DNA from: Fragilaria crotonensis
Taxonomy: Eukaryota > Bacillariophyta > Fragilariophyceae > Fragilariales > Fragilariaceae
Assembly (NCBI GenBank): GCA_022925895.1
Contig: JAKSYS010000305.1
Coordinates: 1 to 64,000 of the forward strand
Length of the DNA: 64,000 bases
Direction of reading: 5' to 3'
The notes below the pieces were generated by a model. It searched no databases. It was not told where the DNA came from and worked only from the letters and a program-made list of their open reading frames with translations. A program made the translations under genes and the position numbers. This document shows, piece after piece, positions 1-64,000 of this stretch; the first letter of the stretch is position 1; every line of letters starts with the position of its first letter.

Positions 1-1
1 T

Positions 2-322
2 TCTCTGTCGGGTTCGTTGCTAGATCGAATTCAGGCCCAACGAGAAAAAGAGGCCGCTCCCGTTGCACAACCTGAACGGCTTGTGGTTCCAAATTACAAT
101 AATCCTGTTGAAACCAGTGATCCTTCGAATGCAGCATGGTCAATGGATTTCAGTATTCCACGATACGGTGGAGGAAACAACAACAATGAAGCTACCATGT
201 CGCTCTTGGGTGACGAGGAGGGCAGTGAGCCGTACTCCATGACTAAGTATTTTCAAACCTTTGTTCAGGATACAACGCCGCTCGGTCTCTCCACCCCGTC
301 GCACAAGGAGTTGTTGCCGTGA
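2..322 (+). CDS. 3' end of an unrecognised gene (partial)
   Basis: The reading frame is open from the left edge to a TGA, giving about 106 residues. The segment is hydrophilic. It begins with a basic/acidic stretch (SLLDRIQAQREKE), has an Asn-rich patch (GGGNNNNE) and contains SMTKYFQTFVQD near the end. There is no membrane segment and no catalytic motif that I recognise. The last residues (LGLSTPSHKELLP) look less natural than the preceding YFQTFVQD motif, so the true end could involve a downstream exon or a frameshift; this is inference. No function is proposed. Confidence 0.5.
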   Translation, partial: SLSGSLLDRIQAQREKEAAPVAQPERLVVPNYNNPVETSDPSNAAWSMDFSIPRYGGGNNNNEATMSLLGDEEGSEPYSMTKYFQTFVQDTTPLGLSTPSHKELLP

Positions 323-1252
323 CCTTGTTTGCTCTTGCTCTATGGTTGTTGGACGTTCTTTGATTATCCACGTTAAATAGCCTATCAGACTTGACATCCT
401 TTATAGATCAGACAGAGCGACGCCCAGGCAATGTCGGGAGGAAGACAGAAAGATTCAGTGGGAATCCGTTTATTTCGAGTTTATGTATAACCAAGTATAA
501 TTGAAAAGGGCCCTGTATGACTACTTTTAGTGGAGTACTCGTCCATATTTGTGTTTTCGCTGTAGAAGACAGTCAGACTCAAATCGAAAATGAATGCTCC
601 AAATCATTTCGAAAGCAGAGTGAAGACTTAAGTTCGCTGTTGCTAATTCTTCTATTCTCTACTAGGCTTGGATCAATTTGAATTGCCGGATTCCTTCCGT
701 GGGACCTGGGCTATGCGAAGTTATTGTCGATGTTGTCTATTGTATGCATACCTTGAACCTGGAACCTATGTTAAGTCGTGGACGATCAAGTTCGTATTTT
801 ATCGTTACAGTACCTGGTACAGTACTACGAACTACTACGGTAGTATCAGTACAGTACTGCGTGTTGATAACAAATACTGGAGTACTCTCTAGCTAGTACT
901 ACAGTAGAGTGTATCAATTATCAAGTACTACTTGTACCAAGTACTACTACGACAGTCGGACATGTGTAGTAGTATGATGTATGACTGTATGATGTATGAT
1001 AGTACCAGGTATGATTGTTGTACAGCTGTACATATGATCACATGATCACTGATCACTCCTCTAAGGGAGCCTCCAGCGCATTCCTACACTCCTACTCGTA
1101 TTGATTTCGTACTGTAGTATCGATAAAATAGTGGTTTGTACTTGTAGTTCACTTCAAGGTATGTCATACCACTGCTGGTTTTCAGAAATAATGGTATGCT
1201 GGTATGCAGTAATAGTACAGTTGTACCTGTACTTTTACCAGTTGTGATATAC
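323..1252. other. intergenic, short GTAC-type repeats
   Basis: I see no gene here. From about 780 onward the sequence is dominated by short palindromic GTAC/AGTACT words typical of the intergenic DNA of this window. Short open frames near 668-896 are translations of this low-complexity DNA. Confidence 0.5.
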
Positions 1253-1875
1253 CTGGGACATCCGGAATTCCTTCTTGAACCTCACTTTACCGAGAGTTTT
1301 TTGGGCTGTCAAATCGAGTCACGTGGCACACGACCGCTTAATAAATAACGTCAATGGATACTGGCTGGCGTCATGAATGCAAATGGGGGCTTGGCAGGCT
1401 CGGAGGTTATTTCTTCTCGTAAATAAGTCCACGATTAGAATCTACTCATGAATAAGTTGATGAGAAGATTTCTTCTCTTGAATAAGTTGATGAGAAGATT
1501 TCTTCTCGTAAATAAGTTCACGATTAGATACCTTCTCGTTTTTAAGTTAGACTTCTACGAGAAAGTGTATTGATAGGATGAAATCTTCTCTTAAATAAGT
1601 TATAAGAAGATTTCTTCTTATGAATAAGTTCATGAGAAGAATTCTTCTCGTAAATAAGTTCACAAGTAGATTTCTTCTCGTAAATAAGTTCACGATTAGA
1701 TTTCTTCTCGTAAATAAGTTCGCCACGATGCCACGCTGGCTCGCACGCTAGCCAATACTCTTCCGACATCAAAATGAACATATTCAGTTTTGAATATTGT
1801 TGAAATTTCAGTTTCCAATCTACGTATATCTGTGTAACCCACTAACAGAATAAGAAGGAATTCCGGATGTCCCAG
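1253..1875. mobile_element. MITE, 623 bp, 24-bp perfect TIRs, 3-bp TAC target duplication
   Basis: The left end at 1253-1276 starts CTGGGACATCCGGAATTCC, and its exact reverse complement is at 1852-1875, giving 24 perfectly paired bases. Both ends are flanked by TAC (1250-1252 and 1876-1878), consistent with the 3-bp target duplications of PIF/Harbinger elements. There is no coding capacity. Most of the interior is a 30-bp tandem repeat. The terminal pattern CTGG....TCCGGAATT is shared with the ends of the Harbinger-type unit at 19837-26989, so I infer a non-autonomous relative of that family. Confidence 0.85.
1410..1721. repeat. 30-bp tandem repeat inside the MITE
   Basis: About ten imperfect 30-bp units follow the pattern TTTCTTCTCGTAAATAAGTT plus a variable tail (CACGATTAGA, GATGAGAAGA or CATGAGAAGA). 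One irregular, partly inverted block lies at about 1531-1590. The array translates on the minus strand as a periodic ELIYEKKS peptide, which is a by-product of the repeat. Confidence 0.85.
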
Positions 1876-2303
1876 TACTCGTGTACAAGTACGCAACATC
1901 TATCGATGTGTCAATGCTCTGTTTCATTCATTAAATTTTGTCAGAACCAAACAATTGCTTCCACGTTCCATCATGTATACCATATACCACGATTCCCATC
2001 TTTACTATGCATACATCCTTTTAGTCACGAACGGTTTGCAAGGGTCATTTCCAGTTGAACCGACACCCGACACCCGACACTTGTCTCACCCCAACCCCAA
2101 ATTCGAGAAAATAATGATATTACACTTACGCTACTGGTACGGAATACGGTAGGTCGTAATGGTAGTCTACTAGTTGTGTCAAGTTATTCACGTTTATCCA
2201 TACAAAACCATATGATACGTACTAGTAGTCTACCCACTATCATACACTTGTACCCACTACCCACACATATACTCCGAGGCTAAAGATTGTCGATTATAGA
2301 TAC
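1876..2303. other. intergenic, nothing recognised
   Basis: This is AT-rich sequence with short TAC/GTA repeats between the MITE and the GH3 pseudogene. I see no coding or RNA signal. Confidence 0.4.
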
Positions 2304-4751
2304 ATGCTCGTCGTTCCATGCATATCGTCACTTTGGGGCTTGCCAATCAAAGCAAGATCCACACCATACACACTAGTCGTATTGTTCCGGGCGACTGGAC
2401 CGAACGACATTCCCAGCTCCTCATTACTTTACTTTCACAATGAGCGAAGCTTTCGGCATGGATTTCATAACAAGCGATACGCGCAGGTGGAGCTTTCAGA
2501 GATGCACGACGACGAAGAACCGCGAGTCTACGGAGGTATCCCAGAGCATTTAGAGGTTGCCATCTCATACTTAAATGCAATGAACACCAAAAAGTTAGGC
2601 TGTTATCTGGCTTGGATATGTGGCGTCTCAAGCCAGTCCGTCTCTTCGCATTCCAGCCATGTGGCTTTGCGAGGATCGCATGGACTTTCGAAACAAGTCG
2701 GTCGAGCTGCAGATCTTGTCAAGGGCCGCGTCTCCGCCACTTGTTTCCCGTGTGCGAGTGCTTTAGCGTGCTCTTGGGATCAAGCCTTCTTTATGAAGTA
2801 GGAATGGCACTAGGACGTGAATGCGTTGCTGAGAATGTGGCTGTCCTCCTAGGTCCTGGAGTTAACATAATTCGAACGCCATTGGGCGGCCTCAATTTCG
2901 ATTACTTTTCGGAAGATCCTCTTCTGACCGGACATTTGGCGGCGGCCATGATTCAAGGTATACAATCGCAAGGTGTTGCGGCATGTGCGGCATTTCTGCG
3001 CCAACAACCAGCAAACTGATCGTTGGATCGTTGATGCGATTATTGACGAACGCACTCCGTGAGGGTACTGGAAACCATGGGAACTCGTCGTGAAGTTGGC
3101 CCAGCCATGGACCATCATGTGTGCTCACAACAAAGTCAATGGACTTTATTGCAGTGAAAACCGTATTCTTATGAACCGTATCCTGCGAGGTGAGTGGGGC
3201 TTTCAAGGTTTGGTCTTGACCGATTGGGGTGCTACGAATGAAAGATGGAAGGGCGTTGTTGCTGGCGTCGATCTCGAAATGCCAGGATCAAAAGGTGCCT
3301 ACGACTTCGATGTTCTTGAGGCCCACGAAGATGGAAGAGTTACGGACGACACTCTGAACGAATGTGGTGCTCGCGTACTGAGCCTCATGATCAATGCTGC
3401 GTCCGTTGCGAGTGAGTCCGTGCGAGCCACTGTCGATGAAAATGCGCACCATCGCTTGGCCTATCGTGCAGCTGTGGAGTCTTGCGTCTTGCTGAAGAAC
3501 GAGAATAGCTTGTTACCTCTCAAGGTAGGCACTTCGATTGCCGTCATCGGAAAATTCGCCGCGTTTCCTCGGATTCAGCCTGTTGGGAGCAGCCATGTGG
3601 TTCCAACGAAGGTTGACTGCGCATTGGACCACTTTCAAAATCACACTTTGAAGATTGAGAGTGCGGGGTACTCAGAGTCAGATAACGAAGCCCTGCAGCG
3701 TGCTCTGCTTGGCGAGGCTGTTGATGTGCTAGAGAGTAGGTTGCCATCGTGTTCCTCGGTTTGACTGATTGGGATGAAACTGAGGTTCGATCGCAAACAC
3801 ATGGACCTACCTGAATGCCAGGAATTTCTGCTGGAAAAGATTTACGAGGCGAATTCGAACACAATTGTCGTGCTGACAAACGGATCTGCTGTGACGATGC
3901 CTTGGGTGAATGACGTACCCTGTATCCTGGAGGGATGGTTAGGTGGACAGTGTGGAGGAAGTGCTGTCGCTGACATCATTTTTGGTGAGGTCGAACCTTG
4001 TGGCAAACTTGCCCAAACCTTTCCCATCGATGTCGAAGATGTTCCGGCATTCAAGTGGGCACCGGATTCTAATCGTCAGGTTCAGTACCGCGAAAACATC
4101 AATGTTGGCTATCGTTACTACAACAGTGCAGATACGGAGGTGCTCTTTCCATTCGGTCATGGTTTGAGCTACACGACCTTTGAGTATTCAGCCTTGACAT
4201 TGAACGTCGTAAAGGACACCTCGACTGAAATGCAGGTAGATCTCAGCGTGACCATTCGCAATACAGGGACCCGCCCCGGCACTGAAATTGTTCAGTGTTA
4301 TGTGTACGATTGTGAGCGCTCTCTTTATCGCCCATTTCATGAGTTGCAGGGCTTCGAGAAGGTGCGCCTGGAGCCTAACGAGAGCAAGGTTGTCCGTATA
4401 ACCCTTGATCAAATGGCTTTCCGAGTATATGACGTTGGAATTCGTACCTGGATCGTAGAGCCTGGAAATTTTGAAATTCAAGTCGGAGCGTCAAGTCGAG
4501 ACATCAGATTAAAAGGGGTTATCCAGTTGACGTCAGGTTCGTGTGCGAGTGGCGCTGCGAAGATAGCGCATCCAAACAAGGCATTTCCAATTGATCAAGT
4601 GCTTGACTCTGATGCTGGATTCACCGCGATGTTGGGGTACGACATTCCGATTCCTCCAGCTCCAACTGGGTTGTTCGATTACAATACTCTGGTTGGAAAT
4701 CAAGACTTCCTCAGTGGGATCGAAGCTAGTCGAGGCTCGTTGAACAAATAA
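2304..4751 (+). pseudogene. GH3 beta-glucosidase, disabled by small indels
   Basis: The translated blocks match glycoside hydrolase family 3. An N-terminal barrel part has SATCFPCASALACSWDQ, then ALGRECVAENVAVLLGPGV, NIIRTPLGGLNFDYFSEDP and the nucleophile motif LVLTDWGATN, where the Asp is the expected nucleophile. The alpha/beta sandwich domain follows (VLTNGSAVTMPW, VLFPFGHGLSYTTFEYS), and a fibronectin-III-like C-terminus ends the protein. The frame changes near 2780, near 2987, near 3735 and near 3783, and an in-frame TGA lies at about 3058. Each break is explained by a missing 1 or 2 nt relative to the family pattern. No PA14 insert is visible. Five independent lesions argue for a pseudogene; consensus errors in the assembly are the alternative. 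The start at 2304 is nominal. Confidence 0.8.
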
Positions 4752-5909
4752 TGAGGAAGAATGGATAACAAGGATGACCCTTTGCATCTTTACATCAACG
4801 CGCTCGGATGCACTCCATGCCTCTTCGAGCATTGGTGGTTTATAGTCGGGGCATGATATCCTTTGAAATGATGGATTTGCTATTGAGTGTTATGAATGGC
4901 GAATACGCCTACGCCAAGGCGCTTTGCATGGCACCAGTTGTGTTGCTGTCCTGGCTTATCCAGAAATGCTGTGGAGTCAATAACAGAGTTTAAGTGTAGT
5001 TACTTCGTCACGTCGCTATGCCGTTTGCGTTATCTTGCACTCCGTAATAGGTGGCAGACGCAATGAGAGTATTTCACAGCGCTTCCTGTTGGTAGGTTCT
5101 CACGGCTGACTAATACGAGTAGTTAAAAATCGTCCTACTGTACCGTACAAGGGAACCGGTGCGGTATGCTCTTCCTTGGTCACAGGCGAAGTATTGTATG
5201 CATATACCTGGGACACAGCGCGATCAAGGCCGCATACTATGATAGTTCGTAGAAAATCAGGGTTTGGTCAAACGTAGAGTTTTGTAATTCTGTTAGTTTA
5301 ACGTTTAACTTATAAGCTTATTTCTAGGTTTCATTTTGAAAGAACCAATTCAATCCAGGTCCAATTGAATCTTGCCAATCTACTTTTGCGAAGTTAGAGG
5401 GTTGTGAGTGAGCATTCAAAGCCTTCATCCCACTGATAAGGGCATTGAAATGTCAGCACCAACTCCACTTCCACGAGCAAATTGATGATTGCAACAACTG
5501 TTGCAACATGGTTAGACTTAGACAACATGATGAGGACACATGTTGAAAATTAGTTGACACATGAATTACAGTTGGATTGCACAGGGTCAATGTGGACAAA
5601 TTGTTGTTGTAGAAAAGGAGGTTATGAGGGTGGAAAGCAGTTCGGGACAACTGTAGTTTTTGTACTGGCATTTTGCCGTTTACAGTTGGCATGGGAATAA
5701 TTTGTATCCAAAGCCAGATGCTGGGACTCAGCTGGCAGTGACAGAATTCCAACGTCAATAATGGCACAATAACAGCCATTAGCTAGCTGCTTTACCTTGA
5801 CTCTCCCTCTCATTCAATGGAACAAGAAATAGATAAGTGATGGTGTGGTGAGAATGGTATATGACATGAACAATAAACATATGGGCTTGCAGGATAAGAG
5901 GGGACACTC
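4752..5909. other. intergenic, no gene seen
   Basis: A short open frame at 4808-4993 lacks support. At 5205-5214 the string ACCTGGGACA repeats the outer edge of the MITE at 1251-1260, including the TAC, and could be a leftover transposon end. From about 5450 to 5830 the DNA is AT-rich and may belong to the copia remnant that follows. Confidence 0.4.
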
Positions 5910-8017
5910 TTAAATCCACCCAACACAAATGCGCCAGTGCCGCCTGTCACCGACCTTGAGCAAGCTTTTGAATGCGTTCGAAAACTTCTCGGTTGAGGCC
6001 CTTGGTAAGGTATTCAGCCAACTGGTCTGTGGTGGCAATCTGAAGCACTTCAACATCTCCGTTGCAAACGTGGTGCAAAAAGAAGTGCCACTTAACCAGG
6101 ACGTACTTGGTGCAGATGGTAACGCATTGCTTGGTAGCAAGCAGCAGAGCACCATTGTTGTCTTCAAAGACTTGGCATCAAATGGTACACTTGAAGTCAG
6201 GTGGCAGAGTCAATTCCATGCAGATTTCTCCAAGAAGATCACAAAGTGGCAACAGAGTCCTCATGCTTGCACTGAGAGCAGAGTACTCAGATTCCAATGT
6301 GGACAGGGAGATCTCTGTTTGCAGTTGAGACTTCCAGAGAATTGGACAACCTCCAAGGGCAATGATGAAGCCGGTGTGGGACTTGGTGCTAATGTCAGAA
6401 TAATTAGGGTCACAACCATGGAGTCCAGCAAAGTCAGCATCAATATAACAATCAAGAGAGAGGTCTCCAGTTGGAGTCACAATAGTTCACTTGTCAGCAG
6501 TGCAATACAAGTAGTGATCAATTGTTTTGATTGCATGGCATGGCTCTTCTTGGGAGAATGATTGAACCTGGCAACTTACTGCAAGTGTGATGTCTGGCCT
6601 TGTGTTTGTTGACAAGTACAAGAGCATTCCAACAATAGAGCAGTAGTTCCAGAACTCATCCATGGGTTCTCCATCAGGGTCAATCCCAAGGCATGCTTGC
6701 AAAGCAGGGGTGCAGTTGGGGTTGCAGTCTTGAAGTCCTGTTGCCTTTATGATCTTCTGGATCAAACCCTTTTGTGTTAGGGTGACAGTTTTGGTGACTT
6801 CATCCTTGACAAATTTGATTCCAAGAAAGTCAGTGAATGTACCTTCACGAGTGAACTCCAAACCCAATTCAGAAAAATCCTGGAACCGTTTGTCAAGATC
6901 CTGCCTTCTTGCTAGACAAGGCAAGCCCAAGATCATCCACACAGAGAACAATCATGATGGTCTTGCTGTACAAGAGGCATGAGTCTGTGGCACTCTGCTT
7001 CAATCCTTGGAGGAGGACTTCATGAATGTGTTGATATCAAGGCGGGAACAACGAGAGAGGACCGTAGAGGCTCTTAACAAGTTGTAGGCAGGTCCTTTGG
7101 TCACTTGGTTGATCAGACTTGGAAACCTCTTGGCATGTGGATCCAGACTGCGTCAGCTAGGTTGGCTTGGACAAAGGCACTGCTGAAGTCAATGGAGCAG
7201 GTTGCCATCCCAATGTTAGGGACAAGACAAGGAACAAATGAACTGAACTCAGCCAAAAGCAACAACTGGGGCATGAGTTTCAGGTTCTCCTTCTTCAAAG
7301 GTTGCCTTGAACACAGTAGCATGCTTTATACTTGGTGACTTTTCCATCTGGGGATTGCTTGCGCCAAAATACCCAAGTCCCTGGAAGAATCTTGGACTTG
7401 GCTTCAAGAACACTGACTTGCCAAGTTCCATTCTTCTCCAAGGCTTGCCACTTCGCCAGCAGCTACCTCAGCATCCACTTGGTCACATGCTCAATGTCAG
7501 CATAGCTTGGTCAAGCTCAGAGTGTCAGGATCAGATGCAGCGCCTTGGAATGCAGGCAGGAAAGGATGATGCCATTTTCTCAAAGATCAAGCACTTGGAG
7601 AGCAAAAGTATCCATAATCATCAACACCAAAACCCAGTGCGCAAAAATTTGACGTATCATCAACATTAAAAACTGTTGGAATTCAATAGGAGCCTCCTCC
7701 CCAACTTCAGCAGCTACATCCACCTCACCTTCAGGAAACGTCCAAGCTGATATCATTAAAGAAGTGTGCTGCAGGTCCTCCATATTGAACCCTACAATAA
7801 CAGGCAACAGCATGTAGCAAAAGACCAACGCCAAAATCGACGTGTCGCATGCTGGCACATAAATCTTCTCTAGCCTATTTACTGTTTTCTCCTCATTATG
7901 AACCACAAGCAGCCATTTACTTACACACACCTTGTTGTATTGCAGTATTTGGCACACACCCCTTTTCTTGGGTGAAGGAACTTCTTATAGATGGCCACCA
8001 AGGCTCCGATGCCAATT
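5910..8017 (-). mobile_element. Ty1/copia remnant, internally deleted, minus strand
   Basis: Read on the minus strand, the pieces occur in pol order. At 7431-7113 is the RT N-terminus (SIDFSSAFVQANLADAVWIH). At 6951-6487 is the RT thumb/connection (LGIKFVKDEVTKTVTLTQKG, NTRPDITLAVSCQVQSF). At 6480-6178 is RNase H (YIDADFAGLHG, SLSTLESEYSALSASMRTLL), and a frameshifted RNase H tail follows to about 5910. A sequence resembling a copia primer-binding site (TTGGCATCGGAGCC on the minus strand) lies at about 8002-8017. The internal region is only about 2.1 kb, so gag, protease and integrase are largely missing. Several frame changes show it is dead. LTR limits could not be set. Confidence 0.75.
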
Positions 8018-8433
8018 CGTAGTTTTTTTTGCCATCGCAAAACCCAACGTCCAAAAATCATGAATAACTCTGAGTATTTAATATATCATATCTCAACAAC
8101 TACTGCTTCAGTTTTCTAGAGATTCATATCGCATATAGACCACGTGCACAGCTATTTGAGGGCAGTGGGATATTCAGTTTACTTGAAATGGCAATAAGAC
8201 ATTCTATTTTTGGATTAAGCGCTGAATTACGAGGAAATACTTTGAATTCAGAGAAGTGACATTGAATCCGATGTATGCATACTGCATAGTACTACTTTGT
8301 ACTACTGAGTACAAACTAATTCCTGCCTGATGCCAAATTCCTAGCGTACTTTTAGCTCCCCTATGTTCATAGTAGTTCCTACTACAACTGTACTTGTAGA
8401 AGTGGAAAGGGACTTATATCATGTACTCAGAAC
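8018..8433. other. possible degenerate LTR or spacer
   Basis: This stretch sits between the putative copia primer-binding site and the hAT left end, where a 5' LTR would be expected. I could not pair it with a second copy. The last 150 bases are GTACT-rich intergenic DNA. Confidence 0.3.
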
Positions 8434-8446
8434 CAGTGTGCGACAT

Positions 8447-8583
8447 CGGCTGGCCGCAGGCCGGCCGTGGCCGTGGCCGCCCGGCCGATTGCGTCCAGTG
8501 CGGCCACGGCCAAGTATACCAATACCGGCCGGGTACCGGTCGGCAGCATGTGAAACTGTCGGCCGGCCGGCTGCGGCCAGCAT
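8447..8583. repeat. GGCCG-rich left subterminal block of the hAT element
   Basis: There are more than a dozen copies of GGCCG/CGGCC in about 135 bp, far above the local composition. A matching block lies inside the right TIR. Subterminal repeats of this kind bind transposase in other hAT elements, so that role is inferred. Confidence 0.7.
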
Positions 8584-8934
8584 TACATCTCGAGACAATG
8601 ATTCGCACGGAAGTTTAATCATGCGTAGAATCCCTACGACTAACTTCGTACTCGTAGCAGATACCTTGCAACACGCAACCTACATGCATGCTGAACTGCC
8701 AGCACTTGACAAGAAGCAACAGGAATCATCATGTCAACACTCTCATTGTTCACGGCAAGGAGACTGAAACACAGAAGACACATGATTTGTAAGCAACAAT
8801 CAGCCATATATTGATTGAAACAGTTTATCCTGGTGGTCTTGGTGAAAACTATTCTTGTGAGGAATTGCAGCAGCCAGCGCAGCAGCAGCGCAGCCGCAAA
8901 GTACAGGGCGGCAAGAAGTAAGGCTGCCGTGATC

Positions 8935-11132
8935 ATGGCCAATCTTGGTGAGCAAACAATATCAGAAGTCAAGGCGGCGCTCACAAAATCTCTGAATGCC
9001 AACCCGCCCGGTCATTCCATACGCAACTTTCAGCCGGCTCCATCATCGGCAACTTGCTGGACCAAGTTCGGACAGGTTGATGATTCATCGGGCACCGTGG
9101 TTTGTGCTGAGGTTGCCAATGGAAAACATGCCATGATGGTTGCTTGCCATGGATGCAAGACAATCTTTTGCTACAAGGCAAGCAATGGTACATCTTCCTT
9201 GGTGAATCACACTTGCAAGCTGTCGGTTGCTGCTGCTGCCGGACAGCCGTGCATTGACCTGCTTCTGAAACCCAAGGTTCTGCCATCACAGCCTCAGATA
9301 CGGCATTGCACACGTCTGACAGCCAAGGTGTGTGCCGAGGACTTTCGGCCATTTCATATTGTCGCGTGTGGTGGCTTCCGCAAGATGCTCCAGTTTGTCC
9401 TCGATGTTGGTGTCCAGTCTAAGGGGCGCATGGACATCAATGATCTGCTAACTGACGAGAGGACTGTCAAGCGTGCAGCAGATTCACGCAAGACTGAGAC
9501 GGGCTCCTCGTACGGTTTGTTTGCAAGCATATTGAGGACAAACTAGGTGCTGGTTCAACGACTGACCTGTATAAGAACAAGGACACGGGCGTCTACTACA
9601 TGACTGTGTCACTGACGTTGATTGACCCATACTGGATCATGTCTGCACGTACGCTGGGATGCATTGAGTTCCCCGGGAATATGGCACACACCGGTGTGAA
9701 CATTCTGGCCATGTTCAACCAAATGCTGCAGAAGTACTGCGCCGACGCAAAAGGCCAGGTCATGACGACAACCGATGGTGCATCAAACAACAATGCCTTA
9801 GGCGATGAACATCCTCACATCACGTGCCAATGTCACATCATCTCAACATGCATACAGTACGTGCTGGACAAGCGCACACGCATAGTTGCTGGCCAACGCT
9901 CAGCACCCTTCTACGAGTTCTACGGTGATGCACCTTTGCACTTTGACATGATCGATGCTGCCAAGGATCTCGTGCGGTGGGTTAAGCAGGCCGATTGCAA
10001 TACGGAGCCGAAGCTCAAGAAGGGATGTCCAACTCGCTGGGATGGCCTGCTTCTGACACTTGACAGCATCTGGGTTGACTACCAGAACAAGGTTGAGCAG
10101 CTCAGTGCTCGCAGACCATCTGCCAAGCATTGCATTGAGGCAGTCAACTTCACCATCCTTGTTGAGATGGTCCGCTTCCTGACACCCTTCAAGATAGGGT
10201 CCAAGACACTCAAGGCGACTAACAAGCCAACCATACATTTGTCATGTTACACTAGCCAGAAGCTCCTGCTGCACTGTGTGGCTGTTGATGATGATCGAGA
10301 GGTGCCTACGATTGTTGGTGGGGTCTCGACCATGACAACAATCCCAGCAGACAGTGATGGTATCAAAGCAATCAACATCGCTACTGTTGCCTACCTATGG
10401 GCTTAAACGGCAGTCCTGATATCTTTCAGGCCATAATCAATGATATTATGGGTGATTTACCTAACGTACGTGCGTACTTAGACGACATACTAATTACGAC
10501 AGCAGGTTCCTATCCGTATCCACAGCCAGGTCATGGAAAAGTTTATCCTCCACCCGATCCACTTTGCCGGTGCATTTCTTGATCCCCGACAGAAGTTCCG
10601 ACTTGCTGCTATTGGCCTGAGTGATGATGACATAGGTGCCTTCATCAAGGAGAAGATGAGGTTTGTCGGTCCTCCTGCTGGCACTTCGTCGCAAACTCGC
10701 AACTCGGTTGCTGGTGCCATTCGAGCACCAAAGCGCGCCCGAGTTGTCGTTACATCCTCGCAGCTGTCACTTGACATGGTCGAATCTGAACCTGATGATG
10801 AGGATGAATGCGACAAGCAGGCAGCGCAGCTTGAGTTGCAGATCATCCAGGAGCTGGCTGAGTATCAATCACATCGGATTGACCAGATTACTACCAAGTG
10901 TATGAATGCGTCGGGTGACGGCCTGCTGATCTGGTGGAAATCGCAGGCTGCTCGCTGGCCCATTCTGGCTCGCGTTACGCGGTCGGTCCTGGCGGCCTCG
11001 GCCTCCAGTGCCAAGTCGGAGCACAACTTCTCGGAAGTCGGTAATCACGTCAGCAAGAAGCGCAGTGGACTCAAGCCCAAGACGGTCAACACGCTCATGA
11101 TCATGCGCTCCAACAAGGACTTGAGGCACTGA
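8935..11132 (+). pseudogene. hAT transposase (BED-like finger, RNase H-like core, hAT dimerisation domain)
   Basis: The first part, from ATG 8935, carries a BED-type finger (ACHGCKTIFC...SLVNHTC). It runs into a stop at 9546. The natural frame continues as CKHIEDKLGAGSTTDLYKNK into 9600-10390 with hAT core motifs (TTTDGASNNN, HITCQCHIISTC, GCPTRWDGLL). After an inserted foreign segment at about 10391-10515 the hAT C-terminus resumes (FAGAFLDPRQKFRLA). It ends with the dimerisation region (LLIWWKSQAARWPILARVTR, AKSEHNFSEVGNHVSKKRSG). One frameshift near 9510 and the insertion disable the gene. Confidence 0.85.
10391..10515 (+). mobile_element. Ty3/gypsy reverse-transcriptase shard inside the hAT gene
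   Basis: About 41 codons read as a compact RT palm segment: LPMGLNGSPDIFQAIINDIM followed by the YLDDILIT catalytic motif. This is the Ty3/gypsy form of the RT box and is not part of any hAT protein. hAT homology stops just before it and resumes just after it. There are no LTRs and no more pol sequence, so it looks like a small filler patch. Its exact limits are uncertain by about 10 bp. Confidence 0.7.
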
Positions 11133-11255
11133 GTCTATTTTCAAGAAGCATGATAACAACTTGAGTACAATGCATCATCTAGTAGTAGCTATGGTTTAAG
11201 TTGTTAACGATCAACGAACTACGAATGTATAAAGGTATGCTCCCGGCCAAGATAT

Positions 11256-11360
11256 TTTAGGGTTCGGCCGGGCCGGTTTCGGCCAGCCGTATGGAGCAAC
11301 GGACGGCCAGCAGCGGTCGGCCAGCCTTGGCTAAGTCCGGACGGCCGCGGCGACGGCCAT
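11256..11360. repeat. GGCCG-rich right subterminal block of the hAT element
   Basis: This is a dense cluster of GGCCG/CGGCC words just inside the right hAT TIR, mirroring the left block at 8447-8583. Confidence 0.65.
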
Positions 11361-11387
11361 TATTTAAGCCCTGAATGTCGCACACTG

Positions 11388-12285
11388 CTCCGAACTCCGA
11401 GTATATCATACACCTTGTATCACAACACCTTGTATCACAACACCTTGTACCTGATACATACCAGCGTCGGACTGTATTGGTGGACTGGAGACGGAATGCC
11501 GCCTCAATACATACTGTATCATACTTTACACTTAACATTGTAGTAGTAGCACATCCAGCACCCAGACAGGCGTCATGCAGGGGTCGGCAATCGGCTGTCC
11601 GATCTACAATCCCCGTGGAGTTCTCACGCAGCTCGAGTGACTCAAAACTCTTGAAGCCGAAAATACATTATCCTGGTATGTCATACGTGGCTGTCGTGGA
11701 AAAAGATCTGATCAGGACTCAAAGCATGTGGGATCAAATTGTCTCAGGCATAGGTAACCACGTATGCATACCTCTCCGTGCAAGCATGACGTACGAGACA
11801 TGAACCGTACAACTGTACCAGGCCGTGGGTTCTCTATGTATCACATGGTCATACTGCAGTAAAAGCGTATGAATTGTTCCGTTCAGGTGCTGACCTGCTG
11901 ACAGATCATCGATGCCAATGTTTCCAGCCGTGGATGGCCCTACCAAAAGGAAGGTCAGTCGTGAATTCTGACTCGTAAAAGGCGGTATAAAACTAATCGT
12001 AGGATTTTTGAGGGTGTTAAAGATCCCGATATGGAGGGTTGAGTCCTGTGAACGTATCGTAGAATCAATAGTAATTCCTTCATAGGGCTAATTCCCGAAT
12101 AGAGGTTGCTGCAAGTTTTTTTTGCTGCAGCATCACAATCGCCAGCAACGGAAGCTGCAACGCTCCAAAGCTGAGACATTAATTAGATTGTTGGTTAAAC
12201 GAAATCTGACCTATTGGTAGCAACTAGCAACTAAACACAGAACGCAACTAAGAAATACATCTGGGACGTGAATGATCCGATAGCT
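11388..12285. other. intergenic / upstream region of the DUF6824 gene
   Basis: I see no gene. A doubled CACAACACCTTGTAT word at about 11410-11450 is a short tandem repeat. The last 100 bases form the 5' flank of the next gene, with no clear core promoter motif. Confidence 0.4.
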
Positions 12286-13455
12286 ATGTCATCTGTGAGA
12301 CCTTGCGTTAGCTATTCCAATGAGAGCATAAACGAAGTTTGCTCGTCAACAGCATCCTTATCATTTTCAAGCAATCCCATTCGTGAACATGACTCCCCTA
12401 CAGTGGTTTCCTATTCCTCTTCCCAATCGATGACTGCTCTCTCCGATCAGTTTGAAGATGCTCCAGAAGACAACTCCCTCCCTCTTGCTCTGATCAATAG
12501 ACCTACCAATGCATCAAAACAGTCATCCATGAAAATGAGCATGAATCCCCTTCAGGCGTTGGCGATGGCCTGTGCTGCCGAAAATTCTCAACACGAACAC
12601 CAGAAAGAGTTCCAAACGACAGAGGGCGCTCAAACGGAATCCTTTCTCATCTCTCAGAATGATGTTCTCTGTGGTAGAGGAGGCTTGACCAATCACCACC
12701 CTGGAAACGTTGTCTTCCGACGTTTGGTCAGGCTCAAGCAAGAATCCTATCTCAGAGCGTCCAAACGACAGAAAGCTGGTGTCGCCAAGGAGATTGTCGA
12801 AATTATTCGAAGTCTCACTCCTTCTGGACGATTTCTCAAGAAGGATCCTCACACTCCCGGTGTCTGGATGGAGATTGGTGATCGCAAGGCGAGGGAAAAG
12901 ACATCTCAGGCGTTGCGAGAAGGGGCACCTGAACTCAGAGAAGAGCTACATACGGATAAGGTTCAAGGCGAAGAAGATATCCTTGAGAGACAAACAGCCT
13001 TGATCCATGACGGTGCTCGTGCTATGTATGAAAATTCGATGCAGCATCAAGTTCAAACGTGGTCACCAGCTACGATGATGACGTTGCCAGCGGAAAAGCC
13101 TCACATGGTTTGCAGCAATCGAGTCCGGGTTGTCTCATCCGACTCTGACCTCGAGGGTGTCCGTAGCTTTCATCACCATCGAAAGCTTCCAAGCGCATCT
13201 AGCCCACCCCATGTCATCATGGATGACGCACCAAGAGCACCTGACCCACAGTCATCCTACCGTCATCCACAACCAACCGATGACAACGAAGAGACTGACG
13301 CACTTCGTTATCCTGTGCTTGGTGGAAAGCGCAAATCCCTTGCCAATGTCCACGACTTTGGTGGCATGGATACAAGCAGTCATGCCGATGGTGGACCTAG
13401 GGGACCAAGGCTCAAACTTCTTAAGACACGTCTTGGAAGTTGTGGCGAGCCTTAA
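12286..13455 (+). CDS. DUF6824-domain protein (diatom-type)
   Basis: The intact single-exon frame is 389 aa from ATG 12286; the frame is open 18 nt upstream but only from a GTG. Residues of about 126-212 form the DUF6824 block: NDVLCGRGGLTNHHPGNVVF, a basic stretch RRLVRLKQESYLRASKRQKA, then PSGRFLKKDPHTPGVWMEIG and REKTSQALREG. This domain is very abundant in diatoms and is suspected to act in nucleic-acid binding or gene regulation; no function is established. The N-terminus is Ser-rich and the C-terminus is His/Ser/Pro-rich and probably disordered. The gene is intact, unlike its transposon neighbours. Confidence 0.85.
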   Translation: MSSVRPCVSYSNESINEVCSSTASLSFSSNPIREHDSPTVVSYSSSQSMTALSDQFEDAPEDNSLPLALINRPTNASKQSSMKMSMNPLQALAMACAAENSQHEHQKEFQTTEGAQTESFLISQNDVLCGRGGLTNHHPGNVVFRRLVRLKQESYLRASKRQKAGVAKEIVEIIRSLTPSGRFLKKDPHTPGVWMEIGDRKAREKTSQALREGAPELREELHTDKVQGEEDILERQTALIHDGARAMYENSMQHQVQTWSPATMMTLPAEKPHMVCSNRVRVVSSDSDLEGVRSFHHHRKLPSASSPPHVIMDDAPRAPDPQSSYRHPQPTDDNEETDALRYPVLGGKRKSLANVHDFGGMDTSSHADGGPRGPRLKLLKTRLGSCGEP

Positions 13456-14044
13456 ATGTCAATTAATCATGTTAATGCATAAAGTAAGGGGAACGTTAAG
13501 TGGTGTGTCTGTACAACACTTTTCTCCTTGATTCACCTTGGCATTGCTCGTTGCATTTCGTTTCGCCTTCAATTGAAGCACCATCCTCATGTTCCTTTCC
13601 TTACGCTTGAGCCCTGAAACTTAGGTGTCATTGTTGCATGAGATCCCCGACCCAAAATTTCGCAAGCGTCTGTGCACTGCTCATCGGAACGTGGGATTCA
13701 CAGATTTTTTTCGCCAATGGAGTTTCCAGGACTGACCATCGTGCGAACTCTATCGCCCCTTTACACTTCACAGGTCAGAGATGAATTCCCACGATTGAAT
13801 TCCACGAATGACAATGCCATTGATAGGAGTAAAAGAAGTGTGAACCCAGATACTCGAAAAACCTGATAGCGAACGATTGAAAGCATTTGCAATGCGTGTG
13901 TCAACCACGCCTGCGAAGTAAATGCACAAATCCTCAGTTTTCAAATGTGTCAATATTACTACTTGTTGTTTGTTGCTACCAATAGTCACTAATGCACAAT
14001 TTTCGCTATGTCTTCATGTAATTGCATGACTACGTAACTTGCAT
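13456..14044. other. intergenic between DUF6824 and SENP8-like genes
   Basis: This is the shared 3' side of two convergent genes. I see no gene, repeat array or RNA here. Confidence 0.4.
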
Positions 14045-14713
14045 TCACTTCCTTCTTAAGAGCTCGATTGCCGTCAGAATCGTTTGGCGCATCTCTCGCC
14101 CGAACCGAGGATGTGTCAGCTTCGAATTTTTCAACAGTTCCTCATAGCATTCAATGTCACAAGATTCTGATCCAGCAAGGATTTCAGCTGCGGCGAGTGC
14201 GTGCAATGCACAATCGTACCCGTTGTACTGCTGAGGCGTGCGCAATTCCGTCACCGCAATTCCTGGATTGTGACTGAGCACTCTTGACAGAACGTTCGCA
14301 ACTGCAAGTGCCGCTCGCGCATTTCTCCCAGTCACGGAGTCAACGTGTGTGTACACGACCACATCGGATCGAATCCACAACAGGCTCCAGTGTGACCCGC
14401 AGCCAGGGTCTTGCCAATTTGCACCGTGTTGGTGTCCGTCGTTAATAGGAACTGCGTACGCAACGCAAGTCTTGTCAAAGCTGCTTGAGAATTCCTCCAA
14501 ATCGTCGTCGTCGCATTGATGCATCAAAAACGTGATAACCGAAGGGTCCATGAACTTTACCAATGGATATCTTTGCTGTAGGACAGTCAGATAAAAATGG
14601 ATGCAGGCGTCATTCAGCCACTCAGACTCCCCTGACAACAGCTTAACATCTGAATTGTAGAGAACTGCATCATGATAGTTCAGAATGAAGTTGTTGGGTG
14701 GAAAGGATGTCAT
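14045..14713 (-). CDS. SENP8/NEDP1-like C48 cysteine protease
   Basis: The intact frame is 222 aa from ATG, which is close to the usual length of SENP8 (DEN1/NEDP1) and much shorter than most SUMO proteases. The N-terminal substrate-binding motif SEWLNDACIHFYLTVLQQRY is clear. The Ulp1-family catalytic residues are present: His108 in GSHWSLLWI, Asp125 in YTHVDS, Gln161/162 in RTPQQYNGYDC and Cys168. SENP8 removes NEDD8 from cullins and other targets and matures its precursor; assignment to deneddylase rather than SUMO protease rests on length and overall pattern. No intron is visible. Confidence 0.85.
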   Translation of the reverse strand: MTSFPPNNFILNYHDAVLYNSDVKLLSGESEWLNDACIHFYLTVLQQRYPLVKFMDPSVITFLMHQCDDDDLEEFSSSFDKTCVAYAVPINDGHQHGANWQDPGCGSHWSLLWIRSDVVVYTHVDSVTGRNARAALAVANVLSRVLSHNPGIAVTELRTPQQYNGYDCALHALAAAEILAGSESCDIECYEELLKNSKLTHPRFGREMRQTILTAIELLRRK

Positions 14714-15409
14714 GGGGTCTGCTGTTTCAAGCGCAGGTGTTCATGGTACGACCGGTGGCCGGTAGATGGTGTCGTCTGAGTGCAGTCGATTCGCATGGTG
14801 TGCCGTGTGCGGTGTGCGGTCTGCGCTGACAAGTTCACTGGAGACAAACTTCATGTGTTCATGTGTTATCTTTTCGTCCAAAAAAAATTCCGTCTGGGAT
14901 TGGACTCCCAGCTCCCAGCCCCCTGCAACTACAAACTACAGTACCACCTACGTCGTACATGTAGAGTCTACTACTAGTACTACGACTATTACTATGTTCG
15001 GACTGGAGTATTCCGTACTCCGTACTACTGTATGTCATACTGGTACTTGTACACTGTATGTTATACAGTACATCGTACTCCGCACTTTGGTTTTATCTAC
15101 GTGGAGGATGTATGCATATGCAAAGGATGCGTTTTGTTTGTGTTTTTTTACAGTGTTACAGTATGTATGCATTATATGAATGTATGCAGTCCAGTATGAA
15201 GATACACGACGGGAGTAGGAACCGTCTTTCATTCGCCCGCCTATTAACCACTTTCCACTTACTCGACATCTCTCTAAAACCAAGAGCAACGTTGCCCAGG
15301 ATGTACATGTACATGAAAGGCATTTGTACTGGACTACTCTATACGAGTCTAATTTCACCACGCTTCAGACACCTCATCAACACAAACGCATCCTGAATTT
15401 TTTTTCAAA
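14714..15409. other. intergenic / upstream of eL22
   Basis: The DNA is rich in GTAC/AGTACT-type words and ATGCAT words. The final 60 bases form the eL22 5' flank, including an AT-rich run just before the start codon. No gene is supported. Confidence 0.4.
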
Positions 15410-16022
15410 ATGGTAAGAGATCTCTATTGATCCGCCTTCCCTGCCTGATGGACTCCTTTGGAGTTTCTTCACGGTCAGGAGGCCTTTCTATGACGAGGAC
15501 GGCACTTATGTAACTGCTCGAGTGATTGTCGATGAGCATGGAACCACATCGCGATCGATGCCAGCAGGGATGCACCTGTCATCGTTTCAGAAAGGGAAGG
15601 CGACTGGACACGTGTATCTAATTAAACCAGGCGTCTGACATACTCTCCGCTCTAATTGACAGGTCAAGGCTAAGAAATCTACCGTTAAGTTCGTGATTGA
15701 CTGCACACAGCCGGTTGACGATAAGGTCCTCGATGTTGCGTCGTTCGAGAAATACTTGCACGACCGCATCAAGATTGGAAAGAAGACCGGTGCTTTGGCA
15801 TCCAACAATGTGACGATCACCCGAGACCGAACTAAGCTGACGGTGGCTTCGACTGCCGAGCTCGGTTTCTCCAAGCGTCAATTGAAGTACCTGAGCAAGC
15901 GCTACTTGAAGAAGCAACAGCTCCGTGATTATTTACGTGTGGTTGCTGGATCCAAGAACTCATACGAGCTCAGATATTTCAGCATCTCTGCTGGTGATGC
16001 CGACGAGGCTGATGAGGAATAG
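15410..16022 (+). CDS. RPL22: 60S ribosomal protein eL22
   Basis: There are two exons. Exon 1 contributes only the ATG (15410-15412), followed by a 250-bp GT-AG intron (15413-15662; GTAAGA...TTGACAG). Exon 2 (15663-16022) encodes VKAKKSTVKFVIDCTQPVDD and continues to a TAG, giving 120 aa, the normal size for eL22. Family landmarks are visible: FEKYLHDRIKIGKKTGALAS, TKLTVASTAELGFSKRQLKY, LSKRYLKKQQLRDYLRVVAG, YELRYFSIS and an acidic tail (DADEADEE). The protein is a component of the large cytosolic ribosomal subunit. An intron directly after the start codon is common in ribosomal-protein genes. The gene is intact. Confidence 0.95.
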
Positions 16023-16594
16023 AGTGTTGCTGGAACTTCAGTAATGTATAAGTTTTCTCTGGCTTCAAGTGTTATTCGTACGATTTCTTTTCTGTACGGG
16101 TTATTTATGTATGATCATCACTATTCTATCTAAGCGAGTGTTGGCAGCTTTGTAGGAGCCTTCATGCGTTGCCGATGAAGTGTAACGTGAGGAGAAGTCG
16201 GCCTTCAGATTTACTATGGTTGCTACTCCGGACTTCGGCGTACGGAGTACACTTGCTCCGGGCTACCCTCTATCCTTTATCATACGTCATACGTATTGTA
16301 GACTACAAGTAGTATGCATACTTGTACCTTGTACCTTGTACCCCAGGTCGGCATCTTTTGAACGAACATACGAGCTCGAAAATTCGAACCGTACCTGCGA
16401 GCTCGTTCCGTTTTCGAGTTAAAGTTCAAAATTCTTATGTCCACGACCAACTGCCAGCCAACCATGATGCTGCTTGAACAATGATGGCTTCAACCTTGAC
16501 AAGGCATTCGCCATATCGACTAATCTAAAGAAGTCGCCATTCGCATGCGACGACAGATTCGTTGGTGCACGCCATTACGGAGTCAGAATGTGCC
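16023..16594. other. intergenic, possible upstream exon of the PhyH gene
   Basis: The first 150 bases are the eL22 3' flank. An AG at about 16555 could be an acceptor for an upstream exon of the next gene, because its frame stays open to about 16530 without an ATG. No such exon could be defined. Confidence 0.35.
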
Positions 16595-17706
16595 ATGATT
16601 GCACAATCCCTTCAAAGGGATGGATTCGGGGTTACGTCCAGCAGTATCTTGTCGGAAGGAGTTGTGGAGGCACTCAAGCTCAAGATGCCAGATCTATTTC
16701 GGGGCGAGTTTGAAACTGGAGTTTATCCCGACGAATGGCATTGGAGGTGAGTACAATTGATTTTTCTTGATTTTGGAGTCCTCAGGCTCATCCACTCCAT
16801 TTCGTGCATCCTTGTAGACAAGGGTTGAGTCAGGACGATGTCACTAGAGAAATATGTAATGGCTGGAAATCAGATCGTCTCGTCGCATCTGTCGTGTTGT
16901 CCCAGACGATTGGTGAAATGGTGTCCCGGATCACTGGCTGGTCGTCAGTGCGCATTGCTCAAGACGATGTCATCTGGAAGCCTCCATCTCAGCCTAGGAC
17001 AACGATAGGTTTTCATCAAGATAGCGCCTACATTTCGGACCAGTTTCTTCCTCAGGAGAACAATTCCGTCACAGTTTGGATGGCTCTCGATGATGTTACT
17101 GAAGATATGGGTTGCCTGGAGTATGCTGTTGGGTCGCATCTGTGCCCTAATCAAGTGAGTTATCATCAGTAAGAAAGCGCGAAAGCGTTGAGTTCACTGG
17201 CTAATATACGTTTTCTGTTTCGATCCAGGCTTCTTCTTTGGACGAGACTACCTTTCATGGTTGCAACGAAAGCAGATATCGAAGTTCCATACCGTCGGAC
17301 GCGGAGGTTCGTTTTGTACCAGTATGTCGCGGACACGCTGTGGTGCACCACCAAAGTGTGTGGCATGGGTCAGGTCCAAATCTTTCCCAGCGCAACGATC
17401 GGCGGGCACTCGTCGGGCATTATCTACGGGGAGATGTTAAATTCAAGGACGAGGGTGGAGGTAAGTGCGTCAAGTCGAGTTTCTTACTGTTCCTATCCGG
17501 TTCTTTCCTTTTTATGAATCCCTTGGTAGCTCATTTCTTTTGTACCGATAGCTGCACCTTGGGGGTCAACATCCTACATTTACGGCAAATACAAGCGCTA
17601 CAACTCAGTAGAGGTGGACGAAAGCTTCTTTCCGGTAATTTATGCTACAGAAAGTAGCGGAAAATCAAGAACTCAATGGATTGACAACTACGTAGGGTTC
17701 GATTGA
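16595..17706 (+). CDS. phytanoyl-CoA dioxygenase (PhyH) family protein, four exons
   Basis: The model is join(16595..16746, 16818..17154, 17229..17460, 17552..17706). All three introns are GT-AG (71, 74 and 91 bp) and keep one frame, giving 291 aa. The PhyH fold is marked by the iron ligands His117 and Asp119 (GFHQDSAY), distal His209 (HHQSVWHGSGPNLS) and Arg222 (NDRRAL), the expected 2-oxoglutarate anchor. The MALDDVTEDMGCLEYAVGSH block is also typical. The family hydroxylates diverse small molecules using Fe(II) and 2-oxoglutarate; the substrate cannot be told. The start is the first ATG in the conserved N-terminus, and a more upstream exon is possible. Confidence 0.85.
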
Positions 17707-18453
17707 TCGATCCCAGGCCTCCACCGTTTAAGTTCACCGTGGTGTGTGAGGCGCTTGTGCATTACGCTTACGCATCAACCAACGTTCCACTAGTGGCTGG
17801 AGGTTATGTGAGGCAGGTGCCACCCGACAACCTTCAACTAAAGACATCACCTCACACCTCGGTCATGAATTGTGTACACAGACCACAGACCATTGAGCGG
17901 GCTGCACATGTTCTGTGGATTGTGGATTGCCATAGAGCATGCGTGTCACGCGTCACGCAATAATGGCACCAGTAACCAGTAGTACCATGAATCAATCCAC
18001 TACCGGTACAAGTACTCAGTACCTGGGATTGCAGTATACACATAATTACAGTCGCATCTGACCAGATCAGTGACACGTGTGCTTGCAAATTGCAACACAC
18101 GTTGTGTGTCAATGCATGAGAAAAATGGAATTCTTCTCGATTGCTCCAGTCAAATCGTCAAATCCCAATGATAGTGAAAAGGCCGAACACCGATAAATCC
18201 GTTCCTACGTAGAAATACACAAGGAGTACAACAATTTTAACGGGAACGTTACTGTCGATTGCGCAACTCTGGGCCGATTTCAAACTGTTTTTGTCTACCG
18301 TCTTAAAGCGAGAGGGAGCAGATGTGTAAGTTTCATACTTGATGGTACGGTCGTAGGGTCTACCTCCAATAGTACCAGTACCTTTCTCTTATGGTGAAGA
18401 GAAGATAAGTGTTTGCCTTCTTTCATTGTTCGTTCGCCGTATCCTCTGTCGCC
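17707..18453. other. intergenic, nothing recognised
   Basis: The stretch contains GTAC-type repeats around 17990-18030 and no supported coding region. Confidence 0.4.
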
Positions 18454-19279
18454 ATGTCGGACTCCCTTTGCGGTGATACAGTGCGATCACGTCGTGGTCT
18501 ATTAGCATTGCTTTGGTCGCTTGTAACACTTTTGACGATAATTGCCTTTATGGTGACACTATCTGTAACCATTTCGGCAAAAACTGCTTCACAGTCATAC
18601 AATGATGATAAGAACAACGACAACAAAGCAAATCAGCAAGATGAAATCAGCCTCGCAGTCACATCACGAGCCATGGCATTTGCTGCGGTGTGGACAGCGG
18701 TGCTGGCTTGTTTAATGTCCGTTTTTGGAACTGTCATCCTAGGATTCCAATCACCGACGGGGCAATATTACACGTGCTGTGCAAGCAACGTACATCGAAC
18801 AACACCGCTAGGGCTCGGGTCTTTATCGGAGCGCTCTTGATGTTTTCAATCTCACATTGGTCTGCTCAGTTCTGTTTGGAGAGTTTGAGGTTAGTGTGTT
18901 GATATTTGTGACTTGAAACTTCGTTGTACACGTGCACTCATTTTTGTTGCAAAGATTCGAGATGGAGAGAACAACAGGGGACGCGGAGTATGCGCAAGAG
19001 CGAGCTGGCGAAAGATCATCTATGGCCTTCAGCATCATGTGCATGTTCCTAACTGTTTTGTACCTTGCCTTCGCTGCAACGGTTTATATCTTTTCATTCG
19101 GTATTGGAAGAAAATGAAGCCGATGAGGAATCGCTGAGGGGCAACAACAGCAGCAGCATGCGTATACTGGACAAACGCATGCGTACAGCGGCTATATTGA
19201 CAATCGATTTGATATTCACCCAGCGTCAAAACCAGGTTTTGTGGGCGCTCAAGGTAGCGGCGACTCGGGATTGACGTAA
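18454..19279 (+). pseudogene. four-TM membrane protein gene with frameshifts
   Basis: From ATG 18454 the frame gives MSDSLCGDTVRSRRG and two hydrophobic spans (GLLALLWSLVTLLTIIAFMV and AVWTAVLACLMSVFGTVILG) separated by an acidic Asn/Gln-rich loop. A third span is split between two other frames (VFIGALLMFS, then NLTLVCSVLFGEFE at about 18810-18892). A GT-AG intron (about 18893-18960) joins in phase to MERTTGDAEYAQERAGERSS and a fourth span (MAFSIMCMFLTVLYLAFAAT). The tail also changes frame twice before a Gln/His/Tyr-rich end. The topology resembles four-span MARVEL-like proteins, but I assign no family. The indels are 1 nt each, so either decay or assembly error could explain them. Confidence 0.55.
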
Positions 19280-19836
19280 GGCGTTTACTACCCTTCAACG
19301 ATGCTTGGTGTTTGGTTAGAAACAAAACATCACGTTGAGTTTGTCAGAGGATTGCAATTCAGTTCGTCCCAGCGTTGCTTGGTTCGCATCGGCATTTTAA
19401 GAGTCGAAGGATAAAATATGTAACAGCACTCCGCTAGATATCGTGTACAGCGAAAAATGTTAACAGTTGTGCAGCCATTTATGTCATGAATACATTAGCA
19501 TTGAAGTACTCGAGTACTCCAGTTGATTGCGAGAAGCTCATTCTGTGTCATGGCACTGCGCAGTAGTTGGAGCACGATCCCATCAAATTTTGATTTGCCA
19601 GCCAAGATTGTCTTCGAAGGGAATTATAGAGCCTACATCCCCCATCGAGTCGCATCAATCGGGGAATCTCCAAGCATGTTTTTAAAATGAATGAACCAGG
19701 AGCAATTATGAGATATGTACCTTTTTAATCCTCAATAGGAAGTACAAGTATCATACTTGTACCTGGTACAAGTACCAGTACTACACTAGAAACTTGCTCG
19801 CGTATTGTCATTGTATACATACTACTCTACTGCTAC
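19280..19836. other. intergenic left flank of the Harbinger-type unit
   Basis: The stretch ends in a dense GTACTTG/AGTAC repeat patch at about 19740-19810. No gene is visible. Confidence 0.4.
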
Positions 19837-20016
19837 CAGGAGGTTCCGGAATATTTGCTTTTACCCCAATTTTTCTTTCATTTTACAATTACTTTTTCCA
19901 AAACCGTTTCCTTTTTTCTGCGTTCCACGACTCCGACAAACCCGCACTTCCAACTAAATTGAAAACGTGAATCGGATTTTTAGGCCGAATACGGATCAAT
20001 ACATATTCATAGAAAC

Positions 20017-20135
20017 CCCAGAAGAAAAAAAGAGAAAAGAGGAGAAACAAAAAATACTGGAAGAAATTAGGAGAAAATAGGAGAAAGAAAAAAGGCCAAG
20101 AAGAAAATAGGAGAAAATAGGAGTAAAAAGGAGAA
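20017..20135 (+). repeat. polypurine GGAGAAAATA repeat
   Basis: A purine-only tract is built from AGGAGAAAATAGGAGAAAA units. The same unit recurs at about 26666-26740 near the other end of the Harbinger-type unit, in the same orientation. Confidence 0.7.
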
Positions 20136-20164
20136 GCTCCACTGGCGCATTTGGAGAAGAGCTA

Positions 20165-21629
20165 GTGTCTAAACGCCCGAAATCTTTAATTAAAGATCTC
20201 CCAGTGGTGAAATCTTTAATTAAAGATCAATTTTGGCCCTTACTCAACTTCGTCATTTTACCTCGCACACCATAATTAACAAGCCAAACGTGTTCTGCAT
20301 AGAGTCAAACCTCATGGGCCAAATGGGGGCATCTTAGTCAGCGACAGTTCCTGACGTATGATGTTGAACGCAAAACTGGAGCCAATTTTTCACGAGTTTT
20401 TTAGGTGGAAAAATAACACGGTTTACCCGGATGTATAGTATGTCACCTACGCAGGCCACACCAAATCACGTCGTTTGAGGCCTCAATTAACACATTGACT
20501 TCATCATCTTCCATTTCGATTGAGGCAAAACACTGAAGTGCAATGGTCTCGAGCATCCTTTAAATGAGAGGTATGTCACTGGTGTGAATCTCTAACTTTT
20601 GTTCGTTGTCGAGTTGTGATAACAAATTTATCGGGCGTTTTTATCGCGCGCCACTATCTTATCATCATCCCATTTCTCACTTCCTTTGTTGTGTAGCACT
20701 TGTGTTGACCGTGCTAGAGTCCAACCAAATGATCCTTGAGCTTCTTCTTGTGCATCTTTGAACCAAAGAAATGGTGATGTTCGTTTCTGAGTGCAGTCGT
20801 TGCCGTGGAAGCAACACCAAAAGTCTCGCTCCGTAGCAGTCCTGCTCAAACCAATGGTACTTTGACGTTTTCCTCGCGTCTTATAACTTCAAGACTTAAG
20901 TCATGAAACAAGGAAGGCCATTGTCGAAGATATTGTGGTGGGAAATGTTGTGAGATAGCAATGTCACGAGGTCAATGACTCGAATTCGGTTACCGTCAAT
21001 GCGGACCGGACAACGACGAAAAAAGCTCCAGGCGGAGAGGACGATGACCTTTTTACAAATTGCATGCTGAAGAACTCATAAACAACACCAGCAGATTGGA
21101 TTCCGTGAATGCTGAACTTTGGCAATAAACAATGCCATGGGCGAGGCTGAATCGCTCGATTATTGACCGATCTGCACCACTGCAAGAGCTCGAGTATTGG
21201 GTCATCTAACTCAACAAAGTAAAGGAAAAGAACAATACATGGTGAGATCACTTCCATTAGCCTTTATCAGGGCCAAATGCCAAGCCTGCAAGTGTTGAAC
21301 AACATGCATGTGCTCTCGGTGCAAACTTGCTTTTGAGTGCACTACAACAAAATGCATTCTCTGCACCAGAAAGGAAAGTTATGCATTTCCACCAACACAG
21401 CGTCCTGCTACTGGGAATAATGAATAGATGTCCATTGCTACTTTATGAGTCTTAGGCTTGATGTATCATTCTATTGACGACGGCGAATCGCCATTGTCGA
21501 TCTCGAATTTCATGTTGCGGATGGTATGAAACGTACATGGACAGTCTTGCAAAACGTACGAAAATGTCCATCTTTAAAAAAAGACAGCTTTGTCGTTAAT
21601 TAAAGATAACCCCCCGGGCGTTTAGACAC
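20165..21629. mobile_element. TA-flanked TIR element (Tc1/mariner-like, non-autonomous), nested
   Basis: The left end GTGTCTAAACGCCCG (20165-20179) is matched by its exact reverse complement at 21615-21629. Both are bordered by TA (20163-20164 and 21630-21631), and the symmetry extends to an outer C/G pair. Just inside the left end the 16-bp palindrome ATCTTTAATTAAAGAT occurs twice (about 20181 and 20211), and a partial copy lies near the right end. Open frames on the minus strand (20628-20849, 20964-21257) have no recognisable transposase motif. The TA target duplication suggests Tc1/mariner mobilisation. It lies within the Harbinger-type unit and so probably inserted into it. Confidence 0.7.
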
Positions 21630-21921
21630 TAGACACGGCCCGAAATGGGCTTTTAGACCCTCGTGTACCTCGCAACCAGAAACTCGCCACCCTTTTTTGA
21701 TTCAACAGTCAACAGTTGGTGGTCAGTTGACACATGATCCGTTCAAAACTAAAACCAACGAATCGTATTGCTTTTCACGCTGTAGCACTACTTGTACCTA
21801 CTACCGGTAGTACATTTCCTGGTGGATCGTGAACGTGACACTTGCAACATGAAAGAACTCAAACATGAGACAAGATGAGTAATGTTGTACAGAATGATCA
21901 CAACACCCTCAACGCGAAGAA

Positions 21922-23020
21922 ATGAATCGCATCTTCGAAGTTGATGAGATGCTTCGAATTGGTTTGGATTGGGCAGGCTTTGATGCCAGTCGACAACGTA
22001 CTGTGAATCGAGATGCCAATGTTCGGCGTTTCCAATCTTATTTTGGGTCATCTCCACTAGTTTGTTCAGCTATTTGGAAAGACTTGGTGACATCAGACAT
22101 TCAAGAGGCTCGCATTCATCCTGGAACAAGCGCAACTCTTGACAAGTTTCTATTGACCCTCTACTTTTTGAAAGGCTACCCGACTGAAGAGAAATTGGCT
22201 GCACATTCTAAAATGTGTGAAAAGGTGGCACGCAAGTGGGTTTGGATCTTCGCATGCAAGCTTCAGGCGTTAAAAACGAAAAAGGTAAGTGGGCTGCTGC
22301 AATTATTACTACGTTACTGGTCCGTTCTTCTTGCGCCATTCTAGTCTACAGACCTCATTCCGTCCGTGTTCCTCCTGTTCTTAGATTGTATGGCCAGAGC
22401 GGTGGACACGAATTGGAGACGCCGATGAAATCTTCTTGTACTCCGTTGATGGAGTCCATTGTAGGACGAACGAAGCCATTCATCCTACGTTGGCAAAGAA
22501 CACAAAGTTGTTCTCCCATAAATTCAACCAAGCCGGCGTTGGGTACGAACTCGCTGTGTCACTTCGTGAGAACGCCCTAGTGTGGATGAATGGTCCCTTT
22601 GTGGCATCAAAACACGATGTCACAATCTTCAGAGAAAATGGACTGAAAGACAAAACCCCAAACAGTAAGAAGGGCATTGCAGACAAAGGATATCAAGGAG
22701 AGAAGGACATTTTGTGTACACCGAACTCACAGGATACTCCCGAGCTTCGGAAATTCAAGGTGAGTAAGGCAGTGCTGCAGTGGTCGTCATCATTTGCAGT
22801 TCCCAAGACTCACATAACATGATGCAAAATGACACCAATCGATCATCATCAGACCCGAGCACGAGCCAGGCATGAGACTTTCAATGCTCGGATCAAAAAT
22901 TTTGCCTGCCTTGATTCAAGATTCCGACATGGAATCAGCAAACACAAAATCTGTTTTGAGGCCGTGTGTGTGATTGTTCAATATCAACTTGAAAACGGAG
23001 CACCTCTTTTTGACTTGTAA
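21922..23020 (+). CDS. PIF/Harbinger-type DDE transposase, three exons
   Basis: The model is join(21922..22284, 22385..22759, 22853..23020), with two GT-AG introns (100 and 93 bp), both phase 0, giving 301 aa. The catalytic residues expected for DDE_Tnp_4 are visible: Asp143 in LYSVDGVHCRT, Asp199 in GPFVASKHDVTIF and Glu254 in ARARHETFNARIKNF. Typical accessory motifs are also present (KGIADKGYQG before the third residue, LDSRFRHG after it). The N-terminal part contains a helix-turn-helix-like block (GTSATLDKFLLTLYFLKGYP, TEEKLAAHSKMCEKVARKWV). The gene has no frameshift, so it may still be functional. Its likely partner is the Myb/SANT-like protein encoded at 25925-26473. Confidence 0.85.
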
Positions 23021-23161
23021 TTAAGCAGCCAGCACTGTGCAAATGGCTACAAACGCACCATGATCTCCAATAAAATCTGCCATTCGTAATCATGATTGAC
23101 GAGGAGGTTACTAGCTAGGAATATTACTAACTACTAGATATTATCCGATACTCTTGCGATT

Positions 23162-25067
23162 CTATTCCTCCTTTGTGACACTAAGTTGTTTGGCATCGAC
23201 GTCATCCTCCTGGCTTCCCAAAATTGCTGCCGCACTTTTGATGGCGCTGTCTTCATGATACCGCTTCAAGTGTCCTCCCTCGTCGTCCTTCAGGGGGTTC
23301 AGCGGGTTCCTGAATGTTGGCGTCATGAGCCTTAACGAGTTAAGGAAATCATACACAGTGCTACTCTCCTCCCCAGTACTTGCAACACTTGACATTGGCG
23401 AGGGAAGTGGAGTACTGCTTGTCCTAGATACCTCGTCCATGTCAAGAGTTCTTCTTGCAACCTCCGCAGGTGCATTTGTCATGAGAGTGCCACCAAGGTC
23501 CTCCTCAACAAAGGTACTTGAGGCACCAGCAGCACCGCCACCGCCGCGAGTTACAGTGACATTATTGCGTGTGTCCTTGTCAAGAGGTTTCGTCGCGTTC
23601 GTGTTTGCTGTTGTAGGACTACCAGTGCCAGTCGATACAATACCGCGGACGACGGAACCAGAATGAGACCTAATACGAGAACCAGCACTACGACCACCCC
23701 CGCCATCAGCAGTCACAGAAACCCCTTTAATTGTTGTTGTGAAGCAAACGAGTGATATTAGATAAAAAACATACATTTTTAGCACATTTATTTTGTCGAC
23801 AAACCTTTCAAATCATCAACCAACTCATCCTCGTAAGATTTGTCGTCAGTTTTTTCATCGACAGTGCGATCAGCTGCTTCAACCAAACTCAATCTCCACG
23901 AAATTCTGCACATCAATGATTTGTAGTTCTCGCCCCCCAAACTTACATCCTGCATGTATGTCAGAGATACCAATTTGATTTCGCCATCACTCATCCCAGG
24001 AGAATAAATCGCATTCGAGAGTGTCATGTATGGAGGAAACTTCAGGACGATGTGCTTTGTCACACGCTTCTCGGACTTTTTGATCGCATTACGAGAGACA
24101 TCACGACTCTCTTGAATTCTGTCACAAAACTTGTCTCGGACTTGCTCCCGCTCGCTGACCAGCTTATGGTCTGCGGTGAATGAAGCAGGCTGCCCTGGAA
24201 CCTTGAGAAAAACGTGCTGGCTATCAGGGAGCAAGAACGCTTGGTAGAAGCCAGCCTTGACATCACGTACGTCGACATTCATTTCAATCGAGAACCCATT
24301 GTGCAGTTTCCCATCATGTTTCTTGGCAAAGAAGTGAAAGACCTGCAATTCCCGATTCCTTTCGGGGTGATTCGCATCAACTTCGATCTCCACTAAGTAG
24401 TATTCGTAAGTTGTTAGTTGCGAAAAATGTTAGCGAGAGGATGAGGGAGGAAGCAAAACACAGCCGAGAAAAGAAAGTACATACCATACTCATCTGCAGC
24501 CAGAATGCGTTGGATGTAGGTCACATTCTTGTTCATGCTGCTTGACGCAATTGAAGTTGTCAACATGACTGCGGTTGATAGGGTGGAAGCAAACTGCTGG
24601 TGGGTTGACGGTGGGGATGCAAACTGAATCCTCCTTGAAGCGGCTGGTGGTAGTTCTTGTGACTCCTCCTCTTCGTCTTCGTCTTTATTATCTTTGTTTG
24701 CAGAATGAAGGGGGCGCAGTGGTGGAGTTGTCGGTGATGCTGGGTACCGGTCAGGAAGGAGGTTACAAAGAAGTTGCTTATATTCTTTGCTCTTGAACTG
24801 CTTCCACCTGTTCACTTTGTTTTGTATCCTTTTCCGTTCCTTTGAGTTCTTCTCACCGTATAGAAAAGGCTTCAGATCACAAATGCGCCTCAATGAGATG
24901 CTGTGTATTCCACCGCTGTTTTCTATATCCTGTAACAACTGTGCTTCAAGATTGAATTCAAACGATGAGCGTTTGTTTGAAGGAGGCCGGTATTCTTGTG
25001 GATTCGGAGATGAATTGAGGGAAGCTGGGGAGGAGTTGTCTTCTTCTGCAGAATCAAGAATTGGCAT
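23162..25067 (-). CDS. 577-aa protein of unknown function inside the Harbinger-type unit
   Basis: Three minus-strand open segments join cleanly through two GT-AG introns: complement(join(23162..23724, 23805..24392, 24485..25067)). Both introns (80 and 92 bp) are phase 1. The start is ATG 25067; a TTG 12 nt upstream is preceded by a stop. The N-terminal third is Ser/Pro-rich and contains a basic helical block (ICDLKPFLYGEKNSKERKRI, then QNKVNRWKQFKSKEYKQLL). The middle third is a compact alpha/beta-like region (FSIEMNVDVRDVKAGFYQAF, KHIVLKFPPYMTLSNAIYSP). The C-terminal third is Gly/Ser/Thr-rich. I recognise no family. Its location between the transposase and the Myb gene suggests a transposon accessory or a captured host gene. 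Confidence 0.65.
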
Positions 25068-25924
25068 GGATCTTGTCAAAGATTATGGGTGATTTTGTGC
25101 ATCGTTGTTTCGATTGATTTTTTTGCAGATCACGAGAAGGTTCGAAGCGGCGCGCAGATGGAACTGGATTGCCCAATCAGCATCCTGTATTCTTGAGTGT
25201 GACTGAGCTTGCACGTATTTATAGTCGGAAGTCGGAACTCGGAACATTTCAAGAACTCCACTGATACTCAGTTTGGATACCAGTACAATCATTATGATAG
25301 ATACTCTGAAGTACTGGAGTCGTAGCGTATGCTTTAGTATATTTTAGCGTGTTACTGGTTTTCTACAGTTCATTATTAGGAGTACAGCATCGTAACATCG
25401 TAACGCTCAACTGGGAGACAACTCAAAGAACCATTCAAACCTTTCTTCGGCTTCTTCATCCTTGTCATTTCTGAACGTATGAAGATGATTGATGCAAGAC
25501 TCAGCATTACTATGAATTCCTACAAATATGAGATTTGATTTCTGCAAATGGATCGGAGTTGAATAGCAGGTGGCAACGTTCACAAGATGCGTGACAAATC
25601 GAAAGTGTGATTCAGGTCATTCTCAGTCGATAAATCTCTCCAAACTAGACAATAGTTTCAGGTTTAAGTTTATCATGACGGGGCAAGGGGGTTCTTTACT
25701 GCACTCTAGTGCAGCAGAAGAAAGTCAGTTCAATTGTCTTGCAAGCCTTATGAACCGTTACAATTTTCATTCTCAGGTCTCCAGTCACTCAGATTCACCC
25801 GATTGGGATTTTGATGTCTAGAATGCTTTCCTGTAGTAGCTACTACTCTTGCCAGAAGCACTCTAGTATTTCTAGTTATTATTGTTGCTAGTACTAAGAG
25901 TTCTTATTGCATCTAGGGCGGCGC
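25068..25924. other. spacer within the Harbinger-type unit
   Basis: The first 200 bases are the 5' flank of the 577-aa gene. A short plus-strand frame at 25570-25821 has no supporting features. No other gene is visible. Confidence 0.4.
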
Positions 25925-26473
25925 TCAGCCTCGATTGGTTTGGTATTGGAAGATCAGCTTCCTCAAACGAACTTCTTGATGGATGTGCTTTCTAAACACG
26001 TCAAGTGGGAACTCCATGTATTCAACTCTCGTTTCACGAAGCAACTGAGGGGCCATTTTCTCGTGCCTTTTCTCGGCAACGTCATGCTTGAGGAGGCTTT
26101 CTGCCGGCGAGCCATGCCACCGTGGCTCGCCTCGTTGATTATGCGTTGCGGGCGGAAAGAGCAGCCTATCGTGCTCAAATGCAGCATTCTCACTGACAGC
26201 TCGTGACCCCTTCTGAATACCCTGCTGCCTTGCTGAACGAAGCCGTGAAGGGAACTTTTTGAAATGAAAACCTGCAAACTCCGGTCGTGACGAGCAGATG
26301 TTGTCCCAAATGTCCCTTGGTTTCATTCCGCTTTCTGGTATCATCCCAGTGGCCAATAATTGCCGAAGAAGCTTCTGCGCGTCACTGTCTCTCCAGCGAT
26401 GAGGCTCTGGAGCAATGGGGTCGCCCTCATGTTGTTCCCTCCCATTCTGCTGCACTCCTTGGCTCCTCGCCAT
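25925..26473 (-). CDS. Myb/SANT-like DNA-binding protein of the Harbinger-type unit
   Basis: The intact frame is 182 aa from ATG. The N-terminal half carries a SANT-like pattern with spaced aromatic residues (HRWRDSDAQKLLRQLLATGM, KPRDIWDNICSSRPEFAGFH, FPSRLRSARQQ). The C-terminus ends VFRKHIHQEVRLRKLIFQYQ, a form common in multi-copy diatom proteins. Harbinger elements normally encode a transposase plus a Myb/SANT-like protein that binds element ends and helps the transposase into the nucleus; that role is inferred here from family and position. It is transcribed in the same direction as the 577-aa gene and opposite to the transposase. Confidence 0.7.
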   Translation of the reverse strand: MARSQGVQQNGREQHEGDPIAPEPHRWRDSDAQKLLRQLLATGMIPESGMKPRDIWDNICSSRPEFAGFHFKKFPSRLRSARQQGIQKGSRAVSENAAFEHDRLLFPPATHNQRGEPRWHGSPAESLLKHDVAEKRHEKMAPQLLRETRVEYMEFPLDVFRKHIHQEVRLRKLIFQYQTNRG

Positions 26474-26665
26474 GATCGACGAAATTCTAGTTGTGTGTGG
26501 TTGTGTTGCGTGTCGAGTGTACGAAAGTCGTGGATTTCTGTTTAATTATGTACCAGTACTAGGTACGGTAAATCCACGGTGCACCACGTTGAAAGGGCGG
26601 CGTTCCCGTGTTCCGAGGTCGAGTTCGCCTCAACGAAACTAAAATTCAAGTGCTTGCAACGGAGT

Positions 26666-26760
26666 AAGAAAAAAGGAGAAAATAGGAGAAAATAGGAGAA
26701 GGTGATGAGAAGAAAGGAGAAGAAAGGAGAAATTAGGAGAAAAGTGAAGAAGCTGAAATT
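26666..26760 (+). repeat. polypurine GGAGAAAATA repeat near the right end
   Basis: Tandem GGAGAAAATAGGAGAAAATA units match the tract at 20017-20135, about 250 bp from the right TIR. Confidence 0.65.
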
Positions 26761-26989
26761 TGCTGAAGTGGAACAAAGAAAAAAGGAGAAAGAAATCTGC
26801 GGAGTTTCTTCTCAATTAATAGAGTAAAAACCGTCATCTGAGAGAAAGAAGATTGTCCATTGTACCGCAGTTTCAACAAATGCTGTCCAGCCATTAGCAA
26901 ATCTATCGACCCAGTCCAGGAAATCTTATCCACGTACCACTCCTGTAGAGGAAATACTAAGATAGAAGATGAAATTCCGGAACCTCCAG

Positions 26990-27562
26990 TAATAAGTGTC
27001 GTATGCGTGGGGTCGTGTGAATTGGTATTTGAAATTCGATTACACTGATACTGTAGTACTAGTACTCGGAGCTCCTCTACTTGTACCGTGGTACCGATAC
27101 CTGTATTGGAGTACTGGTACTATGATAGTTAATCCGGGCATGACATACCTGTAGGTGCTATCTGGTATTATAGCACATACACTGTATTGTTCGGCAATTG
27201 GCAATGTGTTGATAACAGTAGGCCCAGACAACAGTGTCGGTACATGTTCGAACTCCGCGAAAAGGAACTCCGTATGATAGCTCGATTTAGGAGGACATCC
27301 TTGTCAGCATTTCCCTGAAACGGCGAAGACGAGCTGATGAGAAGACCACTGCACCTCGTACTTGCACTCGGAGTATGGAGTATGCTGTTTGCACACAGTA
27401 CAAGGTCGTCATGCATGTTATGAACGGGATGAAACACAACAATGCAAGCTCCAATTGTTGGGTGCTTGGGTGTCTTGTCAGCATATCAGCACAGGTAATC
27501 CCTGTACACGTTGATTCCTCAGACCTCAGATAACGTCCAAACAGAAATCATTACAATCTATA
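26990..27562. other. intergenic / 5' flank of the glycosyltransferase
   Basis: GTACTAGTACTCGGAG-type words dominate 27050-27130. I see no gene. Confidence 0.4.
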
Positions 27563-29184
27563 ATGTCGTTGAGAGTTCGAAAGCAATCGGCATTGAATCC
27601 TCGAAACGCAGGCCACGTTTCTATCACGAATGGCAACAGGTCGCAAAGTAAGGATTCAAAGGAAACAGGCTCGCTACTGATCTTTATAGTCACCTTTGTT
27701 GCCGTTTGTATCTTTGGGGGCTTTAGCGAGTTCAATCGAGTCAAGAATGGAATCGATCTACCTTCCGCACAGAGCCAAAATCATGACCAACTAACTCTAT
27801 CAAATCCGCATCGGGAACTCAATCCAAACTTTCGATCTCTCTTGACGCCGGAAGAAGATCAGGCTCTGGAGCTTCATGCATCAGATCACACCCGATATCA
27901 TATGATTTTTTCCACCGATTGTTCGCCATTTCAACACTGGCAATCGTATCTAGTGTTCTTCAGTGCTTTGAACGTACGACAACCTGGACACGTTACTCGG
28001 ATAGCCTCCGGATGTGAAGGGGATGAAATCAAGCTAATGCAGGATTGGTTTCATGACCACATTCAGGGCATGAGCAGCCGTTTTCATTTGCACTTGACAC
28101 CGCGCTTTTCGGGTGTAAGGAATGAGAACGGCGATATCGTTGGCGATTACAAGTTCTTTAATAAACCGTTCGGTCTCCAGCACTGGATGGAACACGCGGA
28201 GCATATGTCGTTGCAGCAGTCGGATGATATCGTCATTCTCGTTGATCCCGACATGCTCTTGCTGCGACCCCTGACGGGCGACTTTTCTCAGGATCGAGAC
28301 ACAATCATTTCTCCGAGGAGGCGGAGTCACATTTTAGGACGCAAGGTTGAGCATGGATTGCCATTCGCTCAAACCTACGGCTTTGGTGCGCAGTGGCAGA
28401 ATCTCGACTTGGACAAGATTACTGGTTCGCATTCTCCCGCAAAACAATACAATAAGACGGAAGGGAATCTGTACTTTCCAGTGGGGCCACCATATCTCGC
28501 CACTGTTAAGGATATGTATCAGGTGCGTGTCCTCTACTCTCCCCACCCGTTGTCGTAAGCAAGACGATTCTGACAAACCTGACACGCCAGATTTCTCAAA
28601 AATGGAGCGAGTTCGTCCCGCTTGTGCACCAGCAATATCCTCACTTGTTAGCCGAGATGTTCGCCTTCTGCATTGCTGCAGCACACCTCGAACTCAGGCA
28701 TCAGCTTGTTGATTCACTGATGATCAGTGACACCGATTCCAATGGAGAAGGATGGCCCCTGATTGATAGGATTCCAAAGGAAGAAATGTGTGATTTTGCT
28801 CGACATCCAGACCATGAGCACTTCCCTTTACCATCCGTCGTGCACATGTGTCAGCGATACTGCGTTGGTCTCGATTGGTTCTTTGGAAAGCGTCGATTCC
28901 ACACAGATTTTTTTGAATGTGACAAGCCTTTGCTACAAGAACCACCTGGTGACTTGGCGACTGCATTTGACTTTAAAAGACCTCCAAACGCTCCCGTCCG
29001 CACTGCACTGACACCCACAATCGCCAGTCGCGAAGCATTCATGGTGTGCTTCCTCACTCGGCAAGTTAATGACGCGGCGACCTTCTATAAACAGCAATCA
29101 TGCTCTGGGAGAGCAAACTACAGCAAGTCCAAGAAGATGGTGGAATACTTTAGGCAGTACCACCCGGAGGGGGCATCGAAGTAG
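27563..29184 (+). CDS. type II Golgi glycosyltransferase (hydroxyproline arabinosyltransferase / serine galactosyltransferase-like)
   Basis: There are two exons, 27563..28522 and 28591..29184, with a 68-bp GT-AG phase-0 intron; the protein is 517 aa. A single N-terminal membrane span (residues of about 37-54, SLLIFIVTFVAVCIFGGF) predicts a type II Golgi protein. The catalytic region opens with MIFSTDCSPFQHWQSYLVFF and PGHVTRIASGCEGDE, and contains a DxD-type metal/nucleotide-sugar motif, Asp228-Pro-Asp230 in VILVDPDMLLLRPL. These features match the family that includes peptidyl-serine alpha-galactosyltransferase and hydroxyproline O-arabinosyltransferase; the sugar and acceptor are not determinable. 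It ends 18 bp from the convergent channel gene. A 3' fragment is duplicated at 42492-43203. Confidence 0.8.
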
Positions 29185-32100
29185 CGATGTATATCTAGCC
29201 GCTCATACTGTTGGTATGCTGTGTTTACTATTGTGTGAGCGACCCATACATTCCATAGAAAAAGGCAAACTTCGGGGAACATCGAAGATATTAAAAAAAT
29301 GTAACGACACGTAACCTAAAGCCATAACAAACACCACAATCAAGTTACCTCCCAACCCTCTGTCGACCCATTGCCAGGAGGTTGTCATCAGTTCGCGCAC
29401 CTGTTGCAGGTCAGACATCACATCGCCTTGGATTGTATCGATTTCTTTCTTCACTCGATCCATTTCGTCTCTATCAGAGGCCATCTCTCGTCTCAATTCT
29501 GCCTTCAGGGTCTTAATGCTAGTCTGGATTGCCTTCAGCTGTCCCAACTTTTGCTTTTCAAGATCAGAACGAGAAATCGCAGTCTCCTTCTGGACAAAAA
29601 GGTACTCGCGAATCTGGGGTGGCCAGAGGACGCCAGCCGTTACCAAACCTGCCACGATCCAAAGTGGGATCACAAACAGAACTGCCGCACCTTGAAAGAA
29701 AAAGTAACACCAGAACTCAATGTTCTGAGGTTTGAGAGCGATATCATCGTAGAGATTCTGATCGAATAGTTGAACAATGCTCTTCCACCCTTGGCGGAAT
29801 AGATCCTTCTTTTGCTTCGCATCAAGTATGTCCGACTCTTTACCAGCAGAATAGGGCCCCTCCTGAACCTGAGCGGGAGCCCCAAGGGCACCACCTGCTC
29901 GATCGCCACCCAGAAACTTCATTCGCTGACGTAAACCGTACGAAACTGCATCTGTCTCAGCAACGAAATCCAATCGATTGCTCCAAAAAACAATCGAGGC
30001 GCGGTCGTTCTGGATGATTTCATACGAATCAGTTACAATGGCGATCAAGACGTTGGAGAGCAGAATCACAACCAAGAATGCGTAGGCGACGTAGAGAATC
30101 TGAGCTGCCAACGAGGACTCATAGCGCGTCTCATCTGTTTGCCCCATCATCATCGTGTACACTTTCAGCAAGGATGATGCGAACGTGCAATGCGGAAAGA
30201 CACAAGCAGTTTCATCCGGAGGTATTTCACCCATTGGGCAGATATCGGTATCCGTGTAGACGATGAAGAACATTTGTGCGAACGCCAACAAAATGACGCC
30301 CACAGCCATTAAGAAGGCAGCGAGACGTTTCAAGACATAAAAAACACCCCCCACAAAGACAGCAAAATCGACCAGTGTAGATTTCAGGAAATAAATCACA
30401 GCGCACCACAAGATACCTTTCGTGAAGGCCACTCCGCTTCGGAAACTATCATCCGAAACAGCCCACGTCGTGTTGGTCATAAGGATAGAGTAGAAGTACA
30501 CTAGGACAATGACTGCCATATCCAGCCAATTTGTTGGATCATAAAACCAACTCGAGACCGACCCGAGGGACCAAAGGGAGATAATCTGAACCAACTCACG
30601 GAGCAGGAAGTAAGTACCACCAATGAAAAGAATAATCAGCGGGACGACGGAGTCCGTTGGCTGGTCCAGGTATCGTGCGTCGATGTTATCCCTAGTTGCA
30701 ATCTCGAAGCAAATGATAATGAGCATTAGGAAATAGCCATCCATCATCAGGATTGCAGTGGGGAATCTCTGAACAATCTTCTTGTTGAGAATGGTGCGCA
30801 CATGAGGACTGACAACGGCAACGTCTTGCAACCAGTCAGGAAGATCCTGAAGGGCAGTCAGAAAGTCGGCGGAGGCTACAGGCTCGGCTGCTAGATACAT
30901 TTTCAAGCACTCAGAAACGTTGCTTCGCTGGTCGGGTTCGTCCGCTTTGAATCCCCTCAATCCAAGCGCCAACAAGTGTAACGGCAAGTAACCATCGTGA
31001 TCGCGCAAGTTGACGAGCTCAGAACCAGCGTGCTGAAGCAGGAAATTAATAACGCCTGGCGAGGCATCTCGGTGGGCATTGACCATCGCCAAATGCATAG
31101 GAGTGCGTCCCTTGTTTTCCTTGGCAATCAGAGAGTCCGGATAGGCATCCTTGAGAACTTCCAACACCGCAGGACTAACACCATATGCGCATGCGTAATG
31201 CATCGGGAGCATCCCGCCCACGTCTGGCAGTTCTGCCGCTCCAGAGTCGGCCAAGTAATCGCGCATGTTGGATGCCATCGCCGCCGAGTTGTCGGCACGT
31301 TGGGTTAAGTAGAAATGAAGTGGCGTACGATTCTGAGAATCCTGTTTGGTTTTTCCTGCGGGGTAGGCATCCGTCAGAAGCTTCAAGACATCCTTGCTGG
31401 CACCGTTGGCACAAGCGTGGTGCAAAGGCAACCAACCGTGGGTGTCGGTCCAAGTGACAGTTTCTGGAGCAAACTGCAAGAGTGCCTGCACGATATCCTC
31501 AGGAGGGTTCGCAAGCTTGCAGACATTGTGCAAGGGGGTGGCATCGTAGTTGCCACGGACAGTCGCGGCAGCTTGGCGTACATCTGGGTCTTGGTGTGCC
31601 CAGAGCCACTTCCGAATGCGGTCCCAAGTCTGTTCGACGAGGGCCTTGCGCTGATTCGCCTCAGCCGCAGTCAGCTGGCGATTTTCGTTTGGACGAGGCG
31701 TGCCCTCCTCGATTATAACAAAGAGACGTGTATGCCCCAAATCAGACTCATCTGAAGCTTCAGAATCGTTGTCCTCGTTGTCGTCTCGCGAGATATTGTA
31801 TTCATACCCTAGTGGAGCGTTGCGATCACCGACAAAGGAATCCCGGACTTCATTCCGAGCGTAATTTACGTCCGTGTGATGCTGTTGATACGAAGACATT
31901 CCGGAATCGCCACCAGCGGGCGGTCTCACTTCAGTTCTAGCTTCAAGTCCAAACGAACCCTGGCGAGATATTCGTCTATTCACTTCGTCGTTATCGGTCA
32001 TAAACGTCGCGTTTGACCGTGTTTTGCACTTAGCCGACAATCTGGTCGCAGATCAGGATGAAGCGCACAAGGATCGCTCTTCTGTCTTCTTGGTTTACTC

Positions 32101-32241
32101 CGAGTGGTGACGAGGCCTAAATTGGCAAATGTGTCAGTGAATGCTACTGTGTGTAGCAAGCAGCGAGAGTCTATTTGCACTACCCTCTCCAAGAGATAGA
32201 TAGCAGAGAGAGCAGTCACTGATCAGTTCCGCAAGTTCAAG
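28466..32241. repeat. segmental duplication, copy 1
   Basis: This segment contains the end of glycosyltransferase exon 1, the intron, exon 2 and the whole channel gene. It is repeated in the same orientation at 42492-46268 with scattered substitutions and a few small indels. Homology resumes beyond the MULE insertion at 39318-39344, matching 46269-46295, so the original duplicated block ended there. Copy 1 keeps both genes open and copy 2 does not. Confidence 0.95.
29203..32001 (-). CDS. ankyrin-repeat ion channel (TRP/ion_trans-like), copy 1
   Basis: The intact single-exon frame is 932 aa from ATG 32001. The N-terminus is acidic and disordered. Ankyrin-type repeats fill residues of about 140-335 (DATPLHNVCKLANPPEDIVQ, HGWLPLHHACANGASKDVLK, GGMLPMHYACAYGVSPAVLE, GRTPMHLAMVNAH). 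A six-span channel domain follows at about 415-660 (including MAVIVLVYFYSILM, AAFLMAVGVILLAFAQMFFI, a pore-like TFASSLLKVYTMMMG and FLVVILLSNVLIAIVTDSYE). Another hydrophobic span (LFVIPLWIVAGLVTAGVLW), a coiled coil of about 70 residues and a C-terminal span follow. The architecture resembles TRPA-type channels; ion selectivity is unknown. Transcription converges on the glycosyltransferase. Confidence 0.85.
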   Translation of the reverse strand: MTDNDEVNRRISRQGSFGLEARTEVRPPAGGDSGMSSYQQHHTDVNYARNEVRDSFVGDRNAPLGYEYNISRDDNEDNDSEASDESDLGHTRLFVIIEEGTPRPNENRQLTAAEANQRKALVEQTWDRIRKWLWAHQDPDVRQAAATVRGNYDATPLHNVCKLANPPEDIVQALLQFAPETVTWTDTHGWLPLHHACANGASKDVLKLLTDAYPAGKTKQDSQNRTPLHFYLTQRADNSAAMASNMRDYLADSGAAELPDVGGMLPMHYACAYGVSPAVLEVLKDAYPDSLIAKENKGRTPMHLAMVNAHRDASPGVINFLLQHAGSELVNLRDHDGYLPLHLLALGLRGFKADEPDQRSNVSECLKMYLAAEPVASADFLTALQDLPDWLQDVAVVSPHVRTILNKKIVQRFPTAILMMDGYFLMLIIICFEIATRDNIDARYLDQPTDSVVPLIILFIGGTYFLLRELVQIISLWSLGSVSSWFYDPTNWLDMAVIVLVYFYSILMTNTTWAVSDDSFRSGVAFTKGILWCAVIYFLKSTLVDFAVFVGGVFYVLKRLAAFLMAVGVILLAFAQMFFIVYTDTDICPMGEIPPDETACVFPHCTFASSLLKVYTMMMGQTDETRYESSLAAQILYVAYAFLVVILLSNVLIAIVTDSYEIIQNDRASIVFWSNRLDFVAETDAVSYGLRQRMKFLGGDRAGGALGAPAQVQEGPYSAGKESDILDAKQKKDLFRQGWKSIVQLFDQNLYDDIALKPQNIEFWCYFFFQGAAVLFVIPLWIVAGLVTAGVLWPPQIREYLFVQKETAISRSDLEKQKLGQLKAIQTSIKTLKAELRREMASDRDEMDRVKKEIDTIQGDVMSDLQQVRELMTTSWQWVDRGLGGNLIVVFVMALGYVSLHFFNIFDVPRSLPFSMECMGRSHNSKHSIPTV

Positions 32242-32247
32242 TGGAAA

Positions 32248-32317
32248 TGCCTAATTCGCTAACGATTAATGCGCTATCAAAAACGCTAAACCAATAAGAA
32301 TCTGCCGCGACGTCATC
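32248..32317 (+). repeat. left TIR of the MULE
   Basis: It begins TGCCTAATTCGCTAACGATT, continues through TAATGCGCTATCAAA and ends near GACGTCATC. By eye it pairs with the reverse complement of 39229-39300 at roughly 80 percent of positions. Confidence 0.8.
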
Positions 32318-32556
32318 GGGGAAAGGGGCCAAAACAGTCATCTGATGATGTCATAATCATATACATGTATCGTTATACATATTCAAATGGCACGCCGGCA
32401 TAACTTATTCGATATTCGCGCCCAACTTTGAAATTGAATGTACTTGAAATTGTACGGCTGCACCATTTTCAAATACGAGTGCATTCGTGAAAGTTAACAA
32501 CTCTCACTCTCACTATTAACCAGCACGACATCAGCACCTCTTACCCACTGCAAGCC

Positions 32557-35500
32557 ATGGAAATCACTCCTATAGAGCAAGAAGAATGCACGTCAACCGC
32601 AACTGACATCTTCTATTCTCAAGCAGAGAAGGAGAATTTACATCTTATCAAGAAGGAATTTGACGGAGAGTTCCCTGTCGGAGCTGTGTTTGCAACAAGG
32701 AGGGACCTGATCGATGCAATGCGTCAAAAGGCAACGAAGTTTGGATTCTTTATTGTTGACCGCGGAATGGCAGCTTGTTGTTCTGAAACAACATCAAGGG
32801 ATGCCCAGGATGCACGAAAACAGCTAGGACGGGAATTGGCTGCTCAGAGAAATGGAAAAACCTATATGCCGCGAAAATCTGCAAGATCAAAGTGTGGGTG
32901 TGAATTCAAGATTAACTTTACCGGGATGAAGGGCAGTGAACTGGGAGGAGTTAGAATATCGCATGTGCAATTTATGCACGGAAAGGGGTGTAAGCCTTCA
33001 GGGGAACAATTCAAGGCAGCATGGACTAGTGGTGGACATGCATCAAGGCACCTTGCCCGCACTCAGAATCTTAAGCTGCACACCATTGTCCAGCTTCTTG
33101 CAAGTGAACAGAAGCCAAGTGCCAGAATGATGAGAGGTTTGCTTCGCGATATGTTGCCAAAAGATTTTGACGTGTCCAGCAAATTCATAAATAATGTGAA
33201 GACCAAGGTCAAGTTGAAGCTGATGAATGGTGACTTTGATCTTCTCCTGTCGGAAGGAAGAGTCTCAGAGGGAGATGTGGAGTTCATTTTAAGTCCTAGT
33301 GACAATCTACCTCCAGAGTATCTGTCTGTTGCGCAGGACATCGCAAATGAGACATTAAAGGAGGCACTCTCTGATCCCGGAAGTATGTGCTTGGTGGTTC
33401 AATACCTCTGTCGACTGCATCAAGAGGATCCATCTTTTCTCTTTGACATTCAACGTGATCAGAATGATACAATGGTTGGAATTTGCTGGCAAACAGCCAC
33501 AATGAGGTTTGACTGGGACACCTGCGCCTCCTCGATTGCATTAGACGGTATGAAACGCAAGCTAAACAGCTTTTGTTACCCGTACATTGCTGTCACTGGT
33601 ATTGATGGATATGGCCACATGGTTGTGTGTGCCGAAGCCATTGTGATATCTGAGCGGATCGAGGCTTACGCATGGCTGCTTCGGTGCTGCAGTAACTTTT
33701 CATGCAAACGAAAGCTAGACAGCATTCATGCTATCTTTGGTGATGGATTAGTAACTTGCGACAGTCTGCTCGCATCCCTTGGCATTCAAGATTCATGTTC
33801 CCTCCTTGATGATGTGCACCATTTATTGTCCCCTGAGTGCGGTACATGGTTTAAACAATTTGGAGCCAGCAGATGGAACCACTATGGTGGATTGCTGCGA
33901 TCTTTGGTTTTTGAGTCCTACTCCTTGGATGCCTACGAGACTATAAGGTCCAAGATTCTAGCAATGATGGATTGTCGTGGTGAGCCTCAAAGTCTCTTAA
34001 ACTATTTCAACAACGTCATTCATGTTGCAAGGAGAAGATTTGCACGCTACTCTGTCAATGCAATACCCTGTAACGAAGAACGTCTTGGATCTTCAATTGC
34101 GGAGGCTAACCATTCATCTTATGTTGCTCGCATCGGGGGTGGTAGCTGGGATGATCCTGCAATGCAGGTTAAGGACTGCATCCTTCGCATGCAAGAGCTC
34201 GCCAATAAGAGGGCAAGTATCCGAGACCAGTACAGGCGACAGAGTGCAGCAAGCAGTCACACCACATGCGATAAAACCCTTGCCCTTATGCTTGTTAAAC
34301 TGTCAAAGCGCGGATTCAAGATCTGCAAAGAAGAATACAAGAAATCATCAGGATACTACTGCTCACTGCTGAGTGGTGGCGGAGAACAAAAGGAAGTGCG
34401 ACGGATTGGGGATTCATCCCAAAGGGCTCGCCTTGTCAATGGATCTAAGTGCTCATGCAATGTCTTCGTTGCATATCAGATTCAATGTCGACATCTCTTT
34501 GCATTTCATGGTGAAGAATTCAAGCTTGGGCTCGTTGATTCCAAGTTCCACGCCCAGCCATTGTCAGTATCGTCCCGAATCCAGATTACACCACTATCCT
34601 GTCAGCTTGGTCTGTAACCAGGGACCCTTACATTGGCAGTCTCGGCGATAAGTTGTTCTGTCGGCAGACTGCTCCTGTGCTGTCAAGCCCACCCAGAAGA
34701 CCTACAAGCCTGCCGGCAGAGAAGATGGATGCGAAGACAATGATCCTTTCCAAGACTATCATGATGCTGGGGAAGGAGATGCGATGTGCATTTGGAAAGA
34801 ACCCGACCTTGAGAGTATCGAACACGATTCTTGCATTCTCGTCAACAACACAGCAACTTCAGTTCTACCGGTAGTCAGGAAGAGGAATGTGACCTTCCGC
34901 GATTTTACTGATGTTGCGAACAGTGTTGCAAATCTAGCACTAAGTCTTCCAAATGAAGATGCAAGAATGGAATGCCTAGGTGTCTTGGTTCGGATGAGAG
35001 ATGCCTTGAGTTTGTCCGCCAGTGGCCAGCAGCAAACTTCTTCCGTTCCATTTCTTGGATTTATGTCGTCTGCTGAAGAATTTCTTGGGGCATTCGGGCC
35101 GAATGCCGAATCTCGGAAAGAAGGCATATTTGCTGAACACCACAACAGTAATTTTGAGATGCAGCGACACAATATCGGTAAGGTTCGGCAGAAGCGACTT
35201 AAATCACTGAACGAGAGGAAAGCACACGGAGCAAAAAGCAGCGGACCCTTGTCGATGGAACTCTCTCAAAACCTTGTTCCTCATTTGGCTGATGCACGTA
35301 GCAGGCAGGCACAATGTTCGTATTGTGGTTCCTGTCAGCACACGATCAAGCGGTGCTCTAAGATGGACAAGGTGGCTTTTGTTGGGAAGAAGAACAGTGC
35401 CTCCTGGAATCGATGGTATCGTACGTTGGGGAATCAAAGTCACCACGATGTAGTTGTGCCCAATGCTGGGTGCACCTTGAAACTTAATCGAGAGCTCCAA

Positions 35501-35959
35501 CAAGACATTCCATCTCCCTCTCAGATTATTCGTCATCTGTCCATTAAAGCAGTCTTCTATTCTTCAGAGGCTATCGAGTTTATGTCGCGACCTACCAGCA
35601 TATACAGATCCAAGAATCTGCAGAACACCCACATTCCATCTCCGGACAACAATATTGTTGAACTCCAGCTTATTGAGCGCGGTGGAAACTTTGTTGTAAA
35701 GCAACATGAAACTGCTTGCAGGGTCGACAGGAAGTTAATACCACTTTTTATACACAAGCAAAGACAGTTCAGAAATGGATGGAGAAAGCATCCAGCGATT
35801 CACACTTGTTTGTTTACGTCAAAGCAAAGGAAACATAGGTCCTTGAAGAGTGCCGTCCAACAAGAAAGCGAAGGCATATGGAACGAACCACCAAAGCGTA
35901 TGACATTCCCTTGGTTCTCCATTTGGTTCCGCTTGGACAAGCAACTGCAACAGATTTAA
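32557..35959 (+). pseudogene. MULE transposase (FAR1-like, MULE core, SWIM, zinc knuckle), frameshifted
   Basis: The first frame (32557-34617) gives 686 aa from ATG. A FAR1-like DNA-binding region lies at about residues 40-150 (SKCGCEFKINF ... GKGCKPSGEQF). The MULE core follows at about 300-450 (ASSIALDGMKRKLNSFCYPY, ITVTG-like IAVTGIDGYGHMVVCAEAIV). A SWIM finger comes next (Cys632, Cys634, Cys644, His646 in SKCSCNVF...QCRH). After the SWIM the natural frame moves to one giving ILSAWSVTRDPYIGSLGDKL (34596 on) and again, by about 34710, to the frame that runs to 35959. That frame contains a CCHC zinc knuckle (CSYCGSCQHTIKRC, near 35314). Together this would be one protein of about 1,130 aa broken by two 1-nt shifts. 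Confidence 0.75.
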
Positions 35960-36042
35960 TAGTGAGAGCCTATATGTACCAACAAAGGAGCAGCGATAGC
36001 CACCACCTTCTTCCACCACGTTAAAAACACATTGCGTCCGTA

Positions 36043-37975
36043 CTATGCATTCGTTGCACTCCGCTCCGCCATATCCCGCCGCAACGATATGGTTCTTCCA
36101 GCCTGAAGGACACTCTCCTTGGCGACACTGAATGAACCAAAGCACAAGTTTGGTTCCTCTGGGCCATTTGTTTGCCCTGTAGTGTGCAATGATGTACAGT
36201 GCCGAAGCACTCGTCCATCCCAACTGATAGCAACACCATGTGACAGTTTCACAGCCAGGCCCAAAAAACGATTCCCATTCCCATCAACACCCACAACATT
36301 TGGCATTAGGAAGAACCAATTTTTTGCTGCCCCAGGAATTGTCTCGGTCCACACTGCAAAGCCCTGCGAGGCATCACCACAATCAAAATGGGATGCATTG
36401 CCCAGGTTGACACTCATGTCAACCGAATACCCAACACGGCCAAAATGACCATCACCCCCCATTGGTGACACGGGAAGCAGGCCACTATCTGCCTCCAAGT
36501 CCTGGATGACGGTGAGGACATCAGGAAAGCAATGCCGACCCACAAGTGCCAGCGACCGAACAAATTCGCGCAACACCTCATCAGGAACCAAAGCATTTGT
36601 TGTGTAACTGCTCGTTGACACGCCGTCCTTGTGTACCCGAGTTCCAATGGGGTGCATGGTCCCAACATCCCCCCTCCCATTCCTCGCACCGCCAACGGCA
36701 CGTTCACGGGCAACAACCGCATTGTGGGAGTTGATGTTATCCAATGCTCTGCCCACCAACTGCCGACCCCCATTGTCAAGAAGTGACAGAGAGTTTCTGA
36801 TAAGAATCGCAGTCTTCCTGCCTTTCATGTCACACCGATCAGGAGATCCACCATAACATCAAGAATTGGAGTGACACACGGGTCCACAATGCAGCACGTA
36901 GACGGCACACAAAAGTAGTGGCATCCAACTGCATAGTGACCCCCACCATAGCGCACAGAGTTCGATCCGGCTAGCCGGAGGTTGTACAAGGCTGCCCGAT
37001 CAGCAGCCGACCACTCGCATGGACTTCCATCGAAGACATCCGGAGGCAAAGCCGGTCCGTCAGCATCGTGCAGCTGCCTAGCACACCGAATTAATCGATG
37101 CTGGTGCACCCCTTCAATATGCGATCTAACTGTCAGCGACACCCTCCATGCAGAACTACGATGATGCAGGCGTTTCACATAACCTCCCTGCCCGAATTCA
37201 CTTCCACCACTAGCCAATCGTAACCAACTCAAGTCCAGTGGAATAAGGGAGTTTGCACGACCAACTGCATTACTCCGACGCTCCCGAGCACAGTAGAAGG
37301 CCCTGCCGACGGAATGATTGCGATCACTGTTCTGAAACTCCCGTCTGCACAGTCTGCAATTTCTTCAGGTCCAGAACATCCAACAGGAACAACAGTCCCT
37401 GCCCGTATGGCATGTTCCCTCACAACAGGGACATATGAGCAATTCAAGATAACATCCATCACTATAAAATTGTGATGGAATGGGGTTGTGACCTCTGATT
37501 GATAGAACACATCCTCAAGCGAGCCCAATTGTTCGATGTGGAAGCCAGGCAACTCAGCACCCCCAGGAAACCATGCATATAAGCCATGGAGAGCACCCCA
37601 AATCCAACGTACGGGGGTCATGCATAGCATAGGTTCACCAGCATGCAATGCACGCGCACCCGGTTCAGTCACATATTGAGAGAAGGACTCCCCAAACCCG
37701 GCTCTGAAGTCTCCAGGCAAACACTTGAGTAACACAGCCAAAACCTGGGCCTGAGATGGACATGATTTACGAGCTCTCCTGACCCGTGGTAACACCCCTG
37801 GCACCCTACTCGCACCCTGTGACATCTGTGCCGCACTAACAAGCCTTGGTGTGTCCCCAAGATTAAGGATCGATGAGCGACAAGGATTTGTTTGCCCACT
37901 GGCGCTCAGGAGATAGTTGCTGGCATTCACGGGAAACTCCCCCACTCCCTCCATACGTTCATTGCCCCCATCCAT
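36043..37975 (-). pseudogene. second MULE gene: candidate 2-oxoglutarate/Fe(II) dioxygenase-like protein, frameshifted
   Basis: Three minus-strand segments (to 37229, 37232-36825, 36828-36043) overlap by 4 nt and read as one protein of about 650 aa once two small indels, near 37308 and near 36845, are allowed for. The last segment has the pattern of a double-stranded beta-helix oxygenase. An H-x-D pair occurs in NLGNASHFDCGDASQGFAVW (His codon at about 36390-36388). A distal His follows 63 residues later in HGVAISWDGRVLRHCTS (about 36201-36199). That spacing and order fit 2OG-Fe(II) dioxygenases such as the TET/JBP group, known in some fungal transposons. The assignment is inference from motifs. 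The N-terminal half (for example LLKCLPGDFRAGFGESFSQY) is unrecognised. Confidence 0.5.
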
Positions 37976-38024
37976 CCTTCCACAAACTCCAGCCACCGTA
38001 TCCTTCAATGAGAAAATTTCTCAA

Positions 38025-38825
38025 GTATCTTGTTGATCAGAAGGCAACGTCGTTACAACAATTTGAGCAAGTCAGAAAGAAAGCTGCGGGTCGAAACCAC
38101 TGTATGGCAGTGACAACCACAACGTTCAGTCGTCGTTGATCACAATTGATGATAACGCAGTAACCCAATGATGACGTCCAGCAGCAGTCAAGAGCGTTAC
38201 CGATTTGCGTCCAACAATTTGCGCAACTCAGAAAGAAAGCTGCAGGTCGAAACCACTGTATGGCAGTGACGACAGCAATGTTCAGTCGTCGTTGATCACA
38301 ATCTAGGACAGCACAGTAGCCTCAACGATGACGTCCAGCACAGCAGCAGAGAGCGTAACTGATTTGCGTCCAACAATTTGCACAACTCAGAAAGAAAGCT
38401 GCAGGTCGAAACCACTGTATGGCAGTGACGACAGCAACGTTCAGTCGTCGTTGATCACAATCTAGGACAGCACAGTAACCCCAACGATGACGTCCAGCAC
38501 AGCAGCAGAGAGCGTAACCGATTTGTGTCCAACAATTTGCGCAACTCAGAAAGAAAGCTGCAGGTCGAAACCACTGTATGGCAGTGACGACAGCAATGTT
38601 CAGTCGTCGTTGATCAAAATCGAGGACAACGCAGCAGTAAGCCCAATGATGATGTCTAGCACGGGACTGCGACAGAGAGGGTAGCTGATTTCCGTCCAAC
38701 AATTCACACCGCTCGTGTTCAACGATTTGCTCAAGTCAGAAAGAAAGCTGCAGGGCGAAACCACTGTATGGCAGTGACGACAGCAACGTTCAGTCGTCGT
38801 TGATCAAAATCGAAGACAACCCTCA
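38025..38825. repeat. about 159-bp subterminal tandem repeat of the MULE
   Basis: Five units are marked by AACCACTGTATGGCAGTGAC at about 38095, 38251, 38410, 38569 and 38759, giving spacings of 156, 159, 159 and 190 bp. Each unit also contains CAGAAAGAAAGCTGCAGG and GTTCAGTCGTCGTTGATCA. Degenerate outer units explain the spacing differences. The array lies between the 5' end of the dioxygenase-like gene and the right TIR. Confidence 0.85.
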
Positions 38826-39228
38826 ATGATCCCCTTGGCAGATAGTAGTCAATGGGGATTGTGTTGTCTGACACCAACACAAATCAAAACGGAGCAATGA
38901 GAACAACACAAGCAGCAGCATCAACAGTAAAAATATTATAATGCTGCAAAATGGTGGCAAAATAAGTGCAACATTGTACTCCGAGTACCTTGCAGTACTC
39001 TGAGTACGAACGTATACTACAGCCGCTTCCAGAATTTCATGCCTCCCGTACATAGCAGTACAATTGTAAGGCATGCCAAGAGTTTGGGTTCGAAATTTTG
39101 GAAACCGGGCCGGCGCCAATCTTGCCATGTAAGAGAGATACACATGAATTTTTCTATATGAAGACGTATGTTTCTTTTTTTCATTTAAAGACGGGGGTGC
39201 AAAAATTCATTGACGAGGAGACTCGACA

Positions 39229-39300
39229 TGATGACGTTGCAGCGGAATATGATTGGGTTAGCGCTTTGATAGCGCATTAGTTGTTAGCGCATTAGGCACT
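39229..39300 (-). repeat. right TIR of the MULE
   Basis: This is the reverse-complement partner of the left TIR. On the minus strand it reads AGTGCCTAATGCGCTAACAA, then CTAATGCGCTATCAAAGCGC and further, ending near AACGTCATC. Confidence 0.8.
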
Positions 39301-39589
39301 CTCAGTTCAAGTTCAAGCCTGTTTTGACTCTTCACAGAACTGGATATGAAGAGTGTGAAATGCGAAAATTCTGTGCGGTACTACCGGTAGTAGTTTTTAT
39401 ATCCAGTTCGTACTTTTACCGGTATTGTGATCGTGCTGTCGTGGAGTACCACCGTATGCATACTTGTGCGCTAAACAACTACCGGTAGTACTAGGTTTGC
39501 ACTCTCCAGTACCGTAGATTATTGATTCTTCTCATAAAGAACACACACACAAGCATGTGGTCATTTCCTATTTCTCAGAACTTGTAGAC

Positions 39590-42491
39590 TATGGCGCTTG
39601 CTGAGATTGACTTCTTGGAAGCCATTCTTCCCAGCTTGGAAAATCATGTTTGGTGTTTCATGTGTGGGGGTTGAGGGATATCACTTCCCAGATGAGACTC
39701 ATTCAGTATGAGGGCATCACAACCGTTGGGGACCGGGCTAACTACACAAATGATGAACTTGATACGGTGGCTGATTGCATCTCCTAGCATACTCCAATGA
39801 ATGCCCATGTTCAGATGGATTTTGGTTGGACCAAAGCTCTGAAGGCAATCACCCATTGGGTCCTATTGAAGATTTGTGAAGGAGTCAATTGTGATTTGCA
39901 TGGACTGATGCAGCAAAGGATGATTGCAGAACTTCTCAGTGGGTTGAATGCAAAGTGAGGCAAAGAAAGACTTTGACTCAATGCTTAATTATCCTGACCC
40001 CTATACCTCAGACAACTTTAAGAATTGGATTAAGTAAGAGCTTGAGAACAATCTTGACTTGAGAACTGGCAAGCCTTGCTGTGTGCCATTGAGTTATGTG
40101 ATTTGCACTGCAGAAGCAACCTAACCCAGCTGGTGCAATGAATGAGTACACTTGTGCATTAGTATGGGTGTCATCATTTGGAACGCAACAACATTGTGAT
40201 GATAATAGTTGGGTACTTGTATCTAGTATTGTGTCCTTGAAAAAAGTTGCCAGAAATGGTTAACCTCTATAATTTGTTTTTACAAAAAAATTATGATGAA
40301 AACAGTGAAGGATACCACTTCTTACTTACTGTAACCGATGGCACAACCTGGTTAGAAAAGGTCAGAGATGGTGACCGACAAGCTGCACATTTGCTCCTCC
40401 AAGAACACTAGTATGTCGGAGAAGCTTACAATATTCACGGGGCAGCATTTGCATAGGGCAAGCTTGAGGCTCTGTTTTGGAGAAACAAGGTGTTGTTCCC
40501 ATTTGAGAATATCCTAACCCGTATGAATGAAGCACCATTGAAAGAACTCAAAGATGCTGGACAACGTCTTTGGCCGCAGCAGCAGGTGCAGTGGTTACTT
40601 CTCCGGGTCAAGAATCATGACATTCAGGTGCAAACAATGTTGGGAATTATTCTTGATCATTATCTCACTGATTTTGACGCAGCATGTCTCACATTGTCGT
40701 GAACAGGAGTGTCAACTCGATTCACCAATGTTGAGAGGAACCGCTTCAAGTACAGTATTGGTGCTGTGTCAGCTAACTCTGGCTGTGGTGGATTAGGCCG
40801 GAGACGCTGTAAGCACAGAATGGGATGTCATTCTAGCTAATGCTGGAGGTCACCATTACATCGTGGTGAACGGGGTTTGATGTCACTAATATCTCTTGCA
40901 AGTTTAAATCATATGAATAGGGTAAGGTGGAGCTCATTGCTACTCAACATACGTACACTTACCAGCAATGTGAATTCTTGAGCGGCCGTGGCGACTGCGA
41001 TGGGCATGCTGGTGACCGTGGAGGTCGCAGTGGCCGTGGTACACAGTTACTGGCAACAATGCCAATTCAACTAACACTGATCAGAATCGGACGGTCGGGG
41101 CGGTGAATACGAATGACATCGTTGAATAGCTAAAGCGGTTCAGCATCTTCTATTACTACTAACAGTTCAAACACCTCGTTGTCGACCAATACAAAACTTT
41201 GATCACAGTAGCCTCAGCGTTGGACGTTTCGGACCCGAATGTGACAACTCACTCGTATCCCCACTGTCAAGGGATGACCCCAAGGCCATGGGGCTGCTGG
41301 GGATTTCAGTCCTCAATTCTACAAACAGGTAGTGATCTGTTCATGTGCTTGAAACGAGATACTCAATTGTGCTTTGAACTGTTGCAAATACTAATTACCA
41401 GTCGTAGATTATCATGCTGACACTTGTGTTGCTGGAAAAATTGCTGTATTGATGATTTCACTGGTGAGCATTGTGATGTAAATCCTTACTCAACAGAAAA
41501 TAAAACAAATATCCCCATTGTCAATGCAGCCATCAACTGCCTGTATGAATCCAACTACTGGTGAAACAATCATTTACTTTTCACCCCAGTACTTTGGTTC
41601 AGAAAGAAATTATTGAAAACCCCAACAAGAATCAAAGTCAAGTGCGAACATTGCAGCGGCATTAAATGAATTCATGGATGATGCAGGGATTCCAGACACC
41701 TTTGTCTGTGATTTTGCTAGCGAACAAACCGGTACGAATATGGATTTGATGAAATTTATTTGTCGATTACACAAAAAACGATTGGAAAAAGGCCGTGGAT
41801 CAACCAAAACCACTGTGCCGAAACTGAGATCAGAGAAATCAAAACGAAATGAAACGATCATATGTGTGATGCCAATGTTCCTACACAACTGTGTGATTAT
41901 GGCCTAGTGTACACTGCCAAAATCCAATCTCTCTTAGCCCAGGGAGTGAACCAGAGGCCAAGTATTGCATGCATAATGGGATGAATGGTGGGCATATCAG
42001 AGTGGCTTGACTGCTTTACGTTTCACAATCGGGAGTGGTATTGGTATAAAACGAAACTGATGTAGATGAAGAACATGCTTGGATTGGTTGCTGGCTAGGG
42101 ATTGCGCACCGTATTGGAAGCAACATGACTTATTGGATCCTAACAGCCGCTGCCTACATCAATGTGATGAGATTGACCGTTCAACATATAACTGTGGCGG
42201 ACACGGCAACTGATTCCATCAAAACCCGTGTGTACGATTTTGATGACAGATAACTTACCCATTTAAACAAAGAGAACTTCATGATAGATCATCCAGGATA
42301 TGTGTTTTATCTCCAAGATAAGATGGTGCTGACCCTCAAACAACACCCGACGATGCTGCTATTCCTCAGGATGCGGAATATGGGGACATGATGCAGCCTA
42401 CAAAGCTTGACGCTGATGACACTAAGTTTATAACATTAGATAAGTACATCGGTGCCAAGCTCTTGGTGAATAATAACAGAAAATCAGCATC
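39590..42491 (+). mobile_element. degenerate Ty1/copia remnant (gag to integrase), plus strand
   Basis: Coding traces in several frames follow copia order. Gag-like segments are at 40490-40702 (MNEAPLKELKDAGQRLW, QWLLLRVKNHDIQVQTMLG, TDFDAACLTLS), continuing as FTNVERNRFKYSIGAVSA. Protease/integrase-side traces appear around 41199-41420. Integrase-like sequence runs at 41674-41907 (DDAGIPDTFVCDFASEQTG) and about 42080-42250 (GCWLGIAHRIGSNMTYWIL, TVQHITVADTATDSIK). Many stops and shifts show it is dead. It is cut off at 42491, where copy 2 of the segmental duplication begins, so RT and RNase H are absent. Confidence 0.7.
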
Positions 42492-43203
42492 AATCTGTAC
42501 TTTCCAGGGGGGGCACCCTATCTCGCCACTGTTAAGGATATGTATCAGGTGCGTGTCCTCTACTCTCCCCACCCGTTGTCGTAAGCAAGACGATTCTGAC
42601 AAACCTGACACGCCAGATTTCTCAAAAATGGAGCGAGTTCGTCCCGCTTGTGCACCAGCAATATCCTCACTTGTTAGCCGAGATGTTCGCCTTCTGCATT
42701 GCTGCAGCACACCTCGAACTCAGGCATCAGCTTGTTGATTCACTGATGATCAGTGACACCGATTCCAGCGGAGAAGGATGGCCCCTGATTGATAAGATTC
42801 CAAAGGAAGAAATGTGTGATTTTGCTCGACATCCAGACCATGAGCACTTCCCTTTACCATCCGTCGTGCATATGTGTCAGCGATACTGCGTTGGTCTCGA
42901 TTGGTTCTTTGGAAAGCGTCGATTCCCCACAGATTTTTTTGAATGTGACAAGCCTTTGCTACAAGAACCACCTGGTGACTTGGCGACCGCATTTGACTTT
43001 AAAAGACCTCCAAACGCTCCCGTCCGCACTGCACTGACACCCAAAATCGCCAGTCGTGAAGCATTCATGGTGTGCTTCCTCACTCGGCAAGTTAATGACG
43101 CGCGGCGACCTTCTATAAACAGCAATCATGCTCTGGGAGAGCAAACTACAGCAAGTCCAAGAAGATGGTGGAATACTTTAGGCAGTACCACCCGGAGGGG
43201 GCA
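42492..43203 (+). pseudogene. 3' fragment of the glycosyltransferase gene (duplication copy 2)
   Basis: Homology to the gene at 27563-29184 starts in the last 57 nt of exon 1 and covers the intron and exon 2. There is no promoter, no start and no N-terminal part, including no DxD motif. A 2-nt insertion at about 43102 (GACGCGCGGCG versus GACGCGGCG in copy 1) shifts the end of the frame. It is a truncated, non-functional copy. Confidence 0.9.
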
Positions 43204-43228
43204 TCGAAGTAGCGATGTATATCTAGCC

Positions 43229-46028
43229 GCTCATACTGTTGCTATGCTGTGTTTACTATTGTGTGAGCGACCCATACATTCCATAGAAAAAGGCAAACTT
43301 CGGGGAACATCGAAGATATAAAAAAATGTAACGACACGTAACCTAAAGCCATAACAAACACCACAATCAAGTTACCTCCCAACCCTCTGTCGACCCATTG
43401 CCAGGAGGGTTGTCATCAGTTCGCGCACCTGTTGCAGGTCGGACATCACATCGCCTTGGATTGTATCGATTTCTTTCTTCACTCGATCCATTTCGTCTCT
43501 ATCAGAGGCCATCTCTCGTCTCAATTCTGCCTTCAGGGTCTTAATGCTAGTCTGGATTGCCTTCAGCTGTCCCAACTTTTGCTTTTCAAGATCAGAACGA
43601 GAAATCGCAGTCTCCTTCTGGACAAAAAGGTACTCGCGAATCTGGGGTGGCCAGAGGACGCCAGCCGTTACCAAACCTGCCACGATCCAAAGTGGGATCA
43701 CGAACAGAACTGCCGCACCTTGAAAGAAAAAGTAACACCAGAACTCAATGTTCTGAGGTTTGAGAGCAATATCATCGTAGAGATTCTGATCGAATAGTTG
43801 AACAATGCTCTTCCATCCTTGGCGGAATAGATCCTTCTTTTGCTTCGCATCAAGTATGTCCGACTCTTTACCAGCAGAATAGGGCCCCTCCTGAACCTGA
43901 GCGGGAGCCCCAAGGGCACCACCTGCTCGATCGACGCCCAGAAACTTCATTCGCTGACGTAAACCGTACGAAACTGCATCTGTCTCAGCAACGAAATCCA
44001 ATCGATTGCTCCAAAAAACAATCGAGGCGCGGTCGTTCTGGATGATTTCATACGAATCAGTTACAATGGCGATCAAGACGTTGGAGAGCAGAATCACAAC
44101 CAAGAATGCGTAGGCGACGTAGAGAATCTGAGCTGCCAACGAGGACTCATAGCGCGTCTCATCTGTTTGCCCCATCATCATCGTGTACACTTTCAGCAAG
44201 GATGATGCGAACGTACAATGCGGAAAGACACAAGCAGTTTCATCCTGAGGTATTTCACCCACTGGGCAGATATCGGTATCCGTGTAGACGATGAAGAACA
44301 TTTGTGCGAACGCCAACAAAATGACACCCACAGCCATTAAGAAGGCAGCGAGACGTTTCAAGACATAAAAAACACCCCCCACAAAGACAGCAAAATCGAC
44401 CAGTGTAGATTTGAGGAAATAAATCACAGCGCACCACAAGATACCTTTCGTAAAGGCCACACCGCTTCGGAAACTATCATCCGAAACAGCCCACGTCGTG
44501 TTGGTCATAAGGATAGAGTAGAAGTACACTAGGACAATGACTGCCATATCCAGCCAATTTGTTGGATCATAAAACCAACTCGAGACCGACCCGAGGGACC
44601 AAAGGGAGATAATCTGAACCAACTCACGGAGCAGGAAGTAAGTACCACCAATGAAAAGAATGATCAGCGGGACGACGGAGTCCGTTGGCTGGTTCAGGTA
44701 TCGTGCGTCGATGTTATCCCTAGTTGCAATCTCGAAGCAAATGATAATGAGCATTAGGAAATAGCCATCCATCATCAGGATTGCAGTGGGGAATCTCTGA
44801 ACAATCTTCTTGTTGAGAATGGTGCGCACATGAGGACTGACAACGGCAACGTCTTGCAACCAGTCAGGAAGATCCTGAAGGGCAGTCAGAAAGTCGGCGG
44901 AAGCTACAGGCTCGGCTGCTAGATACATTTTCAAGCACTCAGAAACGTTGCTTCGCTGGTCGGGTTCGTCCGCTTTGAATCCCCAATCCAAGCGCCAACA
45001 AGTGTAACGGCAAGTAACCATCGTGATCGCGCAAGTTGACGAGCCTCAGAACCAGCGTGCTGAAGCAGGAAATTAATAACGCCTGGCGAGGCATCTCGGT
45101 GGGCATTGACCATCGCCAAATGCATAGGAGTGCGTCCCTTGTTTTCCTTGGCAATCAGAGAGTCCGGATAGGCATCCTTGAGAACTTCCAACACCGCAGG
45201 ACTAACACCATATGCGCATGCGTAATGCATTGGGAGCATTCCGCCCACGTCTGGCAGTTCTGCCGCTCCAGAGTCGGCCAAGTAATCGCGCATGTTGGAC
45301 GCCATCGCCGCCGAGTTGTCGGCACGTTGGGTTAAGTAGAAATGAAGTGGCGTACGATTCTGAGAATCCTGTTTGGTTTTTCCTGCGGGGTAGGCATCCG
45401 TCAGAAGCTTCAAGACATCCTTGCTGGCACCGTTGGCACAAGCGTGGTGCAAAGGCAACCAACCGTGGGTGTCGGTCCAAGTGACGGTTTCTGGAGCAAA
45501 CTGCAAGAGTGCCTGCACGATATCCTCAGGAGGGTTCGCAAGCTTGCAGACATTGTGCAAGGGGGTGGCATCGTAGTTGCCACGGACAGTCGCGGCAGCT
45601 TGGCGTACATCTGGGTCTTGGTGTGCCCAGAGCCACTTCCGAATGCGGTCCCAAGTCTGTTCGACGAGGGCCTTGCGCTGATTCGCCTCAGCCGCAGTCA
45701 GCTGGCGATTTTCGTTTGGACGAGGCGTGCCCTCCTCGATTATAACAAAGAGACGTGTATGCCCCAAATCAGACTCATCTGAAGCTTCAGAATCGTTGTC
45801 CTCGTTGTCGTCTCGCGAGATATTGTATTCATACCCTAGTGGAGCGTTGCGATCACCGACAAAGGAATCCCGGACTTCATTCCGAGCGTAATTTACGTCC
45901 GTGTGATGCTGTTGATACGAAGACATTCCGGAATCGCCACCAGCGGGCGGTCTCACTTCAGTTCTAGCTTCAAGTCCAAACGAACCCTGGCGAGATATTC
46001 GTCTATTCACTTCGTCGTTATCGGTCAT
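43229..46028 (-). pseudogene. ankyrin-repeat ion channel, copy 2, frameshifted
   Basis: It is nearly identical to the channel at 29203-32001. Reading from ATG 46028, the ankyrin part is intact to about residue 330. A 1-nt insertion at about 45043 and a 2-nt deletion at about 44984 then put the channel domain in another frame, which runs to 43372. A further 1-nt insertion at about 43409 (GGG instead of GG) replaces the final membrane span by a short tail. The membrane and pore sequence is otherwise conserved, so the loss is recent. Assembly error at homopolymers is the alternative for the last site only. Confidence 0.85.
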
Positions 46029-46295
46029 AAACGTCGCGTTTGACCGTGTTTTGCACTTAGCAGACAATCTGGTCGCAGATCAGGATGAAGCGCACAAGGA
46101 TCGCTCTTCTGTCTTCTTGGTTTACTCCGAGTGGTGACGAGGCCTAAATTGGCAAATGTGTCAGTGAATGCTACTGTGTGTAGCAAGCAGCGAGAGTCTA
46201 TTTGCACTACCCTCTCCAAGAGATAGATAGCAGAGAGAGCAGTCACTGATCAGTTCCGCAAGTTCAAGCCTGTTTTGACTCTTCACAGAACTGGA

Positions 46296-48703
46296 GTTGA
46301 GTGCGAGTCTTGAAATCCTTCTTATGCTTAACTCCTACACCTTTGGATGTTTTCCCGGAGCAATTCTCTATCGTGAAGTGGAGAACGTTTGCCCTTTCTT
46401 GTCGGGTTGTAAGTTGTAATGTTGTAATCAATCCCTCGAAGGCCGACACTTCACGAGTGAAACGAACTCGTACACTGTGATGCAGAGACTGGGAGCGACT
46501 CCGTAGTTTCTATCGTAGCCGTACTTGCATCTTGCATCAGGGGCATTTTTACAGTGTACTCCGAGACTCCGAGTACTACAGTACTACCGGTAGAGTACAT
46601 GGTTTGTACTTTGTACTTCGTACTTTGTATAAAAAAGTACAATACTGTCATCTCGAAGTACTCTACTCTACTAGAGTGTACTCGGAGTATGTAATAGGCG
46701 ACAGGCGGTACAAGTATGGCTGGTTTCATCCTGAGCCTGCATATCGTTGAATCACGTAGACTCAGTAATAAAAAAATTTAGTTGAAGCCAACTTCCACGG
46801 CTTTTTGCTCATCAGAACAGAAGCAACAGCAGCATTGAACCACACCGAGGGGACCTCTGTCTCATTGGTGTGTTCTTACGAGAACGCATTGCAGGAATGA
46901 ATTCATGTACTAAGAGAGCCCATCGACATCGATAGCAGTCGGGTGGGTCTTACTAGTGGTGATATGCCCGGCTATCACCGTTCCATACGTGGTATCAAGT
47001 GGTTGTGGCATCATATCCTTCCTTGTTCTTGCTCATGCCGTTGCAAAGAGAGAAGTTCACCGATGATTCCTACAACTTAGACTCGATCGTTCAAATGGAC
47101 TAGTCTGAGCGTCGGTATTTGTTCCTCATCCTGGCGGCAAACCGCAACGAAGAAGTACTAGTTTGATTTGTATCTTAGGTGGTATCCCTGGGAAGGATGT
47201 GTCGGCTTCAACAATAACAATCAAATCAGCTCCATTCATGAATTAGGAAGGCATTCTGTTGAATACGCTTGACCGGTTTGTAAATTCGAAATGAAGATCT
47301 TGTGGAGGAAAAAACGTCCAGCAGAAGAATCGGTCTATGTTGTTGTGCTTGGTGTCATGCGGAAAGTATTCGTCTTTTCCCTTAACACGAAGGCACGAGT
47401 TTAGGATGGAGGCATAAGTTAAAGGATGACAACTGAGCTGATAAAGAATTGGAGGAACAGATCAATCTTCACAGGCATGGTCAGTTTCCAGTGCTTGCTT
47501 CAGAATATCCAATTTGCTCACGCTGGTGCAATTACATTAGCCAAGGATTGACGAGGAATCAGTTTTGGCAGATAGCAGCGCTTCCAACTGAAGCGAATCT
47601 TGTGCCCAAAGAAAGCGCAGGAGGAGCCATTGATACACTGAAAGGTTACCATTTGACGAGAGGGTTTAGCCTATTTTGAAACTGGGTGTGTTGTTATCTG
47701 GATTGATTGTCGGTGCAACAAGATTTGACGGCAAGTCTGGCGGGGTGAAAAGGCACGCTTCTGATTTGACAATGCAGTTCATGGACTTAGCCACAATTTT
47801 GAGACTGATGGTTCTCCTATGTAGTCTAAAGGACGTCATTACTAAACTTACGATCTTAAATGCAAAGCAAATAAAAGATGTGTCACTAGTCTCGGGATTT
47901 GGCTGATTGCCGACAAATCTAGTCACACGTACAGGTTCTTGTTGATGTTCCAATGCCTCAAATCCCAAGTAGTGTCAAGATACTTTCCCAGCTAAGACAT
48001 ATGTAACTGTTACTACGTCGTTGTTGGAACACCATGAGTAGAGATGCTGGTCATGCTGCCTCTAGCGGCGGAATAATGCTGAAGGAGGGACACTCCTGGA
48101 CCTACTATTAACAATTTGAAGGTCATCATTCTAGATATGCCTAGATACAAGACTAGAAAAGGTACCAAATTTAAATCAATCAAAGCACTTAGTTACTGCT
48201 GTTCGCACCCAGAAGTCCTACGTTAACGTCGATAAAGGTTCGTTTGAGATAGACCCCGGAAATATCCCTGTACCTTCTTCATTTTTGCTTAACTGCCGAC
48301 CCTCGCAAGCCAAACAATCTCCTCCAGTCCATAATTAAGCTGAATGCAGCAAAAGGGTCGGCAGTTTCGATGTGGAAGTTGGTCAGGATGTTGTTATTCC
48401 ATCATGGTCGGCAAATTGGTTTTGTGTGTGGGACAAATCGTGTTGTTTGGAAGCGCGAGGATGCCGGACCCGGTGGTAGTACATGACGCCAGCAAAATTT
48501 ATACTGCGCCTACAGACTACAGAGCTTGCACGATATGTAAGAAAACGATGAAACCAGCCATACTCTGTGACATAGTGGGCGGTATGCGCGCGTACTCGAG
48601 TACGCGGGTGTCCACGATTTGCAACAAATATGCCAGCAGAGATCATCTTGTTCTTGGAGTACGCAGTACGCATACATTGTATGCATACATTTATTCCTTT
48701 GTG
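46296..48703. other. 2.4 kb without a recognisable gene
   Basis: GTACT-type palindromes lie at 46550-46700, including an ACTACCGGTAG word at 46583. From 46880 to 48000 there are short open frames on both strands (47449-47679, 47676-47906) with no motif I can name; they may be a worn transposon. 48001-48703 holds nothing clear. Confidence 0.4.
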
Positions 48704-48718
48704 CCACCGAAGTGGTAT
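48704..48718 (+). repeat. left 15-bp direct repeat, candidate recombination site
   Basis: CCACCGAAGTGGTAT; with the preceding G it reads GCCAC-CGAA-GTGGT, a palindrome with one mismatch. It matches the site at 52591-52605. Confidence 0.5.
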
Positions 48719-49133
48719 TTTCCATTCTGGTCAGTATGTATGTACAGGAGGGGTCTGTAGACCCTTGTCGATACTGTGCTTCTGCTTACAGGATTGTTCA
48801 AGGTTGTCCCAGTTATTTTTGCTACCCTGGTGGCACGTAGGGTGGCAAATTTTTTACGTGAACGGTGCGTTGTTTTGCCACTCGATCCGTGTTTTTGCCA
48901 CTCGAATTAGTCGATCGTCGATTACTGGCCTCCCATGAGAAAAAATGGGTGTGCAGTCTGCATTACACTATGTTGTCAAAGCAGATCAGTGCTGGTTCTG
49001 CAACCCATGTTACAACGTATTCTCATTTTGCCACCCAAAGGACTTGCTGCGACTTTCCAATATTGTTGTTTTGCCACCGAACGATTCTCAATTAATACTT
49101 CTATACATTCAAGTATCTATTACGTTGTCTTTC

Positions 49134-51144
49134 ATGCCGCCTCCTTGTTATCTTCGCACTAAGAAAGAAAAGATCTACTATCGCTACCTTGTTTGCTTCA
49201 TGACCTTTAAGGACAACACGGATTACGACAAGGATTCTAATATTGTTGAATTCACACAAGAACAACTTCTAGCAATCACTCCGGATGACTTGAAGCGATG
49301 GATGTGTGTGACAGCATACGGAGGGCCGATCCAGGTCCGACGATCGGCCAACCCATGCACGATCAGTTTCCTTGAAAATGCAAAGAAGGCAATATCTTTC
49401 TTCATGCCGAGAAAACAGCCGTGGGATGATCCAAGCATGGTTGGAAATCCAACAAGATCTATTGCAGTTAATGGTTTGATTCGAAGTATTCGGAGGCATG
49501 AGGTAAGGGGCGAGGGAGTACCAAGCAGTGCTAAACGAGCTGTAACAAAAGCAGAGTTCGAGCAGGCCATGAACCAACTCAACTCATTTGATGACATCCA
49601 CCGAAAGTACATGATTCCAGCGGCTTGTAAATTCCAATTTGCTATGATTGGGCGTGTTGATGATGTGTGCCATTTTAAGGAGGTTGATTTGAATGTCAAT
49701 CCCCTTCTTCCCTCATCCAGTCTGGTCGCTCGTATCCGCTGGTCAAAGAATGTAATGGAAGAACGCAACTCCCCAAGACAGATGATATTTGGAAGCATGG
49801 ACACTTCTTCTTTCACTCGGCATCTACCTGGAGGTATGGTGTGAAGCTGGGGATGGTCTTGGAAGTCCATACCTGTTTGGTCGTAGCGATGATCCAGACA
49901 GAAACAAAGCATTTATAGCCAACAAGTTGAAGCGCCACATTTGGGATGCAACCAACGATGCGGGTAACTCAATGTTGGAAGCGAGCAATCTACTCGGGAC
50001 ACACAGTTTACGAAAGTTCTCAACATCGTACGCAATGCGGAATGGTTGTCCGAAAGATTATGTTGCAGCTCGAGGCCGCTGGAGGAAGAAACAGGTTGTA
50101 GATCGTTACATCGACATCGAACTTCCTTACCCAGATGCAAAGGTGGCATCGGTTCTTGCAGTTGGAGGGCCCATGAAATATGTTGTGAAAAACGGCAGCG
50201 GTGTTCTGGACAATTGGTTGTTGACCCAAGTAGTGCCTCACTTGTCTCGATCGGTGACCTTGAGTCAGCAAGTTGCTTTAGTGTTGGCTCCACCCGTCCT
50301 TTGGGCTGCATTTGAAGAATCGATGGAACTCTACATGCCAGTTAACCTTAGGAATCGCATTCAAGCTGCCTACAATGCACTTGAGAATCGATTGCCTGTG
50401 GGACAGAATCCTGTTCAGCGGATTCCGATTATTGTGACTGGCCATGACGACCAGGTTTTAATCACAGAGGTCTTCCCCGAAGAGGACGTTGATCGCCTTA
50501 ATGGACGAGTTAGGAACTTAGCAACAAATATTGGGGGAGGCGGTGGTCGTGACGACTTGTTGAGAGCAGTGCATGCTCAGGTTGGCATCCAGAGGCGCGA
50601 AGGGCATGCCAGGGGCGAAGCACTCATAGGAAGGCTTGATCGCCTCAGTGAATACGTTTCACAGATGGATCAACGGCACACCCAACAAATGAACACCCTT
50701 CGTCGATCTGTCCATCGGGTTGCACTTCAACCTGTGCAACGTCCTCGTGTTGATGAGGATGGTGGGTTTGATGGAGGACAGCAGGATGCAGGAGAGGCAA
50801 ATGCAAGGGAGAATGCGACATTGATTAAAAACCCGAGGTCACTCCACCTGCTCTGGCAAGAATACGAATTTGGTATCGGAGGGCGAAAGCCTGCCAAAAA
50901 TTTCAATGCCATTGAGCGGGGTAGGGTGAAATATGCCTACTACCGACGAAAGATTGCATGGGAAATGATTGCAGGGCTTGTTCGTGGAGGTCACACAGCC
51001 CAAGTTGCAATCGACATGATTTACGAAATCTATGGTGCATCAACTGGGGTGACAACAATTCTAAGAACAATGCGACACGACATGGCAGCTGGACGAGTGC
51101 ATGCATCCCAGTCTTTGTGTCTAGATGTAGAGTTTGCAAATTAG
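49134..51144 (+). pseudogene. Crypton-like tyrosine recombinase with GCR1_C-like C-terminus (one frameshift)
   Basis: From ATG 49134 the frame gives an N-terminal SAM-like DNA-binding region (YYRYLVCFMTFKDNTDYDKD, AKKAISFFMPRKQPWDD) and the first catalytic Arg in FAMIGRVDDVCHFKE (codon 49653-49655). Near 49810 the frame shifts by 1 nt (GSMDTSS to LLSLGIYLEVWCEAGDGLG). The second frame carries the box II residues: His and Arg in GTHSLRKFSTSYAMRNG, Trp in ARGRWRKKQ and the Tyr nucleophile in VVDRYIDIELP. The C-terminal 90 residues (LWQEYEFGIGGRKPAKNFNA, AYYRRKIAWEMIAGLVRGG) resemble the GCR1_C DNA-binding domain typical of Crypton proteins. All catalytic positions are kept; only the frameshift disables it, or it is an assembly error. 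Confidence 0.8.
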
Positions 51145-52590
51145 AGGCTGTCACAACAAGCATAGCAAAATGAATGCGATTAAATTTACTTCATGTTATT
51201 GGTCTAGATGCTGTTGCATCACTGTTGAGGACGAGTCATACTTGATTTCTGATACTCACTAGTCAATGCTGAGACTTGCATGATCACAAGGCGACAGTAT
51301 TGTGTAGGAACCACCAGATCAGCAGTTCCCAGTGCCTGAGACAACAGTGAGCTACTAATCACAAGTTGCAAATCATTGGACATGAGGTGCAAAATGGGAG
51401 CGTGATTTGTCTCTCGCACCTCAATCATATTGGCATCTACTACTAGGGCAATGTCTAGACGCAGCAGCCAGCCAGCATCAGTTCCAAGAATTTGTCATTG
51501 CACCATCCGGTTCTGATTTCGCACAGTGTCTGCCTTGGATTGTGTATTGCATGTCCACATCGAATAATGCAAGGATGTTTATGTGTGATATGGCTGCGGT
51601 TCGTAAGGCTCAAGAACTGAGTAGACACTGCGAGACTTAATGTGCACATTCGATGTTTTAATGCGACCACCACCGCGGTGTAATGAAAAATAATGTGTTC
51701 GGACATCATAAATTCTTGTGCTCAATTTGGACTGGTTACTGTGAGAGTGCGAGACCGTGAAAGTGTGAGAAATAAGCCAGCATGGCAAGACAAGCACAAT
51801 TAAGAATGCTTCGACCAATATTCGAACTTCATGTACCAACAATTGTACCAACACTTGTACCAACAATTGTACCAACAATTAATGAGGAGTAGTACTCCAA
51901 CACTCCGAGTACTCACCAATCTGATCTGGTGGCTGGTGGTCCAAGGAAAGCATCAAAAACTTCGATTCCCTGGATCACGTCTGCATCATCTTCCGGAAAT
52001 TTAAGCTTTTAACAGCAGTACTTCGAGTACTGCTACGGGTTGTCATCGTAAAACAGCGGATGCCTGTTGATGCACACGTTCTCAAAGAGATGAATAATGC
52101 CAGTCTCTCGTATATGTCGGTGTGAAGGAGGTCTTCGCGGACATGTACAATGTACAATAAAAGATTTTGTGGGCCAAACTTGACTTGGCAGCCATGAATG
52201 ATACATGTACATGCTCGGAGCTCTGAGTATGCTCCGAGTCTTCGAGTACACCTACGCAAGGCCGTAGCCAGCACGCGGAGTACGAGTACTTGTGGAATGG
52301 TTTCCCGCGTTTGCTTTTACGTGTACGACGTATGGTAGTAGAGAATGGCTTTGTGCGTTTGTTGTTTGTTGCTGTTGCTCCAACGCGCACCCCAAAATCA
52401 AAAATTACTGTCAGACAAGGAAGTGACTAGTAACGTACACTTCGTACTTAATTGTACATCATGTACATTTAATAGTAGGTCTCCTCGGTGGCAAAAATCT
52501 GAGCACAAAATGAAGATACTGGCACAATTACTGGTTCGTCCCTGCTCCATTATGTGTTTTTCAGTGTACTAGAGTATTATCTGGAAAATA
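51145..52590. other. 3' part of the candidate Crypton, no gene
   Basis: A TTGTACCAACA word is repeated four times at about 51829-51882. GTAC-type palindromes lie at 51890-52030 and 52200-52340. No coding region is supported. Confidence 0.4.
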
Positions 52591-52605
52591 CCACCGAAGT
52601 GGTAT
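52591..52605 (+). repeat. right 15-bp direct repeat, candidate recombination site
   Basis: CCACCGAAGTGGTAT; with the preceding A it forms ACCAC-CGAA-GTGGT, perfect arms around a 4-bp spacer. It is the partner of 48704-48718. Confidence 0.5.
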
Positions 52606-54249
52606 AAATGCATAGATTCTTGAAGAGGCGAGAAAATTAATACGGTAGTACTGTATAATATGTGGAAGGTAGATTTGTGTAGCTAGTACAGTACCGGGAT
52701 CGGAATGATATCAAAATGCAACGTACGCGCATGCAGAATTGGATATTCTGATCCCAATTTGCTTCAATTTGGCACTGGCGTCACTCGTACCATCCGTAGG
52801 ATGTGTACCAAAAAGAGTAACAAGTACCGTCGATACTACTTGGAGTATAATTGATGATACGTTGGTGCCGCGAAACCTCAAAATTGCCATGAGAGGTCAG
52901 AGCGTACGATCTTTGGCAGTTTAATGCTGTGATAGCTACTGTGCATGATTCACGCCACAGCGTCAGCAAACGCAGCAGAGGTCTGGTACATTTGCGGAAT
53001 GTGGGTCTAGAGGAGTGATGGATTTCTTGCATTTTTGACCGAAAGCGATCTTCGGCTTCCAGCTGTTGTCCCACAAGGTGGTCCAGAATCATTCGATATG
53101 ATATGCGGTAGAGAGTGACGAGCGCAATTTTGAGGTTTGTGATCAAATACTATTTTGAACTCTGATTTTCTTCATTCCTCAGGGACGGGTGGTCTATTGC
53201 CAGAAAAGCTACGATCCCGACTACTGGCTTGCCTGCCTGAACCACATTTACATGCTGCTGTTTGATGGTTACTACCTGCTGCTCTGGGCAACCTCTACTA
53301 CTACTATAACATGGGAAGTGCCGGGTACAACTTGACTTGTTGGGGATCACCGAAATTGTTCGCCAAAGATGGCTTTCATTATAAATGCTGGTGAGTTCGA
53401 AGCTTGCTACCTTGTACTTGTTTGCGAGGACGGGTCATAAGCACTTGCAATGCTCAAGGATGGGAACGAAGTCGAAAGGGTGTGTTGTCGACACGATTGG
53501 AGTCTTGAGTTGCGGTCCCGATCGTTTCTTTTCATTGGATGGAGAAGACTGCCATTGTCGCATATTTGTTGAGGCGCTATACGAGTCTCCCTACTGTCCT
53601 CAACTTGCCAGGGCAGAGATCCCAGAGGGCAATCAACGTGATCTACAGTCGGAACTATGATCCACAGGCAAATATGACTGGCATTATAAAAAGGCTTTAG
53701 CTCTTCAGATTGAATTGTCTACAATGTTTAAGTTGATAAGATCTGAAGGGTTTGTTCGGACTTGATCGTTTTCCCCCTTTCCGCGACATGTCATGGGAGC
53801 TTGGAGTACAGATGTGATAACTGTACGTAGTCTCTTAGTATGGTTTTCACATACGTTAGCCTTCACGTTGGACGCCGTATTCGGTGGTATGCTTTGATGC
53901 ATGAAATCCGGATACATTCGTAGTACCAGGTCTATTGTGCTATTGTCTATTATTTTTTATTTTACGTGTCTAAACAGATGTTCTCGCGGATCATACAGAC
54001 AGGGTTTGACAGTACATAGTACAATAGTGTACTATTAGTAGTTAGTACGTACAATCTACTAATAGTATCTGCACTAATCTGGGACCGGGAGGATAATGTA
54101 CTGTTAGTCTACTTACTAATTTGGGAGATCGACCTTAGTGTACTATTAGTACAAAACGACGGTACAGTACTCAGTAGCATGGTACACTAGTAGAGTTAAT
54201 TGCAGTACTCGGAGTTATGCGGCAAGGCCTTGGCAGGTTAAGTCAAGAG
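52606..54249. other. mostly noncoding; possible worn exon at 53180-53400
   Basis: After a CAG at about 53180 one frame reads GRVVYCQKSYDPDYWLACLN, and a shifted frame reads LYYYYNMGSAGYNLTCWGSP before a GTGAGT at about 53390. A further Cys-rich frame runs to 53660. This could be a decayed multi-exon gene with a secreted-type domain, but I cannot name it or build a consistent model. 53700-54249 is GTACTATTAG-rich intergenic DNA. Confidence 0.3.
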
Positions 54250-54670
54250 GAAGAATTTAAAATGATTGACTGCATGACAAAAACCTGATGAGCAGCTGTC
54301 AGTGATATCCTTGATGTCAGAGATTGTGATTGCAGCACATGATGGGGCAAAATTGGCAGTTGCTTGTCCCCACTTTGAGACCCAAGGAATGACATTCAAT
54401 GAATGATTGTTGTCAATGCACCTGATAGTAAGATACTCAGGCATTTGTTTGACAGCATGATGAAAACCTGATGAGCAGCTGTCATTCTTGTCCATGTCAG
54501 AAATTGTGATTGCAGCCCAAGATGGGGCAAATCCAGAAGGTGTCCCTAATTTGAAGCCCAAGGAATGACATTCATTGCACAATGTTGTGTAGTAGAATGA
54601 TTGTTATGCTCATGATTAGACACTCAGGCATTTGTTTGACTGTATGATGAAAACCTGATAAGCAGATTTC
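54250..54670. repeat. about 185-bp tandem repeat, 2-3 copies
   Basis: AAACCTGATGAGCAG recurs at about 54281, 54464 and (as AAACCTGATAAGCAG) 54651, giving spacings of 183 and 187 bp. Between them CCCAAGGAATGACATTCA and TCAGGCATTTGTTTGAC also repeat. The minus-strand translation is a duplicated peptide, which only reflects the repeat. Confidence 0.75.
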
Positions 54671-54960
54671 TACACATTATGAATGTTCCTCATGTATGAC
54701 TAATAAATATAAACTAACAATTTGTTTTGATGGTAAACAGGCTTGTCACGCAAAACTTGCAACAAAATGTGCTGCAAATTTTGTAAAATCAGTTTTGATA
54801 ACAGTAGGCATCAGTCTTAGATTTCGATAATCTATGTGCTGATATGCACTTCTACTCCACACTGAAACAGCAATTCTACATGAAGATGATAGAAAAAAAA
54901 TTTCGCGCGCGCCTTGATGTGCACTTAGTATACTATTAGTATACTAATAGTACACTAGTA

Positions 54961-55555
54961 CCACATAAAAAGTGCCTGGAGCCGTTTCGACCGCCGGAGC
55001 CGTTAAACGGGGTTTTTTCGACTCCTCCTACAAATAAGTCACTCAATTTCAAGAAATCAATGGCACTTGCTATGGCCGTTTTGATCCCTGATATGCAATA
55101 CAACGAAGTCTTCTGGAGTGGTGAACAAACCGATTAGAAACTGGTGTTGTAAACATCACTGGAAGTTGAGGGCTCGCAATTTTTCACCCCCTCGGATTTT
55201 CACCCCATTGATCGCGTACCACCAATAGGGAAAAACTCTGTAGCAGAAGAAAACAAGTACAAAAAATCATAGTTGAATGGGGTGAAAAATCTCAACCGAT
55301 GCCTAAAAAATGTCTTAAGGTATGGATACATTTAAATGAAGTGCCTGGAGCTGATAACTGCTAAAATGAGCGTCACAAGTTCAGCGACAACTTCATCAAT
55401 TCTTGCTCTGGAAAAAGAATGATTAATGTTCTGGATAGCCAAGAACATCACACAGCATTTGTAAAAAAACAGAATTGAAATCAAAGCATTTTTGAGCAAG
55501 ATATCTTTAGTCCACAACGGGGTGAAAGTAACGGCTCCAGGCACTTTTTATGTGG
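54961..55555. mobile_element. MITE, 595 bp, perfect 26-bp TIRs, TA-flanked
   Basis: The left end starts CCACATAAAAAGTGCCTGGA (54961-54986), and its exact 26-base reverse complement is at 55530-55555. TA flanks both sides (54959-54960 and 55556-55557), which suggests a Tc1/mariner-type origin. A partial copy of the terminal sequence, AAGTGCCTGGAGC, sits inside at 55339-55351. The interior has no coding capacity and contains TTTTTCACCCC words in opposed orientations (about 55180-55215 and 55275-55300). Confidence 0.88.
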
Positions 55556-55991
55556 TAATTCGGTACGAAGGTAGAACTACTATGTACTATTAATAGTATA
55601 CTAAAGAGGGACTCTCCGAGGCGTTAGTGTACTATACTATTCCGGTGACCAAAGGGGACGTACCTGGTACTGTCAAACCCTGCATACAGATAGGGTTTAA
55701 ACTACTGTACTTGTATTGTACTGGAGTACGTGTACTGGAGAATCAATCACGAATCAGTTCACTGCTGCTTTGGTTGAAGTTGGGCGTAGACTGGTGGTTG
55801 GGCGGAAGCACGCACTTTCCACATGAGAGCATCGGTGCAGTTAGGGTTGTGGCACTTCTTGTGTTGAAAGTTCTCGATACAAAGGTTGATTACAACATTC
55901 GTCCCTCTCACACCCGTCAAGACAACCTCAAAGCACAAACCCACTCCAGAACAGCTGCAGCGTTGCTCAAGGTAACGTATTCTGAAATTAA
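55556..55991. other. upstream region of the PAP2-like gene
   Basis: An open plus-strand frame covers 55627-56001 and could be a 5' exon, but no usable donor/acceptor pair links it to the next gene. GTACTGTACTTGTATTGTAC-type words are present at 55700. Confidence 0.35.
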
Positions 55992-57383
55992 ATGCAGCTG
56001 AGGCTAAAGAAAGGGAAGGAATTGGAGCTCGGGTGCAACCACAAAGCTGATGATACCCTGGCCGGGAGTCGGCTGAAAGGAAAACAAGACAAGTCGTCCG
56101 CTCGAATTGAGAATGTTGGCAAAGAAGTCTTGCTAGCGTCGGGAGTATTCTTGGCTGTGGTCACGATCTACATCAATCAGTCTCCAAAGCCAAGTAATTG
56201 GTGGGCCTTATTGGCATTGTTTTCAATACCTCTCGTATTGTCACTCGCTGTAGCTGTTGGGTATGGCAGCTCCAAGCCGTATCAGCGATGGATTGCTCTG
56301 GGCACAGTCTCTGCAGTCATGGGGAAACAGCTGCCAAGTTTCGTGTCTGTGTTTTTTGGTTTTGCCGGCGTCACACTCTTTCATCTCGCATCGCAACCGG
56401 AGGGAATAGTGAGTGCAGTTGACAATCAAGGTCGTCTCAAGGCCGCAATGGCTGCCATTTTCCTCGCACTCGTTCTTCTCTTCGATAATTTTTTTGTTTG
56501 GGTCGTGGCGGCCACCTACGAGCCAGGGATATACGGAACGCCCCTGCCTCTGCAAGACAATGGTCGCCGAGTGCAGCAATACATACTCGATGACCAACTG
56601 GGCTTGTCCAAAAGACTCATAGTTTTATTGAGATCTATTGTCAATGCTCAGTGGGCCTTAGCTGCTTCTTTCAGCGTCGCATTAGGCGTCGTTGACCTCC
56701 AAATGGTCAAGAATCGAACCTTTTGGGGCACGACTATCCGAGCAATCTTCATGTTGGCAGCATTGCGCACCATACGTGTCGTTTCTTTCCTCATGACAGT
56801 TCTACCCTCTCAGAATCCAGATTGCTACCGTCATCGTTTTCCACCGCCGCCCAATGACTGGGTATCTTGGATCGAGATCGGCATGCGTCCTCAGTCACAC
56901 GGAGGTTGCAACGATTTAATCGTCAGTGGACATTCCACGGTCCTCACGACCTTCGCTTGCCTGGCAGCATCAATTTCCGGACACCCGCTTTTTGCGATAT
57001 CGATTTGGTTCATGCTGGTCATTGACTTTTGCATAGAAGTCTATGAGGGATTTCACTATTCTGTTGATATGTGGATGGGTGTTTTGATAGGCACAATGAT
57101 GTGGCGCATCATGGCGCCGCTTGAAAAGGTTGACAGCCAAGTTGACATCACCAAGAGATTCAAACCATTACAATCTGTGACAACTTCTGATGTCGTGGCG
57201 TATGCCACACCAGCATTGGTTGCATACATTGATGTCATCATCGTCGCTCATGATTTCCATGCTTATGTTATAATTGGATTTGTGGTCTTCGCAGGAATCC
57301 AGGCAGTTCGAAAGGGCTTTACTCATCATTTACAGCACGTGCTTGTCTGCTCCATGTTTTTGGCTCTTTGTGTTTGGCTTTGA
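55992..57383 (+). CDS. PAP2/sphingomyelin-synthase-like membrane enzyme
   Basis: The intact frame is 463 aa from ATG. The N-terminus is basic and cytosolic, followed by about ten hydrophobic spans (for example EVLLASGVFLAVVTIYI and AALFLALVLLFDN-like AAIFLALVLLFDNFFVWVV). The C-terminal part carries the PAP2_C/SMS catalytic signature: GGCNDLIVSGHSTVLT with His314, and YEGFHYSVDMWMG with His355 and Asp359. This His-His-Asp triad transfers or hydrolyses phospho-headgroups (sphingomyelin synthase, ceramide phospho-inositol or -ethanolamine synthases, lipid phosphate phosphatases). The substrate is not determinable. It is longer than typical SMS proteins because of extra N-terminal spans. Confidence 0.8.
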   Translation: MQLRLKKGKELELGCNHKADDTLAGSRLKGKQDKSSARIENVGKEVLLASGVFLAVVTIYINQSPKPSNWWALLALFSIPLVLSLAVAVGYGSSKPYQRWIALGTVSAVMGKQLPSFVSVFFGFAGVTLFHLASQPEGIVSAVDNQGRLKAAMAAIFLALVLLFDNFFVWVVAATYEPGIYGTPLPLQDNGRRVQQYILDDQLGLSKRLIVLLRSIVNAQWALAASFSVALGVVDLQMVKNRTFWGTTIRAIFMLAALRTIRVVSFLMTVLPSQNPDCYRHRFPPPPNDWVSWIEIGMRPQSHGGCNDLIVSGHSTVLTTFACLAASISGHPLFAISIWFMLVIDFCIEVYEGFHYSVDMWMGVLIGTMMWRIMAPLEKVDSQVDITKRFKPLQSVTTSDVVAYATPALVAYIDVIIVAHDFHAYVIIGFVVFAGIQAVRKGFTHHLQHVLVCSMFLALCVWL

Positions 57384-57752
57384 GCTATAGGGGTATGTTC
57401 CAGCATAAAGTTGAAAAGCGAATTTGACTTCATTATTCTCCGTACAATGGGCTGTTAAATGAAAAACTTGCATCCCTATGTATGCATTCTGATCGCTGGT
57501 TTTCAAGTGATTCAAACAAAGTTGGTGGGAGTCGAATGTGATTTTATTCTCAAACTCCATCTTTCCATGCTTGCTAGTCATGTTGACGAACCTCTCTTGT
57601 CTTTGTACCACGTATGCCCGCGGGTCTTGGTGTGGTCTTGGGTGGAAGACATTTTGAAGATTTTCTAGGGCCTGTATTCTCTTTCGTGCTTCCACGACAG
57701 TCAGTCCTGTCTGCTGGTTTTGACTCCGTGTATACACAGAAGGCATCTCCAT
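57330..57752 (-). CDS. possible small gene, 140 aa, unrecognised
   Basis: A minus-strand frame, open from 57833, has an internal ATG at 57752 that would make it divergent from the sulfotransferase by about 70 bp. The peptide is hydrophilic (SVYTRSQNQQTGLTVVEARK, RPHQDPRAYVVQRQERFV) and has no known motif. Its last 54 nt overlap the end of the PAP2-like gene on the other strand. It could be genuine or a chance open frame. Confidence 0.3.
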   Translation of the reverse strand: MEMPSVYTRSQNQQTGLTVVEARKRIQALENLQNVFHPRPHQDPRAYVVQRQERFVNMTSKHGKMEFENKITFDSHQLCLNHLKTSDQNAYIGMQVFHLTAHCTENNEVKFAFQLYAGTYPYSSKPNTKSQKHGADKHVL

Positions 57753-57823
57753 AATTTGAAACTTGACTTGAGCATCAAGCCGATCTCTACGAAGCGCGAA
57801 AACGAGTCGAAGTTGTGAACGCC

Positions 57824-58993
57824 ATGCAATCATTTCCCAGTGCTTTCGACTCTTTGCCTCTTCGAAGGAGCTATGCCCACCTACTTGGAATGTGCCTTCT
57901 ATTTGTTACCGCCACCATACTCTTCAGTTTGGAAACGATTCGATCGGAGGCTTCCACCACCATCGTAAGCGACCGTCGTCGCGTTCTGACCCATGAAGCT
58001 GGCGCCCCAAGTGTGCGATCGAATCTTACTTTTCCTATTTCACTGAGGGCTTCCTCCTACCAACCCAAGGGGCGGCATCAGCTGGATTTTTTCGTCGCTG
58101 GATTTCCGAAGTGCGGAACAACAACAATGCTTTATGCCTTTGCCAATCACAATGAAACGGACATCGGGAAGACGGAGAAGTGCGTCATACTGAATGCTAA
58201 AGTCTCAGATTCGGTTGCTCTGAATCGACTAGACGATGCTGTCGGGGAACTGAGCGCCGAAAATGGTATGAAACGAGGCATCAAGTGTCCATCGGGAATA
58301 AAGAATTCGCGCAGTTTGGAAAGGATGCACAACCACTCCCCGAGGGCCAGGCTTATAGTCGGAATCCGTCACCCTGTGTTGTTCTTTCAGAGCTACTACA
58401 ATTATCGTGTGACTGAGATTTATGATCGAAACCTGACGGAAAGAATCCCACCGGCGGAAGGTTTGATCGGAAAAACGACATGGAAGGATGTGTGTACCGA
58501 CACGGCTCGCTTTGACCTCTATCTGAAGCAACTTGGTAAGACGAATATGACAACCGCGCAATTGGAGGAGTTCGTCGGAAGACCTCACATGGCCGTCCGG
58601 CCCAACTTACTCAAGGTATTTTTGTATTCTCTTGATCAAATAGACGACACTGACGAGAACCGATCGTCAATATTCCGATCTGAGCTTCAACGATACCTGG
58701 GCCTTAGGTCTCCAATTCCTTCGTTCAGCCATGAAAACCTCAATAATTTCGTCGGTAACAAAGGACACCCTGAAACGATGGACATATGCCAGTCACGCTA
58801 TGACTCTCTTCGACAAGTGTTGGTCGGACATGGGACAGTCATGGAAACATGGATTCGCAAAGAATTCATGATGTCACCTGATGTCTTCGTCGCAAATACG
58901 AAACATTTTCTTGAGTCGATCCGAACGTGGAGGATGGATCCATGCCCATTGCGCCAAGTTTCTGCACAGTCGAAGCGTCCTGCGAAGCTGTAG
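57824..58993 (+). CDS. type II membrane sulfotransferase
   Basis: The intact frame is 389 aa from ATG 57824; the frame extends 9 nt upstream only to a GTG. One membrane anchor lies at residues of about 17-38 (YAHLLGMCLLFVTATILFSL). The PAPS-binding 5'-phosphosulfate loop is at 93-100 (FFVAGFPKCGTTTMLY), and the 3'-phosphate site is at about 178-195 (LIVGIRHPVLFFQSYYNYR). These are the landmarks of Golgi carbohydrate sulfotransferases, which transfer sulfate from PAPS to glycans. The acceptor is unknown; sulfated polysaccharides of diatom cell coverings are a possible target. Confidence 0.85.
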   Translation: MQSFPSAFDSLPLRRSYAHLLGMCLLFVTATILFSLETIRSEASTTIVSDRRRVLTHEAGAPSVRSNLTFPISLRASSYQPKGRHQLDFFVAGFPKCGTTTMLYAFANHNETDIGKTEKCVILNAKVSDSVALNRLDDAVGELSAENGMKRGIKCPSGIKNSRSLERMHNHSPRARLIVGIRHPVLFFQSYYNYRVTEIYDRNLTERIPPAEGLIGKTTWKDVCTDTARFDLYLKQLGKTNMTTAQLEEFVGRPHMAVRPNLLKVFLYSLDQIDDTDENRSSIFRSELQRYLGLRSPIPSFSHENLNNFVGNKGHPETMDICQSRYDSLRQVLVGHGTVMETWIRKEFMMSPDVFVANTKHFLESIRTWRMDPCPLRQVSAQSKRPAKL

Positions 58994-59135
58994 TCGGCGA
59001 AGTTGGCTCAGGATGGTTGAATGTTGAATATTTGTCTCAATAACAGTGATTCATTTGTAATTCTAGTTTTCTCAAACGAAATGCGCTATATTCAATTCAT
59101 CACGACCTACTCCTATTGACACACGGAGATCACGC

Positions 59136-60266
59136 TTACATCAGCGAGTCCTTCTTGACTCCAATGCGCTTGCGTAAGTACCAGACATAAAATCCAAAAG
59201 CACAAAACAGCATGACAAAGATGACGATGAACGAGGTTGCAACAGGACTTGGTCGTGTACTTGAGTTGGATGACACGATTCCATCGTTGCGTACAATCTT
59301 GATTCCATCAATGAAGGTGCATCCGTTCGTGTTCTTCGTATCGGTAAGACCATCTGCAAGGGACGACTCACACTTTCCAGCAGTTGAGTAGATCGTCGCG
59401 CATTGTTCACTGACGGCACCCTGAACTGAGCCGTCTTCCTGTTGCTCACTCTCACCCAGGCATGAAAGACACTCCATACCAACAATGGAGGTATCGGAGT
59501 ATGGAAGAGTTTGGCCAGTCAAATCAGTGAACGCAGTCTTACCAGCAGTGTCGTCGGCGAATTCGGTGCATGAGTCCTCGGTGAAAAGTCCCAACAAGAT
59601 AGCACCTCCCTGATTTGCACAGAATGGTCCCAAGAAGTACTCCACATTCTCCTCGAGGTCACGGCCACCATTGTTCACTTCGTAACGGCCGCATTCCAAG
59701 TAGTTATCAATTTCCATCGCTGCGACCTGCTCGCCTTCTTCGTATGGGTTACCGTCGACACATTGAGGCATATTAGCGGCGACTACACAATCATACTTGC
59801 AGTAGTCTTGGTTTTCAGCGTTTTCACAGTCACAGCTGTTAAGAATGGTCTCGCACTGCTGCTCCTCGGCCTGCTTCTTCACCTCAAAGTAAGCAGCGAC
59901 GTACGTGTTCATGTCGATGATGTAGTCGCCATAGCCAGCCGTGCATCCGGCAGCCTTGCTGTCTGAGCAGCCACTGGAAGGACAGAGACGGAATCGAACA
60001 AGGCTCTTGGTAGCGATCTTGACATCGTTAGCCTCATCAGCGTTATCATTCCACTGTTTGATGCTGTAGCACCCTTGGAATTTGAGCGAGTACCCCGACA
60101 CCCAGGTAGCCTGCGCCGCCTGATTGTCTTCGTTGAGGAGACGAGCCTGAGAAAGAAGCTTCATTCCCATCGCTGAATCAGCCTTGATGGATCCTTCAAG
60201 AGGTGCATGTTCGAATGCAGCAACGTTGGCCGCGATGACTGCAAAGATGGCAAGAGAAAGGTTCAT
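59136..60266 (-). CDS. secreted Cys-rich type I membrane protein, unknown function
   Basis: The intact frame is 376 aa from ATG 60266, chosen because it begins directly with a signal peptide (MNLSLAIFAVIAANVAA, cut before FEHAP); the frame is open 144 nt further upstream but that extension would bury the signal. The ectodomain is rich in paired cysteines (QQCETILNSCDCENAENQDY, VGMECLSCLGE) and acidic residues. A single membrane span near residues 343-363 (TSFIVIFVMLFCAFGFYVWY) and a basic tail follow. I recognise it as a pattern common in diatom surface proteins but cannot name a family or ligand. Confidence 0.75.
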   Translation of the reverse strand: MNLSLAIFAVIAANVAAFEHAPLEGSIKADSAMGMKLLSQARLLNEDNQAAQATWVSGYSLKFQGCYSIKQWNDNADEANDVKIATKSLVRFRLCPSSGCSDSKAAGCTAGYGDYIIDMNTYVAAYFEVKKQAEEQQCETILNSCDCENAENQDYCKYDCVVAANMPQCVDGNPYEEGEQVAAMEIDNYLECGRYEVNNGGRDLEENVEYFLGPFCANQGGAILLGLFTEDSCTEFADDTAGKTAFTDLTGQTLPYSDTSIVGMECLSCLGESEQQEDGSVQGAVSEQCATIYSTAGKCESSLADGLTDTKNTNGCTFIDGIKIVRNDGIVSSNSSTRPSPVATSFIVIFVMLFCAFGFYVWYLRKRIGVKKDSLM

Positions 60267-62035
60267 TGTGGACTCACTCTTTTGTTCTATGGAGTATCGA
60301 ATTAAGATACTGGAGTATTGTGTATGTTCGGTCAACCAGGTACGAACTTTGCTACTCTTTGTTTTGGGATGATGTTGGCGAATACTTGGAACACAGGACA
60401 ATTTCATCATATACTCTCAACGGTCCAAATCTCTTGTCAGACTAGAAAATTACAATTATATCGTTATACCTACATGAAGAACAACTTTACGCGCCAGCGG
60501 AGTTTAGCGAGGTTGGTATCCGCATTATTGAGCAACAATGATGGCATGATCAGAAAAGATTTTGGGAAGACTTTGTCATATTCTGATTGTACGCTGGAAT
60601 ACTCGTACCCGGTACCACCTAAAAATGGCTTAGAGCCACTAAATTACATCATGTTGGACTAAAAATATCAAAATGAAAATCTGCTGAATCTTAATTCACT
60701 TCACACATACTGGTAACATGTTATAGATAATGCTTTTAGGTATCACTGGGTTTAATCATTTGTGCACTGGAGCAAGAATTGATTAAGTTGTCGGCAATTT
60801 TGGAAGCGTCATTTGTTTTTAGTGGATAAAAGCAATTTGTTGATTCTATATATACTCTAATAGTTTTTAATGTTCATCCGTTGAATAATTTTACACCATT
60901 CGACAAAAATTTCACCCCATTCCCAGGTACTGCTACGCTGATTGTACGCAGTGCTCCGGTATTGATTCAAAGGAGGTACTCCAGTACCACGAACCAGTCC
61001 CGTGCGAACAGGTTCAACATGTGAATTTATTTCCCGAAAATGATATCGATAATTCTCGCATGCGCTTGACGGAGTACAAGTATAAGCACAATAGTGGCAC
61101 AGGTTTTTTTCAAAGAGTAGTGGCACAGTAGGTCCCTTTGATATGGTTCGGGTTAACAGAACCTAGCGACGCGCAGGTCGGCATAGGGTTCGGGTTAAGA
61201 ACCAGGACGTAACCGTTACGGGGTACGCCCCCAGTAGGTAAGTGTCTAGTACGACACTGACTACTGCATAGTTCATCTATAAACGGTACAGCTACGCAGT
61301 GCTGTCTACCGCTACGGATGACGATACATGTACTATCTGTCGTTCTATCGCTACACGTATGTGCGAGAGACTGACTAGTAGAAATATCGTGTGTCGTATA
61401 GTGGGCACTGTCTATTAGTTTATCGTTATGTACAGTAACGGTAAACTCAGACGTGCGCGTACTATCGACGGGCAGAGGAAGTGATGTGCGAGAGGTACTG
61501 TTGTACCGGTCGCCGTGTTGTGCTGTATTGTCGTCGTAGTGAGTACCGTCGTACTGGCTACTAATATTTATACAGCACGGTGTATATGATGTCATGACGA
61601 CGGCGGGTAAAAACGCGTCATGGTCGATCATCATCATCGTGCGAAAAATATGTGCAGTAAGTAAAAAAGGTGAGTGACACTAAAATATGAAAAATTGACA
61701 ATTGTGGGAAAAAGGAGAGGGCGACCGAAATGAGAGGTCTGATGAAAGGGGAGTGTTCCTTGGAACAATGAGGAACACTCCTCGTTTCCGGAAGACGTCG
61801 TTTCGTGCCGCGGCGTTGTTTTTGGTATACGAGGCGTTGAGCCTCGTTTGAAATTGATTGTTCAATCTCATGGGATGAGATGAACATGTTTTTGAATCGA
61901 CGAGTTTTGATTCCAGTCGTGTAGTGTCGCACTGGTTACTGGAGCATCGATGTATTGTTTTACTGTGCACTCGGGCGTCAGTAATTAAGGATAGGGATAA
62001 TGTAAAAATATGTAGGGCGATACGGAATGTTTAAC
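60267..62035. other. intergenic plus probable copia 3' LTR
   Basis: 60267-61100 has no gene; a TACCACCTAAAAATGGCTTAG stretch at about 60613 loosely resembles the MITE end at 54961. From about 61130 on, doubled GGTTCGGGTTAA words and long minus-strand open frames occur. The part next to 62036 should be the LTR of the copia element, since the minus strand there reads AAGAGGGG (polypurine) then TGTTAAACATTCC (LTR start). The far LTR end cannot be fixed without the second LTR. Confidence 0.45.
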
Positions 62036-64000
62036 ACCCCTCTTGAATCAAATCTCTGTAGATTCACTTGTAGTCTGTAGCATGTGATCAGGCAGTGTAC
62101 AGAAGACTTTGTCAATGTGTTGATCAATTTTGGAAGAGACTTGTGTTTTTGTGAGGATGTCGGCAAGTTGAGAATCGCAAGGTATCCAATGTAGTTGATG
62201 TATACCGTCTTGTTGGCCTTGGCGGACATAGTGGAAACGTCGTTCGATGTGACGAGTCTTGCGGGTTAATTTGCCGTTCTTGGCGATCTGCACAGTGGCT
62301 TCGTTGTCGATCATGAGAATCGATGGGATAGTTGGAAGACGCTGCATAGATTCGCGCCAATGTTTGGTTCCGAGGTATGTCATATCGTAGAGTAACATCC
62401 GAATGTGAGCTGTGGCCATGGATGCAGAACATGCGCCCATATATTCGGCCTCGGACGTTGACATAGCAATTGGTGTTGGCATCGTAGAGTTGGCTTCGAT
62501 GAGAGCACCGTTGTGAAAAATCATATAACCGACAGTAGAGCGGCCAGTGTCAGGGCAATCTTGCCAGCTGGCGTCGGAAAATACGGTTAAGTCGGAATGG
62601 GGAATGCGGTGTTGACGACATATGTCGTAAACAGGGTTGGTCGTGGCATCCGGGTAGAATTTGATGGCATAATATGGGCGACGGCGTGGGTAGCCAATCA
62701 GCCAGATAAGAGCACGGAAGTCGAGTGCGCCAGGGCAGACGCAGGCTTTGCAAGTTTGCAGACTGCGAAGAGGATATCAGCACGGGTGTTGTAGGCAAGA
62801 TAGAGTAGCGTACATACAGCGGAGCGGAATGGGAGGCGTTTCTCGTGTTGTTCGACAATTTGTTTGTCATGGTCGGTGACAGGTCGATTGTCTTTGCTGA
62901 AAGTGTAATCCGGTGGGAATGGTGTTTCACGTTCAGGGAACTCGGAGTTGGGATCGTAACGTTGCAAAGTGTTGAGAACGTAGCGATGTTGGTCGAGGGT
63001 GTAGGTTTTGTCTTTGTGTTGATGGATGCGCATTTGCAAGAACCATTGAGCAGGTCCAAGGAACTTGACGTCAAAGCGATTGCGGACAGATTCTTCGAAT
63101 TCTTTTTCGATGGCGTCATTGCTGCCAGCGTAGAGCATGTCGTCGACAAAGAAGAGAAGGCGTAACCATTGGTTGTGTTTGTTGTAAAAGACAAAATAGG
63201 AGGGTTCAGACTGGGATTGGATGAATCCTTTGGAGTAAAGCCATTCAGAGAATTCAATGTTCCAATATTTTCCAGAGTAAACAAGTCCATAGATTCCCTT
63301 GTTCAAAAGGGCTGGAGTTCCAAAGTATTTAGCATATTCAGGGAAGTAATATGCATACTCAAGTGGAAGTCTGACAAAGTGGCGACCGATGACTTTGGCT
63401 TGTAGATATGCGCCAATGAAGTCGGCACTTTTGAGAGTGCGGTGGGATGCACAGATTGTTGAGAGAAGTAACTTGACCCCTCTTGAAGATGCACAGGGTG
63501 ACCATGTGTCCTCAAAGGTTGAGGTACCTCAATTGGGATGGTGTTAGTTGTCTTGCTGGATTCAGGATTGTTTTCAGCATTGTCTTGTTTTTGTTGTTGG
63601 AGAAATTGCTGGTAAGCAGCTTTAGTTTTCTTCAATCGTCGTTTTCCAAGTCGCCACGGGCGACAAGGCGAGCTTTAAGTTTTTCAAGTTTACCAGTTGC
63701 AGTTTGTTTTGCTTTCAAGACAAGTTTGACAGGGATGATAGTTCATCTTTCCGGGTTGTTCACCCAGGATGAAGGTATCGTGGTCGATTAAGTTCTTGAT
63801 TTCCATGCGAATAGCATGTAGCCAGGCATTGCGGACGTCATCGTCAAGTTTGAGAACGGCTTTGAAGGATTGCGGTTCAGGAAGATACTTGTCCACTGGA
63901 TCATCGGTGGGCGAAGTTGTGGATGCGTCAACGGCAAGCATGGCGTGTGAATGGGATCAACTGATGGTAGAGATTCAGCACACTCTTGGAAGTATAAAGT
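62036..64000 (-). mobile_element. Ty1/copia element, 3' part of pol, frameshifted, continues beyond the window
   Basis: On the minus strand, in order from the right edge: an RT N-terminal piece (DDVRNAWLHAIRMEIKNLID, 63941-63690); a middle piece (63635-63303); RT with the catalytic box LLFFVDDMLYAGSNDAIEKE and KFLGPAQWFLQMRIHQH (63306-62698); a short shifted stretch; and RNase H (AMSTSEAEYMGACSASMATA, MIDNEATVQIAKNGKLTRKT, QLADILTKTQVSSKIDQHID; 62524-62048). Frame changes between the pieces show it is inactive. The polypurine tract and LTR start lie at 62036-62046. Confidence 0.8.

Follow-up and report, generated by a model that had tools for sequence, protein, structure and literature searches.

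What does the second gene of a diatom Mutator-like element (MULE) encode, and what might it do for its carrier? The element lies in a stretch of 64,000 nucleotides from Fragilaria crotonensis (contig JAKSYS010000305.1, positions 1 to 64,000), referred to here as the window. A sequence-only reading had proposed that a MULE/SWIM-type transposase is paired in it with an opposite-strand gene of ~650 aa, the 'passenger', bearing motifs of 2OG/Fe(II) dioxygenases.

Borders and gene content of the element

The pairing was confirmed: both genes lie between inverted ends with a 9-bp target duplication. Inverted arms at 32233-32281 and 39265-39313 are 82% identical over 49 nt, and a longer inverted match (83% over ~69 nt) joins 32248-32317 to 39230-39298. 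Since the arms contain the duplication, the element itself spans 32243-39303, a few bases inside the 32242..39307 first assigned to it. Its features are as follows:

32234..32242, no strand: left target site duplication AGTTCAAGT
32243..39303, no strand: complete MULE, with terminal inverted repeats and 9-bp duplication
32243..32317, no strand: left terminal inverted repeat (32248-32317 against 39230-39298, 83%)
32491..34617, + strand: transposase N-terminal and catalytic part with SWIM-like end (PF10551 MULE and SWIM, both below cut-offs); frame broken after it in the window copy
34652..35959, + strand: transposase C-terminal part with zinc-knuckle-like CSYCGSCQHTIKRC; a single ORF with the first part in L016
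36046..36858, - strand: passenger C-terminal frame, oxygenase-like domain
36190..36222, - strand: WDGRVLRHCTS, with candidate distal ligand H220
36382..36390, - strand: HFD, candidate Fe(II) ligands H157 and D159
36828..37364, - strand: passenger middle frame
37232..38020, - strand: passenger N-terminal frame
38026..38848, no strand: five tandem copies of ~159 bp each, upstream of the passenger frame
39230..39303, no strand: right terminal inverted repeat (inverted-end matches)
39304..39312, no strand: right target site duplication AGTTCAAGT

The two plus-strand ORFs constitute one transposase gene, because the sister copy L016 has both in one ORF of 1114 aa. The window transposase matched PF10551 (MULE) with E 4.4e-4 and 21.1 bits (cut-off 27.6) and SWIM with E 0.0068 and 16.4 bits (cut-off 19.6), and a CxC...CxH of SWIM type is visible in its sequence. 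A second MULE lineage (L029) carries a MULE domain scoring 46.3 bits, above the cut-off.

Convergent to the transposase, the passenger gene is spread in the window copy over three overlapping frames. These are parts of one gene of ~650 aa, since unbroken paralogues, through which the segments could be joined as the earlier reading had suggested, are open across the junctions (698 aa in L018, 1159 aa in L016, 999 aa in L015). Open frames in sister copies range from 620 to 1159 aa; the one in C108 has 698 aa.

Complete elements, with both genes inside the ends and matching flank duplications, were found at two sites of one family, that of the window and that of C782/C88, and in the sister elements L013, L016 and L018. 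The duplication is 9 bp long in all of these except L018, where it is 8 or 9 bp; none was seen in the flanks of L019, and in L014 and L015 a single element end was seen. Four further places are 99% identical to the window element. We rejected their reading as five independent copies: one insertion site is common to three of the 99% copies, which thus represent a single insertion present on three contigs. Relative to the window element, copies show 14–17 substitutions but 38–81 gap positions, and many frame breaks may therefore be assembly errors.

Conservation of the passenger gene and its exchange between transposons

The earlier reading had singled out an H-x-D and a distal His 61 residues after the Asp. 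This arrangement is present in the window (the distance is 61–67 residues in the family), and H157, D159 and H220 are invariant in 32 of 32 aligned rows (28 distinct), which is more than chance. Equally invariant are W213-R216, R219, T222, D124, D147 and E172, while D162 is kept in 31 of 32 rows and K247 in 31 of 31. The alignment was made without L026, which has an internal stop, and without the broken frames L002-L012, L014, L021-L024 and L027. A CcTet-like spacing, with H207 as distal ligand and R216 as 2OG anchor, was considered and disfavoured: H207 is retained in 30 rows and replaced by Asp in the other two, whereas H220 never varies and was also chosen by hhalign. We therefore take H220 as the candidate distal ligand.

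The passenger gene is under purifying selection. Nine between-family or between-subfamily pairs with computable dS gave dN/dS of 0.09–0.28, about 0.2, with dS above 1.7, and thus near saturation, in five of the nine.

Homologues of the passenger were indeed found next to MULE transposases: at 19 of the 21 loci of the window transposase family the gene adjoins the transposase in convergent orientation. It occurs at 135 merged places in the 62-Mb assembly, a number raised by duplicate contigs. At distances of up to 5 kb from these places we found the window transposase type 18 times, the second MULE type 9 times (counting its best 12 loci), an Ulp1/MuDR gene 26 times (6 of them also with the second MULE type), and a Plavaka-like gene 42 times, the commonest neighbour type found; at 46 places none of the four markers was present. 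The passenger is thus not MULE-specific. The second MULE transposase had 116 matches, of which 63 were used and merged into 57 loci, 10 of these within 5 kb of a passenger. After merging by hand, 53 entries stood for Ulp1. The Plavaka-like gene had 100 matches; with second fragments of a locus mostly accounting for those dropped, 79 entries were kept, and as a few contigs hold two, not all are separate loci. One full-length Plavaka-like protein (L224) matched PF18759 with E 9.1e-5 and 22.3 bits (cut-off 26.3), and the shorter L034 protein gave no match to this family.

Trees of the transposase and the passenger, computed without the L017 transposase piece, conflict (AU p 0.000118), which implies that the passenger gene was swapped between elements. 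That many passenger places lie beside transposons of apparently unrelated kinds suggests a tool common to mobile DNA. Searches of viral contigs and GTDB genomes revealed no confirmed relatives of the passenger, and phages none; two plasmid matches at E 5 and 6 were judged to be chance.

If the motif had arisen by chance, in non-coding DNA or in a piece of a host gene that the element captured, this would agree with the broken frame of the window copy and with the tendency of MULEs to acquire host fragments noted in PMC6446971, but the constraint on the gene and its retention beside the transposase refute this explanation, the 135 places and the long open sister frames speak against it too, and we give it almost no weight.

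The putative oxygenase and competing explanations

The passenger probably encodes an iron-dependent oxygenase, and we favour its membership in the 2OG/Fe(II) superfamily, judging by its motifs and a remote profile match. When the passenger family was aligned with a phage TET/JBP template, hhalign, unprompted, placed HxD on HxD and distal His on distal His. The match is weak, with scores of 22.0 to 28.2 and P of 0.0018, 0.013 or 0.016 depending on the rows used; the lowest P was obtained with a hand-entered row in the template, which was removed from the other runs. A score of 22.0 was reached by 2 of 300 shuffles, whose mean was 12.9, and the highest among 26 other phage ORFs was 20.95. Known 2OG proteins in the TET/JBP comparison scored 59.6 (YbiX), 30.5 (PiuC family) and 20.4 (AlkB, out of register). 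Direct comparison with the passenger family yielded no match for YbiX or the PiuC family; AlkB, a real 2OG enzyme, reached 30.8, above the TET/JBP score, but out of register, in an alignment that misses the active site. Scores of the remaining 12 controls were 9.6–14.5.

The 2OG/Fe(II) assignment of the sequence-only reading thus stands in part. The conserved H-x-D...H and the in-register match speak for it; against it are the absence of any 2OG family among Pfam matches of the passenger sequences searched, the lack of a usable structural model (AlphaFold on the window sequence alone, pLDDT 30.5), and the lack, as read by eye, of Arg or Lys at the usual 2OG position. PF12851 (Tet_JBP) was matched neither by 10 passenger proteins searched at E 5 nor by 7 domains searched at E 10, while a TET/JBP-like stretch matched it at 2e-11. 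A genome search with PF12851 and PF20515 (2OG-FeII_Oxy_6) gave no match, but the controls were equally without one, so absence is not shown by it. Single-domain Pfam matches to RUS6_N, CsgE, OprF and DUF7693 (E 0.027–0.22) were dismissed as chance-level, as was, at 18.4 bits against 46.2 required, an NCBIfam antidote model. Phmmer and profile searches of the PDB revealed no relative; phmmer matches to TcdA-type chains (E 0.2 and over) were judged to be chance, and so were two unrelated proteins that the profile picked up (E 0.061 and 0.19).

We consider it rather probable that the window holds a recently active MULE with a TET/JBP-related 2OG/Fe(II) oxygenase used against silencing, and that the gene is one of a large family which Plavaka-like transposons and several lineages of MULEs in this diatom carry and exchange. 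The second gene of such a MULE would give an oxygenase of the jelly-roll kind, distantly related to TET/JBP, whose probable place of action is the nucleus, on DNA. It would likely oxidise methylated bases on the element's own DNA, allowing escape from silencing. It fits this reading that 13 matches to C5-cytosine methylases turned up in the genome.

The best surviving rival, which we hold to be unlikely, is a non-catalytic accessory protein comparable to mudrB or VANC of plant MULEs, aiding transposition or blocking silencing through DNA binding, with H, D and H in structural roles. Extra ORFs of this kind, including mudrB and the anti-silencing vanC, are described in the MULE passages of PMC6446971, basic stretches occur near the passenger N-terminus in L018 and L025, and no enzyme family matches the passenger once the few chance-level matches are dismissed. 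Yet its most conserved block contains a polar, catalytic-like set (H157, D159, H220, R216, R219), the TET/JBP alignment is in register, and a gene found beside different transposases is hardly a transposase-specific cofactor.

Somewhat less credible is another metal enzyme: the H, D and H might serve a hydrolase or nuclease, or the protein might be a cupin-like jelly-roll oxygenase that works with some other co-substrate. The usual place of the 2OG-anchoring Arg is hydrophobic in the rows reaching it (alignment read by eye), and the further charged residues D124, D147, E172, D162 and K247 are invariant or nearly so. On the other side, the H-x-D...61...H spacing and a Gly that precedes the distal His by 12 residues agree with the TET/JBP pattern, and the Plavaka-like association parallels fungal TET/JBP. 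Invariant R216, R219 and K247 could substitute for the anchoring Arg.

We are more doubtful still of a separate diatom class of DNA-modifying oxygenase, kin to TET/JBP at the fold level only, that MULEs and Plavaka-like transposons would trade so that their DNA bears a modified base unseen by host silencing. Its co-substrate site would be remodelled, lacking the canonical 2OG Arg, and might take a different co-substrate, as CMD1 of Chlamydomonas reportedly does with vitamin C.

Comparison with known systems

Our best reading of the passenger is a diatom counterpart of transposon-borne TET/JBP genes, in MULEs; such genes were described from fungi. If this is true, a large, constrained oxygenase-like family is traded by MULEs and Plavaka-like elements of a diatom, the same solution having arisen or spread in stramenopiles; MULEs gain a possible enzymatic counter-silencing gene, and there is a concrete place to seek modified bases in diatom DNA. 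The passenger may help mobile DNA to resist silencing.

Sola1-1_Ec32 of the brown alga Ectocarpus, as outlined in PMC12477816, is likewise a stramenopile transposon with an accessory gene opposite the transposase strand, but it belongs to another superfamily and its product is described as a two-domain protein of 1104 aa. In the MULE sections of PMC6446971, MULE-Diatoms and other MULEs share with our element the terminal inverted repeats and, going by its SWIM match below the cut-off, probably the SWIM-type transposase, and duplications of 8–11 bp are given, a range that includes the 9 bp seen here; the diatom MULEs in its table have no or no indicated duplication and apparently one ORF, whereas ours is flanked by a duplication of 9 bp and holds a second gene that is conserved and exchanged. 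VANDAL/Hiun MULEs also carry an extra gene, VANC, thought to counter silencing; the passages on VANC there describe an anti-silencing protein and mention no oxygenase, a description unlike that of the putative oxygenase here.

The earlier reading named TET/JBP dioxygenases as passengers of some fungal elements, and these are reported from Kyakuja, Dileera, Zisupton, Plavaka, EnSpm, hAT, IS3EU, Harbinger, ESTA and Helitron (PMC12730594). Literature searches found no report of a TET/JBP-like gene in MULEs, and the carriers here include MULEs, outside the 11 lineages listed in that study; the host is a diatom. The diatom passenger also differs in having no Pfam Tet_JBP match and a hydrophobic residue at the usual 2OG Arg place, and its Asp and distal His are 61–67 residues apart, against 48 in CcTet (counted on the printed segment). 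In both systems, one putative oxygenase gene with a conserved H-x-D...H (H-x-E in one type) stands beside transposases from several unrelated kinds of DNA transposon, among them Plavaka in fungi (PMC12730594) and a Plavaka-like type here, and has apparently been handed between elements.

The element, its transposase and its copies

The element is delimited by inverted ends, and its transposase is read convergently with the passenger gene. Its features in the window are as follows.

32243-39303: MULE bounded by inverted ends, each flanked by the 9-bp duplication AGTTCAAGT
32491-34617 and 34652-35959, + strand: transposase, two ORFs in the window copy

We read the two ORFs as a single transposase gene because a related locus (L016, on contig C63) has both in one 1114-aa frame. 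Pfam comparison of the window transposase revealed MULE, SWIM and ZSWIM RNaseH-like domains, every one below its cut-off; in a second MULE lineage of the same genome (L029, C592) the MULE domain scores above the cut-off. Because the inverted ends and the 9-bp duplication add to these sub-cut-off domains, the element is taken for a MULE. Target duplications of 8–11 bp are given for MULEs in a survey of these elements (PMC6446971).

A search of the genome assembly (62.1 Mb, 881 contigs) revealed 99% matches to the element at four further places. The copies on C782, C88 and C659 (L003, L005 and L002, respectively) are a single insertion on three contigs, since the flank TGGACGGAA or its complement is common to all of them. 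The three contigs represent either haplotypes or an assembly duplication, and copy numbers are therefore inflated. The copy on C724 has a different flank, so the family occupies at least three insertion sites. Copies differ from the window element by 14–17 substitutions and 38–81 gap positions across ~7 kb; few substitutions with many gaps point to recent movement and an indel-rich assembly.

An ankyrin-repeat ion-channel gene (window 29203-32040, - strand; Pfam Ank_2, E 1.8e-15, and Ion_trans, E 1.4e-7) has its listed start ~200 bp away from the element's left boundary, placing the MULE just upstream of a gene. The genome also contains 19 silicon-transporter matches (best E 4e-193), which fits a diatom host; at C97:29749-33762, one 1456-aa open frame holds three silicon-transporter units.

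Conservation, spread and exchange of the passenger gene

The passenger gene, on the - strand, is split over three overlapping frames in the window copy and is unbroken in sister copies (698 aa in L018 on C108, 620 in L013, 999 in L015 and 1159 in L016). Its N-terminal part is variable, with tandem repeats in some copies. Upstream of the window frame, at 38026-38848, a 159-bp unit is present in five tandem copies, largely open on the - strand; L014, L015 and L016 have in-frame N-terminal repeats different from these. The conserved core comprises the C-terminal 190 residues. In an alignment of 32 rows (28 distinct), the invariant residues are the candidate iron ligands H157, D159 and H220, together with E172, W181, W213-D214-G215-R216, R219 and T222, and the spacing from the Asp to the distal His is 61–67 residues in the family. 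H207 is replaced by Asp in two divergent copies, L214 and L218 (C30 and C121), which have the distal motif GWDGRLIRHGTS. For nine between-family or subfamily pairs with computable dS, dN/dS was 0.09–0.28, although five of these have dS >1.7, near saturation; one near-copy pair gave 0.40, and dS was not computable in two pairs. The gene is thus maintained as a protein.

The passenger was found at 135 or more places, obtained by merging at least 85 and at least 145 protein matches, a number inflated by duplicate contigs. Within 5 kb, the window-type transposase was present at 18 of the 135 places, the second MULE type at 9 (6 of them also with a Ulp1 gene), a Ulp1/MuDR-DBD gene alone at 20, and a family of genes exemplified by L034 and L224 at 42; the other 46 had none of the four markers. 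As ~2.4% of the genome lies within this distance of a passenger, the chance expectation is 0.3 to 1.9 per marker. Counted from the marker side, a passenger lies within 5 kb of 18/21 window-type transposases, 10/12 second-type MULEs (the best 12 of 57), 25/53 Ulp1 entries and 44/79 entries of the L034/L224 family. At a window-type locus on C592 the passenger (L014) was detected by tblastn only, bringing the window-type loci to 19/21, each with its two genes convergent; the matches listed include no passenger for C353 or for the fragmentary locus on C385.

The tentative assignment of the commonest partner family to Plavaka rests on the match of full-length L224 (E 9.1e-5, 22.3 bits, against a cut-off of 26.3), of two members compared; the shorter L034 protein had no Plavaka match in Pfam. 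Plavaka is a TET/JBP carrier in fungi too, according to a study of transposon-borne TET/JBP genes (PMC12730594). Ulp1-type protease genes (PF02902) beside the passenger lie at L026:2263-3768 and L032:6124-8001. Near two passenger copies, L033:2-1174 and L034:2-1180 (- strand) share a gene of ~390 aa (VTHRIQNLVKKVIFRKLKFV) with no Pfam match above cut-off.

Transposases and passengers group differently. The window transposase clusters with those of L016, L013 and L015 (97/99 support; identity to L016 81% over the first part and 63% over the second). The window passenger is 37–39% identical to the passengers of these three loci and 68–74% to those of L025 and L028; near-copies of the L025 passenger (99% on C346, 97% on C579) adjoin the second MULE type. 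In the passenger tree, the window falls with L025/L028, whereas copies from Plavaka-like loci join the L016 group, each at 100/100 support. Constraining the passengers that accompany the window's transposase group to a single clade cost 126 log-likelihood units (AU p 0.000118). The conflict means that the passenger of one lineage or the other was replaced.

Relation of the passenger to 2OG/Fe(II) oxygenases

The sequence-only reading had proposed a 2OG/Fe(II) dioxygenase from the HxD and distal His motifs. Family libraries do not identify the passenger as such an enzyme. Ten family members gave no Pfam match at E 5; seven domain sequences at E 10 gave just chance-level matches to unrelated families, in a search where HMMER filters remove most matches above 0.1. 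Three proteins gave a single NCBIfam match, which was dismissed, and no relative was found in PDB. A TET/JBP-like stretch matched PF12851 (2e-11) and the TET/JBP protein CcTet; thus, the searches work.

We also aligned the family by hhalign with a TET/JBP template made of a CcTet segment and 12 phage proteins that this stretch had retrieved (one annotated as a Tet-like J-binding protein, one as an Fe2OG dioxygenase, the others as SNF2, oxidoreductase, hypothetical or unannotated). The alignment spans 116–118 columns and pairs HxD with HxD and the passenger's RHCTS with the template's distal His. It scored 22.0. When the template columns were shuffled 300 times, scores averaged 12.9 (s.d. 2.6) and 2 were as high as this; the reversed template gave 11.8. 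On this template, the maximum for 27 ORFs from a cyanophage stretch was 20.95, leaving out PiuC (26.4), itself a 2OG enzyme, and known 2OG proteins scored 59.6 (YbiX), 30.5 (PiuC family) and 20.4 (AlkB, out of register). Thus, the passenger family stands slightly above the presumably unrelated proteins and within the weakest range of genuine relatives, and the residues that it aligns are the expected ones.

Several observations count against the 2OG reading: compared directly with the passenger family, AlkB reached 30.8, though in a register that has no meaning, and neither YbiX nor the PiuC family yielded anything, and the template's slot for the 2OG-binding Arg is, as read by eye, hydrophobic in the passenger. 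An AlphaFold model from a single sequence was unusable (pLDDT 30.5). For PE-type TET/JBP proteins, the HHpred values given in PMC12730594 are of comparable weakness (E 1.4 and 19), the matter being settled there by predicted structures. On balance, we consider a 2OG/Fe(II)-type beta-helix the probable fold of the domain; the case for its acting on DNA bases appears to us evenly poised.

Proposed role and comparison with known systems

A 2014 paper reportedly linked TET/JBP to fungal transposons. Among the literature titles and abstract starts listed, a coverage outside which most subscription papers fall, none reports an oxygenase-like passenger gene of this kind in MULEs or diatoms, and our claim of novelty is limited to this literature. 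In PMC12730594, ‘MULE’ and ‘diatom’ are absent, and the one ‘MuDR’ passage listed belongs to the introduction.

The passenger protein would enter the nucleus and oxidise a methylated base on transposon DNA, an oxidation that may weaken silencing; as a whole, this is probably how it acts. The genome has 13 matches to the C5-cytosine methylase family PF00145, which makes a substrate plausible, and 7 AlkB-type matches to PF13532, a family different from the passenger.

In Arabidopsis, a MULE that carries an anti-silencing gene has been described (PMC6446971). Anti-silencing by base oxidation has been proposed for fungal elements as well, and the passenger exchange seen here matches the between-transposon transfer described for fungal TET/JBP genes (PMC12730594).
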